Assembly: GCF_021352225.1 (NCBI RefSeq)
Contig: NZ_JAAUVI010000006.1
Span: 62,001-126,000, forward strand
Length of the DNA: 64,000 nt
DNA from: Methylobacterium sp. C25
Lineage (GTDB): Bacteria > Pseudomonadota > Alphaproteobacteria > Rhizobiales > Beijerinckiaceae
Reading direction: 5' to 3'
The notes under the pieces are model-generated. The model ran no database searches. It saw only the letters and a list, made by a program, of their open reading frames with translations, and had not been told where the DNA came from. Of this stretch, positions 1 through 64,000 are shown in pieces (position 1 is the first letter of the stretch; each line of letters starts with the position of its first letter). Both the position numbers and the translations under genes were made by a program.

Positions 1-3000
1 GGTCGGCCGAGCCACGCAGCAGGCCACGCGAGACCACGCTGGAGGCAGCCGGGCCGGGCTTGCCGGCCTCGCGGGTCGTGTCGCCCTCGCCGCCGCCGAG
101 CGCGGTGCCACCGATCTCGGACGGGTTGACGTGGGCGAGGTCGGTGCGGCCGAGATACGAGATCGCGAGTTCGCGGAAGACGTAGTCGAGCAGCGAGGTC
201 GCGTTCTTGATCGCGTCGTTGCCCTGCACGAAGCCCGACGGATCGAAGCGCGTGAAGGTGAAGGCCTCGACGTATTCCTCCAGCGGCACGCCGTATTGGA
301 GGCCGAGGGAGATCGCGATGGCGAAGTTGTTCATCAGGCTTCGGAAGGCAGCGCCCTCCTTGTGCATGTCGATGAAGATCTCGCCCAGCCGCCCGTCGTC
401 GTATTCGCCGGTGCGCAGGTAGACCTTGTGGCCGCCGACCACGGCCTTCTGGGTGTAGCCCTTGCGGCGGTCGGGCATCTTTTCGCGCGAGCGGATATGC
501 TCGACGCGCTCGATCACCCGCTCGACGATCTTTTCGGCAACCACGGCAGCCTTGGCGGCGGCCGGGGCCTGAATCACGGCCTCGACGGCATCGTCCTCGT
601 CGTCGTTGTCGGCGATGAGGGCGGAGTTCAGCGGCTGCGAGAGCTTCGAGCCGTCGCGGTAGAGCGCGTTGGCCTTCAGAGCCAGGGTCCAGGACAGGCG
701 GTAGGCCGCCTTGCAATCCTCGACGGTGGCGTCGTTGGGCATGTTGATGGTCTTGGAGATCGCACCCGAGATGAAGGGCTGCGCGGCAGCCATCATGCGG
801 ATGTGGCTCTCGACCGAGAGGTAGCGCTTGCCGGTGCGGCCGCACGGGTTGGCGCAATCGAACACCGCGTAGTGCTCGGGCTTGAGGAAGGGCGCGCCCT
901 CCAGCGTCATCGCTCCGCAGACGTGAATGTTGGCGGCCTCGATGTCCTTCTTCGAGAAGCCGAGGAAGGGCAGCAGCTCGAAGGTCGGGTCGGCCAGCTT
1001 CTCGGCGGGCACCTTGAGGGTGTCCTTCAGGAAGTCATCGCCGAGCGTCCAGCGGTTGAACACGAACTTGATGTCGAAGGCCGACTTCAGGCCCTTCTCC
1101 ACCGCCGCGATCTTCTCGTCGGTGAAGCCGCGGGTCCGCAGGCTCGCTGGGTTGATCGCAGGGGCCTGGCCCATGGAGCCGTGGCCGACGGCATAGGCCT
1201 CGATCTCGGCGATCTCGCTCTCGCGGTAGCCGAGCGCCCGCAGGGCGTCGGGGGCCGCCTGGTTGATGATCTTGAAGTAGCCGCCGCCGGCGAGCTTCTT
1301 GAACTTCACCAGGGCGAAGTCGGGCTCGATGCCGGTGGTGTCGCAATCCATGACGAGGCCGATCGTGCCGGTCGGCGCGATCACCGTCGCCTGGGCGTTG
1401 CGGTAGCCGTGGGCCTCGCCGAGTTCCAGCGCGCGGTCCCAGGCGGCGCGGGCATGGGCGCCGAGATCGCCCTGCGGGATGTTGGCGTGGTCGAGCGGGA
1501 CGGGCGCGATCGAGAGGAACTCGTAGCCCTTGGCCTCGCCGTGGGCAGCGCGGCGGTGGTTGCGGATCACCCGCAGCATCGCGTCGGCATTGTCCTCATA
1601 GGCTGCGAAGGGGCCGAGCTCGGAGGCCATCTCAGCGGATGTGGCGTAGCTCACGCCGGTCATGATCGCGGTGAGCGCGCCGGCGAGCGCGCGGCCTTCC
1701 TTCGAGTCGTAGGGCAGGCCCATGGTCATGAGCAGGCCACCGATATTGGCGTAGCCGAGACCCAGCGTGCGGTAGCGGTAGGAGAGCTCGGCGATCTCCT
1801 TCGAGGGGAACTGCGCCATCATCACCGAGATCTCGAGCACCACCGTCCAGAGGCGGTTGAGGTGCTCGAAGGCCTCGACGTCGAAGTGTTTGGTGGCGCG
1901 GTCGTACATCGTCAGCAGGTTGGCCGAGGCCAGGTTGCAGGCGGTGTCGTCGAGGAACATGTACTCGGAGCACGGGTTCGAAGCCCGGATCCGGCCGCCC
2001 TGCGGGCAGGTGTGCCAGTCGTTCATCGTGGTGTTGAAGTGCAGGCCCGGATCGGCCGAGGCCCAGGCGGCCTCACCGATCTTCTCCCAGAGATCGCGGG
2101 CCTTCAGGTTCTTCACGACCTTGCCCGTGGTGCGGGAGGTCAGGTTCCACTCCCCGTCCGCATCCACCGCGCGCAAAAAGTCGTCGGTGAGCGAGACCGA
2201 GTTGTTGGAGTTCTGGCCGGCGACCGTGAGGTAGGCCTCGGAATCCCAGTCGGTGTCGTAGACGGGGAATTCGAGCTTGGTGAAGCCCTGCTTGGCGAAT
2301 TGCACGACGCGCTTGATGTAGGAATCCGGCACCATCGCCTTGCGGGCAGCCTTGATTTCGCGCTTGAGAGCCGGGTTGCGCTCGGCGTCGAAGCAGGCGT
2401 CGCCCTCGGCCTCGCACTGGCTGCAGGCCTTCATCACGGCGGTGAGGTGCTTGGAAACGACCTTCGAGCCGGTGACGAGGGCGGCGACCTTCTGCTCCTC
2501 CTTCACCTTCCAGTCGATGAAAGCCTCGATGTCCGGGTGGTCGATGTCGACGATCACCATCTTGGCGGCGCGGCGCGTGGTGCCGCCCGACTTGATGGCG
2601 CCGGCAGCCCGGTCGCCGATCTTGAGGAAGCTCATCAGGCCGGAGGACTTGCCGCCGCCGCCGAGCTTCTCGTTCTCGCCGCGCAGCATCGAGAAGTTCG
2701 AGCCGGTGCCCGAGCCGTACTTGAACAGGCGCGCCTCGCGGACCCACAGGTCCATGATGCCGCCCTCGTTCACGAGGTCGTCCTGGACGCCCTGAATGAA
2801 GCAGGCATGCGGCTGCGGATGCTCATAGGACGAGGACGAGCGGGTCAGCTCACCGGTCTTCCAGTCACAGTAGAAGTGGCCCTGGCCGGGGCCGTCGATG
2901 CCGTAGGCCCAGTGCAGGCCGGTGTTGAACCATTGCGGCGAGTTCGGCGCGACCATCTGCTTGGCGAGCATGTAGCGAAGCTCGTCCATGAAGGCCGAGG

Positions 3001-3397
3001 CGTCTTCCTCCGAGGAGAAATAGCCGCCCTTCCAGCCCCAATAGGTCCAGCAGCCGGCCAACCGATCGAAGACCTGGGTCGAGGAGATCTCGGAGCCGAT
3101 CCGCTCAGCCTCGGGAAGCTCGGCGAGGGCCTTCTCGTCCGCGACGGAGCGCCAGAGGAAGGAGGGAACGTCGTTCTCCTCGACCTTCTTGAGGCGCGCG
3201 GGGACGCCGGCCTTGCGGAAGTATTTCTGCGCGAGCACGTCGGCAGCGACCTGGCTCCAGCTCTCAGGCACGGAGATGCCGTCCAGCCGGAAGACGACCG
3301 AGCCGTCCGGATTGCGAATTTCGCTCACCGCCTCACGGAACGCGATGGCCGCGTACGGGGATTGGTTGGCCGTGGTGTAACGCCGCTCGAACCGCAT
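1..3397 (-). CDS. nrdJ: Vitamin B12-dependent (class II) ribonucleotide reductase, C-terminus cut by window edge
   Basis: This enzyme reduces ribonucleotides to deoxyribonucleotides for DNA synthesis, using adenosylcobalamin as radical source. Translating the minus strand from ATG at 3397 gives one open frame of about 1,132 codons to the window edge. Recognisable motifs are NSPQWFNTG near residues 152-160, HACFIQ near 197-202 (active-site Cys at about 199), [10 protein letters not shown] near 225-234, the catalytic loop NPCSEY near 474-479 (Asn, Cys, Glu radical-site residues) and PTGTIG near residue 670. The class II enzymes of alphaproteobacteria are about 1,200 residues, so only a short C-terminal tail is missing. 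The start is supported by a GGGGGAAG ribosome site just upstream. Two NrdR-box-like sites lie about 210-260 bases upstream and suggest NrdR control. The assignment is secure; the exact promoter is inferred. Confidence 0.97.
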
Positions 3398-3584
3398 GAA
3401 TCGCTTCCCCCTCGACGCGCGTGGCGCGCCCTGCCGGCGGACATGCCGGCATGGACTGAACGTTTGGCTGACACCCGGCCGGAGCACGGCGCCGACAACG
3501 AACCCACCGGTTGTCGATCGCCGCTGCGATGGCCGGACGGGGACTCGACAACCCCGTTTCAGCCCAGCCGAAGCGTTGATCGAA

Positions 3585-3613
3585 CACTAACCCTGGTAGA
3601 TTCCGGACGTCAA
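3585..3613 (-). promoter_or_regulatory. nrdJ: Possible sigma70-type promoter of nrdJ
   Basis: Read on the minus strand there is TTGACG (3608-3613), a 17-base spacer and TTAGTG (3585-3590). The -35 is good and the -10 weak. The -35 lies inside the proximal NrdR box, as expected for repression. This would leave a leader of about 180 bases. Confidence 0.35.
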
Positions 3614-3623
3614 TAAGTGGTGT
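3608..3623 (-). promoter_or_regulatory. NrdR box, promoter-proximal
   Basis: The 16-mer CGTCAATAAGTGGTGT fits the NrdR consensus acaCwAtATaTwGtgt at most core positions, including C, A, A, T, A and the TxGTGT arm. It starts exactly 31 bases from the second box, about three helical turns, which is the tandem geometry typical of NrdR operators. NrdR itself is encoded at 34408-34938. Confidence 0.65.
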
Positions 3624-3638
3624 TGGAACGAGGAAGCG

Positions 3639-3654
3639 GCGCTAGATGTTGTGG
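3639..3654 (-). promoter_or_regulatory. NrdR box, promoter-distal
   Basis: The 16-mer GCGCTAGATGTTGTGG matches the core CwAtATaTwGtg with two substitutions inside the core. With the box at 3608-3623 it forms a tandem pair upstream of the class II reductase gene, a classic NrdR target. Confidence 0.7.
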
Positions 3655-3670
3655 TCTGCGCCGCAAATCC

Positions 3671-3679
3671 TGTGGATAA
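3671..3679. promoter_or_regulatory. Perfect DnaA box
   Basis: TGTGGATAA is the exact complement of the high-affinity DnaA box TTATCCACA. It lies 16 bases beyond the distal NrdR box. DnaA is known to bind at ribonucleotide reductase promoters in other bacteria. A single 9-mer can also occur by chance. Confidence 0.4.
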
Positions 3680-4168
3680 CTCACGGTGCCAGCTAAGTGT
3701 CGATCCGGCTTCACCGTTTGAGTTCGATAAAATTTTTGCTCCACAGCATCGCGAACGGGCAGTGACGAACGCCGCTAAAATGCCGTCGATCGCGGAGGTG
3801 GGCGTGGCGGATATGCGACAGGGTTTGGGGGCGGAAACGCATCCATGTCGCGACGTCGCCGCTCGGAGCGGATCGACTCACCGGAGGCTCGGAGATTCGG
3901 AGGTCGGAGACGAGTCGCGGGTGATATTTGGAGGGCGCTCACGGCGGCACACACCGTGGGCGGAGCGCCGTGATTCCTGACGTCCGTCTCGGAGGCGCAA
4001 ACAGCGCCCGTCAGCTTCGTTCGGCCTGCCGAAGAGAAGAGTGGCCGCCCCCATGCAGTGTCGGCGTCTGATGGTCCCGGAGGCGCGACAAGCACGCTAA
4101 ATTGCGCTCTGGGGCCGCCCTCACGACGCCTTTTCGACCAGCGAGAACGGCGACGATCGGGGCGCCCG

Positions 4169-5071
4169 TCAGGCCGTGAGGGCCGTGGGGCGGCGCAGCT
4201 CCGGGAAGCCGATCCGGTCGAGGAACTGCTCGCGCAGCCGGTCGACGACGGCATACCCGACGACGGCACCGTCGCTCGCCGGATCGATCACCACGCGGTA
4301 CGGCCGCTTGCCCTTGGGCATCCGCACGATCTCGGCGACGGCACGGCCGATCTCGGCAGGGTCGGCCTCCGGCGGCACCGTCGCGGCGAGAGCCCTCACC
4401 ATCTTGTCGGCGAAGTCGCTCGGCCAGCCGGCCGTGTAGTCCTCGGCGCGTGCCTGATCCGCCGGGGTGCCGGCATTGGCGAAGTGGTTCGTGCCCGAGG
4501 TGAAGGCACCGGGCACGACGATCGTCGTCTCGATGCCGAACGGCGCCAGTTCACGCGCATAGGAGACCGCAACCTGATCCATGCCCGCCTTCGCGGCGAA
4601 GTACGGCCCGAGCAGAGGAGGGATGCCGCCCATCACGCTGCTGCTCGAAATCCAGACCAGCAGGCCGTCGCGGGCCGCCCGCATGTGAGGCAGCACGGCG
4701 CGGTTCACGCGCTGTGTGCCGAGGACGTTGACGTCGTAGAGTGCGGCGAGCTCCTCGGCGGAAAACGCTTCGAGCGGCCCGAGCACCATGTGGCCGGCAT
4801 TGTGGACGAGCACGTCGAGCCGGCCATGCTCCGCGATGATCCGCTCGATTGCGGCATCGACGGAAAGCTGCTCCCGAACGTCGAGTTCGATGGTCCGCAG
4901 GTCGGTGCGGCTTCGCGCGGCCCAGGCCGCGATGTCGGCGACGGTCCCGGCATTCTTGCCGGCAGTGCCGCGCATCGACGCGTAGACGATCAGTCCGGAC
5001 CGGGCGAGGTCTTCGGCGATCATGCGGCCGAAACCGCTCGAGGCGCCGGTGACGAGCGCGATTGTGCTCAT
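4169..5071 (-). CDS. Short-chain dehydrogenase/reductase (SDR family)
   Basis: This is a 300-residue NAD(P)-dependent oxidoreductase of the classical SDR family. The Rossmann motif TGASSGFG is at residues 8-15, NAG at 91-93, the catalytic serine cluster at 142-145 and the YxxxK pair at Tyr157/Lys161. A long C-terminal extension, residues 190-300, shapes the substrate pocket, and the substrate cannot be told. It follows another SDR gene by 24 bases on the same strand, so the two are probably one operon. Both are divergent from a LysR-type regulator at 5952, which probably controls them. No signal peptide is present, so it is cytoplasmic. Confidence 0.9.
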   Translation of the reverse strand: MSTIALVTGASSGFGRMIAEDLARSGLIVYASMRGTAGKNAGTVADIAAWAARSRTDLRTIELDVREQLSVDAAIERIIAEHGRLDVLVHNAGHMVLGPLEAFSAEELAALYDVNVLGTQRVNRAVLPHMRAARDGLLVWISSSSVMGGIPPLLGPYFAAKAGMDQVAVSYARELAPFGIETTIVVPGAFTSGTNHFANAGTPADQARAEDYTAGWPSDFADKMVRALAATVPPEADPAEIGRAVAEIVRMPKGKRPYRVVIDPASDGAVVGYAVVDRLREQFLDRIGFPELRRPTALTA

Positions 5072-5095
5072 GTTGAAGCTCCTCGTCCGCTGGGC

Positions 5096-5842
5096 TCAGA
5101 TGATGCCGCCATTGGCACGCAGGACCTGACCGTTGATCCAGGCCCCATCGGGTCCCACCAGGAATGAGACCGTGTTGGCTATGTCGCGCGGCTCGCCGAG
5201 CCGACCGAGCGGCGTCCGCCCGATGATCGGCTTGATGTCGTCCTCGGTCTTGCCGTGCGTAAAGAGATCGGTGTTGACGGGACCCGGCGCGACGACGTTC
5301 GCCGTGATCCGCTTCGGTCCCAATTCCTTGGACAGGATGTGCGTGATCGCCTCGACGCCGGCCTTCGTGGCCGCATAGGCCGCGTAGCTCGGCTGGTAGA
5401 GTCCCACCACGCTCGACGAGAAGCTGACGATCCGGCCGCCCTGGCGCAGGCGCTGGGCCGCCTCGCGCAGCGCGTAGAACGTACCGGTGAGGTTGATCGC
5501 GATGGTCTGGTTCCAGAGCTCGTCGCTGGTCTGGGCGACGGGCGCGAGCTTCATGATTCCGGCATTGTTGACGAGGACGTCGACGCCGCCGAACGCCGCC
5601 TCGGCCGCGGCGAAGAGCGCCCGCACCTCGGCGAGGTTGCCGATGTCGGCTTTGACGGCCATCGCTCGGCCGCCTGCCGCCTGGATCTTCGCCACGAGCT
5701 TTTCGGCCGGCTCCGCGCCGCTCGCATAGTTGATCACGACCGCCAGGCCGTCGCTGGCCAGACGCTCGGCGACCGCCGCCCCGATGCCCTTGGACGACCC
5801 GGTGACGATGGCGACCCTGCTGCCCTGCGCCGTGTTCGACAT
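5096..5842 (-). CDS. SDR family oxidoreductase (3-ketoacyl-reductase-like)
   Basis: This is a 248-residue classical SDR with TGSSKGIG at residues 14-21, NNAG at 92-95, Ser142-144, Tyr156/Lys160 and the PGPVNTDL segment after the active site. It resembles FabG-like 3-oxoacyl reductases and glucose-dehydrogenase-like SDRs. A fatty-acid role is unlikely outside a fab cluster, so the substrate is open. It is the first gene of a two-gene SDR operon and lies divergent from the LysR regulator, with only about 110 bases between them. That spacer carries a perfect palindrome that is probably the operator. Confidence 0.9.
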   Translation of the reverse strand: MSNTAQGSRVAIVTGSSKGIGAAVAERLASDGLAVVINYASGAEPAEKLVAKIQAAGGRAMAVKADIGNLAEVRALFAAAEAAFGGVDVLVNNAGIMKLAPVAQTSDELWNQTIAINLTGTFYALREAAQRLRQGGRIVSFSSSVVGLYQPSYAAYAATKAGVEAITHILSKELGPKRITANVVAPGPVNTDLFTHGKTEDDIKPIIGRTPLGRLGEPRDIANTVSFLVGPDGAWINGQVLRANGGII

Positions 5843-5928
5843 GTCTGCCTCCTGTGTCTGGTCTCAATCCCGATGGACGTGAGATGTGCCGGGGCAAGTT
5901 CGTGCGGTAGACGACTGGCACGACTGTC

Positions 5929-5951
5929 GCTTATTCGTATAGCGAATAAGC
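5929..5951. promoter_or_regulatory. Perfect palindrome, probable LysR-type operator
   Basis: The sequence is GCTTATTCG, a five-base spacer TATAG, then CGAATAAGC: a perfect 9-bp inverted repeat. It lies in the divergent SDR/LysR spacer and ends on the base before the LysR start codon. LysR-type regulators bind such interrupted dyads (T-N11-A type). Confidence 0.7.
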
Positions 5952-6929
5952 ATGTTCAAAGACTTTGCCCTGCTGAAGAGCTTCGTCACGATCGTGGAGA
6001 GCGGCAGCATCTCCGCGGCAGCTGTGAAGCTGCAGGTGACGCAATCCTGGCTCAGCCGCCAGCTGAAGAGCCTGGAAGATCAGTGCGACGCGGTCCTGCT
6101 GCGCCGGGACACCCACCGGATGAGCCTGACCGATACCGGCCGTCGCTTCCTTGTCGACGCTCGATCGATCCTAGAGATGGCGGAGGAGGCGGAGCAGAGG
6201 CTTCGCAACGACCAGACCGCGATCCAAGGCAATCTGAGGATCTTTTCGACGATCGACTGGGGCCAGAGCGTGGTAAGCCGGCTGATCGCAAGCTTCATCC
6301 AGGCGCATCCCGCCGTCAGTTTCGATCTCGCCTATTCCAACCGGCCTCTGCACATGATCGAGGAAGGCTGCGATGCCGGCGTCATTGCGGGCAGTCTGAC
6401 CGACGACAGCGTCGTGGCCCGCTCGGTCGGTCACATCGAACGCCATCTCGTCGCATCGCCGTCGCTCGTCACCGGCAGACCGGTTCCCCGGGATCCGGAG
6501 GATCTCCGCGATTGGCCCTGGCTCAGTCTGAACAACGCCCAGTTCGGCGGGACGAAGCTGATCGAGCTGCATTCCGACCGCGACGAGCGCAGATTGGACA
6601 TCGAGCCGGTCATGACCTCCGAGGGCGTTACGAGCCTCCGTGAAGCGGCCCGGATGGGTCTCGGCATATCGATCATGCCAGACTGGCTCGTCGAGGACGA
6701 TCTCACCGACGGCCGTCTCGTGCGCGTGCTGCCAGAGTGGCACGCCAGCGCTCTGCCGGCGCATGTCGTCTATCCCCTGCAGCGCAGATTGCCGCTCCGG
6801 GTGCGGACTTTCGTTGATTTCGCCACCGAGTACATGACCGGCTTCCTCGCCGAGAAGCGCGCTGCGCGGGTACCTGAGCGGAGAGCGCCCGCGAGCCGTG
6901 GGGCTCGCGATCATCGCGCCGAACGGTGA
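5952..6929 (+). CDS. LysR family transcriptional regulator
   Basis: This is a 325-residue DNA-binding regulator. The N-terminal winged helix-turn-helix covers residues 1-60, with the typical LysR pattern of SGSISAAA followed by VTQSWLSRQLKSLED. A periplasmic-binding-protein-like co-inducer domain follows, residues 90-300. The C-terminus is longer than usual and arginine-rich. The gene is divergent from two SDR genes, the usual arrangement for a regulator and its targets. The start codon directly abuts the palindrome at 5929-5951, so binding could also block its own expression. There is no clear Shine-Dalgarno sequence, and a leaderless transcript is possible. The inducer is unknown. Confidence 0.92.
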   Translation: MFKDFALLKSFVTIVESGSISAAAVKLQVTQSWLSRQLKSLEDQCDAVLLRRDTHRMSLTDTGRRFLVDARSILEMAEEAEQRLRNDQTAIQGNLRIFSTIDWGQSVVSRLIASFIQAHPAVSFDLAYSNRPLHMIEEGCDAGVIAGSLTDDSVVARSVGHIERHLVASPSLVTGRPVPRDPEDLRDWPWLSLNNAQFGGTKLIELHSDRDERRLDIEPVMTSEGVTSLREAARMGLGISIMPDWLVEDDLTDGRLVRVLPEWHASALPAHVVYPLQRRLPLRVRTFVDFATEYMTGFLAEKRAARVPERRAPASRGARDHRAER

Positions 6930-7041
6930 CGAGGTCCGCTCCTCTCGGCCCGGATCGCCGCCGCGCGACGCTGGACTTGCGCCGATGCCCCGCTCATAAG
7001 GGCGGCGCTGACGGCTGGCCCGCGCCTGCGACCGAGGAATC

Positions 7042-7458
7042 ATGGCCCTCAAGGACACGCTCCTGCGCATCTTCACCTGGTGGAACGGGCAGACCGTTTC
7101 GCTGGCACTCATGACCGCGCGCAGCGGGCAGTACGTCGGAGCCGACGAACTCGGCAACAAATACTACAAAGCGCTTGGCCCCCTGATCGACCGCTCGGTC
7201 GGGCCGGAGCGGCGCTGGGTCGTCTATAACGGCTATGCCGATGCCTCGCGCGTCCCGCCCGGATGGCGTGCCTGGCTCTGCCACAACGGCGAGATCCCCC
7301 CGAGCGAGGAGGATTACCATCCCCGCGAGTGGCAGAAGCCGCATCTCGAAAACCTCACTGGCACCACCGCCGCCTACCGCCCGGCAGGCTCGCAGCTCGC
7401 GCGCGGCGCCGCTGCCCCGGCCTCGGGCGATTACGTGCCGTGGTCGCCGGGAGCCTGA
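7042..7458 (+). CDS. NADH:ubiquinone oxidoreductase accessory subunit NDUFA12 family (B17.2-like)
   Basis: This 138-residue protein belongs to the NDUFA12/B17.2 family, an accessory subunit of respiratory complex I shared by alphaproteobacteria and mitochondria. The family features seen are the LRIFTWWNGQT start, the VGADELGNKYY segment near residues 33-43, the RRWVVYNG block near 54-63, the PPGWRAWLCH block near 71-80 and the HPREWQKPHLENLTGT block near 92-107. The C-terminal 30 residues are a low-complexity Ala/Pro tail. A GAGGA ribosome site precedes the ATG. In this lineage it sits away from the nuo operon and beside a DUF2155 gene, as here. Confidence 0.95.
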   Translation: MALKDTLLRIFTWWNGQTVSLALMTARSGQYVGADELGNKYYKALGPLIDRSVGPERRWVVYNGYADASRVPPGWRAWLCHNGEIPPSEEDYHPREWQKPHLENLTGTTAAYRPAGSQLARGAAAPASGDYVPWSPGA

Positions 7459-7537
7459 AGTCGGCTGCCTGCGGGCAGATCACGTTGCGGTTGATCAGAC
7501 CGATCGGGCGCAGAAATCGTGATCGACTCAAAGAGTT

Positions 7538-7588
7538 AGAGCAGGCTTCACGCAAAATGGCTGTGTCCACTTTTTCGTAGCCTGCTCT
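7538..7588. repeat. 10-bp inverted repeat with long loop, possible terminator or repeat element
   Basis: AGAGCAGGCT at 7538-7547 is exactly complementary to AGCCTGCTCT at 7579-7588. The 31-base loop contains a T5 run. It lies between the NDUFA12 gene and the DUF2155 gene and could be a weak terminator or a dispersed intergenic repeat. Confidence 0.35.
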
Positions 7589-7685
7589 TGGCCGCCCTTT
7601 TTCCACCAAGCTTACCGTGTCTAGAGCGCCCCATGCCGGCGCAGCTCCGGCCTCACGCCCAGCACAGTCTCGAGAGGGGCGCGCC

Positions 7686-8357
7686 TTGAGCCGCAGAACC
7701 GCACGTCTTCTCCGCTCGACCGTTCTCCTGGCGACGGTTCTCGGCCTCGCCGCGAGCCCGGCTTCGGCCGACAAGATCAAGAACCCCACGGCGGTGTTCT
7801 CCGGCCTCGACAAGATCACCGGCCGGATCGTGTCCTTCGAGGTGGCCGTCGACGAGACCGTGCAGTTCGGCGCCCTGCAGCTCACGCCGCGTGTCTGCTA
7901 TTCGCGGCCGCCCACCGAGACCCCGAAGACCACGGCCTTCCTCGAGGTCGACGAGGTCACGCTCGACAACAAGTACCGCCGCATCTTCACCGGCTGGATG
8001 TTTGCCTCCAGCCCCGGCCTGCACGCGATTGAGCACCCGATCTACGACGTCTGGCTCGTCGATTGTAAGGGTGGCACCGACGTGATCGCCGAGGTGAAGG
8101 AGCAGGAGGACACTCCGGCCCTGGCCTCACGCGCCGAAAAGAAGAAGCGCGATCGCGGCAACGATCCGACCAAGGCGGCCGCCCAGATGAACCAGCAGGG
8201 CCAGGTCGACGTCGAGGGGCCGCGCGGTGTGCCCGTGCAGCCGAAGCAGAAGCCCTCCCGGAAGTTCTTCCCGACGAACGAGGGTCCGACGGCTGCCGCC
8301 CAACGTCCGCCCGCTCCGCGCGAGCCGGAATCGATCTTCGACCGGATCTTCCGCTAG
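7686..8357 (+). CDS. DUF2155 domain-containing secreted protein
   Basis: This protein of about 223 residues has a cleavable signal peptide ([13 protein letters not shown] then ASPASA, residues 1-28) and a DUF2155 domain, roughly residues 29-135. Conserved segments include the [13 protein letters not shown] block, [32 protein letters not shown] and [15 protein letters not shown] sequence. The two cysteines may pair in the periplasm. DUF2155 is known from alphaproteobacteria without a proven function. The C-terminal third is charged and low complexity. I place the start at TTG 7686 because GAGAGGGG lies six bases upstream and the signal peptide then begins at once. An upstream GTG at 7617 in the same frame is the alternative. 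The stop overlaps the convergent aat stop. Confidence 0.85.
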
Positions 8358-9028
8358 ATCGGCTCCGGACCGAGCGCTGCGAGCACGTCCGCTCCGCTCA
8401 CGGCTCGGTCACGCGGCCAGACCGCCCAGTCGGCCTCCCGTGCGACCGCCTCGTTCAGGCGGCGCTTGTAGACGTGCCGCGGTACTTCCTCGACGCCGAA
8501 CTGGCTGAGATGGTCGGTCAGGAACTGCGTGTCGGCGAGGCGATAGCCGCCCACACGCAGCCGCGCGACGAGGTGGACAAGCGCCACCTTCGAGGCGTCG
8601 CGCACCTCGTGAAACATGCTCTCCCCGAAGAAGGCCGCCCCGAGCGACACGCCGTAGAGGCCGCCGACCAGACGACCTTCGGCATAGACCTCGACCGTGT
8701 GGCAACGACCGGCATCGAACAGCGCGCCGTATAGGTCGCGGATGCGGGCATTGATCCAGGTGCGGTTCGTCTCGCGCCGGGGCGCGGCGCAGCCGGCGAT
8801 GACGGCGTCGAAGTCGTGGTCGCTCACCACCTCGAACACGTTGGAACGCACGGTACGGGCGAGACGGCGTGGCACATGGAAGCGATCCAACGGCAGAACC
8901 CCGCGCGCGCGGGGCTCGACCCAATAGATCGTGGGATCGTCGGCATCCTCCGCCATCGGAAAGATGCCGGCGGCATAGGCCTTCAGCAGGATGTCCGGCG
9001 TGATCTCGACGGGGATCCGATCGTGCAT
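8354..9028 (-). CDS. aat: Leucyl/phenylalanyl-tRNA--protein transferase
   Basis: This 224-residue enzyme adds Leu or Phe from charged tRNA to proteins with N-terminal Arg or Lys, marking them for ClpAP/ClpS degradation by the N-end rule. The family signatures are the [12 protein letters not shown] segment near residues 17-28, [15 protein letters not shown] near 34-48, the NRTWIN block near 87-92, the [18 protein letters not shown] block near 121-138, and the [11 protein letters not shown] block near 163-173. The length is normal for the family. The gene is convergent with and overlaps the DUF2155 gene by four bases, so both stops share sequence. Confidence 0.97.
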
Positions 9029-9114
9029 CCCCTTTTCTCGCTCGCCCGCTTCACGAGCGCCAGCGAAGAATCAGCGCCGCCGGCCGCGTCATCGGGCCGG
9101 CGGCGCCGGTTCGG

Positions 9115-9405
9115 TCAGCGTGCCGGGCCGCCCGAGGTGCCACCGACATTCGGCACAGGCTTGTTGGGCTGCGCGGCATTGCCGCCCTTGGCGGAATCGA
9201 TGGCGCCGGTGCCCGCGGCGGGGTCGCTGACGCCGGCGCGCGGCATCGGTTCGGGGGCTGGTGGCGTCTGGCGCGGGCCACCCGAGGTCTGACCCGTCTG
9301 CGGAACCGGCTGGTTCGGCTGAGCGGCATTGCCGCGATCGCTCTGGGCGAAGGCAGGCGCAGCCGTGATGAGCAGAGCAGCTACGGCGGAAGTCGAACGA
9401 AACAC
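9115..9405 (-). CDS. Small secreted Pro/Gly-rich protein with a duplicated motif
   Basis: This 96-residue protein has a signal peptide (residues 1-20, ending AFAQ) and a mature part made mostly of Gly, Ala, Pro, Gln and Asn. A unit of about 22 residues occurs twice, once directly after the signal peptide and once at the very C-terminus. Each copy begins GNAAQPN and ends TSGGP followed by Arg, with PVPQTGQ or PVPNVGG between. The linker holds PPAPEP. The start is a GTG at 9405 with GGAG eight bases upstream. I do not recognise a family, and it is probably a disordered periplasmic protein. It lies between aat and accC on the same strand. Confidence 0.7.
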   Translation of the reverse strand: MFRSTSAVAALLITAAPAFAQSDRGNAAQPNQPVPQTGQTSGGPRQTPPAPEPMPRAGVSDPAAGTGAIDSAKGGNAAQPNKPVPNVGGTSGGPAR

Positions 9406-9510
9406 GAGGAAACTCCATCGGACATGGACGACGTCACGAGCGTGACCCCGCTCGCCGTCCGGATGCCCGAGGAACCGTCGCGAAGCCTCACTGTTCCCGC
9501 ATGGCCGATG

Positions 9511-10866
9511 TCAGCCTTCGTCGAGGCCCTCGCGCTCGAGGAAATGCTCGAGCCAGTGGATGTCGTAGAGCCCGTTCTGGACGTCGGCATTGCGCACCAG
9601 CGTCCGGAACAGCGGCAGCGTGGTGTCGACGCCGTCGACCACGAATTCGTCCAGCGCCCGGCGCAGCCGCATCAGGCACTCGTTCCGGGTCCGCCCGTGT
9701 ACGATCAGCTTGCCGATCAGCGAGTCGTAGTTCGGCGGGATGCGGTAGCCCTGGAACACCGCGGAATCGACGCGCACGCCGAGGCCGCCCGGCGGATGGA
9801 AATAGGTGATCAGGCCGGGGGAGGGGCGGAAGGTCGAGGGATGCTCGGCATTGATCCGGCACTCGATGGCATGGCCGTTCACGTGGATGTCCGACTGCGC
9901 CACCGAGAGCGGATTGCCTGCCGCCACGCGGATCTGCTCGTTCACCAGGTCGATGCCGGTGATCATCTCCGTGACCGGATGTTCCACCTGGATGCGGGTG
10001 TTCATCTCGATGAAGTAGAAGCGCCCGTCCTCGTAGAGAAACTCGATGGTGCCGGCACCGAGATAGCTCAGCTCCTGCATCGCCTTGGCGCAGATGCCGC
10101 CGATCTCGGCGCGCATCTCGGCATTGAGAGCGGGCGAGCCGCCTTCTTCCCAGACCTTCTGGTGCCGGCGCTGCAGCGAGCAATCGCGCTCGGCGAGGTG
10201 GATGGCGTTGCCGCGTCCGTCGCCGAGAACCTGCACCTCGATATGGCGCGGCTTCTCAAGATATTTTTCGAGGTAGACCGCATCGTCGCCGAAGGCGGCC
10301 TTGGCCTCGGTGCGAGCCATGGTGAGCGCCTGCTCGAGATCGGCCTCGGTGCGGGCGACCTTCATGCCGCGCCCGCCGCCGCCGGAGGCAGCCTTCACGA
10401 GCACCGGATAGCCGATCTCGGCGGCGACGCGCTTGGCCTCGTCCGTATCGGTGACACCGCCCTCGGAACCCGGCACGCAAGGGATGCCGAGACGCTTCGC
10501 CGTGCGTTTGGCTTCGATCTTGTCGCCCATCACCCGGATGTGCTCGGCCTTGGGGCCGATGAACCCGATATTGTGGTGGGAGAGCACCTCGGCGAAGCGG
10601 GCATTCTCGGATAGGAAGCCGTAGCCGGGATGCACCGCATCGGCCCCGGTGATCTCGCAGGCCGCGATGATCGAGGGGATGTTGAGGTAGCTGTCGCGCG
10701 CCGCCGGCGGCCCGATGCAGACGCTCTCGTCGGCAAGCCTCACATGCATCGCGTCGGCATCCGCCGTGGAGTGGACCGCGACGGTGGCGATCCCGAGCTC
10801 CTTGGCCGCCCGCAGGATCCGCAGCGCGATCTCGCCGCGGTTGGCGATCAGGATCTTGTCGAACAT
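9511..10866 (-). CDS. accC: Acetyl-CoA carboxylase, biotin carboxylase subunit
   Basis: This 451-residue enzyme carboxylates the biotin on AccB using ATP and bicarbonate, the first half-reaction of malonyl-CoA synthesis. The N-terminal domain starts with [16 protein letters not shown]. The ATP-grasp glycine loop [12 protein letters not shown] lies near residues 159-170, and the catalytic block [14 protein letters not shown] lies near 288-301. The length is standard. It starts one base after the accB stop and is the third gene of aroQ-accB-accC, so the subunits are co-translated. Confidence 0.98.
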
Positions 10867-10867
10867 T

Positions 10868-11350
10868 CTACTCGATCACCATGAGAGCTTCGCCGAATTC
10901 GACGGGAGTGCCGTCCTCGACGAAGATCGCGGTGACGGTGCCGGCGCGCGGAGCGACGATCTCGTTGAAGGTCTTCATCGCCTCGACGAGCAGCACCTTG
11001 TCGCCGGCCGCCACCTTGGAGCCGACATCGACGAACGGCTTCGCCTCGGGGGAGGGGCGCAGATAAGCCGTGCCGACCATCGGGGAGGGCACCGCTCCGG
11101 GATGGGCCGCGCCCTTGGCAGGCGCCGGCGTGCCAGGGGCCGAAGCGGTCGCGATGGCGGCCGGAGCCGGCGCGGCAGCCGCGATCGGAGAAGCCGACGG
11201 CGAGACCTGCACGGCGATCTGCTCGATCTTGCGGGCGACGCGGATGCGCAGATCGCCCTTTTCGACCTCGATCTCGGTGAGATCCGTCTCGGCGACCATC
11301 TTGGCGAGTTCGCGTACGAGGTCCGGATCGAAGGGTTCGCTCTTGGCCAT
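10868..11350 (-). CDS. accB: Acetyl-CoA carboxylase biotin carboxyl carrier protein
   Basis: This 160-residue carrier bears the biotin that shuttles CO2 from AccC to the carboxyltransferase. An N-terminal dimerising segment (residues 1-50) is followed by an Ala/Pro linker (50-90) and the lipoyl-like biotinyl domain (90-160). The biotin-accepting Lys126 lies in VEAMKT. It sits between aroQ (11-base gap) and accC (1-base gap) in one operon. Confidence 0.98.
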
Positions 11351-11361
11351 CGCCTGCCGTC

Positions 11362-11823
11362 TTATGCGTCGGGGGAGGGGGGCTGGCGCCCCCGGAGAAG
11401 ATGCGCGAGGGCGTCGAGCCCCGCACGGTAGCTATAGGCGCCGAAGCCGCAGACCACCCCGGCACAGACCGGAGCGATCAACGAGACGTGGCGGAATTCC
11501 TCGCGGGCATGCACGTTCGAGAGGTGGATCTCGACGGCCGTGACCTTGGACCCGGCGATCGCATCGCGCAGCGCGATCGAGCTGTGGGTGTAGGCGGCCG
11601 CGTTGATCAACACGCCGGCCCCCGCCTCGCCCGCCTCCTGAACGAAGCTCACGAGTTCGCCCTCGTGGTTCGTCTGCCGGAAGGTCAGCGCGATGCCGAG
11701 CTCGCCTGCCCGTACCGCACAATCCCGCTCGATCTCGGCCAGCGTGGTGCTGCCGTAGATTACCGGCTCGCGGCGACCGAGCAGATTGAGGTTCGGCCCG
11801 TTGAGGACGTGGATGGCGAGCAT
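11362..11823 (-). CDS. aroQ: 3-dehydroquinate dehydratase, type II
   Basis: This 153-residue enzyme converts 3-dehydroquinate to 3-dehydroshikimate in the shikimate pathway. The type II signatures are [15 protein letters not shown] near residues 6-20 with the active tyrosine just after it (YGS), the [10 protein letters not shown] block near 49-58, the [16 protein letters not shown] block near 73-88, and [13 protein letters not shown] near 99-111. The length is standard. The aroQ-accB-accC order is common in proteobacteria. Confidence 0.97.
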
Positions 11824-11942
11824 GGGCCCTTAAGGCTGTGGCGGCCAGGCGGACCCGGCCGTGACGATGCCGGTCTTAGACGACCGGTGAAGGCTGCGAC
11901 AAGGGGCCACGCACCCGTAGTCCCGTCGCGGATCGGCCGTGA

Positions 11943-12722
11943 TCAGCAGCTGGCGTGGCCGCACTGGCGCACGTCGGCGATGGTCTTCTTCATCGGATCG
12001 ACGCCCACGGCACCCGGCAGGATCTCGTCGCCGATGATGAAGGCGGGCGTGCCCGAGAGGCTGAGCTTGTCGCCGAGACCCATATTCTCGGTGAGCGCAG
12101 CCTTCACCTCGGGGCCGGCGGCATCCTTCTTCAGGCGCTCGACGTCGAGGCCGAATTCCTTGGCGACGGCCAGTGCCCGCTCGCCGTTGACGCGGCCCTT
12201 GCTCTCCAGAAGCTTCACGTGAAAGTCGAACATCTTGTCGCCCTTGAGCTGCTGCTTGGCGGCGAGGGCGATCTTGCTGGCTTCCACGGATTCGTTGCCG
12301 AGAACCGGGAAGTCCTTGAGAACGACCTTCAGTTTTGGGTCGCTCTTCATCAGCGTCTGCACGTCGGAGAGCGCCTTGCGGCAATAGCCGCAATTGTAGT
12401 CGAAGAACTCGACCAGGGTGACGTCGCCCTGGAGGTTGCCGGCGACCACGCTGTGGGGCGAGTCGACCAGGGTCGCGCTCGCCTCCTTGAGGGCGGCGGC
12501 CTGCGCGAGCTTCTGCGTCTCCTGGGCGCGGCGCTCGCCTTCGGCGACGGCCTCCTGGAGCACCTCGGGGTTCTTCACGAGGTAGTCCTTGACGATGGAC
12601 TCGATCGCCTTGCGTTGGGCGTCGTTGAAGACCGGAGCATCCTCGGCAGAGACGGATGAAACGGCGCCGAGAGCCAGAGCGGCAGCGAGGGCGAACGCTG
12701 AGGCGGAACGAAGGAGGGGCAT
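11943..12722 (-). CDS. DsbA family thiol:disulfide interchange protein (Com1-like)
   Basis: This 259-residue periplasmic oxidoreductase has a signal peptide (residues 1-26, ending VSA), an N-terminal helical extension of about 70 residues, and a thioredoxin fold with active site CGYC at 111-114. The cis-Pro loop is SGTPAFIIGD. The extended N-terminal helical part matches the Com1/ScsC-like DsbA group, some of which are trimeric isomerases. The ATG at 12722 has GAGGAC seven bases upstream, and an upstream TTG at 12743 is less likely. It is on the same strand as aroQ but 119 bases away. A divergent MmcQ-like gene lies on the other side. Confidence 0.9.
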   Translation of the reverse strand: MPLLRSASAFALAAALALGAVSSVSAEDAPVFNDAQRKAIESIVKDYLVKNPEVLQEAVAEGERRAQETQKLAQAAALKEASATLVDSPHSVVAGNLQGDVTLVEFFDYNCGYCRKALSDVQTLMKSDPKLKVVLKDFPVLGNESVEASKIALAAKQQLKGDKMFDFHVKLLESKGRVNGERALAVAKEFGLDVERLKKDAAGPEVKAALTENMGLGDKLSLSGTPAFIIGDEILPGAVGVDPMKKTIADVRQCGHASC

Positions 12723-12884
12723 CGATGTCCTCGAAGAATTCAAGGCGGGCCTCGCAACGGCGGCTGCGACGCGGCGCGCTTCCGGGCCTGCGATAGAGGA
12801 GGGGTTAGGCGTTTTCGCGGCGCGGGGTCAAATCACGGCGCGATCGGATAGAACTCCTGCGACGAACGGATGGGAGCCTCGGCC

Positions 12885-13253
12885 ATGAGCGATGACGGCG
12901 TCGCGCGCTTGCGCAAGATCTGCCTTGCGCTGCCTGAGGCGACCGAGAAGGAGACCTTCGGCGGCCCGACCTTCCGGGTGCGGGAGAAGATCTTCGCGAT
13001 GCCCCGCAAAGGCGACGGTCGTCCCTCGGTCTGGATGAAGGCGCCCGCGCACGCGCAGGAAATCCTGATCGGCGCCGACCCGAGCCGCTTCTTCGCGCCG
13101 CCCTATGTCGGCCCCAAGGGTTGGATCGGGATGCGACTGGACGACAGCCCGGACTGGTCGGAGGTCGAAGCGCTCGTCACCCGCAGCTACCGCCTGATCG
13201 CGCCGAAGCGGTTGGCCGCGAGGGTGCCGCAACCCACAAGCGGCGAGGGCTGA
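12885..13253 (+). CDS. MmcQ/YjbR family protein
   Basis: This 122-residue protein belongs to the MmcQ/YjbR family, named for a double-wing DNA-binding-like fold. Recognisable segments are the LPEATEKETFGGPTFRVREKIFA block near residues 16-38, FFAPPYVGPKGWIGMRLD near 70-87 and the terminal SYRLIAPKRLAARV block. The molecular role of the family is not established. I choose ATG 12885 because GGGAG lies eight bases upstream. The in-frame ATG at 12870 has no ribosome site. It starts divergently from the DsbA-like gene and is followed by an aminotransferase gene. Confidence 0.88.
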   Translation: MSDDGVARLRKICLALPEATEKETFGGPTFRVREKIFAMPRKGDGRPSVWMKAPAHAQEILIGADPSRFFAPPYVGPKGWIGMRLDDSPDWSEVEALVTRSYRLIAPKRLAARVPQPTSGEG

Positions 13254-13325
13254 GGCGTACCGTTCATCGTGCCCGTGATCCGTCCGGCCCTTGCCAGCGG
13301 GCGCATATCGCCCGATCGAAGCCCG

Positions 13326-14492
13326 ATGAGCCAAACTTTCGAAACAATCTCGCGGCGCGCCCAAGCCGTGGCCCCCTTCCTCGCCATGGACGTGATGGCT
13401 GCGGCTGCCGCCAAGGCTCGCAGCGGCGAGAGCGTGATCCGCATGGAGGTCGGCCAGCCGTCGGCGCCGGCCCCGCGAGCGGTCATCGCCGCAGCGCAAG
13501 CGGCCCTTAGCGACGGACGCGTCCCCTATACCGAAGCGCTCGGTATGCCGGCTCTGCGCCAGCGTATCGCGCGCCACTATGCCGAGACCTACGGCGTCAC
13601 TGTTCCACCAGAGCGCGTCGTCGTCACCACAGGCTCGTCCGCCGGGTTCATCCTATCGTTCCTTGCGCTGTTCGATGCAGGTGCTCGGGTCGGGGTGCCT
13701 CAGCCGGGCTATCCCGCCTATCGCAGCATCCTCACCGCGCTCGATCTGGTGCCGGTGCCAATGGTTCTGCAGCGCGCCGACCGCTTCGCGCCAACGAGCG
13801 GCCTGATCCAGGACGTGCACGGGCAGGGCGGCCTCGACGGCGTGCTGGTGATGAGTCCGGCCAATCCGTCCGGCACGGTAATCGCGCCGGCCCGCCTTGC
13901 CGAGCTCTGCGCGACGGCGAAGACGCTCCGCCTCCCCTTCATCTCGGACGAGATCTATCACGGGTTGAGCTATGGCGTGCCGACAGCGACGGCGCTGCAG
14001 TTCGACCCGGACGCGGTCATCATCAACTCGTTCTCGAAGTTCTATTGCATGACCGGCTGGCGCATCGGCTGGATGGTGGTACCGGAAGCCCTGGTGCGCC
14101 CGATCGAGCGGCTGGCGCAGAACCTCTATATCTCAGCGCCCTACCTCTCGCAGGTCGCGGCACTCGCCGCCTTCGATACCCTCGACGAGATTGGCGCGAT
14201 CCGCGACGGCTATGCGCAGAACCGGGCGATTCTGCTCGACGCCCTGCCGGGCCTCGGCCTCGGCGAGACGCATCCGGTGGACGGCGCGTTCTACCTCTAC
14301 GCGGATGTCGGGCGGCTCACGGACGACGCCACCGCCTTCTGCCGTCGCATGCTTGAGGAGGCGGGCGTGGCGGCGACACCCGGGCTCGATTTCGACCCGG
14401 TGCAGGGCCACCACCATGTCCGCTTCTCGTTCGCAGGCTGTCGGGCGGAATGCGTCGAAGCGGTGCGGCGGCTACGAACCTGGCTCGCTTGA
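13326..14492 (+). CDS. Pyridoxal-phosphate aminotransferase, class I/II
   Basis: This 388-residue fold-type I aminotransferase has the PLP lysine Lys238 in SFSKFYCMTGWRIGW, the PANPSG motif with Asn180, SDEIYHG with Asp208/Tyr211, and a C-terminal HHHVRFSFAG arginine motif that binds the substrate carboxylate. It resembles the aspartate/aromatic subgroup, and the exact amino acid cannot be read from sequence. I choose ATG 13326; an in-frame GTG at 13269 is the alternative. It follows the MmcQ/YjbR gene on the same strand and is convergent with the chemoreceptor-like gene. Confidence 0.9.
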   Translation: MSQTFETISRRAQAVAPFLAMDVMAAAAAKARSGESVIRMEVGQPSAPAPRAVIAAAQAALSDGRVPYTEALGMPALRQRIARHYAETYGVTVPPERVVVTTGSSAGFILSFLALFDAGARVGVPQPGYPAYRSILTALDLVPVPMVLQRADRFAPTSGLIQDVHGQGGLDGVLVMSPANPSGTVIAPARLAELCATAKTLRLPFISDEIYHGLSYGVPTATALQFDPDAVIINSFSKFYCMTGWRIGWMVVPEALVRPIERLAQNLYISAPYLSQVAALAAFDTLDEIGAIRDGYAQNRAILLDALPGLGLGETHPVDGAFYLYADVGRLTDDATAFCRRMLEEAGVAATPGLDFDPVQGHHHVRFSFAGCRAECVEAVRRLRTWLA

Positions 14493-14501
14493 CGCGCCCG
14501 C

Positions 14502-15791
14502 TCAGGCGGCGCGCAGGCTCGCCGCTGACCCGGAGAGGCGCACAGCCTCGGCGCAGGCCCCTTCGAAGCCCTGGAATGCGGTCGTGGCGACGCCCCAGTC
14601 CTGGGCCTTGACGCTCTCGACCATGAGCTTGGCCTGACGCTCCGCCTCACCGAGGACACCGCGAAGGGCGCTGTCGAGACCGGATTCGGCCGCCGCATCG
14701 GCACCCGGACGCCGCGCCACAGCGAGATCGGCCGGCGAGAGCCCGACGAGCACCGAGGCCAGGCCGCGCTTCCAAGCCGCGATGTCGGCCGGCAGTCGAG
14801 CCAGCAGGATGGGGCGTTTGTCTGCGGCATCGACATCGAGCAGAGCCCGGCTGGTGGTCTCCAGGCCGACGAGGCGGGTGATCGCCGAAGAAATCTCGCT
14901 GCGCGCCTTCGCGGTACCGGCAGCGATGCGCTCGACGCTCGACGAGATCTCGCCGGTAGCCTGCTGCTGCTGGCCCATGACGTCGGCGATGGCCCGCATC
15001 TCGGCGGCGGCTTCGGCGACGGCGCCGCTCTCGGCCTCGACTCGGAGATTCGCGCGCTGGACGGCGCCCGCACCGGCCGCGACGGCCTCGCGGGTATGGG
15101 TGACGGTGTCGCGCATGGCAGCGAGCTCGCCGCGCAGGCCGTCGAGCCGCGTCCGGATCTCTTCCGTGGCCTTGGCGGTCTGGCCGGACAAAGCCTTGAC
15201 CTCACCGGCGACCACCGCGAAGCCGCGGCCGGCCTCGCCGGCGCGGGCTGCCTCGATGGTGGCGTTAAGGGCGAGCAGGTTGGTCTGGGCCGAGATGCCA
15301 GCAATGGCGCTCGCCATCTCCTCGATCTGGGTGGCAGCCCGCTCGAAAGCGGCGAGGCAACCGGCGATCTTGCCGGCATGGGTCTCGATGGCGCTCATGC
15401 GAGCGCCGGCCTGGGCGATATCTCCGGCGCAGTCGGCGATGCCCGTGCGGGCGCGCTCGGCAGTGGCGGCAGCGTTCTGCGAGCGGCTGGCGATCTCGAC
15501 TGTCGAGACGGCGACTTCCTCGCTTGCGGCAGCGATGGTGCGTGCCTGGTCGGCGATCTGGGCTGCGTCGTGGGTCAGCCAGCCGATCGCCATGCCCGCC
15601 TCGGAAGCGTCGGCAGCCATGTTGGCCTGACGGGCCAGGAGATCGAGATCGATCGCGGGAGGGGCAGGCTCGGCAACGGGAGCTGGCGCAAGAGCGCGCT
15701 CCTCGACCGGGGCGGACGCAGAGCTGGCCGCCGCATCCATGATAAGGCGAGGCTTGCGGAAACGTCCGAGCATGATGTTGGCATCTCCCAT
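14502..15791 (-). CDS. Soluble methyl-accepting chemotaxis protein-like signalling protein
   Basis: This 429-residue protein carries the conserved chemoreceptor signalling hairpin. The tip spans roughly residues 165-215, beginning [20 protein letters not shown] and continuing through [14 protein letters not shown]. Long heptad helices lie on both sides. There is no signal peptide or membrane segment, so it should be a cytoplasmic receptor. The N-terminal 50 residues are Ala/Pro-rich and disordered, and the C-terminal part (about 310-429) is helical and does not match a domain I know. A second in-frame ATG at 15773 could be the true start. No che genes lie beside it. A CheZ-like phosphatase occurs at 54.0 kb. 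Confidence 0.87.
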
Positions 15792-16108
15792 CGGCCGAAC
15801 AGACGGGCGCGACGAGGTTCATCGTTAGTCCTCAGTTGCAAATCCGAGGTTAACGGAGGGCCGCCCGCGACTGAAAGGTAATATTGATGCAATGATGCAT
15901 CGCAAAACTTTCAGCGACATGGGGCAGTTGCATGTGCACGCAGCCCATCCCAACAACATAGAGTGATTTTTGGATGATGCGCTGCGGCGGCCAGAGCGCT
16001 GGCGGCGCCAAGGCCCAAAGCGAAGATGCCGAGCCGACAGGTCGGCTCGGCATCTTTGGTGCTTCGTCAGTTTGGGCCCAATCGGCGAACTGTGCCGCCG
16101 ATCGCGTC
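15792..16108. other. Intergenic region upstream of the chemoreceptor-like gene, downstream of rne
   Basis: About 320 bases. The part near 15870-15990 is locally AT-rich, with overlapping dyads around TGCAATGATGCATCGCA (15888-15904), and probably holds the promoter of the chemoreceptor-like gene. The part near 16024-16055 is a strong hairpin, listed separately. No gene is seen. Confidence 0.5.
16024..16055 (-). terminator. Strong hairpin, probable rne transcription terminator
   Basis: AGATGCCGAGCCGA at 16024-16037 pairs perfectly with 16042-16055 around a CAGG loop, a 14-bp stem. On the minus strand it lies about 55 bases after the rne stop and is followed by TTCGCTTT, a broken U-tract. It may act in both directions. 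Confidence 0.7.
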
Positions 16109-18982
16109 CTACTCGCCGGTCAAAGCTGCCTTGGTGCGTGACCACCAGCCGGCGCGCTTCGGACGGTCGGGGTCTACCGGCGTCAAGGCCACGGCGACAG
16201 GCTCGGGCAGGGGCTGAGGCGCAGGTGCCGGAGCCGCTTCTGCAGCCGGCGCGGTCTCTACGGGGAGATCGACGACGTCCTGAACCGGAGCCTCGTCCTT
16301 CGCGGGCAGCTCGGCGCCGTCCAGAACGGTCTCCCGGGCCGCCTCGGCGGACACGGCGATCACCGTTTCGGCACTGACCGGCTCCTCGGTGGAGGCAACC
16401 GACTCGCCGGCTTCGCGCTGTTCGGAGGCGTTCTCGTCGTCCCGATCCGAACGGCCGCGGCCGCCACGCTCGCGGCCACGACCGCCGCGGCGACCCCGGC
16501 GGCGGCGACGCGCGCCGTCACCCTCGCTCTCGCCGTCGCTCTCAGAGACGGTCTCGTCAGCCTCGGCACCGGCAGCGACCTCGGTCTCGGAACCTTCTTC
16601 GGCATCCTCAGAGGCTTCGCCGGACTCGTCTCCCTCGTCGTCACCGCGAGCGCGATCATCCTCCGCACCGCCCCGGCCGCCACGACGGCGGCGACGGCGG
16701 CGACGGCGACGGCCGTTCTCGTCGCTGGACTCGCCTCCGGCCTCGCGGCTCTCGGCGCCATCCTTCGACTCCGTCTCGGCGTCTGCCTCGGCATCCTCCG
16801 TGATCTCGTCCTCGATCTCGTCGTCCTCGACCTCGTAGGTCGGCGAGATGGCGACGGCGCGTACGCCGGTCACTGGCGCGGCGGACTTCACGGCGATTTC
16901 GCCGCGATCGAGTTGGAACGGCGAGGTCGCCGGAAGCCGGTCATCGGCGGCAACCGTGACGGTGACGGCGAACCGCGACTCCAGTTCGTAGAGATGCGCG
17001 CGCTTCTGGTTGAGGATGTAGAGGCAGGCCTCGGTGCGGGTCCGCAGCACGAGGTTATGGGTGCTGCTCTTGACCAACGCCTCCTCGATTGAGCGCAGGA
17101 TATGCAACGCCACCGACGAGGCGGCGCGCACCATGCCCGAACCGCCGCAATGGGCACAGGGGATCGAGGAGGATTCGAGCACGCCGGTGCGGATGCGCTG
17201 GCGGCTCATCTCCAGCAGACCGAAGGGTGAGATCCGGCCGACCTGGATGCGGGCACGGTCGTTCTTGAGGGCCTCGTTGAGGCGCTTCTCGACGGCGCGG
17301 TTGTTGCGCTTCTCCTCCATGTCGATGAAGTCGATCACGACGAGGCCGGCGAGATCGCGCAGACGCACCTGGCGGGCGACCTCGTCGGCCGCCTCGAGGT
17401 TCGTCTTGAGTGCGGTGTCCTCGATATCGTGCTCGCGGGTGGCGCGGCCCGAGTTCACGTCGACCGAGACGAGGGCCTCGGTCGGGTTGATCACGAGGTA
17501 GCCGCCCGATTTCAGCGTGACGTGGGTCGAGAACATCGCGTCGAGCTGCTGCTCGATGCCGTAGCGGGCGAAGAGCGGAACCGTGTCGGTGTAGGGCTTC
17601 ACCACCTTCGAGGAGCCCGGCATCAGCATGCGCATGAATTCCTTCGCCTCACGATAGGCGTCGGGACCTGCGACCAGGACCTCCTCCAGCTCCTTGTTGT
17701 AGAGGTCGCGGATCGCCCGCTTGATCAGCGAGCCCTCCTCGTAGACCAGCGCCGGCGCGGTCGAGGACAGCGTCAACTCGCGCACGCTCTCCCAGAGCCG
17801 CATCAGGTATTCGAAGTCGCGCTTGATCTCGGGCTTGGTGCGCGAGGCGCCGGCCGTGCGCAGGATGATGCCCATGCCCTCCGGCACGTCGAGATCAGCC
17901 ACGACCTCCTTCAGACGCTTGCGGTCGGCCGCCGACGTGATCTTTCGCGAGATGCCACCGCCGCGGCCGGTATTCGGCATCAGCACGGAATAGCGTCCGG
18001 CGAGCGACAGATAGGTGGTCAGCGCCGCGCCCTTGGTGCCGCGCTCTTCCTTGACGACCTGGACCAGGATGATCTGGCGACGCTTGATCACCTCCTGGAT
18101 CTTGTAGTGGCGGCGATAGGCGCGGGGACGCTCGGGGAGCTCGGCCATCGCATCGCCAGCCCCGCCGATCTGCGCGACGCGGGGCTCGCCGTCCTCGTCC
18201 TCGGATTCGTCATCCGAGTCGTCCTCGTCGTCATCCGAGTCGTCGTCGGAATCCTCGTCCTCGTCTTCGTCCTCATCCGACTCGTCGTGCTCGTCCTCCT
18301 CGGCAGAAGCGGTCGCGTCGGATGCAGTCGGCGCTTCGGCGGGGTGCGGAGCCTCTGAGATCGCGGCGACCTCGGCTGGCTCGGGCGCCGACTCGGCTGC
18401 CGCAGCCTCACCGGCCTCTCCCTCGGCCTCGCCTTCCGTGCGGGAGGCGGGATCGAGCACGGCGGCCGGCAACTCCGATCCGGCCTCGGCGGCGGGAGCC
18501 GCCTCCTCTCCCTCGGGAGCAGTCTCGGCAGCCTCGGCAGCTTCAGCCGTGCGCTCCTCCGCGTTGGGCGCCTGATCGTCCTCGACGCTCACCGACTCGT
18601 CGGATTTGGCGGAGGCAGCCTCGGCGCGGCGCCCGCGATGGCGACGGCCCCGCGAGCGGCGCTCTTCGCGCTCGTGGTGCTCTTCCTCTTCCTGCTTCTC
18701 CGCCTCGATCAGAGCGAGGCGGTCGGCCATCGGGATCTGGTAATAGTCGGGGTGAATCTCGCTGAAGGCGAGGAAGCCATGCCGGTTGCCACCATACTCG
18801 ACGAAGGCAGCCTGGAGCGAAGGCTCCACCCGGGTCACTTTGGCGAGATAGATGTTGCCGCGCAGTGGCTTGCGGCTGGCGGACTCGAAGTCGAATTCCT
18901 CGACTTTAGATCCGTGAACCGTGACGACCCGGGTCTCCTCTGGGTGCGTCGCATCGATGAGCATCTTGTTGGTGTTGGCCAT
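16109..18982 (-). CDS. rne: Ribonuclease E
   Basis: This 957-residue endonuclease is the core of RNA decay and rRNA processing and scaffolds the degradosome. The S1-like RNA-binding domain starts near residue 35 (RGNIYLAKV). It is interrupted by an insert at residues 98-270 that is Glu/Asp/Ala-rich, including an almost uninterrupted acidic tract at about 229-265. The catalytic DNase I-like domain has the metal Asp in VSVDVNSGR (about 508) and the VVIDFIDM block (about 548-555). The zinc-link cysteines are in CAHCGGSG. The C-terminal third is an Arg-rich and acidic disordered scaffold. The ATG at 18982 gives the conserved start MANTNKMLIDA. A TTG 91 codons further upstream remains open but codes for non-conserved sequence. 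Confidence 0.96.
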   Translation of the reverse strand: MANTNKMLIDATHPEETRVVTVHGSKVEEFDFESASRKPLRGNIYLAKVTRVEPSLQAAFVEYGGNRHGFLAFSEIHPDYYQIPMADRLALIEAEKQEEEEHHEREERRSRGRRHRGRRAEAASAKSDESVSVEDDQAPNAEERTAEAAEAAETAPEGEEAAPAAEAGSELPAAVLDPASRTEGEAEGEAGEAAAAESAPEPAEVAAISEAPHPAEAPTASDATASAEEDEHDESDEDEDEDEDSDDDSDDDEDDSDDESEDEDGEPRVAQIGGAGDAMAELPERPRAYRRHYKIQEVIKRRQIILVQVVKEERGTKGAALTTYLSLAGRYSVLMPNTGRGGGISRKITSAADRKRLKEVVADLDVPEGMGIILRTAGASRTKPEIKRDFEYLMRLWESVRELTLSSTAPALVYEEGSLIKRAIRDLYNKELEEVLVAGPDAYREAKEFMRMLMPGSSKVVKPYTDTVPLFARYGIEQQLDAMFSTHVTLKSGGYLVINPTEALVSVDVNSGRATREHDIEDTALKTNLEAADEVARQVRLRDLAGLVVIDFIDMEEKRNNRAVEKRLNEALKNDRARIQVGRISPFGLLEMSRQRIRTGVLESSSIPCAHCGGSGMVRAASSVALHILRSIEEALVKSSTHNLVLRTRTEACLYILNQKRAHLYELESRFAVTVTVAADDRLPATSPFQLDRGEIAVKSAAPVTGVRAVAISPTYEVEDDEIEDEITEDAEADAETESKDGAESREAGGESSDENGRRRRRRRRRRGGRGGAEDDRARGDDEGDESGEASEDAEEGSETEVAAGAEADETVSESDGESEGDGARRRRRGRRGGRGRERGGRGRSDRDDENASEQREAGESVASTEEPVSAETVIAVSAEAARETVLDGAELPAKDEAPVQDVVDLPVETAPAAEAAPAPAPQPLPEPVAVALTPVDPDRPKRAGWWSRTKAALTGE

Positions 18983-19710
18983 GACGAACTTTCGACATGG
19001 CGGCAGACGGGACACTCCTTGGACCTTGCCGTCCCGGCGGCGCCTTCCGCGGCCGCGAGGCCGAAACGGGGAGGGCGCGTACCGGGCTCGTCGCCGAGGC
19101 CTGGGGGCTCTGGGGCGAGAGGCGTCGGGAAAGGGGTTTGCCGTCAACCGCCGATGGGCGCCGGCGATCGGCGCATCTGGGGTTGAACATGGCCGGCGGG
19201 AGAGAGGAGACGGCGCGACGCGACAGGCGTGCGCGGGGAGCACAAGCAACGGCAACCGATGCTGTGTGTCCTCCCATCCCTTCCGGCCTCACGAAGATTC
19301 CTGGCCGGTTATGCCGGCCGCATGTCACTCGAAACAGGTACGGCGAGAGAACGGCTCGCCATGCTTGCCGACTCCGATCCAGCCTCGAAACATGTCCGAA
19401 GATCACCACGAGGAGCCGGGCGCGAGGGAACGCGAGGGGGCTTCCGCGTCCGAAGGCCGCAACGATGACCGTCGGGACCGGATGGGGTCAGTTTCATTAG
19501 CGTTCATAACGGGCTTTTGGCAAGAGTCTGCCGCGACAACTTGGTTTGCCAGTCGTTTCCATGTGACCGCCCATGCGATCCCGCATTTGCCAAAGCGTCA
19601 CCCCACGGCAGCGTTCCGTTTCGGGCCTCGACTTGGCCGGAAAGGTCCGGTTAACCACGATCGTCCTATCTCGTAGAGGAAAGGCCCCGCGGATCTCCCG
19701 ACGCCTCCCG
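18983..19710. other. Divergent intergenic region between rne and the amidase gene
   Basis: This region of about 730 bases must hold the rne promoter and a long leader, as is usual for rne autoregulation, plus the amidase promoter. A small hairpin GGCCGG-TTAT-GCCGGCC is present near 19303-19318. The open reading frames across it translate to Arg-rich sequence without ribosome sites, and I do not accept any as a gene. Confidence 0.5.
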
Positions 19711-20997
19711 ATGCCGATACGCGCCCGCTCCGTCCCGACCGTGATCCTCGCGTTGACGCTTCTCGTCGGCGCGGCGGCCCATGCCCAGGACAACGACAAG
19801 GGCCGGATGAGCGCCGTGGCGATCGGCGCCGAACTCGCCGCGCAGGGCGGCGCCACCACCCTGACCCTCGTCCTGTCCAAGCCCGTCGAGGCCCATGCCT
19901 TCGTCATGGAGCGGCCGGACCGGGCGGTGATCGACCTGCCCGAGGTCAATTTCCAGATCGCGCCCGAGGCAGGCTCCAAGCGAGAGGGCGTCGTCACCTC
20001 CTACCGCTATGGCCTGTTCGCGCCGGGTCGCTCACGCATCGTGGTCGATCTCGCCGGACCGGCAGTGGTCGACGGGGTCGAGACGAAGACGCGGCGCGAC
20101 GGCGCGACGCTGCTCTCGATCGCCTTTCGGCGCACCGAACGCGAGGCTTTCCGCAAGGCGGCCGTGGCGAGCGATCCCGCGCCGTCCCTTCGCAAAGCGC
20201 CACCCGTCGAGGCACTCGACAGCCGGCCTCTCGTCGTTGTCGATGCCGGCCATGGTGGCACCGATCCGGGAGCGATCGCCAAGACCGGCGTGCAGGAGAA
20301 GGACATCGTGTTCGGCTTCGCGACCTCGCTGGCCGACCGGCTGAGAGCGTCCGGGCGCTATCGCGTGACCATGACGCGGGACCGCGATGTGTTTGTCCCC
20401 CTCGGCGAGCGGGTCCGTGTTGCCCGCGACGCCAAGGCAGACCTGTTCATCTCGATCCACGCGGATTCGATCTCGGCCGCGCCGCAGGTGAAGGGCGCCA
20501 CTATCTACACGGGCTCCGAGAAGGCGACCGATTCCGAATCCGCCAAGCTCGCCGAGCGCGAGAACAAAGCCGACGCCGCAGCCGGCACCGACTCGGCGAT
20601 CGGGCCGGCCGACGTCACCGACATCCTGGCGGAGCTCACGTTGCGGGAGACGCGAGGTTTCTCTTCGAGCTTCGCGCACCGCCTGATGGGCCAGCTCTCG
20701 CCGGTGATGGAGATGAGCACGAAGCCGCATCGCGAGGCCGGCTTCGTCGTGCTGCGCTCGCCGGACGTGCCCTCGGTTCTGGTCGAACTCGGCTACCTGT
20801 CGAGCAAGAGCGATCTAGAGAAACTGCAATCCGACGAATGGCGTGCCGGCGTCACCGGTTCGATGGCCAAGGCCATCGACCTGTTCTTCGCCGGTCGCGC
20901 CACCTCGGCCCAGCCGACCGGCGCGCCGCCGAGCACCACCGGCTCAGTGCCCTTCGGACCAGGCGCCAGCGGCCGGAAGATGCCGCGGCAGCGCTGA
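19711..20997 (+). CDS. N-acetylmuramoyl-L-alanine amidase (AmiC-like)
   Basis: This 428-residue periplasmic enzyme cleaves the amide between N-acetylmuramic acid and the stem peptide, splitting septal peptidoglycan in division. A signal peptide (residues 1-25, ending AHAQ) is followed by an AMIN-type targeting domain (about 35-140). The Amidase_3 zinc domain starts with VVVDAGHGGTDPGA near 172-185 and includes the ISIHADS block and the ELGYLSSKSDLEKL block. The Pro/Ser-rich C-terminus is not conserved. ATG 19711 is chosen because it gives a clean signal peptide; the frame extends 46 codons upstream without supporting features. PBP1A follows on the same strand. Confidence 0.93.
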   Translation: MPIRARSVPTVILALTLLVGAAAHAQDNDKGRMSAVAIGAELAAQGGATTLTLVLSKPVEAHAFVMERPDRAVIDLPEVNFQIAPEAGSKREGVVTSYRYGLFAPGRSRIVVDLAGPAVVDGVETKTRRDGATLLSIAFRRTEREAFRKAAVASDPAPSLRKAPPVEALDSRPLVVVDAGHGGTDPGAIAKTGVQEKDIVFGFATSLADRLRASGRYRVTMTRDRDVFVPLGERVRVARDAKADLFISIHADSISAAPQVKGATIYTGSEKATDSESAKLAERENKADAAAGTDSAIGPADVTDILAELTLRETRGFSSSFAHRLMGQLSPVMEMSTKPHREAGFVVLRSPDVPSVLVELGYLSSKSDLEKLQSDEWRAGVTGSMAKAIDLFFAGRATSAQPTGAPPSTTGSVPFGPGASGRKMPRQR

Positions 20998-21186
20998 GAG
21001 CCGTCGCGCCCGCCGCAGTTTCACCATAGAACCAGTGTCGATACGGCGCCGAACGAGCCCGGTCGGGCCGAGGCTGCCTGAACGGCTCGCGACCGCGCCG
21101 ACGCCACAGCCCTTCGAGGCCGCATCGTCCCGACGCCGGCCCTCAGGACCGTCGACGGGCGGCCAAGCGACGAAACGGACATCCGG

Positions 21187-23607
21187 ATGCGATTCATCCT
21201 GCGGTTCTTCGGGATCCTGTTCTCGGCCGGCACCGTGCTGTTCCTGGTCGCGGCCGTGATCGGGGCGTTCTTCTACTGGAAGTACAGCCAAGACCTGCCG
21301 GACCACGCCGCGCTCGCGAATTACGAGCCACCGGTGATGACCCGCGTCCACGCAGCAGACGGCTCGCTGCTCGCCGAATACGCCCATGAGCGCCGGCTCT
21401 ACCTGCCGATCCAGGCCATGCCGAAGGTCGTCGTCGCAGCCTTCCTCTCGGCCGAGGACAAGAACTTCTACAAGCACGGCGGCATCGATCCCGAAGGCAT
21501 CGTGCGCGCCTTCGTGACCAACGCCTCGTCGGGCAAGAAGCAGGGCGCCTCGACCATCACCCAGCAGGTCGCCAAAAACTTCCTGCTGTCGAGCGAGCAG
21601 ACCTACGATCGCAAGATCAAGGAAGCGCTGATCGCGCTGCGGATCGAGTCGACGTACTCGAAGGACAAGATCCTCGAACTCTATCTCAACGAGATCTTCC
21701 TCGGCACCATCGTGCCTGGACGCAACCTGCACGGCGTCGCGGCAGCCGCGCTCGACTATTTCGGCAAGTCGGTCCACGAGTTGACCATCAACGAGGCGGC
21801 CTATCTCGCCGCCCTGCCGAAGGGGCCGAACAACTACCACCCCTATCGCCGCACCCAGCAGGCGCTGGCGCGCCGCAACGAGATCATCGGCCTGATGGCC
21901 CAGAACGGGTACATCACCACCCAGGAGGCCGACGAGGCCAAAAAGCGGCCGCTCGGCGTCAACCCGCGCGTCGCCTTCCCGAACGCCGCCGTGTCGAACT
22001 ACTTCACCGAAGAGGTCCGCCGCGAGATCGCCGAGCGCTACGGCGAGACCAAGCTCTACGAGGGCGGCCTCTCGGTCCGCGCCACCGTCGATCCCAAGAT
22101 GCAGGGCTGGGCGCGCAAGGCGCTGGTCGATGGGCTGGTGCGCTACGACCAGTCGCATGGCTGGCGCGGTGCCACCCACAAGGTCGACCTGACGGGCCGC
22201 GACTGGGGGCTCGCCGTCTCAGAGGTGCCGCTCCTCAACGACATCGCGCCCTGGCGCGTCGCCGTGGTTCTGAGCACGCAGGGCGGCAACGCCCAGATCG
22301 GTCTTCAGCCGAAGCGCGAAGCCGGCAACGTCGTCAGCAAGGACCGGGAGACAGGCATCATCGGGCCGGACGGCGTGAAATGGACCGGTCGCAGCGTCGC
22401 ATCGGCGCTCAGCCCCGGCGACATCGTCTATGTCGAGGCGATCGAGGGCGGCCAGGGGCGGTTCCGGCTGCGTCAGAAGCCCGAGATCTCCGGCGCCATT
22501 GTCGCGATGGAACCCTATACCGGGCGCGTCTACGCCATGGTCGGCGGGTTCTCGTACGACGATTCCGAGTTCAACCGCGCGACGCAGGCGATGCGCCAGC
22601 CCGGCTCGTCGTTCAAGCCGATCGTCTACTCGGCCGCGCTCGACAACGGCTACACGCCCTCGTCGATCGTGCAGGATTCGCCGATCACCATCGAGGCCGG
22701 TCCCGGCCAGGAAGCCTGGACACCCTCGAACTACGACGGCAAATCCGGCGGCCCGCATACGCTGCGCTACGGCATCGAGCACTCGAAAAACCTGATGACC
22801 GTTCGGCTCGCCAAGGACATCGGCATGCCGCTGATCGCGGAATATGCCCGTCGCTTCGGCGTCTACGACGACCTGCTCCCCGTTCTGCCGATGTCGCTCG
22901 GCGCCGGCGAGACCACGGTCATGCGGATGGTTACCGCCTACTCGATGCTCGCCAATGGCGGCCGCCGTATCCGGCCGACCCTGATCGACCGTATCCAGGA
23001 CCGCACAGGCGAGACGATCTACAAGCACGACAATCGCAAGTGCATCGGCTGCGAGGCCGAGAAATGGTCCGGCCAGGACGAGCCGAAGCTCGTCGACGAA
23101 TCCGAGCAGGTGCTCGATCCGTTGACCGCCTACCAGATGGTTTCGATCATGGAAGGCGTGGTCCAGCGCGGCACCGCGACGATCCTGAAGCAGATCGGCA
23201 AGCCGCTGGCCGGCAAGACCGGCACCACCAACGATGCCAAGGACGCCTGGTTCGTCGGCTTCTCGCCGGATCTCGCAGTGGGCGTCTATCTCGGCTTCGA
23301 CAAGCCGCGCTCGCTCGGCGACCGCGCCACCGGTGGCGGCCTCGCCGCGCCGATCGCCCTCGACTTCCTGAAGGTCGCCCTCAAGGACAAGCCGCCGACC
23401 CCGTTCCGGGTGCCGCCTGGCATCAAACTGATCCGCGTCGCCGCGGGCTCCGGCGCTCGCGCCGGCGCGGGTGACGGGGCAGGCACCATCCTGGAGGCCT
23501 TCAAGCCGGGCACGGCTCCGCCGGATGCCTATGTCGCAAGGCCCGAAGCCCCGACGGCCGTACCCGACGGCGCTGGCGCCGCAGCGCAGACCGGTGGAGT
23601 GTACTGA
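21187..23607 (+). CDS. mrcA: Penicillin-binding protein 1A, bifunctional transglycosylase/transpeptidase
   Basis: This 806-residue class A PBP polymerises glycan strands and cross-links peptides at the outer face of the inner membrane. One N-terminal membrane anchor (residues 1-30) precedes the GT51 domain with AEDKNFYKHGGID near 87-99 and GASTITQQVAKNF near 118-130. An OB-like insert follows. The transpeptidase domain has the nucleophile Ser474 in SSFK, a downstream SKN-type motif (HSKNL) and KTGTT at 677-681. The C-terminus is Ala/Gly/Pro-rich. It lies downstream of the amidase gene and ends at a strong terminator. Confidence 0.97.
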   Translation: MRFILRFFGILFSAGTVLFLVAAVIGAFFYWKYSQDLPDHAALANYEPPVMTRVHAADGSLLAEYAHERRLYLPIQAMPKVVVAAFLSAEDKNFYKHGGIDPEGIVRAFVTNASSGKKQGASTITQQVAKNFLLSSEQTYDRKIKEALIALRIESTYSKDKILELYLNEIFLGTIVPGRNLHGVAAAALDYFGKSVHELTINEAAYLAALPKGPNNYHPYRRTQQALARRNEIIGLMAQNGYITTQEADEAKKRPLGVNPRVAFPNAAVSNYFTEEVRREIAERYGETKLYEGGLSVRATVDPKMQGWARKALVDGLVRYDQSHGWRGATHKVDLTGRDWGLAVSEVPLLNDIAPWRVAVVLSTQGGNAQIGLQPKREAGNVVSKDRETGIIGPDGVKWTGRSVASALSPGDIVYVEAIEGGQGRFRLRQKPEISGAIVAMEPYTGRVYAMVGGFSYDDSEFNRATQAMRQPGSSFKPIVYSAALDNGYTPSSIVQDSPITIEAGPGQEAWTPSNYDGKSGGPHTLRYGIEHSKNLMTVRLAKDIGMPLIAEYARRFGVYDDLLPVLPMSLGAGETTVMRMVTAYSMLANGGRRIRPTLIDRIQDRTGETIYKHDNRKCIGCEAEKWSGQDEPKLVDESEQVLDPLTAYQMVSIMEGVVQRGTATILKQIGKPLAGKTGTTNDAKDAWFVGFSPDLAVGVYLGFDKPRSLGDRATGGGLAAPIALDFLKVALKDKPPTPFRVPPGIKLIRVAAGSGARAGAGDGAGTILEAFKPGTAPPDAYVARPEAPTAVPDGAGAAAQTGGVY

Positions 23608-23634
23608 ACCAGTGCCGGCTGAAAGCAAAGCAGG

Positions 23635-23663
23635 AAAGAGAGGGCAGGCGCCCTCTCTTTTTT
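23635..23663 (+). terminator. Rho-independent terminator of the PBP1A gene
   Basis: AAAGAGAGGGC at 23635-23645, loop AGGC, then the perfect complement GCCCTCTCTTT ending at 23660 and continuing into a T6 run. The 11-bp stem and U-tract are textbook. Confidence 0.92.
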
Positions 23664-23743
23664 ATTCCGATACAGGCGCTTAAAGACGATTTTTAACACG
23701 GCGACTTAAGATCGTTGACTGAGGTTTTCCGTCAGCAACCCGC

Positions 23744-24712
23744 TCACACCACCGCTTTGCGTGCCATCGCCAACTCGGCCAACGCGTCGATCCGCATGCC
23801 GTAGATCGGCGGCTCGATCATGAAGCGCTCGGCGATCTCGCTGACGATGAAGTCTGGGCGCACGCTGGCGACGTAGTTCCAGTCGATGCTCGTCGCCCAC
23901 AGGAAATGCACTTCGCGAAATGTGTCGGCGAGGAAGGGTGTCAGCACACCTACAGTGTCCATGGCTCCGTGCTCGGCAAAAGAATCGCCGAACAGCACGA
24001 GGCGGCGCGGGTCGGCCGCGGGATCGTCGTTCCGGAAAACCGCGTGGGCACCGATATGAGCGTCCCTGGGCCGCCCGAGCGCCTCGAAATGCGTGATGAG
24101 ACGGTTGGCATGCGTGCGCCGCGCCATGGTTTCGAACAGGCAGTCTTCGATGGTTTCGACGGGTGACGGCGTGAGCTTGGAGGAGAGATCGCCGATGAAG
24201 GGCAGGGTCTGCCGCATGCGCCGCGCCGCGATGTCGTCGCGTGGCGCGACGCCGAGGCCACCGAGGATCGTGCGGTAGGCGAGGTCGCACCCCTCGAAGG
24301 TCCAGTGCGTGTCGGTGCGCCGGTAGAGCGGCGTCCGCCACCGTGCTTCCCGCATCGGGCCGACGAGGTCGACCAGCGCGCGCGCGCCGGCCGAGCCTCG
24401 AAGCCACCGCCGGAGCCGCAGGGCCGGAGCACGCTCGGGGTCGAAAACCAAGCCGTCCACTGCGTCGTAATAGATCGTCAGCTTCTCAGGCGCGACGACG
24501 TGCAGGTAGGTCGCGCCGAGGCGGCGGCTCCGGCGGCAGCGGTCGGCGAGGTGCTTGCGCCACTGCCACAGGGCATGTCGCGCGAGGCCCGGCCGGCCGA
24601 ACTGCTCGAGGACGCGGTTGGAGCCACCGGTGAGGATGAGCCAGCCGTCCCGCCCGACATGAACCTCCGGGGGCGGTGCGACGGCAAAGTCCTGCTGTGG
24701 GGAAAGGCGCAT
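23744..24712 (-). CDS. AlgX/AlgJ-like SGNH-fold protein
   Basis: This 322-residue protein resembles the SGNH-hydrolase-like domain of AlgX/AlgJ polysaccharide O-acetylation proteins. The segments seen are an N-terminal GRDGWLILTGGSN block near residues 20-32, VVAPEKLTIYYD near 72-83, the family motif TDTHW near 133-137 and the catalytic-type block LVLFGDSFAEHG near 239-250. No clear signal peptide is visible, which is odd for a periplasmic acetyltransferase; the gene may encode a cytoplasmic or cell-surface sugar-modifying protein. It follows the TonB receptor gene by 67 bases on the same strand, but a functional link to copper uptake is not obvious. Confidence 0.75.
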   Translation of the reverse strand: MRLSPQQDFAVAPPPEVHVGRDGWLILTGGSNRVLEQFGRPGLARHALWQWRKHLADRCRRSRRLGATYLHVVAPEKLTIYYDAVDGLVFDPERAPALRLRRWLRGSAGARALVDLVGPMREARWRTPLYRRTDTHWTFEGCDLAYRTILGGLGVAPRDDIAARRMRQTLPFIGDLSSKLTPSPVETIEDCLFETMARRTHANRLITHFEALGRPRDAHIGAHAVFRNDDPAADPRRLVLFGDSFAEHGAMDTVGVLTPFLADTFREVHFLWATSIDWNYVASVRPDFIVSEIAERFMIEPPIYGMRIDALAELAMARKAVV

Positions 24713-24779
24713 GCGATCCGTCTATCCGGGTGCGCGCATACTCGCCATGCCCATGCCAACGGGCTGGGGCCGAAGCACC

Positions 24780-26918
24780 TTAGAACGAGGCCCTGACCCC
24801 ACCGAAGAACGAGCGGCCATTTCCCGGGTAGAAGGCCGCTGGCCCACCGGGCACCGTCGAGGCGTTCGTCACCACCGCGATGTCGGAGACGTAGCGCTCG
24901 TCCGCCAGGTTGCGGGCATCCAGGAACAGCGAGATGCCGTTGGCGAAGTCGATGCCCGTGCGGACGTTGACCAGCGCGTAGCCCGGCACCTTCAGGGTGT
25001 TCGCGTGATCCGCAAAGGCGCCCTGCGGCACCCAGTCGATCGACGGCGAGACGTAGAAGCCGCTCGGATGGGTGTAGGTCAGGATGGTGCGCAGCACGTC
25101 CTGCGGGATGCCGGCGATCCGGTTGTTGCCGAATTGCGGGTCGTTCACGAAGCGGAAGTCGTTATGCGTCCAGATCTGCGTCGCGGTGAGCGTGTCGCCG
25201 ATGCCGGTCAGGTCGCGCAGCACCTCGAGCGAGACCGCCGCTTCCACGCCCTGGTGGACCGTGCGCGGCGCGTTGAAGGTCGCCGCCGGGATGCCCGCAC
25301 CCGGATTGGCGAAGAAGTTGATCAGCTCGTCGCGGATCTCCGACCTGTACAGCGTCACGTCCCAGCTCAGCCGGTCGACCTTGCCGCGGCTGCCAGCCTC
25401 GTAGGTCCAGGCCTGCTGGGCGCGCAGCGGCACGAATTGCGTGGTCGTGCCGATCACCTGGTTCAGGTCGGAGAAGTCCGGCACGTCGCGGCTGCGGGTG
25501 ATGTCGCCGAAGACCTGGATGTCCGGCAGCGGCTGCCACATCAACCCAACCTTCGGGTTGATGCCCTGATAGGTCACGCTGTCGTATTTCCCGACGAGGT
25601 TGCCGGCGAAGTTGAGGGCCGGATTGGCGTTGGGCACGGCCGGCAGGCCGCCCTTGTCGCTGTAGGTCCGGTTCGAGGAAAAGGCCTTGAGCCCGGTCAT
25701 CAGCGCGACGTCCGGCAGGAACCAGAACCGGTTCTCGCCATAGGCCTCGTAGTTCGAGGCGCTCTGCACCGAGTTCAGGGTCTGGGTGAAACGGTAGCCC
25801 GAGGTGTTGAGGTACTGCCGGGCGTCGTTGACGCCGGCAAAGGCCCTGACGCCGAGGATCGTGTCGTTGCGGAATCCACCGATCTCGAAGGTTCCGGACC
25901 AGTGCGGGGAGATGCCGTAGGTGAACCCGTCCTGGTCGATCACCTGGAAGATCGGGTGATACAGGTTCTTGTGAATCACCCAGGAATCGACGTCGAGGCG
26001 CCCGACGTCGAGGGCGAAGGAGGTGCGGTTGGCGAACCTCTCGGTCTCCACCTGCCGCGACTGGTTGCCGCTGAGCGCCGAGAGGTTGGCGATCCGCGGA
26101 TTGTTGAGGGCATCCGACAGGCTGAGCGAGCCCGGCAGCTTCTGGTCCGTCAGGTAGACGCCCGCGTAGAAGCGCGTCTCGATGCCCGGCGCGATCTGGT
26201 AGCCGAGATTGGCGTTGAAATTCTGGGTGCGCTGAGTCTCGTGAACCCGGTAGCCGTCCGAATTGGTGATGGTGCCGTTGAGCAGCACGTCCACCGGGCC
26301 TGAGATCCGCGAGACCTGGAAATTCTCGCGGATGGTCCCGAAGCTTCCGCCGTCGATCCGATAGATATTCGGCGCGAAAGCGGTATGGGCAGTCGGCGTG
26401 ACGAGGTTGACCGCGCCGCCGAGGGTGGTGGCGCCGAAGGTCAGCGCGTTGCCGCCCTTGTAGACCTCGGCCGAGCGCAGGGAGAGCGGATCGACCTGGT
26501 AGAAGTCACCGCTGCCGTCGGCGAGGTTGAGCGGGATCCCGTCCTGCAGCAGCTCGATGCCGCGCAGGTGGAAGCCGCGGGCGACGCCCGAACCGCGCAC
26601 CGAGAGCCTGAGCTCCTGTCCGTAGCGCTCCTGCACGAAGACGCCGGGCGTGTCCTTCAGGACGTCGCGCAGGGTGTTGGCGTAGCTGTTCTTGAACTCG
26701 TCCGCGTCGACGAAGGCCACCGAGCCGACGGTGGAATTCACCACCTTGCGCTGCTCGGCGACGCTCGGAACGGTGAGCGAGCCGGCCTTCGGCGTCGAGA
26801 TGCCCTCGACGCTGAGCTCGGGCAGGGTGGCGGATTGCGGCTCGGCGAGAGCGGCCGTCGAGGTCAGAAGCAGGAAGGCGAGCGCGCTGGCTCCGCCCTT
26901 GGTGGAGGTGAGGGGCAT
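24780..26918 (-). CDS. TonB-dependent outer membrane receptor, probably for copper
   Basis: This receptor of about 712 residues imports a ligand through the outer membrane using TonB energy. It has a signal peptide (residues 1-26, ending ALAE), a plug domain (about 50-175) with the LRDVLKDTPGVFVQ and LSVRGSG blocks, and a 22-strand barrel ending in the aromatic C-terminal signature FFGGVRASF. ATG 26918 is preferred because GGAG lies upstream and the signal peptide then starts at once; GTG 26933 is the alternative. The ligand is inferred from context: it is the third gene after a Cys/His-rich protein and a DUF1775-PCuAC copper-chaperone fusion. A siderophore receptor cannot be excluded. Confidence 0.9.
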   Translation of the reverse strand: MPLTSTKGGASALAFLLLTSTAALAEPQSATLPELSVEGISTPKAGSLTVPSVAEQRKVVNSTVGSVAFVDADEFKNSYANTLRDVLKDTPGVFVQERYGQELRLSVRGSGVARGFHLRGIELLQDGIPLNLADGSGDFYQVDPLSLRSAEVYKGGNALTFGATTLGGAVNLVTPTAHTAFAPNIYRIDGGSFGTIRENFQVSRISGPVDVLLNGTITNSDGYRVHETQRTQNFNANLGYQIAPGIETRFYAGVYLTDQKLPGSLSLSDALNNPRIANLSALSGNQSRQVETERFANRTSFALDVGRLDVDSWVIHKNLYHPIFQVIDQDGFTYGISPHWSGTFEIGGFRNDTILGVRAFAGVNDARQYLNTSGYRFTQTLNSVQSASNYEAYGENRFWFLPDVALMTGLKAFSSNRTYSDKGGLPAVPNANPALNFAGNLVGKYDSVTYQGINPKVGLMWQPLPDIQVFGDITRSRDVPDFSDLNQVIGTTTQFVPLRAQQAWTYEAGSRGKVDRLSWDVTLYRSEIRDELINFFANPGAGIPAATFNAPRTVHQGVEAAVSLEVLRDLTGIGDTLTATQIWTHNDFRFVNDPQFGNNRIAGIPQDVLRTILTYTHPSGFYVSPSIDWVPQGAFADHANTLKVPGYALVNVRTGIDFANGISLFLDARNLADERYVSDIAVVTNASTVPGGPAAFYPGNGRSFFGGVRASF

Positions 26919-27027
26919 GGTCGTCGGCTCCACGCCCGCGCCGCGCTCGCACGCATGGGCGAGGGACTTCGGGTCGTCGAAAGAGAGAAGGAAGAGACCA
27001 CCGCGCGCCGGGCGCGCGGTTCCGCCG

Positions 27028-28026
27028 CTAGTGCTGGTGCTCGGCCCCGCCGGAGGCCCCAGCCGGTCCTTGGGCGCCGATCGGGGCGACGTTGAACGTC
27101 ACCGGCACCGTGCCCGCATGCTCGAAGACGAGCGTACCCTGGACCGACTCACCAGCCTTGAGGCCGTCCTTCAGGTCGAGGAACATCAGGTGAAACCCGC
27201 CGGGCTTCAGCGCCACATGGCCACCGGCCGGAACGGGGAGCCCCCCCTCGACGGGGGCCATCTTCATCACGCCGCCCTCTGTCGACATGGAGTGGATCTC
27301 GCCACGACCCGATTGCGGGATCGACGCGCCCACGAGCTTGTCCGGCTGGGTGCCGCCATTGGCGATGGTGACATAGCCGCCGGCCACCTTCGCGCCGCTC
27401 GGCGTGGCCCGCAGCCACGGCGTCTCGATCGTGAGGTCGCCCGCCTTGACGGGAGTCGCCATGGCGACGGCGGCTTGGCCGCCGGCCTTTGCCGCGACGA
27501 TCCTCACGCCGGGCGCGGGCGTCTTGAGATCGTGCGGGTTCTGCCCAGCCTTCGGAACCTGCGTCCAGGCGAGCAGGCCCTTGTCGCCCGCGCCGGCGCA
27601 TTCCTGCTCGACGGGGAAGTAGACGGTCGAGCCCGGTGCAAAATCGTCCGAGATCCGAGCGAAGAAGGTGAACTCGTCAACCTCGTCGTCGCCGACGCTG
27701 CCACCGCTCCAGGTGATCGCAGTGACGCCCTCGGAGACCTTGCCGTGGAAGGACTGGTAGGCCTTGGCGTAGCTGCCCTTGGTGGTGGCGAGCTGCCAGC
27801 CGGGCTTCGGCATCGGCTTGGCGCCAATCACGCCCTCGGGGATGGTGACGGTGACGCGCGTCGTCGCCTTGCCCTCGCAACCGTGCATGATTTGCACGAC
27901 TCCGCGATAGCTCGCGTTCGGCGTGGCTTCCTTCCGTTCCAGCACCGCATGGGCAAGGGCGGCGGAGACGGACAGGCTGAGGGGGAGGGCGGCGAAGAGC
28001 ACGGCCCGAGAAAAACGGTTCGACAT
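27028..28026 (-). CDS. DUF1775 (YcnI-like) - PCu(A)C copper chaperone fusion protein
   Basis: This 332-residue periplasmic protein joins two copper-binding modules. After a signal peptide (about residues 1-25, ending ALA) the mature N-terminus begins with His, as in YcnI proteins whose N-terminal His binds copper. The DUF1775 domain spans about 26-165. The second module (about 195-315) is a PCu(A)C domain with its Met/His ligands visible in IHSMSTEGGVMKM and, downstream, GFHLMFLDL. The C-terminus ends in a His-rich tail (EHQH). PCu(A)C proteins deliver Cu(I) to the CuA site of cytochrome oxidase. It sits between a Cys/His-rich small protein and the TonB receptor, so copper acquisition is the likely role. 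Confidence 0.9.
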   Translation of the reverse strand: MSNRFSRAVLFAALPLSLSVSAALAHAVLERKEATPNASYRGVVQIMHGCEGKATTRVTVTIPEGVIGAKPMPKPGWQLATTKGSYAKAYQSFHGKVSEGVTAITWSGGSVGDDEVDEFTFFARISDDFAPGSTVYFPVEQECAGAGDKGLLAWTQVPKAGQNPHDLKTPAPGVRIVAAKAGGQAAVAMATPVKAGDLTIETPWLRATPSGAKVAGGYVTIANGGTQPDKLVGASIPQSGRGEIHSMSTEGGVMKMAPVEGGLPVPAGGHVALKPGGFHLMFLDLKDGLKAGESVQGTLVFEHAGTVPVTFNVAPIGAQGPAGASGGAEHQH

Positions 28027-28078
28027 GAAGGGCTTCCGACGTCTGAAGGATCTGATGGCGCGATGTGCGGCGATCGGT

Positions 28079-28483
28079 TCAGGCGACGGGAGGCGCGCGA
28101 GCGCTGGCGAGGGTTCCGGGGGGAGCGCGGGCGGGCGCGGCAACCGTCATCCGCCAGACGAGCTGGACGGCAAGACGCGGCGGCCAGGCGATCGAGGCCA
28201 TCGCGGGCAGCGGCGGGGGCGAGGCAGCGACGGGTTGTGCAGCCGTACAGCAACATCCATGCTGGTGAGCGGGCGTGTGCGGCGCAGCAGGATCGCCGCT
28301 TCCGGCTCCGTCGGCCTTGTCGAGGCAATGCACGTCGAAGGGCAGGCCGGCGGCAGACGCCATCGGCAGCGGTGCGAGCCCGCCGAGGAAGGTCTGCATC
28401 ACCAAGGCGTAGAGCGCCAGGACGGCCGTCAGCCTGCGCAGAGAGCGCACGCCTCCTCCGGTCCAGGCTTCAGCCATCGTCAT
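28079..28483 (-). CDS. Small Cys/His-containing exported or membrane protein (DUF2946-like)
   Basis: This 134-residue protein has one N-terminal hydrophobic segment (about residues 18-45), a short HQHGCCC cluster near the middle, and a second hydrophobic or proline-rich part. Such proteins, often named DUF2946, occur at the head of copper-uptake operons. The family match is tentative because I rely on layout and the His/Cys cluster. The ATG at 28483 is preceded by AGAGAAGCG. The gene lies 52 bases upstream of the DUF1775-PCuAC gene on the same strand and is probably the first gene of the operon. Confidence 0.6.
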   Translation of the reverse strand: MTMAEAWTGGGVRSLRRLTAVLALYALVMQTFLGGLAPLPMASAAGLPFDVHCLDKADGAGSGDPAAPHTPAHQHGCCCTAAQPVAASPPPLPAMASIAWPPRLAVQLVWRMTVAAPARAPPGTLASARAPPVA

Positions 28484-28751
28484 CACCGCTTCTCTAGACC
28501 GGCGAACGGCGCCCCGCCAGATCGCCTAAGAACCGTCGCACCGGACTGTTGCGCGCACGCCGCAATCGACGCGGCAATCAAATCGACGTGTGCCAGCACA
28601 CGGCCAAGGCGTGAAGCGCCACAATATGGCCCGGTCATCATGCGTTCTTAACGCTAGCCCGACATCAAGGGCGGCAGGCGATTTCCGGCGCGTATCGAGT
28701 CAGGCCGGCTCCGTATCTCCGCCCTCTCAACCGGATCAGAGCATTGGATCG

Positions 28752-30068
28752 ATGCTGAACCAGGTCATCACCTCACGCCCCGCCCACCGCCTCGCCAGCG
28801 CCCTGCTGGCCGGCTCAGCGCTGCTGCTCCCGCTCCTCTCGCCTGCCTCGGCACGCGAGGATGTCGGCCAGGCCGAGTGGGCCCAGGACTACGCGGCGCC
28901 GCAGACAATGCAGGTTCGCCGCTCCTCGACACCGATCCTCTCGCCCCAGACCATCGCGGCAACCGAGCAGGTCATCGAGAAGTATCGCGCGATCGTCTCG
29001 CGCGGCGGCTGGCAGCCCGTCTCCGGCGCGGGCGGCCTGCGGATCGGCTCGCGCGGCCCGGCCGTCGGCGCCCTGCGTCAGCGCCTGATCGCCACGGGCG
29101 ACCTCGACGCCCAGGCCGGCAGCGGCGGCATCTACGATTCCTACGTCGCGGCCGGCGTGAAGCGCTTCCAGGCCCGCCACGGCCTCAGCCAGACCGGCCA
29201 GATGAGCCCGGCGACGCAGGCCGCGATGAACGTCTCCGCCGACATCCGCCTGCGCCAGCTCGAGACCAACCTGATCCGTCTGCGTTCTTATTCGGGCGAT
29301 CTCGGCCGCCGCTTCGTCATCACCAACCTGCCCGCCGCCCTCGTCCAGACGGTCGAGAACGGTCAGGTCGTGACGATCCACGCCGCCGGCGTCGGCAAGA
29401 TCGACCGCCAGTCGCCGATCATGAATACCAAGGCGACGCAGATCAATTTCAACCCCTTCTGGACGGTCCCGGCTTCCATCGTGAAGAAGGACCTCATCCC
29501 CAAGATGCAGAAGGATCCGAACTACCTCACCGACAACAAGATCCGCATCTTCCGCGGCGAGACCGAGATCTCACCACGCTCGGTGAACTGGAACTCTGAC
29601 GAGGGCACGCATTACCGCTACCGTCAGGATTCGGGCGCCGACTTCAACTCGATGGGCGTCGTGCGCATCAACATTCCGAACCCCTACGGCGTGTTCATGC
29701 ACGACACGAACTCGCGCGGCGTGTTCGGCGACGACTTCCGCTTCATCTCCTCGGGCTGCGTGCGCCTGCAGAACGTGCGCGAGTACATCACCTGGCTGCT
29801 CAAGGACACGCCCGGTTGGGACCGCGCCCATGTCGAGCAGGCCGTGGAGAGCGGCCAGCGCATCGACGCGACGCTGACCCAGCCCGTGCCGGTCTACTGG
29901 ACCTACATCACCGCCTGGGCGACGCCGGACGGCACCGTCCAGTTCCGCGACGACATCTACAAGCGCGACGGCGTGAACGTGCCCTCGACCATCGAGGCAC
30001 CGACCCCGGTGGCGAGCGCCGCCTCGACCCAGCCCGAGCGTTTCGAACAGTTCGACGAAGAGAACTGA
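28752..30068 (+). CDS. L,D-transpeptidase (YkuD domain) with peptidoglycan-binding domain
   Basis: This 438-residue periplasmic enzyme forms 3-3 peptidoglycan cross-links or attaches proteins to the wall. It has a signal peptide (residues 1-36), a peptidoglycan-binding helical domain (about 95-160, starting LRIGSRGPAVGALRQRL) and a YkuD domain. The catalytic Cys336 lies in FISSGCVRLQ, preceded by the FMHDTNSRGVF block with its His. The overall plan is like YcbB/LdtD. ATG 28752 opens directly into the signal peptide. L,D-transpeptidases are abundant in polar-growing Hyphomicrobiales, which fits the growth-pole protein at 55-61 kb. Confidence 0.94.
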   Translation: MLNQVITSRPAHRLASALLAGSALLLPLLSPASAREDVGQAEWAQDYAAPQTMQVRRSSTPILSPQTIAATEQVIEKYRAIVSRGGWQPVSGAGGLRIGSRGPAVGALRQRLIATGDLDAQAGSGGIYDSYVAAGVKRFQARHGLSQTGQMSPATQAAMNVSADIRLRQLETNLIRLRSYSGDLGRRFVITNLPAALVQTVENGQVVTIHAAGVGKIDRQSPIMNTKATQINFNPFWTVPASIVKKDLIPKMQKDPNYLTDNKIRIFRGETEISPRSVNWNSDEGTHYRYRQDSGADFNSMGVVRINIPNPYGVFMHDTNSRGVFGDDFRFISSGCVRLQNVREYITWLLKDTPGWDRAHVEQAVESGQRIDATLTQPVPVYWTYITAWATPDGTVQFRDDIYKRDGVNVPSTIEAPTPVASAASTQPERFEQFDEEN

Positions 30069-30119
30069 TCTTTTCGGCATCGGCAGCGAGGCTCCTCAAG
30101 CCTCGCGCAGACGACACTG

Positions 30120-30156
30120 AAAGACCCGCTCCTCTCGAACAGAGGTGCGGGTCTTT
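30120..30156 (+). terminator. Rho-independent terminator after the L,D-transpeptidase gene
   Basis: AAAGACCCGC and its complement GCGGGTCTTT enclose a further CCTCT/AGAGG stem, giving about 15 paired bases around CGAAC. The short T-run is followed by CCTC. Confidence 0.8.
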
Positions 30157-30187
30157 CCTCATTTGGTTTGCGAGAGAGAACACCGTC

Positions 30188-30643
30188 TTGGCACCCATCG
30201 TGGCGATCGGCCTCCACCTCGCCGCGCTCCTCGGCGGCGCGGCCTTCGTGCTTCAGCAGGCGGCCAACGCGAATCTCAGGGGGGCCCTCGGCTCGCCGTT
30301 CTGGGCGGGGCTCACGAACTTCCTGGCCGGCGGACTGGTGCTGAGCATCGTCCTGATCGCCATCCGGGAGCCTCTGCCGTCCCTCCAGGTCGTGACCAGG
30401 GCGCCGTGGTTCACGTGGATCGGCGGCTGCCTCGGCGCGCTCTACATCATCGGCATCATCTTCCTGCTGCCGAGGCTCGGCGCTGCGACCGTGGTCGCCC
30501 TATTCATGGTCGGGCAGATCCTGACCTCACTCACCTTCGATCATTTCGGCCTGCTCGGTGCGCCGATCCGGGAGGTCGGGCTGCCGCGCCTGCTCGGCGC
30601 CATCCTGATGGTCGCCGGGGTCGGGCTGATCTGCGCCTTCTGA
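30188..30643 (+). CDS. YdcZ-like (DMT family, EamA half-size) membrane protein
   Basis: This 151-residue protein has about five membrane helices and the YdcZ/DUF606 pattern: a start with helix 1 then FVLQQAANANLRGALGSPFWAGLTNF, and a C-terminal RLLGAILMVAGVGLI block. The family belongs to the drug/metabolite transporter superfamily and often acts as homo- or heterodimers; the substrate is unknown. The start is set at TTG 30188 after a GAGAGAGAA ribosome site, and GTG 30200 is an alternative. It is convergent with the TehA-like gene across a shared hairpin. Confidence 0.82.
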   Translation: MAPIVAIGLHLAALLGGAAFVLQQAANANLRGALGSPFWAGLTNFLAGGLVLSIVLIAIREPLPSLQVVTRAPWFTWIGGCLGALYIIGIIFLLPRLGAATVVALFMVGQILTSLTFDHFGLLGAPIREVGLPRLLGAILMVAGVGLICAF

Positions 30644-30649
30644 GACCAC

Positions 30650-30680
30650 GACACGGCCGGCCCGATCGGCCGGCCGTGTC
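30650..30680. terminator. Perfect 13-bp hairpin between convergent genes
   Basis: GACACGGCCGGCC, loop CGATC, then GGCCGGCCGTGTC. It lies between the YdcZ-like stop (30643) and the TehA-like stop (30693), so it is probably a bidirectional terminator, but there is no U-tract on either side. Confidence 0.6.
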
Positions 30681-30692
30681 ACGTCGCTGGCG

Positions 30693-31697
30693 TCAGCTGA
30701 GCGACTTCAGTTCCCCCCTGGCGACCCCGACGAGGGTACGGATCGCGAGGCCGGCAATCACCACCGTAGCGAGTGCGAGGGTCGCCAGCGCGATCCCGTC
30801 GAGAACGGGGTGGCCGGCATGCCCGGCGTAGCGGATCGCCGCCCCGGCCGTTGCCGCGAGGGGGAAGCTGACCGCCCACCAAGAGAGGCGGAACGGGCAG
30901 GCGAAGGGCAGGTCGCGCAGCTGGCGCAGCAGGACCGCCAGGATGAAGAGCGACAGCAGGACCAGCGCCTCCGCGAAGGTGTCGATCTGGCCCGTGGTGG
31001 CGACGTAGCTCGTGAAGCCCACCGAGAAGGGCGCGATCAGGATCATCAGCGTCGGCCGCAGAGCTTCCGGCATTGGCTCCTCGAAGAGCAGGCGGGAGAA
31101 GATCAGCGTGAAGAGCGGCACCGCGAAGAACAGGCCGACGCTGAACGCGAACAGGCTGATCCCGTGCGTCATCGGCAGGTCGAGGGAGGGAGCGGCGAGC
31201 GGCACGTCGAGCAGGCCGACCACCGGCACGATCCAGGCTGGCGTCGCGTGGGCGACCTGTTGGCGGCTGCTCATCCAGCGGCTGACGATGTGCCAGGCGA
31301 ACAGCATCATCAGCACGGTGCCGATGATCCAGAGGCCGTCAGCGAGCGGGGCGCTGTAGCGGACCAGCACGATCGGCAGCAGCAGAAGGCTGATAATCGC
31401 CGTGCCGAACAGGCTGCTCGCGATCGGATGCTTGAACTCTGCGGCGACCGCATCCGGTGCCGTCACCGCCTTCACGCCGTAGGCACCGGTGAGCGCGACG
31501 AAGGCCAGGACGGCGAGCCAGCCGATTGCGTCGCTGATCAGGGGCGAGACGCCGTGGCGTGAGGATGCGAGGTGCCACGCCACGCTCAACCCGGTCAGTC
31601 CCATGACGGAACCGAACAGGCTGACAGGAAGGTAGGCGAGATAACGCCGACGCGACGCTGCGACGTTATCGGCAGGAGAAAGAGGAATCGTAGTCAT
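30693..31697 (-). CDS. SLAC1/TehA family anion or dicarboxylate transporter
   Basis: This 334-residue protein has about ten membrane helices and the SLAC1/TehA fold: an N-terminal YLPVSLFGSVMGLTGLSVAW block, the FKHPIASSLFGT block near residue 90, and a repeated helical hairpin pattern. Members are tellurite-resistance/C4-dicarboxylate carriers or anion channels. ATG 31697 is chosen because the first helix then starts at the usual distance, and the upstream in-frame sequence is not conserved in character. An AraC regulator lies divergent 149 bases away and probably controls it. Confidence 0.9.
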   Translation of the reverse strand: MTTIPLSPADNVAASRRRYLAYLPVSLFGSVMGLTGLSVAWHLASSRHGVSPLISDAIGWLAVLAFVALTGAYGVKAVTAPDAVAAEFKHPIASSLFGTAIISLLLLPIVLVRYSAPLADGLWIIGTVLMMLFAWHIVSRWMSSRQQVAHATPAWIVPVVGLLDVPLAAPSLDLPMTHGISLFAFSVGLFFAVPLFTLIFSRLLFEEPMPEALRPTLMILIAPFSVGFTSYVATTGQIDTFAEALVLLSLFILAVLLRQLRDLPFACPFRLSWWAVSFPLAATAGAAIRYAGHAGHPVLDGIALATLALATVVIAGLAIRTLVGVARGELKSLS

Positions 31698-31846
31698 CGG
31701 CTGAAATCCCGCACGAGAGAGGATCGTTGATCGATGAGGTATGCCAGGACGGCTCGTGCCGCGATGGCCGCACGGCGCATCCTCATGTCCGCGCGGATCA
31801 ATCACTGATATCGCTCAGGCGAGGCGCGAGACATCGAGGACGTCGC

Positions 31847-32839
31847 ATGGAGCAAAAGCCGGAGGAGGGGGCCCCGGATGCGCTGACCGGGCTCGCGCCG
31901 ATGCTGAGGGTACGGCCGGAGTTGCAGGACCTCTGCTGGTACAGCCATGCTTGGCATTCTGCGCATCCCCCGGAGGCCGCCGGCTGGGCGCCGTTCCACA
32001 TCGTCGCCGAGGGTCGTTGCCTGATGGAGCGTGCGGGCGAGGCGCCGGTGCTGCTCGGGGCCGGGGACATCGCCGTGCTGCCGCAGGGGGACGCGCACAC
32101 CGTGCGCGGCGTGTCCGACAGGGTGGTGGAGACGTCCAGGACAGTCGAGACGCACGGAGCAGTCCGCCTCGTCCGCAACGGCGAGGGCAAGCCGGAGACC
32201 GAATTGATCTGCGGACGCCTGCGCTTCGAGCAGGCGTCGTCGAGCCCCATCCTTGCGCTGCTGCCGCCTCTCGTGGTGATGCATGCGGACGAGGAAACCG
32301 CCTTGCGGCTGCGCGCGCTCGTGGCGACGATCCGCGACGAGCTCAGCCACGCCGCGGCGGGCTCGGGCGCCATCGCTACTGATCTGGCGAGCGCGTTGCT
32401 GCTCATGGTACTGCGTGCACATCTGGAACGCAGGATGACGGGAAGCGGTCTGCTGCGCCTCCTCTCCGATCCGATCACGGCGCGCGCCTCCGCGGCGCTA
32501 CTGGGAGATCCCCGTCGGGACTGGTCGCTCGACGAGATCGCGAGCGCCGCCCATGTCTCCCGTGCGACCTTGGTGCGGAGCTTCCGGAGGGTCGCAGGCA
32601 CCGCTCCCCTAACCTTCCTCGCCGGGCTGCGCCTCGGTCTGGCGCATCAGCGCCTGGAAACCAGCAGCGACCCGCTGGCCCGCATCGCCGCCGAGGTCGG
32701 ATACGAGTCCGAGAGCGCCTTCAGCCGCGCCTTCCAGCGCCAGTTCGGAGTGAGGCCAGGCGCCGTCCGGGGCATGGCTCGGACAACTACGGAAGCGGGT
32801 GTCGAGGAAGGAAAAACCCGAGCTGTGGGAGGCTCATGA
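31847..32839 (+). CDS. AraC family transcriptional regulator with cupin sensor domain
   Basis: This 330-residue protein has an N-terminal cupin-type sensor (about residues 20-190) and a C-terminal AraC DNA-binding domain (about 215-315) with two helix-turn-helix units. These are seen in WSLDEIASAAHVSRATLVRSF and then the DPLARIAAEVGYES block followed by FSRAFQRQFG. The group is like cupin_6/AraC regulators that sit beside transporter or oxidoreductase genes. The start ATG 31847 has GAGGA eight bases upstream. It is divergent from the TehA-like transporter gene, its likely target. Confidence 0.92.
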   Translation: MEQKPEEGAPDALTGLAPMLRVRPELQDLCWYSHAWHSAHPPEAAGWAPFHIVAEGRCLMERAGEAPVLLGAGDIAVLPQGDAHTVRGVSDRVVETSRTVETHGAVRLVRNGEGKPETELICGRLRFEQASSSPILALLPPLVVMHADEETALRLRALVATIRDELSHAAAGSGAIATDLASALLLMVLRAHLERRMTGSGLLRLLSDPITARASAALLGDPRRDWSLDEIASAAHVSRATLVRSFRRVAGTAPLTFLAGLRLGLAHQRLETSSDPLARIAAEVGYESESAFSRAFQRQFGVRPGAVRGMARTTTEAGVEEGKTRAVGGS

Positions 32840-33000
32840 GGCCTTCATCGTCAAAAAATTTCAGGGTCGCGGCAAATTCAGCTGTGGTTGGCGTGCATCA
32901 TACCTGCGTGTACTAACTGCAGCCTGAGACGCCCCCTGTGAACGCCCACGGGTCGACGGGTGCGCGACACCCCCAAAGAACAAGCAACGAGGCCAGTTTC

Positions 33001-34302
33001 ATGAGCGCCGGTACAGCAGCCGCCAACGACGCCACCAGCCGCTTCTTCTCCGCCCACGTCACGGAGACCGATCCCGAACTCGCCAAGGCCCTCGAGCAGG
33101 AGCTCGGCCGCCAGCGGCATGAGATCGAGCTGATCGCCTCGGAGAACATCGTCTCCCGCGCGGTGCTCGAGGCCCAGGGCTCGGTGCTCACCAACAAGTA
33201 CGCCGAGGGCTATCCGGGCCGCCGCTACTATGGCGGTTGCCAGTATGTCGACGTGGCCGAGAACCTCGCCATCGACCGGGCCAAGCGCCTGTTCAATTGC
33301 GGCTTCGCCAACGTGCAGCCGAATTCCGGCTCGCAGGCGAACCAGGGCGTGTTCATGGCGCTCATGCAGCCGGGCGACACCTTCCTGGGCCTCGACCTCG
33401 CCGCCGGCGGCCACCTCACCCACGGCGCCCCTCCGAACGTATCGGGCAAGTGGTTCAAGCCGGTCTCCTACGGCGTGCGCCGCGAGGACCAGCGCATCGA
33501 CATGGATCAGGTCCAGAAGCTCGCCGAGGAGCACAAGCCGAAGGTGATCATCGCCGGCGGCTCAGGCTATCCGCGCCACTGGGACTTCGCGCGGTTCCGT
33601 GAGATTGCCGATTCCGTCGGCGCCTACTTCTTCGTCGACATGGCCCACTTCGCCGGCCTCGTCGCCGCGGGCCTGCATCCGTCGCCGTTCCCGCATGCGC
33701 ATGTCGCCACCACGACGACCCACAAGACCCTGCGCGGCCCACGCGGCGGCATGATCCTCACGAACGACGAGGCGCTCGCCAAGAAGTTCAATTCGGCGAT
33801 CTTCCCCGGCCTGCAGGGCGGCCCGCTCATGCACGTCATCGCCGGCAAGGCTGTGGCCTTCGGCGAGGCGCTCAAGCCCGAGTTCAAGGTCTACGCGCAG
33901 CAGGTGATCGAGAACGCCAAGGCTCTGGCCGAGACCCTGATCGCAGGCGGCTACCACATCACCTCGGGCGGCACCGACAACCACCTGATGCTCGTCGACC
34001 TCACCGGCAAGAACCTCACCGGCAAGGCCGCCGAGGCTGCGCTCTCGCGGGCCGACATCACCTGCAACAAGAACGGCATCCCGTTCGACCCGCAGAAGCC
34101 GACCATCACATCGGGCATCCGTCTCGGTACCCCGGCTTCGACCTCGCGCGGATTCGGCGTCGCCGAGTTCAAGCAGGTCGGTGGCTTCATCGTCGAGGTG
34201 CTCGACGGCCTCGTCGAGAAGGGCGAGGGCGGTGATGCCGCGATCGAGGCCAAGGTGAAGGAGCAGGTGCACGCCCTCACGGCGCGTTTCCCGATCTACT
34301 AG
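33001..34302 (+). CDS. glyA: Serine hydroxymethyltransferase
   Basis: This 433-residue PLP enzyme interconverts serine plus tetrahydrofolate with glycine plus methylene-tetrahydrofolate. In methylotrophs it is the entry point of the serine cycle for C1 assimilation. The PLP lysine is Lys242 in [13 protein letters not shown]. Other signatures are [25 protein letters not shown] and [13 protein letters not shown] 33001 gives the start [11 protein letters not shown]. The frame is open further upstream, to about 32938, but without a ribosome site. The 160-base upstream gap carries the promoter, and a strong terminator follows. nrdR and the riboflavin genes come next. Confidence 0.98.
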
Positions 34303-34340
34303 TCGCGCGGGCGCCCTTTCGGCGCCTTCGCCACCACGCT

Positions 34341-34376
34341 AGAAACGGCCGCGGATCGATGTCCGCGGCCGTTTTC
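34341..34376 (+). terminator. Rho-independent terminator of glyA
   Basis: AAACGGCCGCGGA at 34343-34355 pairs with TCCGCGGCCGTTT at 34362-34374 around the loop TCGATG. The 13-bp stem runs into a T-rich end. It separates glyA from nrdR. Confidence 0.88.
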
Positions 34377-34407
34377 TGTTCCGGCGCCAGCGAGGTTTTT
34401 TGAGCCG

Positions 34408-34938
34408 ATGCGCTGTCCCTATTGCGGCGGCCCCGATACGCAGGTGAAGGACTCGCGCCCGAGCGAGGATTCCGCCGCCATCCGCCGCCGCCGCGTCTGC
34501 CCGGATTGCGGTGGGCGCTTCACCACTTTCGAGCGGGTACAATTGCGCGAGCTCATGGTGCTCAAGCGCTCAGGCAAGCGCGTGCCCTTCGACCGCGACA
34601 AGCTGGAACGCTCCATCGACATCGCCCTGCGCAAGCGCCCGGTCGATCCCGAGCGCGTCGAGCGGCTGATCTCCGGCATCACTCGGCAGTTCGAGAGCGG
34701 CGGCGAGAACGAAGTGACGAGCGAGGCCATCGGCGAGGCGGTCATGGAGGGGCTCAAGGGCCTCGACGACGTCGCCTACGTACGCTTCGCCTCGGTCTAC
34801 AAGAACTTCGCCGAACCGCAGGACTTCAAGGACCTGCTCGGCACGCTCGCCGGCGACGCGACGCTGCCCTTCGGCGAAGCGCCCGAGAAATCCGGAGCGC
34901 CGCGCAAGCGCGGCCGGACGGCGAAATCCGGCGCGTGA
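34408..34938 (+). CDS. nrdR: Transcriptional repressor NrdR
   Basis: This 176-residue repressor senses the dATP/ATP ratio and shuts down ribonucleotide reductase genes. An N-terminal zinc ribbon with Cys3, Cys6, Cys31 and Cys34 binds NrdR boxes, and an ATP-cone domain (about residues 49-139) binds nucleotides ([17 protein letters not shown], then [12 protein letters not shown]). The C-terminal 30 residues are an extra basic tail. Its stop overlaps the GTG of ribD by four bases, the usual nrdR-ribD coupling in proteobacteria. Two NrdR boxes stand upstream of nrdJ at 3608-3654. Confidence 0.98.
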
Positions 34939-36047
34939 GCGAGCAGGCGGCGGCCGATCAGCGCTTCATGCGGCTCGCGCTGGCCCTGGGCCGGCGCAAT
35001 CTCGGCCGGACCTGGCCGAACCCCTCCGTCGGCGCGGTGGTCGTCAAGGACGGCGTCATCGTCGGGCAGGGCGTGACCGCGCCCGGCGGACGCCCCCATG
35101 GCGAGCCCGTGGCCCTGGCCATGGCCGGTGACCTCACCCGTGGCGCGACGCTCTATGTCGGCCTCGAGCCCTGCTCGCATCACGGCCGCACGCCGCCCTG
35201 CACGGACGCGATCACGGCGGCCGGAATCACGCGCGTCGTCTCCGCGATCGAGGATCCCGATCCGCGTGTCGCTGGCCGAGGCCATGCACTGCTGCGCGAG
35301 GCGGGCATTGCGGTCGAGACTGGCCTGCTGCGGGACGACGCTGTCCGCGACCATCGCGGCCATATCAGCCGCATCACGCGTGGGCGGCCGAGCCTGCACC
35401 TGAAGCTCGCCCGGACCCAGGACGGGTTCGCAGCCCATGCCGGCAACGATCGGCTGCGCATCACCGGGCCGCTCGCCGACGGCGCAGTGCACCTTTGGCG
35501 CGCCCATGCCGACGCGATCCTCGTCGGGATCGGCACGGTAAGGGCCGACGATCCCGCCCTAACCGTCCGCCTGCCAGGGCTCGCCGAGCGCTCGCCTCTT
35601 CGCGTGGTACTCGATTCGGATCTGCGGCTGAATTCGGCCTATCGGCTTGTTCGCGGCGCTCGCGAGGTGCCAACGCTGGCGATCAGCACACGCAACGCCC
35701 CGGCTCATGCCAAGCGGATGCTCGCGTCCTTCGGCGTCGAGGTGGTCTGCGTCGATGCCGGGCCGGACGGCCGTGTCGACCTGCATGCCGCGATGAGCGC
35801 TCTCGCCGAGCGCGGAATCACCCGGCTCTGCAGCGAGGGCGGCCCGAGCCTCGCCGATGCGCTCGGTGCGGCCGACCTCGTCGACGTCCTCACCGTCTTC
35901 ACCGGTCCGACAGCGATTGGCGCGGGCGGCGGCCTACCCGCGATCGGTCCGCATCTGGACAACGCGCTCGCCACGGGCCACCTGCGCGAGGCCGAATCCC
36001 TGATGCTGGGACCGGACCATGCCGTTACCTACGAGCGGAGCAACTGA
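34935..36047 (+). CDS. ribD: Bifunctional riboflavin deaminase/reductase RibD
   Basis: This 370-residue enzyme catalyses the deamination and side-chain reduction steps after GTP cyclohydrolase II in riboflavin synthesis. The N-terminal deaminase domain has the zinc site HxE as HGE (instead of the more common HAE) and [11 protein letters not shown], near residues 55-95. The C-terminal reductase domain starts with the [12 protein letters not shown] block and has the [13 protein letters not shown] block. GTG 34935 overlaps the nrdR stop, and riboflavin synthase follows three bases after the stop, so nrdR-ribD-ribE are one operon. Confidence 0.96.
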
Positions 36048-36050
36048 ACC

Positions 36051-36689
36051 GTGTTCACCGGCCTGATCAGTGACGTCGGCCGAATCGTCTCCGTCGAAGG
36101 CGACGACCGGCTGCGGCGCCTCGTCATCGACTCCGCCTACGATCCAGCGACGATCGCGCTCGGCGCCTCCATCGCCTGTTCCGGTCCCTGTCTGACCGCG
36201 GTGGCGATCGAGCCGCACGGCTCGGGCTGCCGGTTCTCGGTGGATGCCGCCGCCGAGACGCTGGCGCGCACCACGCTCGGCACCTGGATCGAGGGTCGTC
36301 GGATCAACCTGGAACGCTCGCTCAAGATCGGCGACGAACTCGGCGGGCACCTCGTAACCGGCCATGTCGACGGGATCGCCGAGATCGTCTCGCGCGAGGA
36401 AGTGACCGGCAGCGACGGTCCGTGGGGCGCAAGCACGCGCTTCACCTTGCGCGCTCCAAGCGCGCTCGCACCGTTCATCGCCGAAAAGGGTTCGGTCTGC
36501 CTCGACGGCACCTCGCTCACCGTCAACACGGTGGAGGGCGATCTCTTCTCGATCTTGCTGATCCCGCACTCGCTTTCCGTGACCACCTGGGGCGAACGCC
36601 GCGCGGCCGAACAGGTCAACCTCGAGGTCGACCTCATCGCCCGCTATGCCGCGCGGCTCACGGAGGCTCGCGGCTCGCTCGGCCTCTGA
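36051..36689 (+). CDS. ribE: Riboflavin synthase, alpha subunit
   Basis: This 212-residue enzyme dismutates two 6,7-dimethyl-8-ribityllumazine molecules into riboflavin plus a pyrimidine. It shows the two-barrel repeat. The first barrel begins MFTGLISDVGRI and contains IACSGPCLT (canonical NGVCLT-like, here with substitutions). The second contains the GHLVTGHVDG block and GTSLTVN. GTG 36051 starts three bases after ribD. In many alphaproteobacteria ribH follows directly; here three genes intervene. Confidence 0.96.
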   Translation: MFTGLISDVGRIVSVEGDDRLRRLVIDSAYDPATIALGASIACSGPCLTAVAIEPHGSGCRFSVDAAAETLARTTLGTWIEGRRINLERSLKIGDELGGHLVTGHVDGIAEIVSREEVTGSDGPWGASTRFTLRAPSALAPFIAEKGSVCLDGTSLTVNTVEGDLFSILLIPHSLSVTTWGERRAAEQVNLEVDLIARYAARLTEARGSLGL

Positions 36690-36695
36690 AGCGAG

Positions 36696-37067
36696 TCAGC
36701 GTTCGACGAAGCCGCTTGGCGTGGCTTCGTGCGGCAGCGACCATCCGAAATAGACCTCGACCGCGACGAGCCGGCCGCTACAGATCGTCAGAATCTCGGT
36801 GTTGCGGAACGCCTTGCCCGTATGGGTCCACGCTTCATAAGTCACGAAGACGCGCTCCCCGTCGGCCACGAGGTGGACGAAGCGGAAGCCTGCGAAGTGC
36901 GTATGGTTCGGCCAGCAACGCTCAAAATAGGTCTTCCGGTCGAGTGCGTTATCGACCGGGCTGGTGAAAGAGAAGTCGTCTCCAATCACCGCCTCGATCG
37001 CAGCGCGGTCGCCATCGGCGTAGGCCTGGTAGCAGCGCCGGGCGACCGCGATCCGGTCTTCGTCCAT
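36696..37067 (-). CDS. SnoaL/NTF2-like domain protein
   Basis: This 123-residue protein has the NTF2/SnoaL-like cone fold pattern: an N-terminal helix AVARRCYQAYADGD, then IGDDFSFTSPVDN, the RCWPNHTHFAGF block and the VYFGWSLP end. Such proteins are small isomerase- or hydrolase-like enzymes or stress proteins; a ligand cannot be named. It follows the YciI-like gene by five bases and is probably co-transcribed with it. The pair is antisense to the riboflavin operon. Confidence 0.82.
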   Translation of the reverse strand: MDEDRIAVARRCYQAYADGDRAAIEAVIGDDFSFTSPVDNALDRKTYFERCWPNHTHFAGFRFVHLVADGERVFVTYEAWTHTGKAFRNTEILTICSGRLVAVEVYFGWSLPHEATPSGFVER

Positions 37068-37072
37068 GGCGA

Positions 37073-37447
37073 TCAGCCCCCGAGGACATCGGCGAAATCC
37101 GACATCTCGTAGAACGGCCGGATCTCGATCTCGCTCGGTCCGGGCATCGGGTTGGGGCAGCGCTTCACCCAGGCCACCGCCTCGTCCATGTCCTTGATTT
37201 CCCAGATCCAGAAGCCGGCGACGAGCTCCTTTGTCTCGGCGAAGGGGCCATCGATGACGGTGCGATCGGCGCCGTCGAAGGCCACACGCTTGCCCTTGGA
37301 CGAGGGCTTCAAGCCGTCGGCCGTGACGAGGATGCCGGCTGCTTTGAGCTCCTCGTTATAAGCCCCCATCGCCGCCAACATTTCCTTGGCGGGCAGCTGG
37401 CCCGCCTCGCTGTCCGTCGTCGCCTTGACCAGAACCATCACGCGCAT
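37073..37447 (-). CDS. YCII-related domain protein (DGPF type)
   Basis: This 124-residue protein belongs to the YciI-related/DGPF group. The signs are a start MRVMVLVKAT, the ADGLKPSSKGKRV block, the diagnostic VIDGPFAETKELVAGFWIWE block near residues 66-85 and an acidic end. The fold is a ferredoxin-like dimer. Members are often linked to ECF sigma factors or to detoxification, but no sigma factor is near. It is first in a two-gene minus-strand operon with the SnoaL-like gene. Confidence 0.85.
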   Translation of the reverse strand: MRVMVLVKATTDSEAGQLPAKEMLAAMGAYNEELKAAGILVTADGLKPSSKGKRVAFDGADRTVIDGPFAETKELVAGFWIWEIKDMDEAVAWVKRCPNPMPGPSEIEIRPFYEMSDFADVLGG

Positions 37448-37610
37448 CGGTGCCTCCTACGTCCCGCCGAGACCATGCCGGCCTCACTTCGAAGACGCAC
37501 GGACGAGCGGCGAGCCGACAGTCACCCGAATTTTTTCGATGCCGCGTCCTCGGCTTGACGGAATCGGGCCGAGCGGCCGAGGCTACACGTCGCCGACGAG
37601 GGGGAAGCCG

Positions 37611-38315
37611 GTGATCACGCTCTACACTTTCGGACCGAATTTCGGGCTGCCCGACCCGAGCCCCTTCGTGATGAAGGCGCTGCTTCTCCTGAAGATGGCT
37701 GGCCTGCCCTTCACCAGCGACCACCGAGGCTTTCGCAAGGCACCGAAAGGCAAGCTGCCCTACCTGCGCGATGGCGATACCGTGGTGGCCGATTCGACCA
37801 TAATCCGCTGGCACCTGGAGCAGGCGCACGGCATCGATTTCGATGCGGGCTACGGGCCGGCCGAGAAGGCGGTGGGCTGGGCTGTCGAGAAGATGCTCGA
37901 GGAGCAGCTCTATTGGGCCGTGGTTCACGCGCGATGGTGCGACGACGCTAATTTCGAGCGCGGACCGGCGGCCTTCTTCGCGGCCGTGCCAGCTCCGGTT
38001 CGGCCACTCGTCAAGGCCGCGATCCGCCGGAAGGTGCTCCGTGATCTGCACGGACACGGCCTGGGCCGACATGCCAAATCCGAGATCGAGGCGATGGGCA
38101 TGCGCTCGATCGGGGCGCTCGCCGACATCCTCGGTGACAAGCCGTACCTCCTGGGCGCGACACCCTCGGGCTCAGACGCGACGGCTTGCGCCTTCATCGC
38201 CAGCTTGCTCTGCCCGGTCTTCGAGACGCCGCTGCGCGACGCGACGGTGGCACGGGCCAACCTAGTCGCTTACGAGCGGCGCATGCGCGCGCAGTACTTT
38301 GCTGAGGCGGCGTGA
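37611..38315 (+). CDS. Glutathione S-transferase family protein
   Basis: This 234-residue protein has an N-terminal thioredoxin-like GST domain, residues 1-75, with [19 protein letters not shown] and the [19 protein letters not shown] glutathione-binding block. It has an all-helical C-terminal domain with the [10 protein letters not shown] segment. It is of the failed-axon/metaxin-like group, as in bacterial proteins that carry the extra helical C-terminus. GTG 37611 follows GAGGGGGA closely, which settles the start. The gene lies between the minus-strand pair and ribH, interrupting the riboflavin gene order. Confidence 0.87.
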
Positions 38316-38454
38316 GGCGCGAGCACATCAGCCTCGCATCCTCTGCCTTGCCGCTCCGGCCCGTTCCGGGCTAACGCTCGCGGCGCCCGAACACCGCGAC
38401 AGTCCGGTGACGGCCCGCGAGGATGCGCCGCTTCTCCCTTCGGATCACGGTTCC

Positions 38455-38949
38455 ATGGTCTCTCACAGCCGCGAGGCACCCGCGCCGATCGATGCCGCCG
38501 GTGCTCGCGTCCTCATCATCGAGGCACGCTTCTACGATGACGTCGCCGACGCCCTGCTCGACGGCGCTCGTCGGACCCTCGACGAGGCCGGCGCCGAGAC
38601 GACACTCGTTACCGTTCCGGGTGCGCTGGAGTTGCCGGCTGCCATCGCGATCCTGGTGGATTCCGCAAAGCGGGCCGAACTGCCTTACGACGCGGTGGTG
38701 GCGCTGGGCTGTGTGATCCGCGGCGAGACCAGCCATTACGACACCGTCTCCAACGAGAGCGCGCGCGGCCTGATGGATTTGTCGGTTGCCGAACGACTGC
38801 CACTCGGCAACGGCATTCTCACGGTCGAGAACCACGAGCAGGCCATGGCCCGTGCCAAGCCAGACGAGATGGACAAGGGCGGCGGCGCGGCCCGCGCCGC
38901 GCTCACCGTCCTTGCCCTGAAGCGCCAGGCCGCGGAGCAGGCACGATGA
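38455..38949 (+). CDS. ribH: 6,7-dimethyl-8-ribityllumazine synthase
   Basis: This 164-residue enzyme condenses 5-amino-6-ribitylaminouracil with dihydroxybutanone phosphate, the penultimate riboflavin step. The signatures are [11 protein letters not shown], the [20 protein letters not shown] block containing the catalytic His, and the NGILTVEN block. ATG 38455 gives a usual length; an in-frame GTG at 38407 is possible. Its stop overlaps the nusB start by four bases. Confidence 0.95.
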
Positions 38950-39452
38950 GCCACGCCCCGCAGCAGAAAAAGGATCCGCAGGCCAAGTCCGAGCGCAGCG
39001 GCGCGCGGCTCGCCGTGGTTCAGGCCCTCTATGAGATGGAGATCTCGGGCAAGGGTACCATTGAGGCGCTGGCGGAGTTCGAAGCCTTCTGGATCGGTAG
39101 CGAGGTCGAGGGCATTACTCATCCGCCGGCCGATGCCAGCTTCTTTCGCGACATCCTGCGCGGCACCGTCGACCAGCAGCGCGCCATCGATCCGGTGCTC
39201 GACAAGGCGCTCGTGAAAGGGTGGCCCCTGAAGCGCATCGAGGCCGTGCTGCGCGCCATCCTGCGTGCCGGTGCCTACGAGCTGATGTTCCGCCGTGACG
39301 TTCCGGCCCGCTCGGCCATCACCGAATACGTCGACGTCGCCCACAGCTTCTACGAGGGCGACGAGCCCGGCCTCGTCAACGGCGTCCTCGACCGCGTCGC
39401 CCGCGACGTCCGCGCCGAGGAGCTGGCCCTCCCGGCCGGCCAGAAGGGGTGA
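38946..39452 (+). CDS. nusB: Transcription antitermination factor NusB
   Basis: This 168-residue RNA-binding protein acts with NusE in antitermination of rRNA operons. The all-helical NusB fold is seen in the [19 protein letters not shown] block near residues 18-36, the [30 protein letters not shown] block and [18 protein letters not shown] at the end. It overlaps both neighbours by four bases (ribH and thiL), a tightly coupled operon. Confidence 0.97.
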
Positions 39453-40429
39453 GTGACGGGCGGCCCGGCGAGGAGGCGCTGATCGCGCGCTACTTCGCGC
39501 CGCTGGCTGGCCACGGAGCCGAAGGCCTGCGCGACGACGCGGCGAGCCTCACGCCGAGCCCCGCCCATGACCTCGTCGTCACGGTCGACGCCATCGTCGC
39601 TGGCATCCACTATTTCCCCAACGACCCGGCGGCCTCCATCGCCCGTAAGGTGCTCGGCGTGAATTGCTCGGATCTCGCCGCCAAGGGCGCGACCCCGCGT
39701 GGGTTCCTTCTCACTCTGGCGCTACCCGACGACTGGACCGAAGCTTGGCTTTCTGCCTTCGCGGACGGCCTGCGTGAGGCGAGCGAGGCTTTCGGCTGCC
39801 CGCTGCTCGGCGGCGACACCACGAGGGCAGGAGGCGCCATGCTGCTCTCGGTGACGGCCTTCGGCGAAGTACCGACCGGGACGATGGTGCGACGGCAGGG
39901 GGCGCGACCCGGTGACCGGCTCTGCGTCAGCGGCACGATCGGCGATGCGGCGCTCGGGCTCGTGGTTCAGGGAGCGCAGGCGCCTGCGCTCGATCCGAAG
40001 AGCAAGGCGGCGCTGATCGACCGCTATCGTCATCCGCAACCGCGCCTCGCGCTGGCTCCAGCCCTGCGCCGGCACGCTCGCGCGGCTATGGACGTCTCCG
40101 ACGGCCTCGCCGGCGACCTCGCAAAGATGCTGGGGGGAGGGGTGACGGCCCGCGTCCGGATCGCCGACGTGCCGCTGTCACCGGCCGCCCGGCAGGCGCT
40201 TCGCGTCGACCCGGCGCTGCTCTCCACCGCACTCACCGGCGGCGACGATTACGAAGTGCTCTGCGCGGTGCCGCCCGATGCCTTCGACAGCTTCCTGGCC
40301 GAGGCACGTGAGGCCGGCGTCGTGGTGGCGGAGATCGGCGCCGTCGAAGCCGGGGAGGGGCCTGCATCGTTCGTGCGCGAGGATGGCTCCGTGCAGACGT
40401 TCGAGCGCGGCTCGTTCAGCCACTTCTGA
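39449..40429 (+). CDS. thiL: Thiamine-monophosphate kinase
   Basis: This 326-residue ATP-dependent kinase makes thiamine diphosphate from thiamine monophosphate. The PurM-like fold is shown by the DDAASL-type acidic site near residues 30-36, GVNCSDLAAKGATPRGFLLTL near 70-90, LLGGDTTRAGG near 118-128, the MDVSDGLAGDLAKML block and the GGDDYEVLCAVP block. GTG 39449 overlaps the nusB stop. It ends one base before the convergent DUF1989 stop. Confidence 0.96.
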   Translation: MSDGRPGEEALIARYFAPLAGHGAEGLRDDAASLTPSPAHDLVVTVDAIVAGIHYFPNDPAASIARKVLGVNCSDLAAKGATPRGFLLTLALPDDWTEAWLSAFADGLREASEAFGCPLLGGDTTRAGGAMLLSVTAFGEVPTGTMVRRQGARPGDRLCVSGTIGDAALGLVVQGAQAPALDPKSKAALIDRYRHPQPRLALAPALRRHARAAMDVSDGLAGDLAKMLGGGVTARVRIADVPLSPAARQALRVDPALLSTALTGGDDYEVLCAVPPDAFDSFLAEAREAGVVVAEIGAVEAGEGPASFVREDGSVQTFERGSFSHF

Positions 40430-40430
40430 C

Positions 40431-41054
40431 CTAGTGTCCGCCCTCCTCTGGGCCGGCCCGAACAATCTTGTAGTGGATCGGCTTGAAGCTGCCGCCATTC
40501 GATTGCAGCGCCGAGCAGGCCGTGAGGCCAATGATCAGGTCGGTCTCGGCCTCGAACACGATGCGGTCCCCGGCCCGGCTCAGCGGCGGCTCGACGGTGA
40601 AGCTGCCCGTCACGCCGTCGATCGGCACGTTCATGAAGCAGTTGAAGGCAACCGGGATGGCGTCCGGCTCAATTCCGTACGGTGCGAGTGCAGCGGCGAG
40701 GTTGCCGAAGCAGCCACGATGCGGATCGGCATCGCCGTAGATGATGCGGAATGTGTCGGCCGAGCAGGGCGTCAGCAGGAAATCGTGCCGGCCGACCGTG
40801 TCCTCGACGATCCGCAGCAGCACGTTCGATCGATTGGAATAGAGCGCATCGCCCGTCGTCAGATAGATGCGGCTCGCATAATCGAGGGTGCGGCCGGACG
40901 AAATTACCTCGCCGATGTCGTGGTGATTGTACGCGAGCAGGTCGGCGACCTGCTCGCCGCACGGATCGATCACAGTCAACCGATCGCCCTTGGCCAGGGT
41001 GAAAGCCGTCCCGGAGCGGGGATGGATCTCGTGGTGGCGGCACTCAGCGCCCAT
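40431..41054 (-). CDS. DUF1989 (urea carboxylase-associated) family protein
   Basis: This 207-residue protein matches the urea-carboxylase-associated DUF1989 family. The features seen are AFTLAKGDRLTVIDPCGEQVADLLAYN near residues 16-42, the YLTTGDALYSNRS block near 68-80, the LLTPCSADTFRIIYGD block, GCFGNLAAAL, and the FNCFMNVPIDGVTGSFTVEPP block with conserved Cys/Asn. Members accompany urea carboxylase and guanidine/carboxyguanidine metabolism, but no urea carboxylase is near. It starts inside the upstream YqcI/YcgG gene (11-base overlap), which strongly links the two. Confidence 0.88.
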   Translation of the reverse strand: MGAECRHHEIHPRSGTAFTLAKGDRLTVIDPCGEQVADLLAYNHHDIGEVISSGRTLDYASRIYLTTGDALYSNRSNVLLRIVEDTVGRHDFLLTPCSADTFRIIYGDADPHRGCFGNLAAALAPYGIEPDAIPVAFNCFMNVPIDGVTGSFTVEPPLSRAGDRIVFEAETDLIIGLTACSALQSNGGSFKPIHYKIVRAGPEEGGH

Positions 41055-41745
41055 CGAGAACGGCGTCCTTGGCGCGGGACTGGAACGGGCATTTCCAGGA
41101 CTCATCGACGGCCCTGCCGCTGTACTGGCGCGCCTCCGAAGCCTCGCCATGGCGAGCGAGCATCGGGTTGGTCGAGCCCGCGAGCGCCTCATCGCGCTTC
41201 AGGATGGAGTTGCGCAGGGTCTCGTAGCGACCTTCTTCGCGCAGTTGCTCGAACTGAGCATGGAGGTTGAAGACGAGGGCTGGCGATGAGAACCGCCGCG
41301 CCGGCCGGCTCGCCCGCGGGTGCAGCCCGACGATGAAGAAGGCCTCGCCACCGAAGCTCAACGAAAAATGCGGATTGTCCGGGTCGCCATGCACGCGCTT
41401 GTCGAGGGGTTGGCCAAGCCAAGAATCCTTGTCGGACAAGGATTGCACGCGGACCCAAAGGTGCTCCTCGAAGGCCTCCTCCGAGAGATTGTCCGGGCCC
41501 TCGAACACTACCACGAAGCTCTGGAACAGCGTGGGATCTCTGCGGTAGCGCGCGATGAAGGCGAGTAGCGCGGGGTAGATCCGCATGTCGTCCCAACCGG
41601 AGGTGATGTCGCGGGCCACCAAGACTTTCATACGCTCCTTCGCGACCGCGGACTTGGCACCGACACACGGGAAGGGCTTGCTGCCGATGAAGGCGCGGAA
41701 CGCGCGGGCGCAGGCATGGTCATGATCATTGCTGGGAAACTGCAT
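41044..41745 (-). CDS. YqcI/YcgG family protein (heme-dependent N-hydroxylase-like)
   Basis: This 233-residue protein matches the YqcI/YcgG family, whose member GntA is a heme-dependent N-hydroxylase in guanitoxin synthesis. Family features include the start SKPFPCVGAKSA near residues 22-33, the FVVVFEGP block, the EEHLWVRVQSLSDKD block, the HFSLSFGGEAFFIVGLHPRASRPARRF block near 125-151, and the C-terminal GRAVDESWKCPF segment. Substrate unknown; arginine or guanidine derivatives are plausible from the family and the DUF1989 partner. It is the first gene of a two-gene overlapping operon. Confidence 0.88.
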   Translation of the reverse strand: MQFPSNDHDHACARAFRAFIGSKPFPCVGAKSAVAKERMKVLVARDITSGWDDMRIYPALLAFIARYRRDPTLFQSFVVVFEGPDNLSEEAFEEHLWVRVQSLSDKDSWLGQPLDKRVHGDPDNPHFSLSFGGEAFFIVGLHPRASRPARRFSSPALVFNLHAQFEQLREEGRYETLRNSILKRDEALAGSTNPMLARHGEASEARQYSGRAVDESWKCPFQSRAKDAVLDGR

Positions 41746-41899
41746 CGAAGTCCGCTGTTAAGAAAACTGCCGCGAACGCGTGCGTTCGGGAGTCGGGAAC
41801 GGCATGCAGTGAGGCCTGTTCCGGCATGGTCCGGTTTCGGACAGCTGTTATCCACCGCTGGCCGGGAACACCGAAAGCGATAGGACACGGCGAGAGCCG

Positions 41900-42217
41900 T
41901 CAGCCCTCCACCTCGTCGTCGTGCCAGACGATGAACGGAGCCGCCTCGGCCGTGTGCCTGAAGTGATCGAGGGCACGCTCGACCACTTCAGCCGGATACG
42001 TCCAGGAGGCCGGATACTGGTCGCGCTGGCCGTTCGACAGCGTGTAGTCGATCAGCGCATTGGCCGGTCCGTCATAGGCGGGATTGCGGGAGCTCAGCCC
42101 TGCATCGCCTGGCCCGCGCTGGAACATCAACCAGCCCCTGCCCCCGCTGATCAGCGCGCCAATCCGCTCGCCGCCGGGGCCTTCGAGCCAGACTTCGCGA
42201 GATGGCAGTTCGGCCAA
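41900..42217 (-). CDS. Imm1 family immunity protein, orphan
   Basis: This 105-residue protein fits the Imm1 family, immunity proteins of deaminase/nuclease polymorphic toxins. The features are MFQRGPGDAGLSSRNPAYDGP near residues 31-51, YTLSNGQRDQYPASWTYP near 58-75 and the PFIVWHDDE end. No toxin gene lies nearby. The start appears to be TTG 42217 with a poor ribosome site, 21 bases after the stop of the ABC auxiliary lipoprotein gene, so it is translated as the tail of the mla-like operon. A truncated coding region is possible, but the length is normal for the family. Confidence 0.75.
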   Translation of the reverse strand: MAELPSREVWLEGPGGERIGALISGGRGWLMFQRGPGDAGLSSRNPAYDGPANALIDYTLSNGQRDQYPASWTYPAEVVERALDHFRHTAEAAPFIVWHDDEVEG

Positions 42218-42238
42218 GGGCTCGGCTCGCGGGGTAGA

Positions 42239-42871
42239 TCAGCGGCCGGAATTCACCCAACGCACGATATCAGTCAGCACACGACCGAGCGCCGCGTCGA
42301 GCGCCGTCGCGGCATTGCCGGCATCGACCGCGGCAACCGGGATGCGCGCCGAGAAAACGCGCGCATTGACCACGCGGCCGCTGCCTTCGGCGATCATCTT
42401 GACGGAAATGTCGACCACGGCCTCGCGAGAGCCAGCGGCGACGTCGAACTCGCGGATCTCGCTGACGAGTTGGTAATCTGAGACCACCTTGTCGCCCGGC
42501 CGCGTCACCGAGCGCAGCCGGCCGGAATTCTCGAGGCTCTGGATCAGGCGCGTCTGGATCAGGCGCGGCAGACGGTCCGACCACTGCCCGCCCCCGAGGA
42601 AGGACAACGAGCCGTTGGGCTCGCGTACCAGGATTCGGTCGGCTTCGAGGGTCTGCAACCCGATCGGCTCGGCGACGACGATCGAGCGCGATGAACCGGC
42701 AGCGCGGGCATTGCCGGGCACGGCAGCAAGGTCGAAGGTCAGAGGCGTCGCCCCGCCGCCACATCCGGCGAGGCCCGAGGCCAGCACGGCAACCAGCGCG
42801 AGTCCGGCCGCGCGCAGCCGCATCGGGCCACGGCGGAATGCCGAGAACGCGAAGGTCGTGGCCGTCGTCAT
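42239..42871 (-). CDS. ABC-type transport auxiliary lipoprotein
   Basis: This 210-residue lipoprotein has a signal peptide with lipobox LAGC (Cys near residue 37) and the ABC_trans_aux (PqiC/MlaC-associated) domain. Conserved parts are VVAEPIGLQTLEADRILVREPNG, the WSDRLPRLIQTRLIQSLENSG block and the VSEIREFDV block. It probably anchors the MCE ring to the outer membrane. It follows mlaD by 111 bases in the mlaE-mlaF-mlaD-lipoprotein order. Confidence 0.93.
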   Translation of the reverse strand: MTTATTFAFSAFRRGPMRLRAAGLALVAVLASGLAGCGGGATPLTFDLAAVPGNARAAGSSRSIVVAEPIGLQTLEADRILVREPNGSLSFLGGGQWSDRLPRLIQTRLIQSLENSGRLRSVTRPGDKVVSDYQLVSEIREFDVAAGSREAVVDISVKMIAEGSGRVVNARVFSARIPVAAVDAGNAATALDAALGRVLTDIVRWVNSGR

Positions 42872-42982
42872 GGGCGAGATCGTCCACCTTTCCGGGCCGG
42901 GAAGCAGCCTGCCAGCATCAAACTACGGCAAAGCTTCGATTGTGCCGGTGCGACGCGGCACATTGGGCTACACAGGCCGCAT

Positions 42983-44065
42983 TCAGCGGCCACCGTTGTA
43001 TTCCGGCAACGACGGTTTGCCGCCGAAGATCACCTGAGACGGATCGCGCTCCAGGCTCTTGGCGGCCCGGTTCAGGGTGTTCAGCGTCCGCTGGCCGTCG
43101 GTCGCCAGCGCCTCGACCTCACGACGGCTCGACCCGCTGAGACGCGTCACGCTCGACGAGATGTTGGCCGTACGCTTGTCGAGATTTTCCGACAGCAACC
43201 GGAAGGCCTTGCCCGCATCGCGCACCGAGATCGCGGCCTCGCGAATTTCGGCGAAGGTCGAAGAGCCCTGCTCGCCCGAGGCCGAGCCGAGGAAGCCCTG
43301 AGCGCCCTTGAGCACGGCATCGATCTGGTCGGACGCCGAGTTGAGCTTGGCCATCATCGCGCGGGCATCGGTGAGGCCAGCCTCGATGTTCGGGCTGGAA
43401 TTGGCCAGCGCGGTCGAGAAGCGGTCGACGTTGTCGATGACGCGGTTGAGCTTCTCGCCGTCAATCGCCTTGACCAGCGTACCGATAGCCGGACCGGCAT
43501 CGGCCAGAGCCTTCGAGAAGGTGTCGACATTGGCCAGCGTGCGGTTGATGGCGCCCTCATTGCTCGAGATCACCTTGTCGAGGCGTGAGAGCATGTCGTC
43601 GGCCCGCTGCGCGATCTGGCGGGCGGCGGTCATCATGTCCTGGATGTCGCCGGAATCGGCGAAGATCGTCGGGATCGAATCGTCGGCAGCCGGCTTCAGG
43701 ACCGGCGCATCGGCGCTGCCGCCCGAGAGCGAGATCTGCGAGACACCGGTCAGCATCGCCGAGTCGAGGCGGGCGCGGGTGTCGGCGCGGAGCGGCGTCG
43801 AGGGCAGCACCTCGACGAGGGCGACGACCCGGCGCGGATCCTGCGGCAGCAGGCGCACGTCCGTCGCCTCGCCGACCTTGATGCCGTTGAACGACACGGT
43901 CGAGCCTTTAGCGAGGCCGCCGACGCTTCCCGAGAAAACGATGCGCAGGGCCTGGTTCGCCGCGCTGCGTGAGCCGCCGTTCAGCCAGAACGCGAAGCCG
44001 AAGCCGGCGAGCACGATCGCGATGGTGAAGGCGCCGATCAGCGCGTAGTTGGCACGGGTCTCCAT
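42983..44065 (-). CDS. mlaD: MlaD/MCE family lipid transport protein
   Basis: This 360-residue periplasmic lipid-binding protein has one N-terminal membrane anchor (residues 5-28), an MCE domain (about 35-130, with VGGLAKGSTVSFNGIKVGEA) and a long helical C-terminal part that probably forms the tunnel of a hexamer. It is longer than MlaD of E. coli (about 180) and like alphaproteobacterial forms. GAGAAGG precedes the ATG. It works with the MlaE permease and MlaF ATPase upstream to move phospholipids between membranes. Confidence 0.94.
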   Translation of the reverse strand: METRANYALIGAFTIAIVLAGFGFAFWLNGGSRSAANQALRIVFSGSVGGLAKGSTVSFNGIKVGEATDVRLLPQDPRRVVALVEVLPSTPLRADTRARLDSAMLTGVSQISLSGGSADAPVLKPAADDSIPTIFADSGDIQDMMTAARQIAQRADDMLSRLDKVISSNEGAINRTLANVDTFSKALADAGPAIGTLVKAIDGEKLNRVIDNVDRFSTALANSSPNIEAGLTDARAMMAKLNSASDQIDAVLKGAQGFLGSASGEQGSSTFAEIREAAISVRDAGKAFRLLSENLDKRTANISSSVTRLSGSSRREVEALATDGQRTLNTLNRAAKSLERDPSQVIFGGKPSLPEYNGGR

Positions 44066-44138
44066 CGGTCAGGCCTTCTCGCGATGAGCGGCATAGCTTC
44101 GGTGCGCCATCGCACACGGGACGGCGTTGGGCACACGC

Positions 44139-44987
44139 TCAGGCATGAGCCACGCTCCCGGTCGGCACGCTCGGCCGCGGCGCGATCGCGCGGGCGCGCT
44201 TTCCGTGGAAATACGAGCGCAGCCAGGGATGGTCGCTGGCGAGCATCGCCTCGATCGGCCCCTCGGCGATGATCTTGCCGTCGCCGAGGGCCGCGATGCG
44301 GTCGCAGGCGGTGTAGAGGCTGTCGAGGTCGTGGGTGACCATGAAGACGGTCAGCCCGAGCGTCTGCTTCAGCGTCGCGACGAGTTCGTCGAACTCGCCG
44401 GCGCCGATCGGGTCGAGGCCGGAAGTGGGCTCGTCGAGGAAGAGGATCTCGGGATCGAGCGCCAGCGAGCGGGCCAAGGCCGCGCGCTTGATCATGCCGC
44501 CCGAGAGTTCCGACGGATACTTGTCCGCGGCATCGGGCTTCAGGCCGACCATCTCGATCTTGAGGCGCGCGAACTCGTCGAGCAGGCGCTCGGACAGGTC
44601 CAGGTGCTCGCGCATCGGCATCTGGATGTTCTGCTTCACCGTGAGCCCGGAGAAGAGGGCGCCCTGCTGGAAAAGCACGCCCCAGCGCTTCTCGAGCTCA
44701 CGGCGGCGGGCCAGCGTCAGCCCGTCGACGTCCTCACCGAAAATCTCGATGGTGCCCGAGCGCTTCTGGATCAGGCCGAGGATGGTCCGGGTGAGCACCG
44801 ACTTGCCCTGCCCCGAGGGGCCGACGAAGCCCAAAATCTCGCCGCGCCAGATGTCGAGGTCGAGCCCCTTCATCACGTTGCGCGCGCCGAAGCCCACCAC
44901 GAGCTCGCGCACGCGGATGATGGCGTCCCGGCCCGGCTGGCGAGGCGATGAGGTCACGCTGTGTCCCGGTTGAGGGTCTGCGCGCAA
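44139..44987 (-). CDS. mlaF: Mla-type ABC transporter ATP-binding protein
   Basis: This 282-residue ATPase energises retrograde or anterograde phospholipid transport. The Walker A is GPSGQGKS (about residues 55-62, with Gln at the fifth position), the signature is LSGGMIKR, and Walker B is EILFLDEPTSGLDP. The start is probably TTG 44987, two codons after a GGGATCAG box that overlaps the mlaE end; GTG 44957 is an alternative giving 272 residues. It lies 14 bases after the mlaE stop. Confidence 0.95.
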   Translation of the reverse strand: MRADPQPGHSVTSSPRQPGRDAIIRVRELVVGFGARNVMKGLDLDIWRGEILGFVGPSGQGKSVLTRTILGLIQKRSGTIEIFGEDVDGLTLARRRELEKRWGVLFQQGALFSGLTVKQNIQMPMREHLDLSERLLDEFARLKIEMVGLKPDAADKYPSELSGGMIKRAALARSLALDPEILFLDEPTSGLDPIGAGEFDELVATLKQTLGLTVFMVTHDLDSLYTACDRIAALGDGKIIAEGPIEAMLASDHPWLRSYFHGKRARAIAPRPSVPTGSVAHA

Positions 44988-45001
44988 GGCGCTGATCCCA
45001 C

Positions 45002-46147
45002 TCAGAATTCGATCGCGGCGAAGAACACCGCGAATAAACCATCAAGCACGATGACCATGAAGATAGACTTGACGACTGAGGCGGTGACGTGGCGGCCAAG
45101 CGACTCCGCCGAGCCCTCCACAGCGAAGCCTTCGATCGTCGCGATGATGCCGATGGTCAGCGCCATGAACGGCGCCTTGAGCAGGCCGACCCAGAGGTGA
45201 TGGTCCGACACCGCGTTCTGCAGGCGCGACAGGAAGCCCTCGGAGGTCAGCCCGCCATAGATCATCGCCGTGACGCCGCCGCCCGAAAGCGCCGCGAGAT
45301 TGGCAATGAAGGCGAGCATCGGCAGGCCGATCATCAGCGCCAAGATCCTGGGAACAATCAGGATTTCGATCGGATCGAGGCCCATGACGCGCAGCGCGTC
45401 AACCTCTTCCCGCATGCGCATCGACCCAATTTCGGCGGTGAAAGCGGAGCCGGAACGACCCGCCACCATGATCGACGTCAGGAGCACTCCGAGTTCGCGC
45501 AGAACGAGGATGCCGATGAGGTTCACGACGAAGCTCTGGGCGCCGAAGCGCTGGAGCTGGATGATGCCCTGCTGCGCGACGATGCCGCCGACGAGGAAGG
45601 AGATGAGGGCGATGATGGGCACGCCGCGATAGGCGATGGCCTCGAGCTGGTTCACCAGGGCGGTGAAGCGGAAGCTGGAGGGGCGGGCGGCGACGCGGCC
45701 GATGGCGGCCACGACCTCGCCCAAAAACGAAACGCCAGCAAGCACTTCGCGCCCGCCGACGACGACGCTGCGCCCCACCCCGTCGAGCATCCCGTAGAGC
45801 CGGCCGACCCGCGGCTTGGCCGGGGTCTCGACCGGCCGCAGCGCGACCTCCCCGAGCAGAATCCTGTGCTCCGGCCGCGGGTTGGCATAGGCCATCTGCC
45901 CGCCTGCAGCCTCGATCTCGGCCCGCGTCCGCTCCAGCACCCAGGCCCCGAGCGTGTCGAGCCGGACGATCCCGGCGAGGTCGATCAGAACCGGATTCGC
46001 CTTTCCCTGCAAGGCGATGGCAGCCGCGGCGCGCTCGACGGCGGGGCCCTGGTCGGCGGTCCAGCGGCCCGTAAGCGCGATCGTGCCGCCCGCGCCGGGC
46101 GTGGCGCCGGCGCCGTCGGGATGGGCTGTGCCGGCTTCGATCAGCAC
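45002..46147 (-). CDS. mlaE: MlaE family permease with N-terminal STAS domain
   Basis: This 381-residue permease has an N-terminal STAS-type domain (about residues 20-110, normally the separate MlaB subunit) fused to the MlaE permease. The permease has five membrane helices and the ALVNQLEAIAYRGVPIIALISFLVGGIVAQQG block. The EVDALRVMGLDPIEILIVPR loop contacts the ATPase. The fusion replaces mlaB. GTG 46147 has GGAGA nine bases upstream. It heads an operon mlaE-mlaF-mlaD-lipoprotein-imm1. Confidence 0.95.
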   Translation of the reverse strand: MLIEAGTAHPDGAGATPGAGGTIALTGRWTADQGPAVERAAAAIALQGKANPVLIDLAGIVRLDTLGAWVLERTRAEIEAAGGQMAYANPRPEHRILLGEVALRPVETPAKPRVGRLYGMLDGVGRSVVVGGREVLAGVSFLGEVVAAIGRVAARPSSFRFTALVNQLEAIAYRGVPIIALISFLVGGIVAQQGIIQLQRFGAQSFVVNLIGILVLRELGVLLTSIMVAGRSGSAFTAEIGSMRMREEVDALRVMGLDPIEILIVPRILALMIGLPMLAFIANLAALSGGGVTAMIYGGLTSEGFLSRLQNAVSDHHLWVGLLKAPFMALTIGIIATIEGFAVEGSAESLGRHVTASVVKSIFMVIVLDGLFAVFFAAIEF

Positions 46148-46322
46148 GGGAAAAGGTCTCCAGAATCCGTCCCGGGGACGGGAATGCCCTGCACCTTGAG
46201 GTCAACATGGTGACCAAAGCGTGTCTTCCCCGGCAGCCGTCCCATGCTGACGGCGGTGCTCACGCACGCCACGCGCACGCCGAACATGGCGCGCATGCGC
46301 ATCCGCGCGCTCATCCGGAGCA

Positions 46323-47609
46323 TCATCCGCCGCGCCGGGCGACCCTGGCGGCGAATCCGACGAGGCAGAGCCCGGCGAAAGCCACCGGCGCCATCAGGGC
46401 GAAGGTCGTGGCCGGCCCGGCGCTCCGGTAGACCACGCCGCAGCCGAGCGTGGCCATGGACGAGCACAGCGCCGTGGCCGAGCTGACGGTGCCCTGGGCC
46501 CGGCCGCGGGCGCCGTCGGGGGCGAAGGCCGACACGGCGTTCATCGCGCCGAAATGCGTGGCGCCGAAGGTGAAGGCGTGGAGCATCTGCAGGCCGACCA
46601 GGGCGGGCAGGGAATCGCCGGCCCAGGCCATGCCGATGGCGCGCAGGATCGCGGCGGCGGCGCCGAGCGCCAGCAGCCGGAAGGGCGAGCGCCACGGCGC
46701 CGGCACCCGGCCGATTACCGCGAACAGGAGGATCTCGGCGGCGACGCCGATGGCCCAGAGCGCGCCGATCCAGGCGCCCGGCACCCCGGCCGTGCTCCAG
46801 GCGATGGAGCCGAAGGCGTAGATCGCCGCGTGGCTCGCCTGGATCAGGGCCGCCGCGGCGATGGCCAGCCACAGCTTGCGGGGCAGGCGAGGGCGCTCCG
46901 TGCCGGGGGAGACCCGGCCCGCGCCGCCCGCCACGTCCCGGCTGGCATAGGCGACGGCGGAGGCGATCAGCGCCAGCCCGGTGAGCAGCAGCGGCACGGC
47001 GAACGCCTCGCCGAGCACCCCGAGCAGCGCGCCCCCGGCGAGGTTCGCGCCCAGGAACCCGATCGAGCCGGCCATGCGGATGCGCGGATAATCCAGCCGC
47101 CTCTTCGGGCGCGCGGTCCCGGCCCGGCCCGCGCCGGCCTGCGCCGCGCTCTCCTCCTCGGCGGAGAGCCGTACGGCGGCCAGCGTCAGGTAGTCGATGC
47201 TCGCCACCATCGGCGCGGCGGCCACGGCATTGATCGCGATCAGAACCGCGAGCAGGCCCCAGCCGATGGCGGCGCCGGCCGGCATCAGCGCGTAGGTCGC
47301 GGCGAGGACGAGGCTCCCGGTGAGCAGGAGCGTGCGTGCGGAAAACCCCCGGTCGATCAGCCCCATCAGCGGCGCCGTGGCGACGATGCGGATGGCGATG
47401 GGCAGCGCCAGCAGCCCGCCGATCAGCCCGGCATCGAGATGCAGGGCGTTCAGCCAGACCGGCATGAACGGCATCGCGATGCCGATCTCGACGAAGACCA
47501 CGGTGTAGAGCAGCGCCAGCCGGAAGGCGTTGGGCGCGTCGCTCGGGCCGGGCGGGGGCGGGGCAGGGGGCAAGGCAGGGACGGGGCGGCGGAGACTGGC
47601 CGGACGCAT
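46323..47609 (-). CDS. MFS transporter (MFS_1-like, phenylpropionate-type)
   Basis: This 428-residue protein has twelve predicted helices and the fold of the HcaT/phenylpropionate permease group. A Pro-rich N-terminus is followed by helix 1 and the APLMGLIDRGFSAR loop between helices 2 and 3. A basic central loop precedes helix 7, and a GAMNAVSAFAPDGARGRAQG block comes near residue 370. The substrate is unknown. A 40-base relic at 48352-48391 is 36/40 identical to the helix 2-3 part of this gene, suggesting a second copy once existed beside it. The segment between this gene and mlaE (46148-46322) is rich in GCGCAC steps but holds no gene I accept. Confidence 0.9.
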   Translation of the reverse strand: MRPASLRRPVPALPPAPPPPGPSDAPNAFRLALLYTVVFVEIGIAMPFMPVWLNALHLDAGLIGGLLALPIAIRIVATAPLMGLIDRGFSARTLLLTGSLVLAATYALMPAGAAIGWGLLAVLIAINAVAAAPMVASIDYLTLAAVRLSAEEESAAQAGAGRAGTARPKRRLDYPRIRMAGSIGFLGANLAGGALLGVLGEAFAVPLLLTGLALIASAVAYASRDVAGGAGRVSPGTERPRLPRKLWLAIAAAALIQASHAAIYAFGSIAWSTAGVPGAWIGALWAIGVAAEILLFAVIGRVPAPWRSPFRLLALGAAAAILRAIGMAWAGDSLPALVGLQMLHAFTFGATHFGAMNAVSAFAPDGARGRAQGTVSSATALCSSMATLGCGVVYRSAGPATTFALMAPVAFAGLCLVGFAARVARRGG

Positions 47610-47774
47610 GCACGTCCCACCCGGTTTCGTCCATGCGCGGAGGGACGGCCTGCCCTCGTCACGTGCCGCGGCGCGTGGGGTTCATCGGCGCCCGAGCGCA
47701 AGAACCTCGCGCCGGGGCCTCTCGTTCGACCCGCTCCACCGAACCCGGCAGACGGGGAAGGCGCCGCAGTCCCG

Positions 47775-47966
47775 TTACTCGGAGGCTGCCGCGACGGGCT
47801 CGAGGATGGGATCGGCGGTGATCCCGTAGCGCACGGACACCGTCAGCAGCGTGAGGGCCGCCAGCGTACAGACGACGAGCGTCAGGATGGTACCGGCGCG
47901 CGTGCCGTGCTTGCCGGTCGTGCTGGAATTGGTGGGGACAGAACCGCGAGCAAGAAGTGTAGCCAT
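47775..47966 (-). CDS. Small single-helix membrane protein
   Basis: This 63-residue protein has a short basic, Ser/Thr-rich N-terminus (residues 1-25), one transmembrane helix (about 27-48, ILTLVVCTLAALTLLTVSV) and a periplasmic or cytoplasmic tail ending AAASE. It is too small for a family match. A very good ribosome site, TTGGAGGTTTT, precedes the ATG at 47966, and this is the main reason to accept it. It lies alone between the MFS gene and the AT-rich island. Confidence 0.65.
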   Translation of the reverse strand: MATLLARGSVPTNSSTTGKHGTRAGTILTLVVCTLAALTLLTVSVRYGITADPILEPVAAASE

Positions 47967-48351
47967 AGCCAAAACCTCCAATGCGCCGCGAGGCGGCGAG
48001 AGCGATGAGGATTTACGCGAGGTGACACACACGCTGCGTCGCTCGAGTGCGGCGCAGTTACCGGGCGATCCGCGGCCACGCTATCGATTGAAATTTTCTT
48101 GCTGTTCAATATCCGCGAATACAGATCGCAGATTTTCATTCGCTCTCTACAATGTCTGTGATCTGCCGCACACAGGATCGCCAGTGCGGCATTTCCAAAG
48201 GGGGCGTCCCTCGGCTTCAAATTCGCGCCGAATTTGGAGCGATCGCGATTCCATTGGTGTCACCTAGGGGATTACGCTCCACCCTCCAACTTGCCGATCG
48301 GCCTACGCAAGGTACCGCGGGCATCGACACGGTTCGCCGGGGCTGCACGCG

Positions 48352-48391
48352 GAAAACCCGCGGTCGATCAGCGCCATCAGCGGCGCGGTAG
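48352..48391 (-). pseudogene. 40-base relic of a second MFS transporter gene
   Basis: It is 36/40 identical to 47341-47380, which encodes the helix 2-3 loop of the adjacent MFS gene. Read on the minus strand it still encodes TAPLMALIDRGFSA, 13 of 14 residues identical to TAPLMGLIDRGFSA. Sequence beyond it on both sides is unrelated, so only a relic remains. Confidence 0.6.
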
Positions 48392-48413
48392 ATATCCGGT
48401 CAAATTAGCCCCC

Positions 48414-48423
48414 GTCGGCTCGC
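48414..48423 (+). repeat. Left copy of 10-bp direct repeat bounding the AT-rich island
   Basis: GTCGGCTCGC occurs here, just before the base composition drops, and again at 50264-50273, just after the AT-rich segment. It could be a target-site duplication or an attachment core. A chance match of a GC-rich 10-mer is possible. Confidence 0.45.
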
Positions 48424-48674
48424 AAATACAAAAGTAATTTCACAACGAAATCGAAAATAATCAATTTCTCGGTCCTCACCAAGATGATAATTTGCCCAGA
48501 ACAAAAACTTTTACAAACTTTACTTCGGTAAAAATGGAATTTTATACAGTTCAATATCAATATAACATGTAAAAATGACATGTCTTGCCAACTATCAAAT
48601 GTTGTAATAAAAACTATAACGATCAAAAACGCTCATACTGACGTCAAATATTAAATCGCAAGAAAGGCATCATC

Positions 48675-49061
48675 GTGGCAGCGAAGAAGAAAAAGGAGGC
48701 GGTCTCCGTTAGTTTTCACTACCTATCAAGATCAAAAGAATCCGACAAAGGGGATGTAATACATACGGCATTTACAAGTGATAATTTCAACTTACTTGAA
48801 GATAACATGAAAAAACAAACGCCCATCGATTTTCGCGATCAAAAGAGCGTTGATCGACTGCGCTTCCGATCAGAAATTATTCTTCTAAATATTAAACGCG
48901 AGAACCCTCGAACAATAATTGGTACCTTCAAGAACCCCTATTCAGGCCACGCCTTTGAGAACACGCATAAAGGAAAAATACCTGCCGATAGTGTAAGTTT
49001 GCGCCCGTTTCACTTCCTGATCTATCTTTCTGACGAAGGACGTATTTATATTGCGTCTTAG
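48675..49061 (+). CDS. N-terminal fragment (128 residues) of the interrupted island gene
   Basis: From GTG 48675 to the amber stop this fragment encodes a Lys-rich start MAAKKKKEAV and ends DEGRIYIAS. If the amber codon is not suppressed, this is the only product translated from the native start. It has no signal peptide. See the joint pseudogene entry. Confidence 0.5.
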   Translation: MAAKKKKEAVSVSFHYLSRSKESDKGDVIHTAFTSDNFNLLEDNMKKQTPIDFRDQKSVDRLRFRSEIILLNIKRENPRTIIGTFKNPYSGHAFENTHKGKIPADSVSLRPFHFLIYLSDEGRIYIAS

Positions 49062-49112
49062 TATCTTGGTCAGCATGGCGGTTACACAGCCCTGCAGACA
49101 ACTATCCAGAAA

Positions 49113-49613
49113 ATGCTTCCAGATTACGATGACATCAAAGCCCACACGTATAGATTGGATTCAATTAACTTAAGCAAAGCGGAAGCTAAAGAAGTCCGCA
49201 TTACTTTGTCGCGCCACTCATCTTCTATTGCTAAGCCAAATGTATTTTCCCAAAGTTCGATAATTACTTTCAAGAAACATTCGCGCGACGACGGATTTGA
49301 AGGAGAAGTTTCCCAGAAGTTACTGCCATTCTTTGGAAGGACGAATTCGGATATCAAGAGAGTCGTAGCAGAGGTTGTCAACCAAAACGAGCTTATTGCT
49401 GTACAAGATACTGATATCCAGGACTGTACAATTATTGCAAAAGTAAATGGGAGCAAAAAAACTATTTATATGCTCGACAGTGGCAGTTTCGCTACAAAAT
49501 TCCCACTTAACGTAACCCTCGATGCCGATGGGCATCCCGATTTCCAAGAAACTCAAAAGGAAATGCTTCGCGTTCTGGGGACAGAAATAATAGCTAAGAG
49601 CGAAAATGTTTAA
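49113..49613 (+). CDS. C-terminal fragment (166 residues) of the interrupted island gene
   Basis: The first ATG after the amber stop is at 49113, in the same frame as the N-terminal part, with no good ribosome site. The fragment starts MLPDYDDIKAHTYR and ends GTEIIAKSENV. Seventeen codons between the TAG and this ATG are also coding-like, so re-initiation here would yield a truncated domain. See the joint pseudogene entry. Confidence 0.45.
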   Translation: MLPDYDDIKAHTYRLDSINLSKAEAKEVRITLSRHSSSIAKPNVFSQSSIITFKKHSRDDGFEGEVSQKLLPFFGRTNSDIKRVVAEVVNQNELIAVQDTDIQDCTIIAKVNGSKKTIYMLDSGSFATKFPLNVTLDADGHPDFQETQKEMLRVLGTEIIAKSENV

Positions 49614-50226
49614 TATAGGGCAGATCTATAAATATAATCGTGAAACTTTTTACGATTATAATACAGGAGCTCAGCAGTCCCGCGTTTTATACGCGGGCAC
49701 CATTATTTTTATTAGTTTAATATTCGCAACAGGATTTAGTGAGTTAAGCGATAATGCACTTGCCGCCATTATAACAGCGCAATCCATTCTTGCGGGATTC
49801 GGTTTTAATGTTCTCTTTTTTCTCCTATCGAACGCGAACGTTTTGCCTAGCAAGAAAGAGGGGTCAATAGAGCAAGATTTACGCAGAAACAAAATCATAG
49901 CATTGTCTGAAGAGATATTTGGTAATATTTCATATTTTAATCTTGTATCAATATCTTCTGTTTTTCTCTCTTTGCTCATTTTTATACCTAGCTTATCATC
50001 TACTACCACGGAATATTGCGTTAAATATTTGATGGACAATTTTCATGATTATTATGAACAGATTCGAAACTTGGCATTAATCGCAAAAATGGCGCTACGA
50101 GTCTTATTATTTACTATTTTATACATCCTTGTATTCGAAAGTATCTATACCTTTATAAGAACCGTAGTCCGTATTACTTTTTATTTTCGCAAAAGACTGG
50201 AATTTCTACGAACTGCAGATCAATAA
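49606..50226 (+). CDS. Four-helix membrane protein of the AT-rich island
   Basis: This 206-residue protein has four clear transmembrane helices, at about residues 28-46 (VLYAGTIIFISLIFATGF), 52-74, 105-127 and 158-182. A polar loop (about 75-104) follows helix 2 with a Lys/Arg/Glu-rich stretch. The N-terminus (Tyr-rich, NIGQIYKYNRETFYDYN) and the C-terminus (RKRLEFLRT) probably face the cytoplasm. I do not recognise a family. The start overlaps the stop of the soluble partner by eight bases, so the two are translationally coupled. A soluble protein plus a small multi-helix membrane protein is a common plan for membrane-acting phage-defence pairs, but that role is inference. Confidence 0.8.
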   Translation: MFNIGQIYKYNRETFYDYNTGAQQSRVLYAGTIIFISLIFATGFSELSDNALAAIITAQSILAGFGFNVLFFLLSNANVLPSKKEGSIEQDLRRNKIIALSEEIFGNISYFNLVSISSVFLSLLIFIPSLSSTTTEYCVKYLMDNFHDYYEQIRNLALIAKMALRVLLFTILYILVFESIYTFIRTVVRITFYFRKRLEFLRTADQ

Positions 50227-50263
50227 TTACACAAATTTACTGAATGGAGCTAGCTTCGCAGAA

Positions 50264-50273
50264 GTCGGCTCGC
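50264..50273 (+). repeat. Right copy of 10-bp direct repeat bounding the AT-rich island
   Basis: GTCGGCTCGC here matches 48414-48423 exactly and lies 37 bases after the stop of the membrane protein gene, where GC content returns to normal. Confidence 0.45.
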
Positions 50274-50459
50274 CGTCACTTGCGTAGCAGGGCTTGGTAA
50301 TTGAAGCCTCTAGCATCGTGAGGTGCGGCAGCGGCAGGCTGCCCCGATCAAACAACCGCGAGCCACACCTCCCACGCCTTGGCGAAACCGTCGCACGGGT
50401 TGAATAATGTATCCCAACCGGGTCGCGGCGAAGGTCGGCCTGGAATCGGGAGTGACGCC

Positions 50460-51740
50460 ATGAGATCGAGCCTGTCCGTGGGCCTTGCGGCCCTGGTCGC
50501 GAGCCTGGGAGCCGCGCTGCTCGCGCCGCTGCCGCTTCTCGCGCAGGAGGCGGCCCCGAAGGCGGCGGCACCCGCGCCCGCCGCGGCGCCGGCGGCCGCA
50601 CCGGTCGACAAGGGCTCGGCGCTCTACGGGCGGCCGGAGGGGGCGGGGGCCTCGAAGCTTGCGCCGGTCGCCGGGCCGCCGCTGGCCACCGCCGCCGCCA
50701 AGCTGCCGCTCGACAAGCTCAAGGTGCCGGAGGGGTTCAAGGTCGAGGTCTATGCCAGCGGGCTCGCCAATGCCCGCTCCATCGTCCAGGCGCCGGACGG
50801 CACGGTCTTCGTCGGCACCCGCACCGTCGGCAAGGTCTACGCCGTGCTGCCGCAGCCCGATGCCGAGGGCCGGCGCGTGGTCAAAACCCTGTTCTCGGGG
50901 ATGCACCGGCCAAACGGCGTCGCGGTGCATGACGGGGCGCTCTACGTCGCCGAGCTCTCGAAGATCACGCGCTACGACGACATCGCCAAGCACCTCGACG
51001 ATCCGGGCAAGGGCACGGTGGTCTATGACGACTTGCCTAAGGACGAGGCGCATGGCTGGAAGTTCATCGCCATCGGGCCGGACAACAAGCTCTATGTGCC
51101 GGTCGGCGCGCCGGGCAACATCAACATGCCGCCCGAGACCCACGCCCAGATCCGGCGGATGGACCTCGACGGCAAGAACGCCGAGGTGATCGCCCGCGGC
51201 GTGCGCAACTCCGTGGGCTTCGACTGGAACCCGGCGACCAAGCAGCTCTGGTTCACCGACAATGGGCGCGACTGGGTCTCGGAGGACATTCCGAACGACG
51301 AGCTGAACGTGCTCACCGAGCCGGGCAAGCAGCATTTCGGCTTCCCGTTCTGCCACCAGGGCACCTTCACCGATCCGGAATACGGCTGGGGGCATTCCTG
51401 CTCCGAGTTCACGCCGCCGGCCGCGCTCCTCGGGCCGCACACCGCCTCGCTCGGGATGCGATTCAACACGGGCGGCATGTTCCCCGAGGCCTACAAGAAC
51501 CAGATCTTCATCGCCCAGCACGGCTCCTGGAACCGCACGCAGAAGCTCGGCGGCGACGTGGTGGTGGCCAAGCTCGGCTCGGACGGGAAGGTGGCCTCGG
51601 TGGAGCCGTTCCTCACCGGCTTCCTGCAGGACAACAAGTACGTCGGCCGGCCGGTGGACGTGCTGTTCATCAAGGACGGCTCGATGCTGGTCTCGGACGA
51701 TTTCAACGGCGCGATTTTTCGCGTGAGCGCCGGGAAATGA
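50460..51740 (+). CDS. L-sorbosone dehydrogenase-like PQQ-type glucose/sorbosone dehydrogenase
   Basis: This 426-residue periplasmic protein has a signal peptide (residues 1-29, ending LLAQ), an Ala/Pro-rich linker (30-85) and a six-bladed beta-propeller of the GSDH family. It begins with VPEGFKVEVYASGLANARSI, and conserved blocks are HRPNGVAVHDGALYVAE, HGWKFIAIGPDNKLYVPVGAPGN, GVRNSVGFDWNPATKQLWFTDNGRD and the HGSWNRTQKLGGDVV block. Members oxidise sugars or aldehydes, many with PQQ. GGGAG precedes the ATG. Its stop overlaps the start of a c-type cytochrome, its likely electron acceptor. Confidence 0.92.
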   Translation: MRSSLSVGLAALVASLGAALLAPLPLLAQEAAPKAAAPAPAAAPAAAPVDKGSALYGRPEGAGASKLAPVAGPPLATAAAKLPLDKLKVPEGFKVEVYASGLANARSIVQAPDGTVFVGTRTVGKVYAVLPQPDAEGRRVVKTLFSGMHRPNGVAVHDGALYVAELSKITRYDDIAKHLDDPGKGTVVYDDLPKDEAHGWKFIAIGPDNKLYVPVGAPGNINMPPETHAQIRRMDLDGKNAEVIARGVRNSVGFDWNPATKQLWFTDNGRDWVSEDIPNDELNVLTEPGKQHFGFPFCHQGTFTDPEYGWGHSCSEFTPPAALLGPHTASLGMRFNTGGMFPEAYKNQIFIAQHGSWNRTQKLGGDVVVAKLGSDGKVASVEPFLTGFLQDNKYVGRPVDVLFIKDGSMLVSDDFNGAIFRVSAGK

Positions 51741-52309
51741 GGCTCGGCCTCGCAGGCCTGCTGGCGGCCTCGACGCTCCTCCTGGCGGGAGGGGCGGGGG
51801 CCGAGACGGTGGCCGAGCGGCTGCCGGCCTGCCTCGGCTGCCATGGCGAGAGCGGCACCTCCGCGACCGAGGGCGTGCCCTCGCTGGGCGGCCAGCGGGC
51901 GGACTACGTCGTGACGCAGCTCTTCCAGTTCCGCGAGGGCCAGCGCAGCGCGCCGCCGATGAACGACATGGCGAAGGGGATGTCGGACGACGACCTGCGC
52001 GGCTTCGCCGACGCCATCGCGGCCCTGCCCCCGGCCAAGGCGGCCGGGCCGGCGGCGGATGCGGCTTTGGCCGAGCGGGCCAAGGGCATTCTCGCCAAGC
52101 ACCAATGCACCTCGTGCCACGGCCCCGACCTCACCGGGCAGGACGCGGTGCCGCGCATCCGGGCGCAGCGGCGCGAATACCTCGCCGCCGCGCTCACCGG
52201 CTACCGCTCCAACGCCCGGCCCGGCTACGACGCGGCGATGAACGAGGCCGCCCAGGACCTGAAGGACGACGAGATCGCCGATCTCGCCGCTTACATCTCC
52301 TCGCTCTGA
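51737..52309 (+). CDS. Diheme c-type cytochrome (c4-like)
   Basis: This 190-residue periplasmic cytochrome has a signal peptide (1-22) and two heme sites, CLGCH at 32-36 and CTSCH at 125-129. It has two cytochrome c domains as in cytochrome c4 or the small subunits of sugar dehydrogenases. Distal methionines are visible in PMNDMAKGM and, less clearly, near the C-terminus. It overlaps the sorbosone dehydrogenase stop by four bases (ATGA), so it probably carries electrons from that enzyme to the respiratory chain. Confidence 0.93.
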   Translation: MRLGLAGLLAASTLLLAGGAGAETVAERLPACLGCHGESGTSATEGVPSLGGQRADYVVTQLFQFREGQRSAPPMNDMAKGMSDDDLRGFADAIAALPPAKAAGPAADAALAERAKGILAKHQCTSCHGPDLTGQDAVPRIRAQRREYLAAALTGYRSNARPGYDAAMNEAAQDLKDDEIADLAAYISSL

Positions 52310-52514
52310 ATGGCTTGACGGGAGCCCGTCATCGGCTCATCCGTGCCGCCGCGGCACCGTCATGACGGTGTCGCGCCCTTCGCGCACCCCATCCCGATCA
52401 TGCCCAGCGACAGTCCCAGTCGATCGTCCATGCCGTCTCCGGCTGCCGGGGCCTGATCTCGCGGGATCGGCTCACCCTGGCCGCCCGGAGGCGGCCGGCC
52501 CAAAGAGGTGAGCC

Positions 52515-53888
52515 ATGAACGACCTCGTCACCCTCGTCGATCCGGTGACCGATCCGGCCGCGCTCGCCGGCCGCCTGCGCGAGGAGAGCGCGCCCGACAT
52601 CGTCGAGACGCTGAACCAGCAGCGACCGGCCGTCGCCGCCGCCATCCTGCTCGGGCTCACCGCCGAGCGCGCCGTCGAGGTGCTCGACCAGCCCGGCCTC
52701 GATGCCGTCGAGGAGATCGTCGAGGCGCTGCCGCGCGACCGGGCCGGGCCGCTCCTCACCGGCATGGCAGCCGACCGGCTCGCCGACGTCTTCCGCCTGA
52801 TGGAGGAGCCGGGCCGCTCCGACCTGCTCGAGCGCCTCGACCCGGAGACGCAGGGGACGGTGCGCGCGCTGCTCGCCTATCCGGAGGAGAGCGCCGGCTC
52901 GATCATGACGACGGAATTCGTCAGCGTGCCGGGCAACTGGACCGTCGGCCAGACGCTGGACCACATCCGCCGCGTCGAGCGCACCCGCGAGACAGTCTAT
53001 TCGGTCTATGTGCTCGATCCGGCGAGCCACGTCCTGCTCGCCGCCGTACCCCTGCGCCGGCTGATCTCGGCCGAGACCGGCGCGAGCGTGCTCTCCGCCG
53101 CGCCCGGCAAGCGTCCGGTGACGGTCTCGGGACATGCGAGCCGCGACGACGCCGCCCGCCTGATCTCGAAATACGACCTGCTCGCCGTGCCCGTGGTCGA
53201 CGGCGCCGGGCATCTCATCGGCATCGTCACCGTCGACGACGTCATCGACGCCATGGTCCAGCGCCAGACCGAGCAGGTCCAGCGCTTCGGCGGCATGGAG
53301 GCGCTCGACGAGCCCTACCTGCGCATCTCCTTCGGCGAGATGCTGCGCAAGCGGGCAGGGTGGCTCGCCGTGCTCTTCCTCGGCGAGATGATGACCGCCT
53401 CGGCCATGCAGGGCTTCCAGGACGAGCTCGAGAAGGCGATCGTGCTCACCCTGTTCATCCCGCTGATCATGAGCTCGGGCGGCAATTCGGGCTCGCAGGC
53501 GACCTCGCTGCTGATCCGCGCCCTGGCCCTCGACGAGGTGCGCCTGCGCGACTGGTGGCGCGTGGCCCTGCGCGAACTCCCCACCGGCATCGCCCTCGGC
53601 GCGATCCTCGGCGGGCTCGGCATGGCCCGCATCGCCGCCTGGCAATGGCTCGGCTTCCACGATTACGGGGAACATTGGGGCCTGGTGGCCTGCACCGTGG
53701 GCGCGGCGCTGATCGGCATCGTCACCTTCGGCTCGCTGACCGGCTCGATGCTGCCCTTCCTGCTGCGCCGCCTCGGCTTCGATCCGGCGAGCGCCTCCGC
53801 GCCGGCCGTGGCGACGCTCGTCGATGTGTCCGGCCTGGTGATCTATTTCGGCGTCGCCGCGATCATCCTGCGAGGCACGCTTTTGTGA
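52515..53888 (+). CDS. mgtE: Magnesium transporter MgtE
   Basis: This 457-residue channel admits Mg2+ and is gated by its cytoplasmic domains. The N domain of helical repeats (about residues 5-130) precedes two CBS domains (about 135-260, with YPEESAGSIMTTEFVSV and the VPVVDGAGHLIGIVTVDDVID block). Five membrane helices follow, including the selectivity segment FIPLIMSSGGNSGSQATSLLIRALAL, then the TGSMLPFLLRRLGFDPA block. AAAGAGGTG precedes the ATG. The short hairpin GGGCG-TAAG-CGCCC at 53907-53920 follows the stop. Confidence 0.97.
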   Translation: MNDLVTLVDPVTDPAALAGRLREESAPDIVETLNQQRPAVAAAILLGLTAERAVEVLDQPGLDAVEEIVEALPRDRAGPLLTGMAADRLADVFRLMEEPGRSDLLERLDPETQGTVRALLAYPEESAGSIMTTEFVSVPGNWTVGQTLDHIRRVERTRETVYSVYVLDPASHVLLAAVPLRRLISAETGASVLSAAPGKRPVTVSGHASRDDAARLISKYDLLAVPVVDGAGHLIGIVTVDDVIDAMVQRQTEQVQRFGGMEALDEPYLRISFGEMLRKRAGWLAVLFLGEMMTASAMQGFQDELEKAIVLTLFIPLIMSSGGNSGSQATSLLIRALALDEVRLRDWWRVALRELPTGIALGAILGGLGMARIAAWQWLGFHDYGEHWGLVACTVGAALIGIVTFGSLTGSMLPFLLRRLGFDPASASAPAVATLVDVSGLVIYFGVAAIILRGTLL

Positions 53889-54000
53889 GAAACACCGTCC
53901 CATGAAGGGCGTAAGCGCCCGTTAAGCACGTTCGGCGATCATGCGGCCCGTGTAGGACCGGCAGGTAAGCGGATCGCCGGTCGACAAGGACGTGCGTTCG

Positions 54001-54828
54001 ATGATGGGTTCCGGTTCGCCCTCGCCACTCGACCAGACCGAGTACGACGTCATCGAGTCCGCCCTCGCCGAGACCGAGCGCGGGCGCCGCTTCCTCGCGG
54101 AATTTGCCCGCCGCCATCGCGGCGCCGACACCGACACGCTGCTCCAGGCGATCCACCGCCTGGAGGGCGTCGTCACCAAGGATCTTCCGGCCTCCGCCGC
54201 GCCCGATGCGCTTCGCAGCGAGTTCTCGGCCATGGCGGAGGGCATCGCCCGCACCCGGGTCGCCATCGCCGCGATGACCCCGGCCGAAGGCGGCGAGGGG
54301 GATGCCGCCGACACCCTGGAAGATTTCCTGCACAAGGCCGAGCGGGCCACCGCCGAGATCCTCGGTGCGGCCGAGGCCATCCAGGAAGCCGCCTGGGGCC
54401 TGCGCGAGAAGGGCGCCGATACCGAACTCTGCGACGTGCTCGATCGCCGCGCCGTCACCATCTACACGGCCTGCTCGGCCCAGGACCTCGCCACCCAGCG
54501 CACCGGCCTCGTCGTCTCGGCGCTCTGCGAGATCGAGGCACGGATCGCCGGCGAGACCGGCGAGGAGATCGCGCCGGCTTCCATGGAACCGACGATGGCC
54601 GCGGCTGCGGCGCTGCCTCCGCTGCCGGACGACGAGTCCGAGGACCACCACCTCGACTTCCTGCCGAGCCAGACCGAGGCAAAGACTCCGGAGCCCAAGG
54701 CCGAGATCCGCGAGCCGGAGCCCGCTCAGGCAGCGATCGGCGAGCCGGGGGAGGATGACGACCTCGCCCTCGCCTTCGGCGATCTCGACGCGCTCAGCAT
54801 CGAAGAGAAGATCGCGCTGTTCTCCTGA
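54001..54828 (+). CDS. CheZ-like protein phosphatase
   Basis: This protein of about 275 residues is helical and carries the CheZ active-site pattern QDLATQRTG (residues 161-169). Asp162 and Gln166 correspond to the Mg-binding Asp and catalytic Gln of CheZ (QDFQDLTGQV). An N-terminal domain (about 10-60) has the ETERGRRFLAEFARRHR block found at the start of several alphaproteobacterial proteins. The C-terminus ends in an acidic stretch and IEEKIALFS, where CheZ binds CheY-P. Start ATG 54001 has AAGGA ten bases upstream; GTG 53992 is less likely. No che cluster is adjacent. The assignment to CheZ is by motif, not overall identity. Confidence 0.75.
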   Translation: MMGSGSPSPLDQTEYDVIESALAETERGRRFLAEFARRHRGADTDTLLQAIHRLEGVVTKDLPASAAPDALRSEFSAMAEGIARTRVAIAAMTPAEGGEGDAADTLEDFLHKAERATAEILGAAEAIQEAAWGLREKGADTELCDVLDRRAVTIYTACSAQDLATQRTGLVVSALCEIEARIAGETGEEIAPASMEPTMAAAAALPPLPDDESEDHHLDFLPSQTEAKTPEPKAEIREPEPAQAAIGEPGEDDDLALAFGDLDALSIEEKIALFS

Positions 54829-54878
54829 GCGCAGCGAAAACGGGCTCCGTTTCGCCAGCCGTCACCATATAAGCCGGC

Positions 54879-55319
54879 ATGGCCCTGCACCTGCTGAAGC
54901 TTGCCGTCGGACCCAGCTCGGTCGCCGATCTCGAAGCCCACATCGCCCGCAGGCGCGCCGAGATGGTCGGCCTCGGTCAGACACCGCGCACGTTCCACAC
55001 GACGCGCATGGTGCCCAAGCGCGCGCGGGAGATCGCCGGCAAGGGCTCGATCTACTGGGTGATCAAAGGGACGCTGCTCTGCCGGCAGGCCATCACCGCC
55101 ATCGAGCCCTTCACCGGAACCGACGGCATCGGCCGTTGCCACCTGGTGCTCGACCCGGAGGTGAAGCCGGTCACGCCCCGGCCCTGCCGGCCTTTCCAGG
55201 GCTGGCGCTATCTCACCCAGCGCGACGCCCCGCGCGACCTCGACCACGCGGCTGCGGGCGACCTCGCCGAGATGCCGGAGACGCTGCGGCGGGAATTGGC
55301 TGCCCTGGGGCTGATCTGA
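54879..55319 (+). CDS. DUF1489 family protein
   Basis: This 146-residue protein matches DUF1489 of alphaproteobacteria. The features seen are the LKLAVGPSSVADLEAHI block near residues 6-22, the TTRMVPKRAREIAGKGSIYWVIKG block near 41-64, LDPEVKPVTPRPCRPFQGWRYL near 91-112 and a C-terminal EMPETLRRELAALGL. The function is unknown. The segment GSIYWVIKG resembles part of the ASCH/YqfB superfamily fold, which would suggest RNA binding, as inference. It lies between a CheZ-like gene and the convergent growth-pole gene. Confidence 0.88.
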   Translation: MALHLLKLAVGPSSVADLEAHIARRRAEMVGLGQTPRTFHTTRMVPKRAREIAGKGSIYWVIKGTLLCRQAITAIEPFTGTDGIGRCHLVLDPEVKPVTPRPCRPFQGWRYLTQRDAPRDLDHAAAGDLAEMPETLRRELAALGLI

Positions 55320-55393
55320 CGGCCACTCCGGTTGCGGCAGCCGGTGGCGCTCGGGGTCGCTCGCTGCGGCGGCTCGAACACGACAACGAAAAA

Positions 55394-55425
55394 GGGAGCC
55401 GCGACCGATCCTGGTCGCGGCTCCC
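55394..55425 (-). terminator. Rho-independent terminator of the growth-pole-ring-like gene
   Basis: GGGAGCCGCGACC at 55394-55406 pairs with GGTCGCGGCTCCC at 55413-55425 around the loop GATCCT. Read on the minus strand the 13-bp stem is followed by TTTTT, so it serves the large gene that ends at 55473. Confidence 0.9.
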
Positions 55426-55472
55426 GATTCTCGTTCAGGCCATCCAGCCCGAGAAGGGGCTGAACGCCTCGC

Positions 55473-58400
55473 TCAGATCCCGTCGAACCGGCCGCTGGCA
55501 TGGGCCAGCATCGTGTAGACCTTGCCGGTCTCCGAGGTGAGGTAGGCGTCTGCCCGCTTGCTGTCGCGGTCGTTCTTGGTGACCTCACCGAGCAGGCGCT
55601 CGAACTCACCGACATAGCGATCGACCGTGCGGCGGAACTCGCCGTCGCTGGCGTAGCGCTGCTTCAGGTCCTGGAAGGTCTGGCGGCCCTGGGCGGTGTA
55701 GAGGCGGCCGTCGAACAGGTTCGGGTCGCCTCGGCGGTAGCGGTTCCACAGGTCCACCGCGGCCTGATGGTCGACCATCTTGGCGATGTCCGTGGAGATG
55801 CTGTCCAGCGTGGTCCGGCTGGAGACCGAGGCCGGCGCGGCGGGGCTCGCCGGGGCCGGTGCATGGTCCTCCTCGTCGAGGGAGGCGCGGGTCAGGAGGT
55901 CCGAGAGCCAGCCGCGGTTGCCGCCAGCGCGGGCGGCGGCTGGCCGAGACTGGCCGCCATTGGCCGGCGCGGCAGCCGGCCGCGACGGGGCCTGGGCGGG
56001 CGCGGGTGAGGTCACCCGGAAGCCGCCCGGAGCCGGGGAGGGCGTAGCAGCCGCCGGGGCCGGCGGGGTGGGTGCCCTCGCCGCGGGCTCCGCGCTCCGG
56101 GCGCGGCCGGCCTCGGCCACGCGGCGCTGCTCCGCCGCTTGCGGCTGGGCCACGTCGGCGCCGCGGGTCGAGCGCGAGACCAGGCTCGCCAGGGCGTTGA
56201 GTGCCTCGATCTGCTCGGAGACGACGCGGCGCATCTCGCTGGTCTGGTCCTGCGTCTCACGCGGGATCTCGAGCACGCCGCGCTGGATCTCGGCGCGGGT
56301 GGCATCGAGCTCGCGGCGGATCTCGGCAGCCATGGCGTTCATTGATGCCACGGATTCGCCGAAGCCGGACGAGGCGGCGGTGAGCGCCCGGGTCATCTCG
56401 GCCGAGGCCGAGGCGATCGTCGCCTTCACGGCGGCGACGGTGCGCTCGCTTTCCTCGTCGGCGCCCGAGCGCAGGCGCTCGAAATCGCCGGTGACGCTGC
56501 TGCCGGCGGCCTGAGCGGCCTGGGACAGGCTCTCGCCGATCTCACGGGCGCGCGCCTCGGCGGACCGCAGGCTGTCCTCGACGCTCTTCGAGAACTGGGC
56601 GGACTGGGCTTCCAGCGCCGCCGAGCGTTCCTCGATCCGGGCGAGCACGCCCTCGACCTCGTCGTGGCGGGTCTTCAGCGTCTCGGCGAGGCGGCCCTCG
56701 ATCGTCTCGATCGAACCGGCGGCGCCGGTCAGGTTCGCGACATGGGCCTGGGTCTGCTCGCCGAGGCTGCGGCTGCGGGCATCGAGCGAGGCGGCGAGTG
56801 CCGCGGCCTCGGTGAGCACGCCCTGCGAAACCTCGCGCAGCGCCGAAACCTGGCTCGACACGCCGTCGGTGGCGCGGCTGGTCTCGCCGGCGATCTGCGT
56901 GAGCGCCGCCTGGATCTGGTCGACCCGGCCGGCGAGGCCCTGCTCGATCGCGCCGAGATTGCCCTCCGTGCCGGAGACGAGATCGCGCATGGCGCTGTTG
57001 GCGCCCTCAATGCGGGTGAGCACGCTGCCGAGGTTGCGTCCGAGCGCCTCGTTGGCCTGGGTGAGCGTGGCGGTGGAGCGCGCCGCGCCCTCCTCGATCG
57101 CTTGGCGCAGGGCCTCGGCGGATTCGCCTGTGCGGGCGACGAACTCGTCGGCGCGCTCGCGCAGGGCGTCCACCAGCGGCGTGCCGTGCTCGGCGAGTGC
57201 CCGCTCGATCGCCTGTCCGCGCTCGGACAGGGCGGCGGCGACCGCGGCGGCCGGGCCGTCGACGGTGCGGCGCAGGCGGTCGGTGTGGTCGGCGATGCCG
57301 TCGATCACCGCGCGGCCGCGGCCATCGATGGTCTCGACCAGCGAGGCGGTGCCGCCCTCGATGGTGCGGGCGACGGTCTCGGCGCTGCCGTCGAGACGGC
57401 GCGCGAGGTCCTCGATGCTGGCCTCGATCAGGCCGGCGGCAGCCTCGGTCCGCTGGCGCATCTGCTCGGCGACCGCAGCATTGCGGCTCTCGAGCAGGGC
57501 GGCGACGGCTTCGTTGCGCTGGTCGAGCACCTTGGCGAGCGCCGTGGCATGCGCCTCTGCGAGAGCCGCCTGCTTGCCGACGCGCTCGTCGATGGCGGCG
57601 ATGGTCTTGGCGGTGCGCTCGTCGACGAGCGTCGCGAAGGCGTCGTGGCGCTCGTCGAAGGCGTCGGCCAGGGCATCGGCGCGGGAGGCGACGAGGGTGG
57701 CGAAGGTCTTCATCCGGTTGTCGATCCGGGTGGTGAAGTCCTGACTGCGGTTCTCGAACACGCCGGTAATGGCCTCGGCACGCTGGTCGACCTGGAGCGC
57801 GAGCGCCGAGGCGCGGCTCTCGAACAGGCCGTCGAGCCGGTCGAGGCGTTCGTCGAACATCGAGGCGAGCGCGTTGGTGCGCTGCTCCATGGCGCCGGTG
57901 GTGTGGCCGAGGCCGGCCTCGACCACAGAGAGGAACTCGCGGGCCTTGTCGGCCAGACCCTCGTGCAGCGGCCGGATCCGGGCGTCGAAGCCCTCGCCGA
58001 GCACGTTGGCGTGACTGTCGAGCAGGCCGCGGATCTCGCCGGCATGGCCGTCGAGAACGGTGCGGATGCCGTGGACGCGCTCGTCGATGCTGGCGCGGAA
58101 CGCGTCCGTGCCGGTATCGAGATGTCCCCGGATCGCGCCGGTTCCTTCCTCGACCATGCGTGCCAGATCCTGCGCACGGTCGTCGATCAAGTCGCGAATC
58201 TCGTGAGTGCGGGCGGTGACGGCCTCGCCGAGGCGGCCTGCGCCGTCGCCGAGCAGGCGGTCGGCCTCGTCGACGATGGCCCGCAGGTTCGACAGGATGG
58301 TCTGGCCGCGCGCGTCCAGGGCCTGCGCGATCGAGGCGCCACCGTCATCGAACAGGCGCGAGATTTCGCCGAGCCGTCCCCCGAGGGAACCGACGACCAC

Positions 58401-61400
58401 GCTGCCGCGCTCGTCGATGGTCGAGGCCACGGCGGCGGTGCGCTCGTCGAACAGCTGCTCCAGGCTCTGGGTCCGCTCGTCGAAGGCGCGGCGGATCGCG
58501 TCGGCATGGCCCGCGAGCGCCTCGCTGGTGCCACTGCTGCGGCTCTCGACGTAGGAGACGATATCGCGGGTGCGGTTCGCCAGATCCTCGGTGGCGGTGC
58601 GCAGGCGCGCCTCGATCAGGCGGACGGCGTCGACCGCCTGCGCGTCGAGGGTCTCGTCGAGGGCGCGGGCGCGCTCCTCCAAAGCCATGCCGACGGCGTC
58701 GAGGCGGCTGAGCACGCCGCTGTCGAAGCGGCCGGCGCTCTCGTCGAGGCGCGCGACGAGTTCCTGCGACTGCCGGCCGAGCTGGTCGCCGATCTCGGTA
58801 GTGCGCTTGGCGGCGTGCTCCTCGAGCAGGCCGAGATGCCGCTCGGCGGCCTCGCGCGCCTCGCGGGTCCGCTCGGCGATGCGGTCGGCCACCGACTGGC
58901 CCTGAACCGAGATGATCCGGTCCATCTGGTCGAGCTGGCTGCCGACGGTGTCGGTGAGCGCGCCGGTATCGCGGGAGATCTTGTCGGCGAGGATGTCGCC
59001 GCGCGCGATGGTCTCCTGCAGGGCGGCGAGACGGTTGTTGAGGACGTCGTCGATGGCGCGGGCGCGGGTGTCGGCGGTCTCGGCGAAGGCGGTGCCGTTG
59101 CGGGTCAGGGCGTCGTTGATGCGCGCGGCCTGGCTGGTCATGGCCAGAACGATGTCGCGGCCGGCCGTGGCGAGGCGGCTCTGCGCCTCGTCGGCATGGC
59201 TCGAGAGCAGGCCGGTCAGGCTGCTGCTGTGATCGCCGAAGCTCGATTCCAGCTCGCCGATGCGAGCACCCAGCGCCTCGTTGGCGCCGGCCGAGGCCAG
59301 GGCCAGGGCGGCGGTCGCCTCCTGGGCGCGGGCAGTGAGCTGCTCGCCGAGCCGGCCGATTGCGGATTCGACGGCTTGGAGCGAGGTGTCGGCCTGCTCG
59401 CCGATCTCGCCGGCAATGCCCTGCGAGGCCTGCCGGAAGCGATCCACGATCTGAACCGTGCGGGCCTCGACATGGCCGGCGGAGTCGTCGGCCGCCTGGC
59501 GCAGGCCATGCGAGGCTTCCTCGAAGCGCAGGGTGGCTGCGGCGAGCCGCTGCACCACGGCGCCACCGGCGCCGTCGGCGGCGTCGCGGACGCGGGTGAC
59601 GGCCTCGCCGGCATGATCCTCGAAGCTGCTGCCGAGACGGCCGAGCACCGCCTCGACCTCGGCGGTGGCCTCGCGGCCACGCAGGCTCATCAGCTCGCTT
59701 GCGCGCATCGCGGCGGCATCGAGCCCGTTGCCGAGCTCGTTGCCGTGGACGGCAACGGTCTCGTGCAGGCGCTGGGCCACCGTCTCGATCCGGCCGGCCA
59801 GTTCCGAGCCGCGCTCGCCGATGCTGCCGGCGATCTGCTCGACGGAGGCCGCCAGCTCGTCGCGCACGCTGCCGGCGCGGGCGGTGAAGGCCTCGACGAC
59901 GCCGCTCGCGGTGAGGGCGAGCGCCGCCTGCGCGTCGCGGCCGCGGGCCTCGATCGTGTCGGAGACGCCGGCGCCGGCCGCCTCGATCTCGCCCCGGAGC
60001 GCCGCGCCGCGGGCCGAGATGTCGTCGGTGAGGGACAGGCCGGCGGCCGTGAAGTCGCGGCGGAACGCGTCGCCGGTCTCGGCGAAGCGCGCGGTGATGT
60101 CGGAGCCGGTCGCGGCGAAGCGCTCGGACAGCTCGCTGCCGCGCGACAGGAAGGCGGCCTCCAGCCCCTGTGCGGAGCGCTCGAAGGCCTCGCGCAGCTC
60201 ACCGCTCTGGCGGTCGAGCCGGTCGATCACGGTGGTGCCGGTATCGGTCAGGCTCGCGGTCAGGTTGCCGCTCGCCGCCTCGAAGGCATGGGCGACCTCG
60301 GTCGCACGGGTCTCGAAGGAGCGGGTCATGGCGTCGCCGGATTCGGCGATGCCGGCCCGCACGCTCTCGCTGGTGGTGAGCAGGCGGGCGATCAGCTCGT
60401 CGCCGCGCGTCGAGACCAGGCCGACCACGCGGTCGCCGGCCTCGCCGAGCGCGCCGGTGATGGCCTCGCCGCGGCTCTCCAGGGCGCCAGTGACGCGGTC
60501 GCCCGCGCCGGTGACCGCGCTGACGATGCGCTCGGCCGCGCCTTCGAGCTCCTGGCTGAGGGTCTGGTGCGAGCCGGTGATGGCCCCGCGCACGCGCTCG
60601 GCATTGGCGACGATGGATTCACGCTGCGCGACGAGCTCGTCGACGAGCGTGCGGATGCGGATCTCGTTGTCGGAATAGGCGCGTTCCAGGGTGGCGATTT
60701 CGCCGCGCACCAGGGTTTCCAGCTCTCCGGCCCGCGCCAGCGCCCGCTCGACGCCATCGCCGACCGCGGCGACCTCGCGGCGGACCGTCTGCGACATGGT
60801 CAGCACCGCGTCGGTCGAAAAGCTCTCGGGCTCGGCGAGCCGCAGGGCGACCTCGCCGACGGCACGGGCGACGAGGCGCATCTCCTGGGCACGCACCGCG
60901 AGCATCGCGGTGATCAGGAACAGCACGATCGGCCCGGCCAGAGCCGTGGCGCCGACCGCGGTCTGCAGGGCGGTGAGGCCGGTGAGATAGCTCTTGAGAT
61001 CGCCGCCGGACTGGTTCCAGGCCAGCGCGATCAGACCGTTGAGCCAGACGAAGGAGAGGACGGCGGCATAGATGTAGGGCTTGCGCGAAGGCCGCACGCG
61101 AAGCGTCTGCTGCAGGGCGCCGATGCTCTGGCGGTCGTCATTGGCGACGAGCGAGCGGTCCGGCGGCAGCAATCCGCCCTCGCGGCGGGAGCGGCCACGC
61201 TCGGGCTGCGCCACGTCCTTGCCGAAATCCAGGGGAGGGGGGGCGACGCGGCCGCTCGGTTCGGAGAGCGGATCGTTGTCGCCGACATCGGGCATGCGCG
61301 GCTCGAGACGGTCCGATGCCGGCATGTCGTTGTCGCCTGCCAGCGGCAGCCCCATCGGCGGCTCGAAGGAGCCGCGCGCCTGGCCCTCGGCAGACAGGTC

Positions 61401-61487
61401 GAGCTTCGACATGTCCAGGGCGAGGGCCTGCTCGATCGCGGAGAGGGCGGCCTCTGCGGGATCCTTCAGTTTCTTCTCGGTGGCCAT
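55473..61487 (-). CDS. Giant membrane-anchored coiled-coil protein, growth-pole-ring (GPR/RgsE)-like
   Basis: This 2,004-residue protein has a disordered acidic N-terminus (1-135) and two membrane helices (about 137-157 and 176-198). About 1,550 residues of apolipoprotein-like helical repeats follow, in which units such as ERGSELAGRI, DERTQSLEQL and ARTREIRDLI recur with a period near 33. A Pro/Ala linker (about 1,800-1,890) leads to a conserved C-terminal domain (about 1,890-2,004) starting TTLDSISTDIAKMVDHQAAV and ending LAHASGRFDGI. Size and plan match GPR of Agrobacterium and RgsE of Sinorhizobium, which form a ring at the growing pole. ATG 61487 (MATEKKLKDPA) is chosen over an upstream start 50 codons away. 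It ends at a terminator. Confidence 0.85.
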   Translation of the reverse strand: MATEKKLKDPAEAALSAIEQALALDMSKLDLSAEGQARGSFEPPMGLPLAGDNDMPASDRLEPRMPDVGDNDPLSEPSGRVAPPPLDFGKDVAQPERGRSRREGGLLPPDRSLVANDDRQSIGALQQTLRVRPSRKPYIYAAVLSFVWLNGLIALAWNQSGGDLKSYLTGLTALQTAVGATALAGPIVLFLITAMLAVRAQEMRLVARAVGEVALRLAEPESFSTDAVLTMSQTVRREVAAVGDGVERALARAGELETLVRGEIATLERAYSDNEIRIRTLVDELVAQRESIVANAERVRGAITGSHQTLSQELEGAAERIVSAVTGAGDRVTGALESRGEAITGALGEAGDRVVGLVSTRGDELIARLLTTSESVRAGIAESGDAMTRSFETRATEVAHAFEAASGNLTASLTDTGTTVIDRLDRQSGELREAFERSAQGLEAAFLSRGSELSERFAATGSDITARFAETGDAFRRDFTAAGLSLTDDISARGAALRGEIEAAGAGVSDTIEARGRDAQAALALTASGVVEAFTARAGSVRDELAASVEQIAGSIGERGSELAGRIETVAQRLHETVAVHGNELGNGLDAAAMRASELMSLRGREATAEVEAVLGRLGSSFEDHAGEAVTRVRDAADGAGGAVVQRLAAATLRFEEASHGLRQAADDSAGHVEARTVQIVDRFRQASQGIAGEIGEQADTSLQAVESAIGRLGEQLTARAQEATAALALASAGANEALGARIGELESSFGDHSSSLTGLLSSHADEAQSRLATAGRDIVLAMTSQAARINDALTRNGTAFAETADTRARAIDDVLNNRLAALQETIARGDILADKISRDTGALTDTVGSQLDQMDRIISVQGQSVADRIAERTREAREAAERHLGLLEEHAAKRTTEIGDQLGRQSQELVARLDESAGRFDSGVLSRLDAVGMALEERARALDETLDAQAVDAVRLIEARLRTATEDLANRTRDIVSYVESRSSGTSEALAGHADAIRRAFDERTQSLEQLFDERTAAVASTIDERGSVVVGSLGGRLGEISRLFDDGGASIAQALDARGQTILSNLRAIVDEADRLLGDGAGRLGEAVTARTHEIRDLIDDRAQDLARMVEEGTGAIRGHLDTGTDAFRASIDERVHGIRTVLDGHAGEIRGLLDSHANVLGEGFDARIRPLHEGLADKAREFLSVVEAGLGHTTGAMEQRTNALASMFDERLDRLDGLFESRASALALQVDQRAEAITGVFENRSQDFTTRIDNRMKTFATLVASRADALADAFDERHDAFATLVDERTAKTIAAIDERVGKQAALAEAHATALAKVLDQRNEAVAALLESRNAAVAEQMRQRTEAAAGLIEASIEDLARRLDGSAETVARTIEGGTASLVETIDGRGRAVIDGIADHTDRLRRTVDGPAAAVAAALSERGQAIERALAEHGTPLVDALRERADEFVARTGESAEALRQAIEEGAARSTATLTQANEALGRNLGSVLTRIEGANSAMRDLVSGTEGNLGAIEQGLAGRVDQIQAALTQIAGETSRATDGVSSQVSALREVSQGVLTEAAALAASLDARSRSLGEQTQAHVANLTGAAGSIETIEGRLAETLKTRHDEVEGVLARIEERSAALEAQSAQFSKSVEDSLRSAEARAREIGESLSQAAQAAGSSVTGDFERLRSGADEESERTVAAVKATIASASAEMTRALTAASSGFGESVASMNAMAAEIRRELDATRAEIQRGVLEIPRETQDQTSEMRRVVSEQIEALNALASLVSRSTRGADVAQPQAAEQRRVAEAGRARSAEPAARAPTPPAPAAATPSPAPGGFRVTSPAPAQAPSRPAAAPANGGQSRPAAARAGGNRGWLSDLLTRASLDEEDHAPAPASPAAPASVSSRTTLDSISTDIAKMVDHQAAVDLWNRYRRGDPNLFDGRLYTAQGRQTFQDLKQRYASDGEFRRTVDRYVGEFERLLGEVTKNDRDSKRADAYLTSETGKVYTMLAHASGRFDGI

Positions 61488-61775
61488 GCGACGCCTCGTT
61501 ACGCATCCCCTTCGCCAGGCACACGGCCAGCCGAAGACGAAATTACCCGTATTGCCTGGAAGTTTAGTCCCCGTACCCGGTAGCGGATACCCAAGCGCTG
61601 CGGGAGCGAGGAAAAACCTTAACGGAATGGTTACCAAGCGGGCCAGCGCGCCCGACGAGAGGACTTATCTCTCGGCACGCCAACGCTTAAACCGTGCGGA
61701 CGGGCAGAAGCGCCGCTGTGGACAGCTCGGCCGAAAATCATAACGCGATCCGGAAAAACGAGTCGGGAGACGGAC

Positions 61776-62108
61776 TTGGGCGACGAAAAGCTGCTCGATC
61801 GAGCCCATCTCGACACCCAGACCTTCGGCGACAAAGCCCTGGCGCAGGAACTTCTCGGGCTGTTCGCGGAGCAGTGCCGGCAGCTCATGCCGGGCATCGC
61901 CGATACGGCGCGATCGGAGGCCGACAGGGCCGATCTCGCCCACACCTTGAAGGGCTCGGCGTTCGGCGTCGGCGCGGTGCGGGTCGCCGCCCGCGCCGCA
62001 GAGACCGAGGATGCGCTGCGCGCGGCGAGCGCCGCCTCGGCGAGCCGGACGCAGGCGCTCGCCGAAGCGGTCGCGGCCACACTGGCGGCGCTCGACGCGA
62101 CCGCCTGA
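61776..62108 (+). CDS. Hpt domain protein (histidine phosphotransfer)
   Basis: This 110-residue protein is a free-standing Hpt four-helix bundle. The phosphorylated His56 lies in AHTLKGSAFGVGA, and helices RAHLDTQTFGDKALAQELLGLFAEQC and the C-terminal AAVAATLAALDA complete the bundle. It relays phosphate between a hybrid kinase and a response regulator, neither of which is nearby. The start is TTG 61776 after GGGAGA five bases upstream. It is divergent from the growth-pole gene across 288 bases. Confidence 0.88.
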   Translation: MGDEKLLDRAHLDTQTFGDKALAQELLGLFAEQCRQLMPGIADTARSEADRADLAHTLKGSAFGVGAVRVAARAAETEDALRAASAASASRTQALAEAVAATLAALDATA

Positions 62109-62270
62109 GGCGCCGCGGGGCGTCATGCGCGTCCGCCATGCGACGTAGGCGCACGAAGTCTGCCCAAACCCTGCTCCCATGCTTGCATTCCAGTGCGTGC
62201 CCCTCCAACAAGCGGGCCGAAGGCCATGGACACGCGCCTGAGGCGCAACGGCACGACGGCGGAGCAAGGC

Positions 62271-62591
62271 ATGCCCAAGATCACCTACGTCGATCACGCA
62301 GGCACGGCCCGCACGATTGACGGGCAGGTCGGGTCGACCGTGATGGAGGCGGCGATCCGCAACAACGTGCCCGGCATCGACGCCGAATGCGGCGGCGCCT
62401 GCGCCTGCGCCACCTGTCACGTCTATGTCGACGACGACTGGATGGAGGCGGTCGGCCCCTCGGAGCCGATGGAGCAGGACATGCTCGACTTCGCCTCCGA
62501 TGTTCGCGCGAGCTCGCGCCTGTCCTGCCAGATCCGGATCACGCCCGAGCTCGACGGCCTCAAGGTAACGACGCCGGCCCGCCAGGGCTGA
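62271..62591 (+). CDS. 2Fe-2S ferredoxin
   Basis: This 106-residue ferredoxin carries a [2Fe-2S] cluster on Cys40, Cys46, Cys49 (CxxxxxCxxC) and Cys86. It is of the ISC/adrenodoxin-type with the acidic loop VDDDWMEAVGPSEPMEQDML. It supplies electrons for Fe-S assembly or for cytochrome P450-like enzymes; no partner lies nearby. ATG 62271 follows GGAGCAAGGC. An upstream frame begins at 62193 but is not conserved in character. Confidence 0.93.
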   Translation: MPKITYVDHAGTARTIDGQVGSTVMEAAIRNNVPGIDAECGGACACATCHVYVDDDWMEAVGPSEPMEQDMLDFASDVRASSRLSCQIRITPELDGLKVTTPARQG

Positions 62592-62710
62592 GGGCGCGAT
62601 CCGCCGCGTATCGGATCGCACAGCGACCGGTATGACGGCACGATAGCGTCGACGACCAGGGCCTCGGGCCTCCGGTGGGCCGGAGATCGATTGTCCTGGG
62701 ACGACGCACG

Positions 62711-63769
62711 ATGGTTCCGGCACATTCCTTCGACTCCGCCGTCGCGGCAGGCATCGTCACGGCCGACCAGGCCTCGCGACTGGCGGCGTTCTACGGGGAG
62801 CCGCCCCTCGTCAGGCCGGGCAAGCTCGCGGCGAACTTCGATCTCGCCCACGTGCTCTGGTATGCCGGCGCCCTCATCGTGATCGGCGCGATGGGCCTCT
62901 TCTCGACTGTGGCCTTCTCGCAGATGGGGGCCGGCGCGCTCGTTGGGACGGCCGTCGTCTATGCCGGCCTGTTCACGGCGGCCGGGCACTATCTCTGGCA
63001 CGCGAAGGGCCTGCCCATTCCCGGCGGTCTTCTGGTGACGGTCGCCGTCGCCATGACGCCGCTCGCCGTCTTCGGCGTCCAGGAGGGATTGGGCTGGTGG
63101 GGCCGTTTCGGCGACCCGGGCCAGTACAAGGACTTCTACGTCTGGATCAAAGGCAGCTGGCTGGCGATGGAGATCGCCACGCTCGTCGCTGCGCTGATCG
63201 CCGTGCGCTTCTACCCGTTCGGGTTCATCGCCATGGTTGCGGCGGTCGCGCTCTGGTTCCTCTCGATGGACCTCGCCCCTTGGATCGGCGGCTCGCAGGA
63301 TTTCGACTGGGCGCTGCGTCGCACGGTCTCGATGTGGTTCGGCCTCGCGCTGATCCTCGTGTCCTGGGCGGTCGATCTCCGCCAGAGCCGCGCGGATTAC
63401 GCGTTCTGGCTTCATCTCGCAGCGATCGCCGCCTTCTGGGGCGGCCTGACGCTCCAGGATTCCGACAGCGAGCTCGGGAAGTTCGCCTATTGCCTGATCA
63501 ATGTCGGGCTGATCGGGCTCGCCATCTTTCTGACGCGCAAGGTCTACGCGGTGTTCGGGGCGATGGGCATCGCCTTCTATCTCGGCCACCTCGCCGACAA
63601 GGTCTTCAAGGACTCGCTGCTGTTTCCCTTCGCGCTGTCGCTGATCGGCGTCGGAGTCGTGGCAGCGGGCCTTCTCTACCGGCGCCACCGCCCCGCCATC
63701 CTCGCCGCCTTCGAGCGCGCGCTGCCGGCGTCCCTGCGGGCTCTGCGGCCGGCCCAGGCCTCGGGCTGA
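62711..63769 (+). CDS. Polytopic membrane protein (DUF2157-like)
   Basis: This 352-residue protein has about ten membrane helices, after a short N-terminal domain (1-55) with the DQASRLAAFYG segment typical of the DUF2157/DUF4401-type membrane family. Helices run through about 320, and the tail is basic with an RRHRPAILAAF segment. The family function is unknown. The start is ATG 62711; an in-frame GTG 12 codons upstream is possible. It is the last complete gene on the plus strand. Confidence 0.75.
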   Translation: MVPAHSFDSAVAAGIVTADQASRLAAFYGEPPLVRPGKLAANFDLAHVLWYAGALIVIGAMGLFSTVAFSQMGAGALVGTAVVYAGLFTAAGHYLWHAKGLPIPGGLLVTVAVAMTPLAVFGVQEGLGWWGRFGDPGQYKDFYVWIKGSWLAMEIATLVAALIAVRFYPFGFIAMVAAVALWFLSMDLAPWIGGSQDFDWALRRTVSMWFGLALILVSWAVDLRQSRADYAFWLHLAAIAAFWGGLTLQDSDSELGKFAYCLINVGLIGLAIFLTRKVYAVFGAMGIAFYLGHLADKVFKDSLLFPFALSLIGVGVVAAGLLYRRHRPAILAAFERALPASLRALRPAQASG

Positions 63770-63878
63770 CGAAGGCGGCGCGTCGGAACTGAAGGGTCCG
63801 CGCCACGAGGGGCCCGGCCCAGGCCAGGTGCCGCGCCAACGCAAGGCGTCCCGGCAAGAGGCGAGGGGATCGAAAGGG

Positions 63879-64000
63879 CTATTTCAGCAGGGAGCGCGTC
63901 GCGCCGTCGATCCCGTCGAGCGTCAGCGGGAACATGCGCCCGGAAAAGATCTGGCGGACCATGGCGATGGACTGCGTATAGGACCAATGCGCCTCGGGCA
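63879..64000 (-). CDS. 3' end of an unidentified gene, cut by the window edge
   Basis: The last 40 codons are visible on the minus strand and end GATRSLLK before TAG at 63879-63881. The visible part contains HWSYTQSIAMVRQIFSGRM and PLTLDGIDGA. I could not assign a family from this fragment. It is convergent with the DUF2157-like gene. Confidence 0.5.
   Translation of the reverse strand, partial: PEAHWSYTQSIAMVRQIFSGRMFPLTLDGIDGATRSLLK

Follow-up and report, generated by a model that had tools for sequence, protein, structure and literature searches.

The window, a 64,000-nucleotide stretch of a Methylobacterium sp. C25 contig, carries at positions 48414–50273 an AT-rich islet with two overlapping genes, here called A and B. 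The G+C content of the islet was 0.34–0.44 (measured over 500 bases at a time) against about 0.61–0.77 in the flanks, and the two-gene module has 39% G+C against 68% in the remainder of the window. The islet and its gene content, a soluble protein of some 312 residues, split by an amber codon, and a 206-residue protein with four transmembrane (TM) helices, had been put forward in the original prediction, and both were confirmed, the TM helices by a hydropathy scan. The following features were assigned:

48414..50273, AT-rich islet carrying the module (composition; direct repeat at both ends)
48414..48423, left copy of a 10-nt direct repeat, possible target-site duplication (repeat comparison)
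48424..48674, plus strand, AT-rich non-coding stretch 5' of gene A (ORF and promoter listing)
48675..49613, plus strand, gene A, soluble, about 312 codons, candidate sensor, interrupted by TAG (ORF reading; relatives 34–47% identical)
49059..49061, plus strand, in-frame amber TAG, codon 129 of gene A (sense residue in all nine relatives)
49606..49613, plus strand, A and B overlap by 8 nt (an overlap of this length in 9 of 10 measured pairs)
49606..50226, plus strand, gene B, 206 aa, candidate membrane effector with four predicted TM helices (hydropathy; relatives 24–38% identical)
50264..50273, right copy of the 10-nt direct repeat (repeat comparison)

Gene A starts with a GTG codon at 48675, and apart from the amber codon its frame is open to the stop that ends at 49613; the frame of gene B is intact. 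Because all nine relatives compared have a sense residue at the column of codon 129, the stop is peculiar to the copy in the window; it may be a sequencing error. Since this stop breaks gene A, the A-B system is probably inactive in this genome, unless the codon is read through or is an error. The stretch 48424..48674 presumably holds the promoter of gene A; no promoter-like site was listed there on the plus strand. A 19-nt repeat around GTTCAATATC, its copies 79% alike, was also seen 5' of gene A, at 48095–48113 and 48540–48558, and may be due to chance.

The 10-nt direct repeat GTCGGCTCGC (48414–48423 and 50264–50273) lies exactly at the two ends of the islet, whose coordinates are those given in the original prediction, and is possibly a target-site duplication. 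In 20,000 random draws from the window, segments of the compared sizes shared a word of at least 10 nt by chance in 3.5% of cases, and the repeat is therefore only suggestive. The right flank, a sorbosone-dehydrogenase-like gene together with a cytochrome gene, was kept in all seven sister-species stretches, one of which ends at a contig edge within that gene. None of the seven shows the genes of the left flank, so that comparison does not fix the boundary of the insertion, and no empty site was found among them.

Relatives and pairing of A and B

Gene A was found at 12 other distinct places, where three near-identical Sinorhizobium megaplasmid records, in which tblastn located the pair, are counted as one. 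Genome scans identified relatives in Pleomorphomonas carboxyditropha (L006), a Cohaesibacter MAG (L007), Rhizobium paknamense (L008), Ensifer LC163 (L009) and Rhizobium RU20A (L010). Four relatives are on viral contigs (L011, L012, L013 and L017; the viral scans returned 3, 2, 4 and 1 loci, which overlap), and the others are from an alphaproteobacterium of another family (L018) and from a rhizobial family (L074). Most homologues come from plant- or soil-associated bacteria. A search of a phage collection with A of L013 gave no match.

The pair is present once in the genome of the window. With this genome included in each count, it was found in its own genome only among the 61 relatives searched, and in 3 of 397 genomes of the order, 1 of 385 of the class, 2 of 398 of the phylum and 3 of 297 of a rhizobial family. 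Gene A was seen in none of 36 other genomes of the same genus; the vertical inheritance of a housekeeping gene, which would have spoken against the original prediction, was thus not observed. The distribution of A-B is patchy and the A family is rare. At all nine loci measured, the G+C content of the module was below that of its surroundings. The islet in the window looks horizontally acquired, as had been proposed, and both the patchy distribution and the carriage of relatives by phages or prophages support this.

Gene B directly follows A in all ten testable relatives, nine of them with a full B and one (L017) with B cut by the contig end; in L011 and L012 the contig stops at the end of A, and B cannot be judged. 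The two genes overlap by exactly 8 nt in nine of ten pairs measured and by 14 nt in L013; in L017, which is outside these ten, B appears to start after the stop codon of A. Over 10 taxa the identity matrices of A and B correlate (Mantel r 0.93, none of 5000 permutations as high). The pN/pS values of the rhizobial copies were 0.13–0.44 for A (21 pairs) and 0.15–0.44 for B (10 pairs), of which only the direction is safe as pS is near saturation, and both rhizobial genes are under purifying selection. Since both have conserved relatives elsewhere, A and B can be taken as real genes and not as chance open frames.

No hydrophobic segment was found by the hydropathy scan in any of the 12 A proteins, whose most conserved block covers about residues 80–140. 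In B, TM regions were called by the same kind of scan (Kyte-Doolittle mean 1.5) and not by a trained TM or topology predictor. Four hydrophobic regions were found in eight of nine B proteins, the fourth region of L010 being below the threshold; in the B protein of the window they lie near residues 27–47, 55–75, 113–131 and 157–177. Lysine and arginine residues of B are concentrated at both termini and in the central loop. Of the invariant columns, eight are in TM2, five in the central loop, four in the C-terminus, three in the N-terminus and one in TM4; the two presumed periplasmic loops include none. This pattern fits a predicted orientation with both termini inside and a conserved cytoplasmic face, as would be expected of a partner that binds a cytosolic protein.

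Genomic neighbourhoods of the relatives

Eight of the 12 places lie in prophage-like or phage contigs, or nine if L074 is included, which has a tape-measure-like end on reading by eye. Among 89 neighbour proteins from 10 loci, six matched a tape-measure family and six a large-terminase family; these matches are counts without names, and tape-measure genes were assigned by layout to the rhizobial loci L002, L008, L009, L010, L011 and L012. In the rhizobial copies, terminase and tape-measure genes are upstream, and about 2.5–4.5 kb separate the tape-measure gene from the module downstream, which occupies a variable end of a compact element. The tape-measure protein was found in 20 viral contigs. 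Of 19 that were examined, one (L098, the contig of L011) has A, and the others carry different genes at the position of the module; the R. paknamense contig itself is cut before the module in this comparison.

The compact rhizobial element (L002, L008, L010, L011 and L012) is prophage-like, and its IMG/VR contigs are mostly about 15–17 kb long. There, the terminase genes lead directly into the gene of a long tape-measure protein that has an endolysin-like match, and neither a capsid nor a portal gene intervenes. It is possibly a satellite or a reduced prophage.

The remaining settings are diverse. L013 was read as the structural-gene region of a tailed phage, and L017, which includes a methylase, as an early region of a phage; just before A in L017, a repressor-like helix-turn-helix (HTH) gene and a small gene were identified by eye. 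In L007, a gene read as encoding a serine recombinase precedes the module, a ThsB (Thoeris) gene is located about 4.3 kb upstream (E 3e-44) and the PDC-S39 candidate defence gene 1.8 kb downstream (E 2e-83). Besides the phage-type contigs and L007, two further relatives are in islet or island settings. L018 was read as a bare islet behind uvrB, and in L006 a PDC-S11 gene (E 2.5e-13) precedes the module by about 3.6 kb. An integrase-like gene just upstream in L006 (8159–9747) occupies two overlapping frames and is perhaps a frameshifted integrase. Non-methylase PADLOC matches within about 7 kb were found in only two of the 12 relatives, and the PDC models are themselves candidate defence models. 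The defence-type association of the original prediction gains support from the phage or prophage carriage and from the L007 copy between the ThsB and PDC-S39 genes, from which we infer defence itself.

Comparison with known families and two-gene systems

No credible family for A or B was found in Pfam, NCBIfam, PHROGs or PADLOC, nor among PDB sequences. Candidates that were rejected for A are PADLOC PDC-S05 (E 0.015, in one of 12 members, over 58 residues) and PHROGs phrog_30432 and phrog_5061 (E 0.021 and 0.046, respectively). Those rejected for B are Oxidored_q3 (best E 1.4e-4, in four of nine members) and MASE12 (0.0067 in one of nine), which were both read as membrane composition, and PDB matches of the B profile at E 1.1–1.5. 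B also weakly matched the NCBIfam SLATT_5 model (E 0.3, 10.6 bits against a cut-off of 60 bits) and the PADLOC RTasSLATT model (E 6.3). These matches recall SLATT-type effectors, but B has four TM helices and not two, no nucleotide-signalling partner was seen, and no SLATT model matched above its cut-off. No published account of the A-B family was found in the literature searched, which does not prove the family unpublished.

The original prediction had compared the module to Kiwa, which likewise consists of two genes for a four-helix membrane protein and a soluble protein of about 310 residues. The sizes are similar, at about 310 residues for A and 304–308 for KwaB, and about 200 for B and 173–201 for KwaA in the pairs fetched. 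However, in the Kiwa loci that were read KwaA precedes KwaB, whereas the membrane gene is second in all ten testable relatives, and A-B is mostly phage-carried in the relatives found. KwaB was not confirmed in any viral contig and was found in no phage. The KwaB domain PF16162 (DUF4868) had no match in the 12 A proteins, and a search of PDB sequences with the A profile yielded nothing at E values up to 10, though KwaB chains are present there. Kiwa-type pairs were observed in alphaproteobacterial genomes and plasmids (L020, L021, L028–L033); among them is one KwaB-like gene that the megaplasmid of Methylorubrum extorquens AM1 carries.

Profiles of eight KwaB and six KwaA-position proteins were built and compared using hhalign. 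B was at noise against the KwaA-position proteins, with 42 of 100 shuffles as high. A residues 272–307 aligned with KwaB 253–289, C-terminus to C-terminus (score 29.5, probability 9.6%, 36 columns); none of 100 column shuffles scored as high, and the reversed profile scored 13.6. The non-rhizobial subset of A aligned with the whole KwaB profile in the same register (23.3, none of 40 shuffles as high). When KwaB was split into subsets, 0, 1, 2 and 3 of 40 shuffles were as high in four comparisons. For non-rhizobial A, the comparisons with KwaB subsets gave 1 of 40 (in a different register) and 2 of 40; rhizobial A gave 3 of 40 with the gamma/beta subset, again in a different register. Of the single KwaB sequences, four of eight aligned in the C-terminal register and three of eight outscored the best of 123 unrelated proteins. 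We regard this C-terminal resemblance as a weak lead, not as membership. What stands of the Kiwa analogy is thus the weak KwaB-like C-terminus of A; gene order, the PF16162 domain and a resemblance of B to KwaA do not agree with it.

In a Kiwa-like mode of action, B would sense the membrane perturbation caused by an injecting phage, and A, anchored beneath the membrane, would bind the entering DNA and thereby block replication and late transcription, while the cell survives. The similar sizes, the C-terminal alignment with its register kept by non-rhizobial A, and the single KwaB sequences that align in register or exceed the unrelated proteins argue for it. The hhalign probability is low over a short alignment, the signal is uneven among KwaB subsets, neither PF16162 nor the KwaB chains in the PDB match A, B lacks KwaA resemblance and the genes are in the opposite order, and we consider this reading, although it is the main rival of the one that we favour, as a whole unlikely.

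RexAB-type prophage exclusion pairs are, in our analysis, a closer match than Kiwa in order, topology and carriage. Published accounts describe lambda RexAB, RexABpp, Sbash gp30/31, CarolAnn gp44/43 and Butters gp30/31 as such pairs (PMC12894663, PMC6426596, PMC6426606, PMC7542560). One of them, from a Pseudomonas putida prophage, combines a DNA-binding RexA-like protein with a four-helix membrane-damaging protein and was found by fold-level and not by BLAST similarity (PMC12894663). A-B shares with RexAB-type pairs a cytosolic gene that comes first, a four-helix membrane partner that comes second and overlapping genes (PMC12894663, PMC6426596); RexAB-type pairs are carried by prophages, and most A-B relatives lie in prophage-like or phage contigs. 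In all ten testable relatives, the soluble gene is directly followed by the membrane gene. The membrane partner of such pairs has cytoplasmic termini and a conserved central cytoplasmic loop, which are also predicted for B from the hydropathy of eight of nine proteins and from the lysine and arginine distribution. RexAB-type pairs are characterised, too, by expression with the repressor and by the exclusion of phages through membrane depolarisation; a likely repressor gene adjoins A-B in L017 only, as judged by eye. The broken sensor gene and intact membrane gene of the window have a counterpart in a Rhodococcus orthologue of Butters gp30, for which a nonsense mutation in the sensor gene and an intact membrane gene are reported (PMC7542560).

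The likeness is one of plan; sequence similarity of A-B to RexA/DUF4747 or RexB is at or near noise, and the proteins are longer (310 residues for A against 279 for RexA, 192–206 for B against 144 for RexB). No A protein matched PF15931 (DUF4747). In hhalign comparisons, 5 of 100 shuffles were as high as A against lambda RexA, and 1 of 100 as high as A against DUF4747, where the reversed DUF4747 profile also scored as high. The control, RexA against DUF4747, failed as well (23 of 100); since this known relation was not recovered, the test is without power. A homology of B to a pooled set of RexB, DUF4747-partner and gp43 proteins (none of 100 shuffles as high) was rejected because column shuffling destroys the helix pattern; against the DUF4747-partner set alone, B was at noise (47 of 100). 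In a Rhizobiales genome, in Niveispirillum and in Acinetobacter lwoffii (L076, L079 and L080), the DUF4747 gene stands immediately before a membrane-protein gene, and this RexAB-like plan is apparently widespread. We take A-B to be a previously undescribed family of its own with the RexAB plan, absent from the libraries searched, for which we infer an exclusion role.

Candidate functions of the pair

The reading that we favour, with the balance for and against it about even, is that A-B is a mobile, mostly phage-carried, membrane-coupled two-component exclusion module of the abortive-infection type. In such a module A would act as the sensor and interact with B, and B would depolarise or permeabilise the inner membrane. 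The infection would thereby be cut short before any progeny form, which would benefit the resident prophage as well as its host. Several observations count against this reading. Prophage cargo need not be defence; the sequence comparisons of A and B with RexA/DUF4747 and its partners are at or near noise; only two of 12 relatives are near non-methylase PADLOC matches, with PDC models that are candidates; and B has a weak Oxidored_q3 match in four of nine members (best E 1.4e-4).

The origin of most homologues from plant- or soil-associated bacteria, and their placement in one type of element, at its variable end, would also be expected of lysogenic conversion or host-physiology genes of rhizobial elements that are unrelated to phage defence. 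A-B occurs, however, in unrelated phage contigs too (L013 and L017), and one copy has ThsB and PDC-S39 as neighbours; we hold this explanation to be less likely still than the Kiwa-like one.

Ranking below it, and improbable in our view, is membrane superinfection exclusion, in which B alone, or with A as its chaperone, would block the DNA entry or receptor use of related phages. The prophage-like carriage fits such a role, as does the repressor-type HTH gene read next to the L017 copy. The conserved residues of B, however, are in TM2 and the presumed cytoplasmic parts and not in the periplasmic loops, and A, which is strongly conserved and was present in every testable case, is more than a helper.

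A toxin-antitoxin pair, with B as a pore toxin restrained by A in an addiction module of prophages and islands, would agree with two overlapping genes, a small membrane protein and mobile carriage, but we find it very improbable since A is large, cytosolic and unlike usual antitoxins, and since a broken A with an open B, as in the window, would carry a cost if B on its own were toxic, even if lost translational coupling could silence B.

We also consider it a long shot that a divergent KwaB-like, DNA-binding A is coupled to a RexB-like effector B, in a phage-carried defence family that would link Kiwa and RexAB-type exclusion.

If the exclusion module that we favour is indeed a defence system, A-B adds a family that our searches did not find in Pfam, NCBIfam, PHROGs or PADLOC to the few known exclusion pairs of a sensor and a four-helix protein. 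Intact A-B copies in named rhizobia make the module directly testable. Exclusion pairs keep turning up with almost no sequence similarity to each other, and every further independent family is a help in telling which parts are essential: the fixed gene order, the conserved central cytoplasmic loop and the C-terminus of the sensor.
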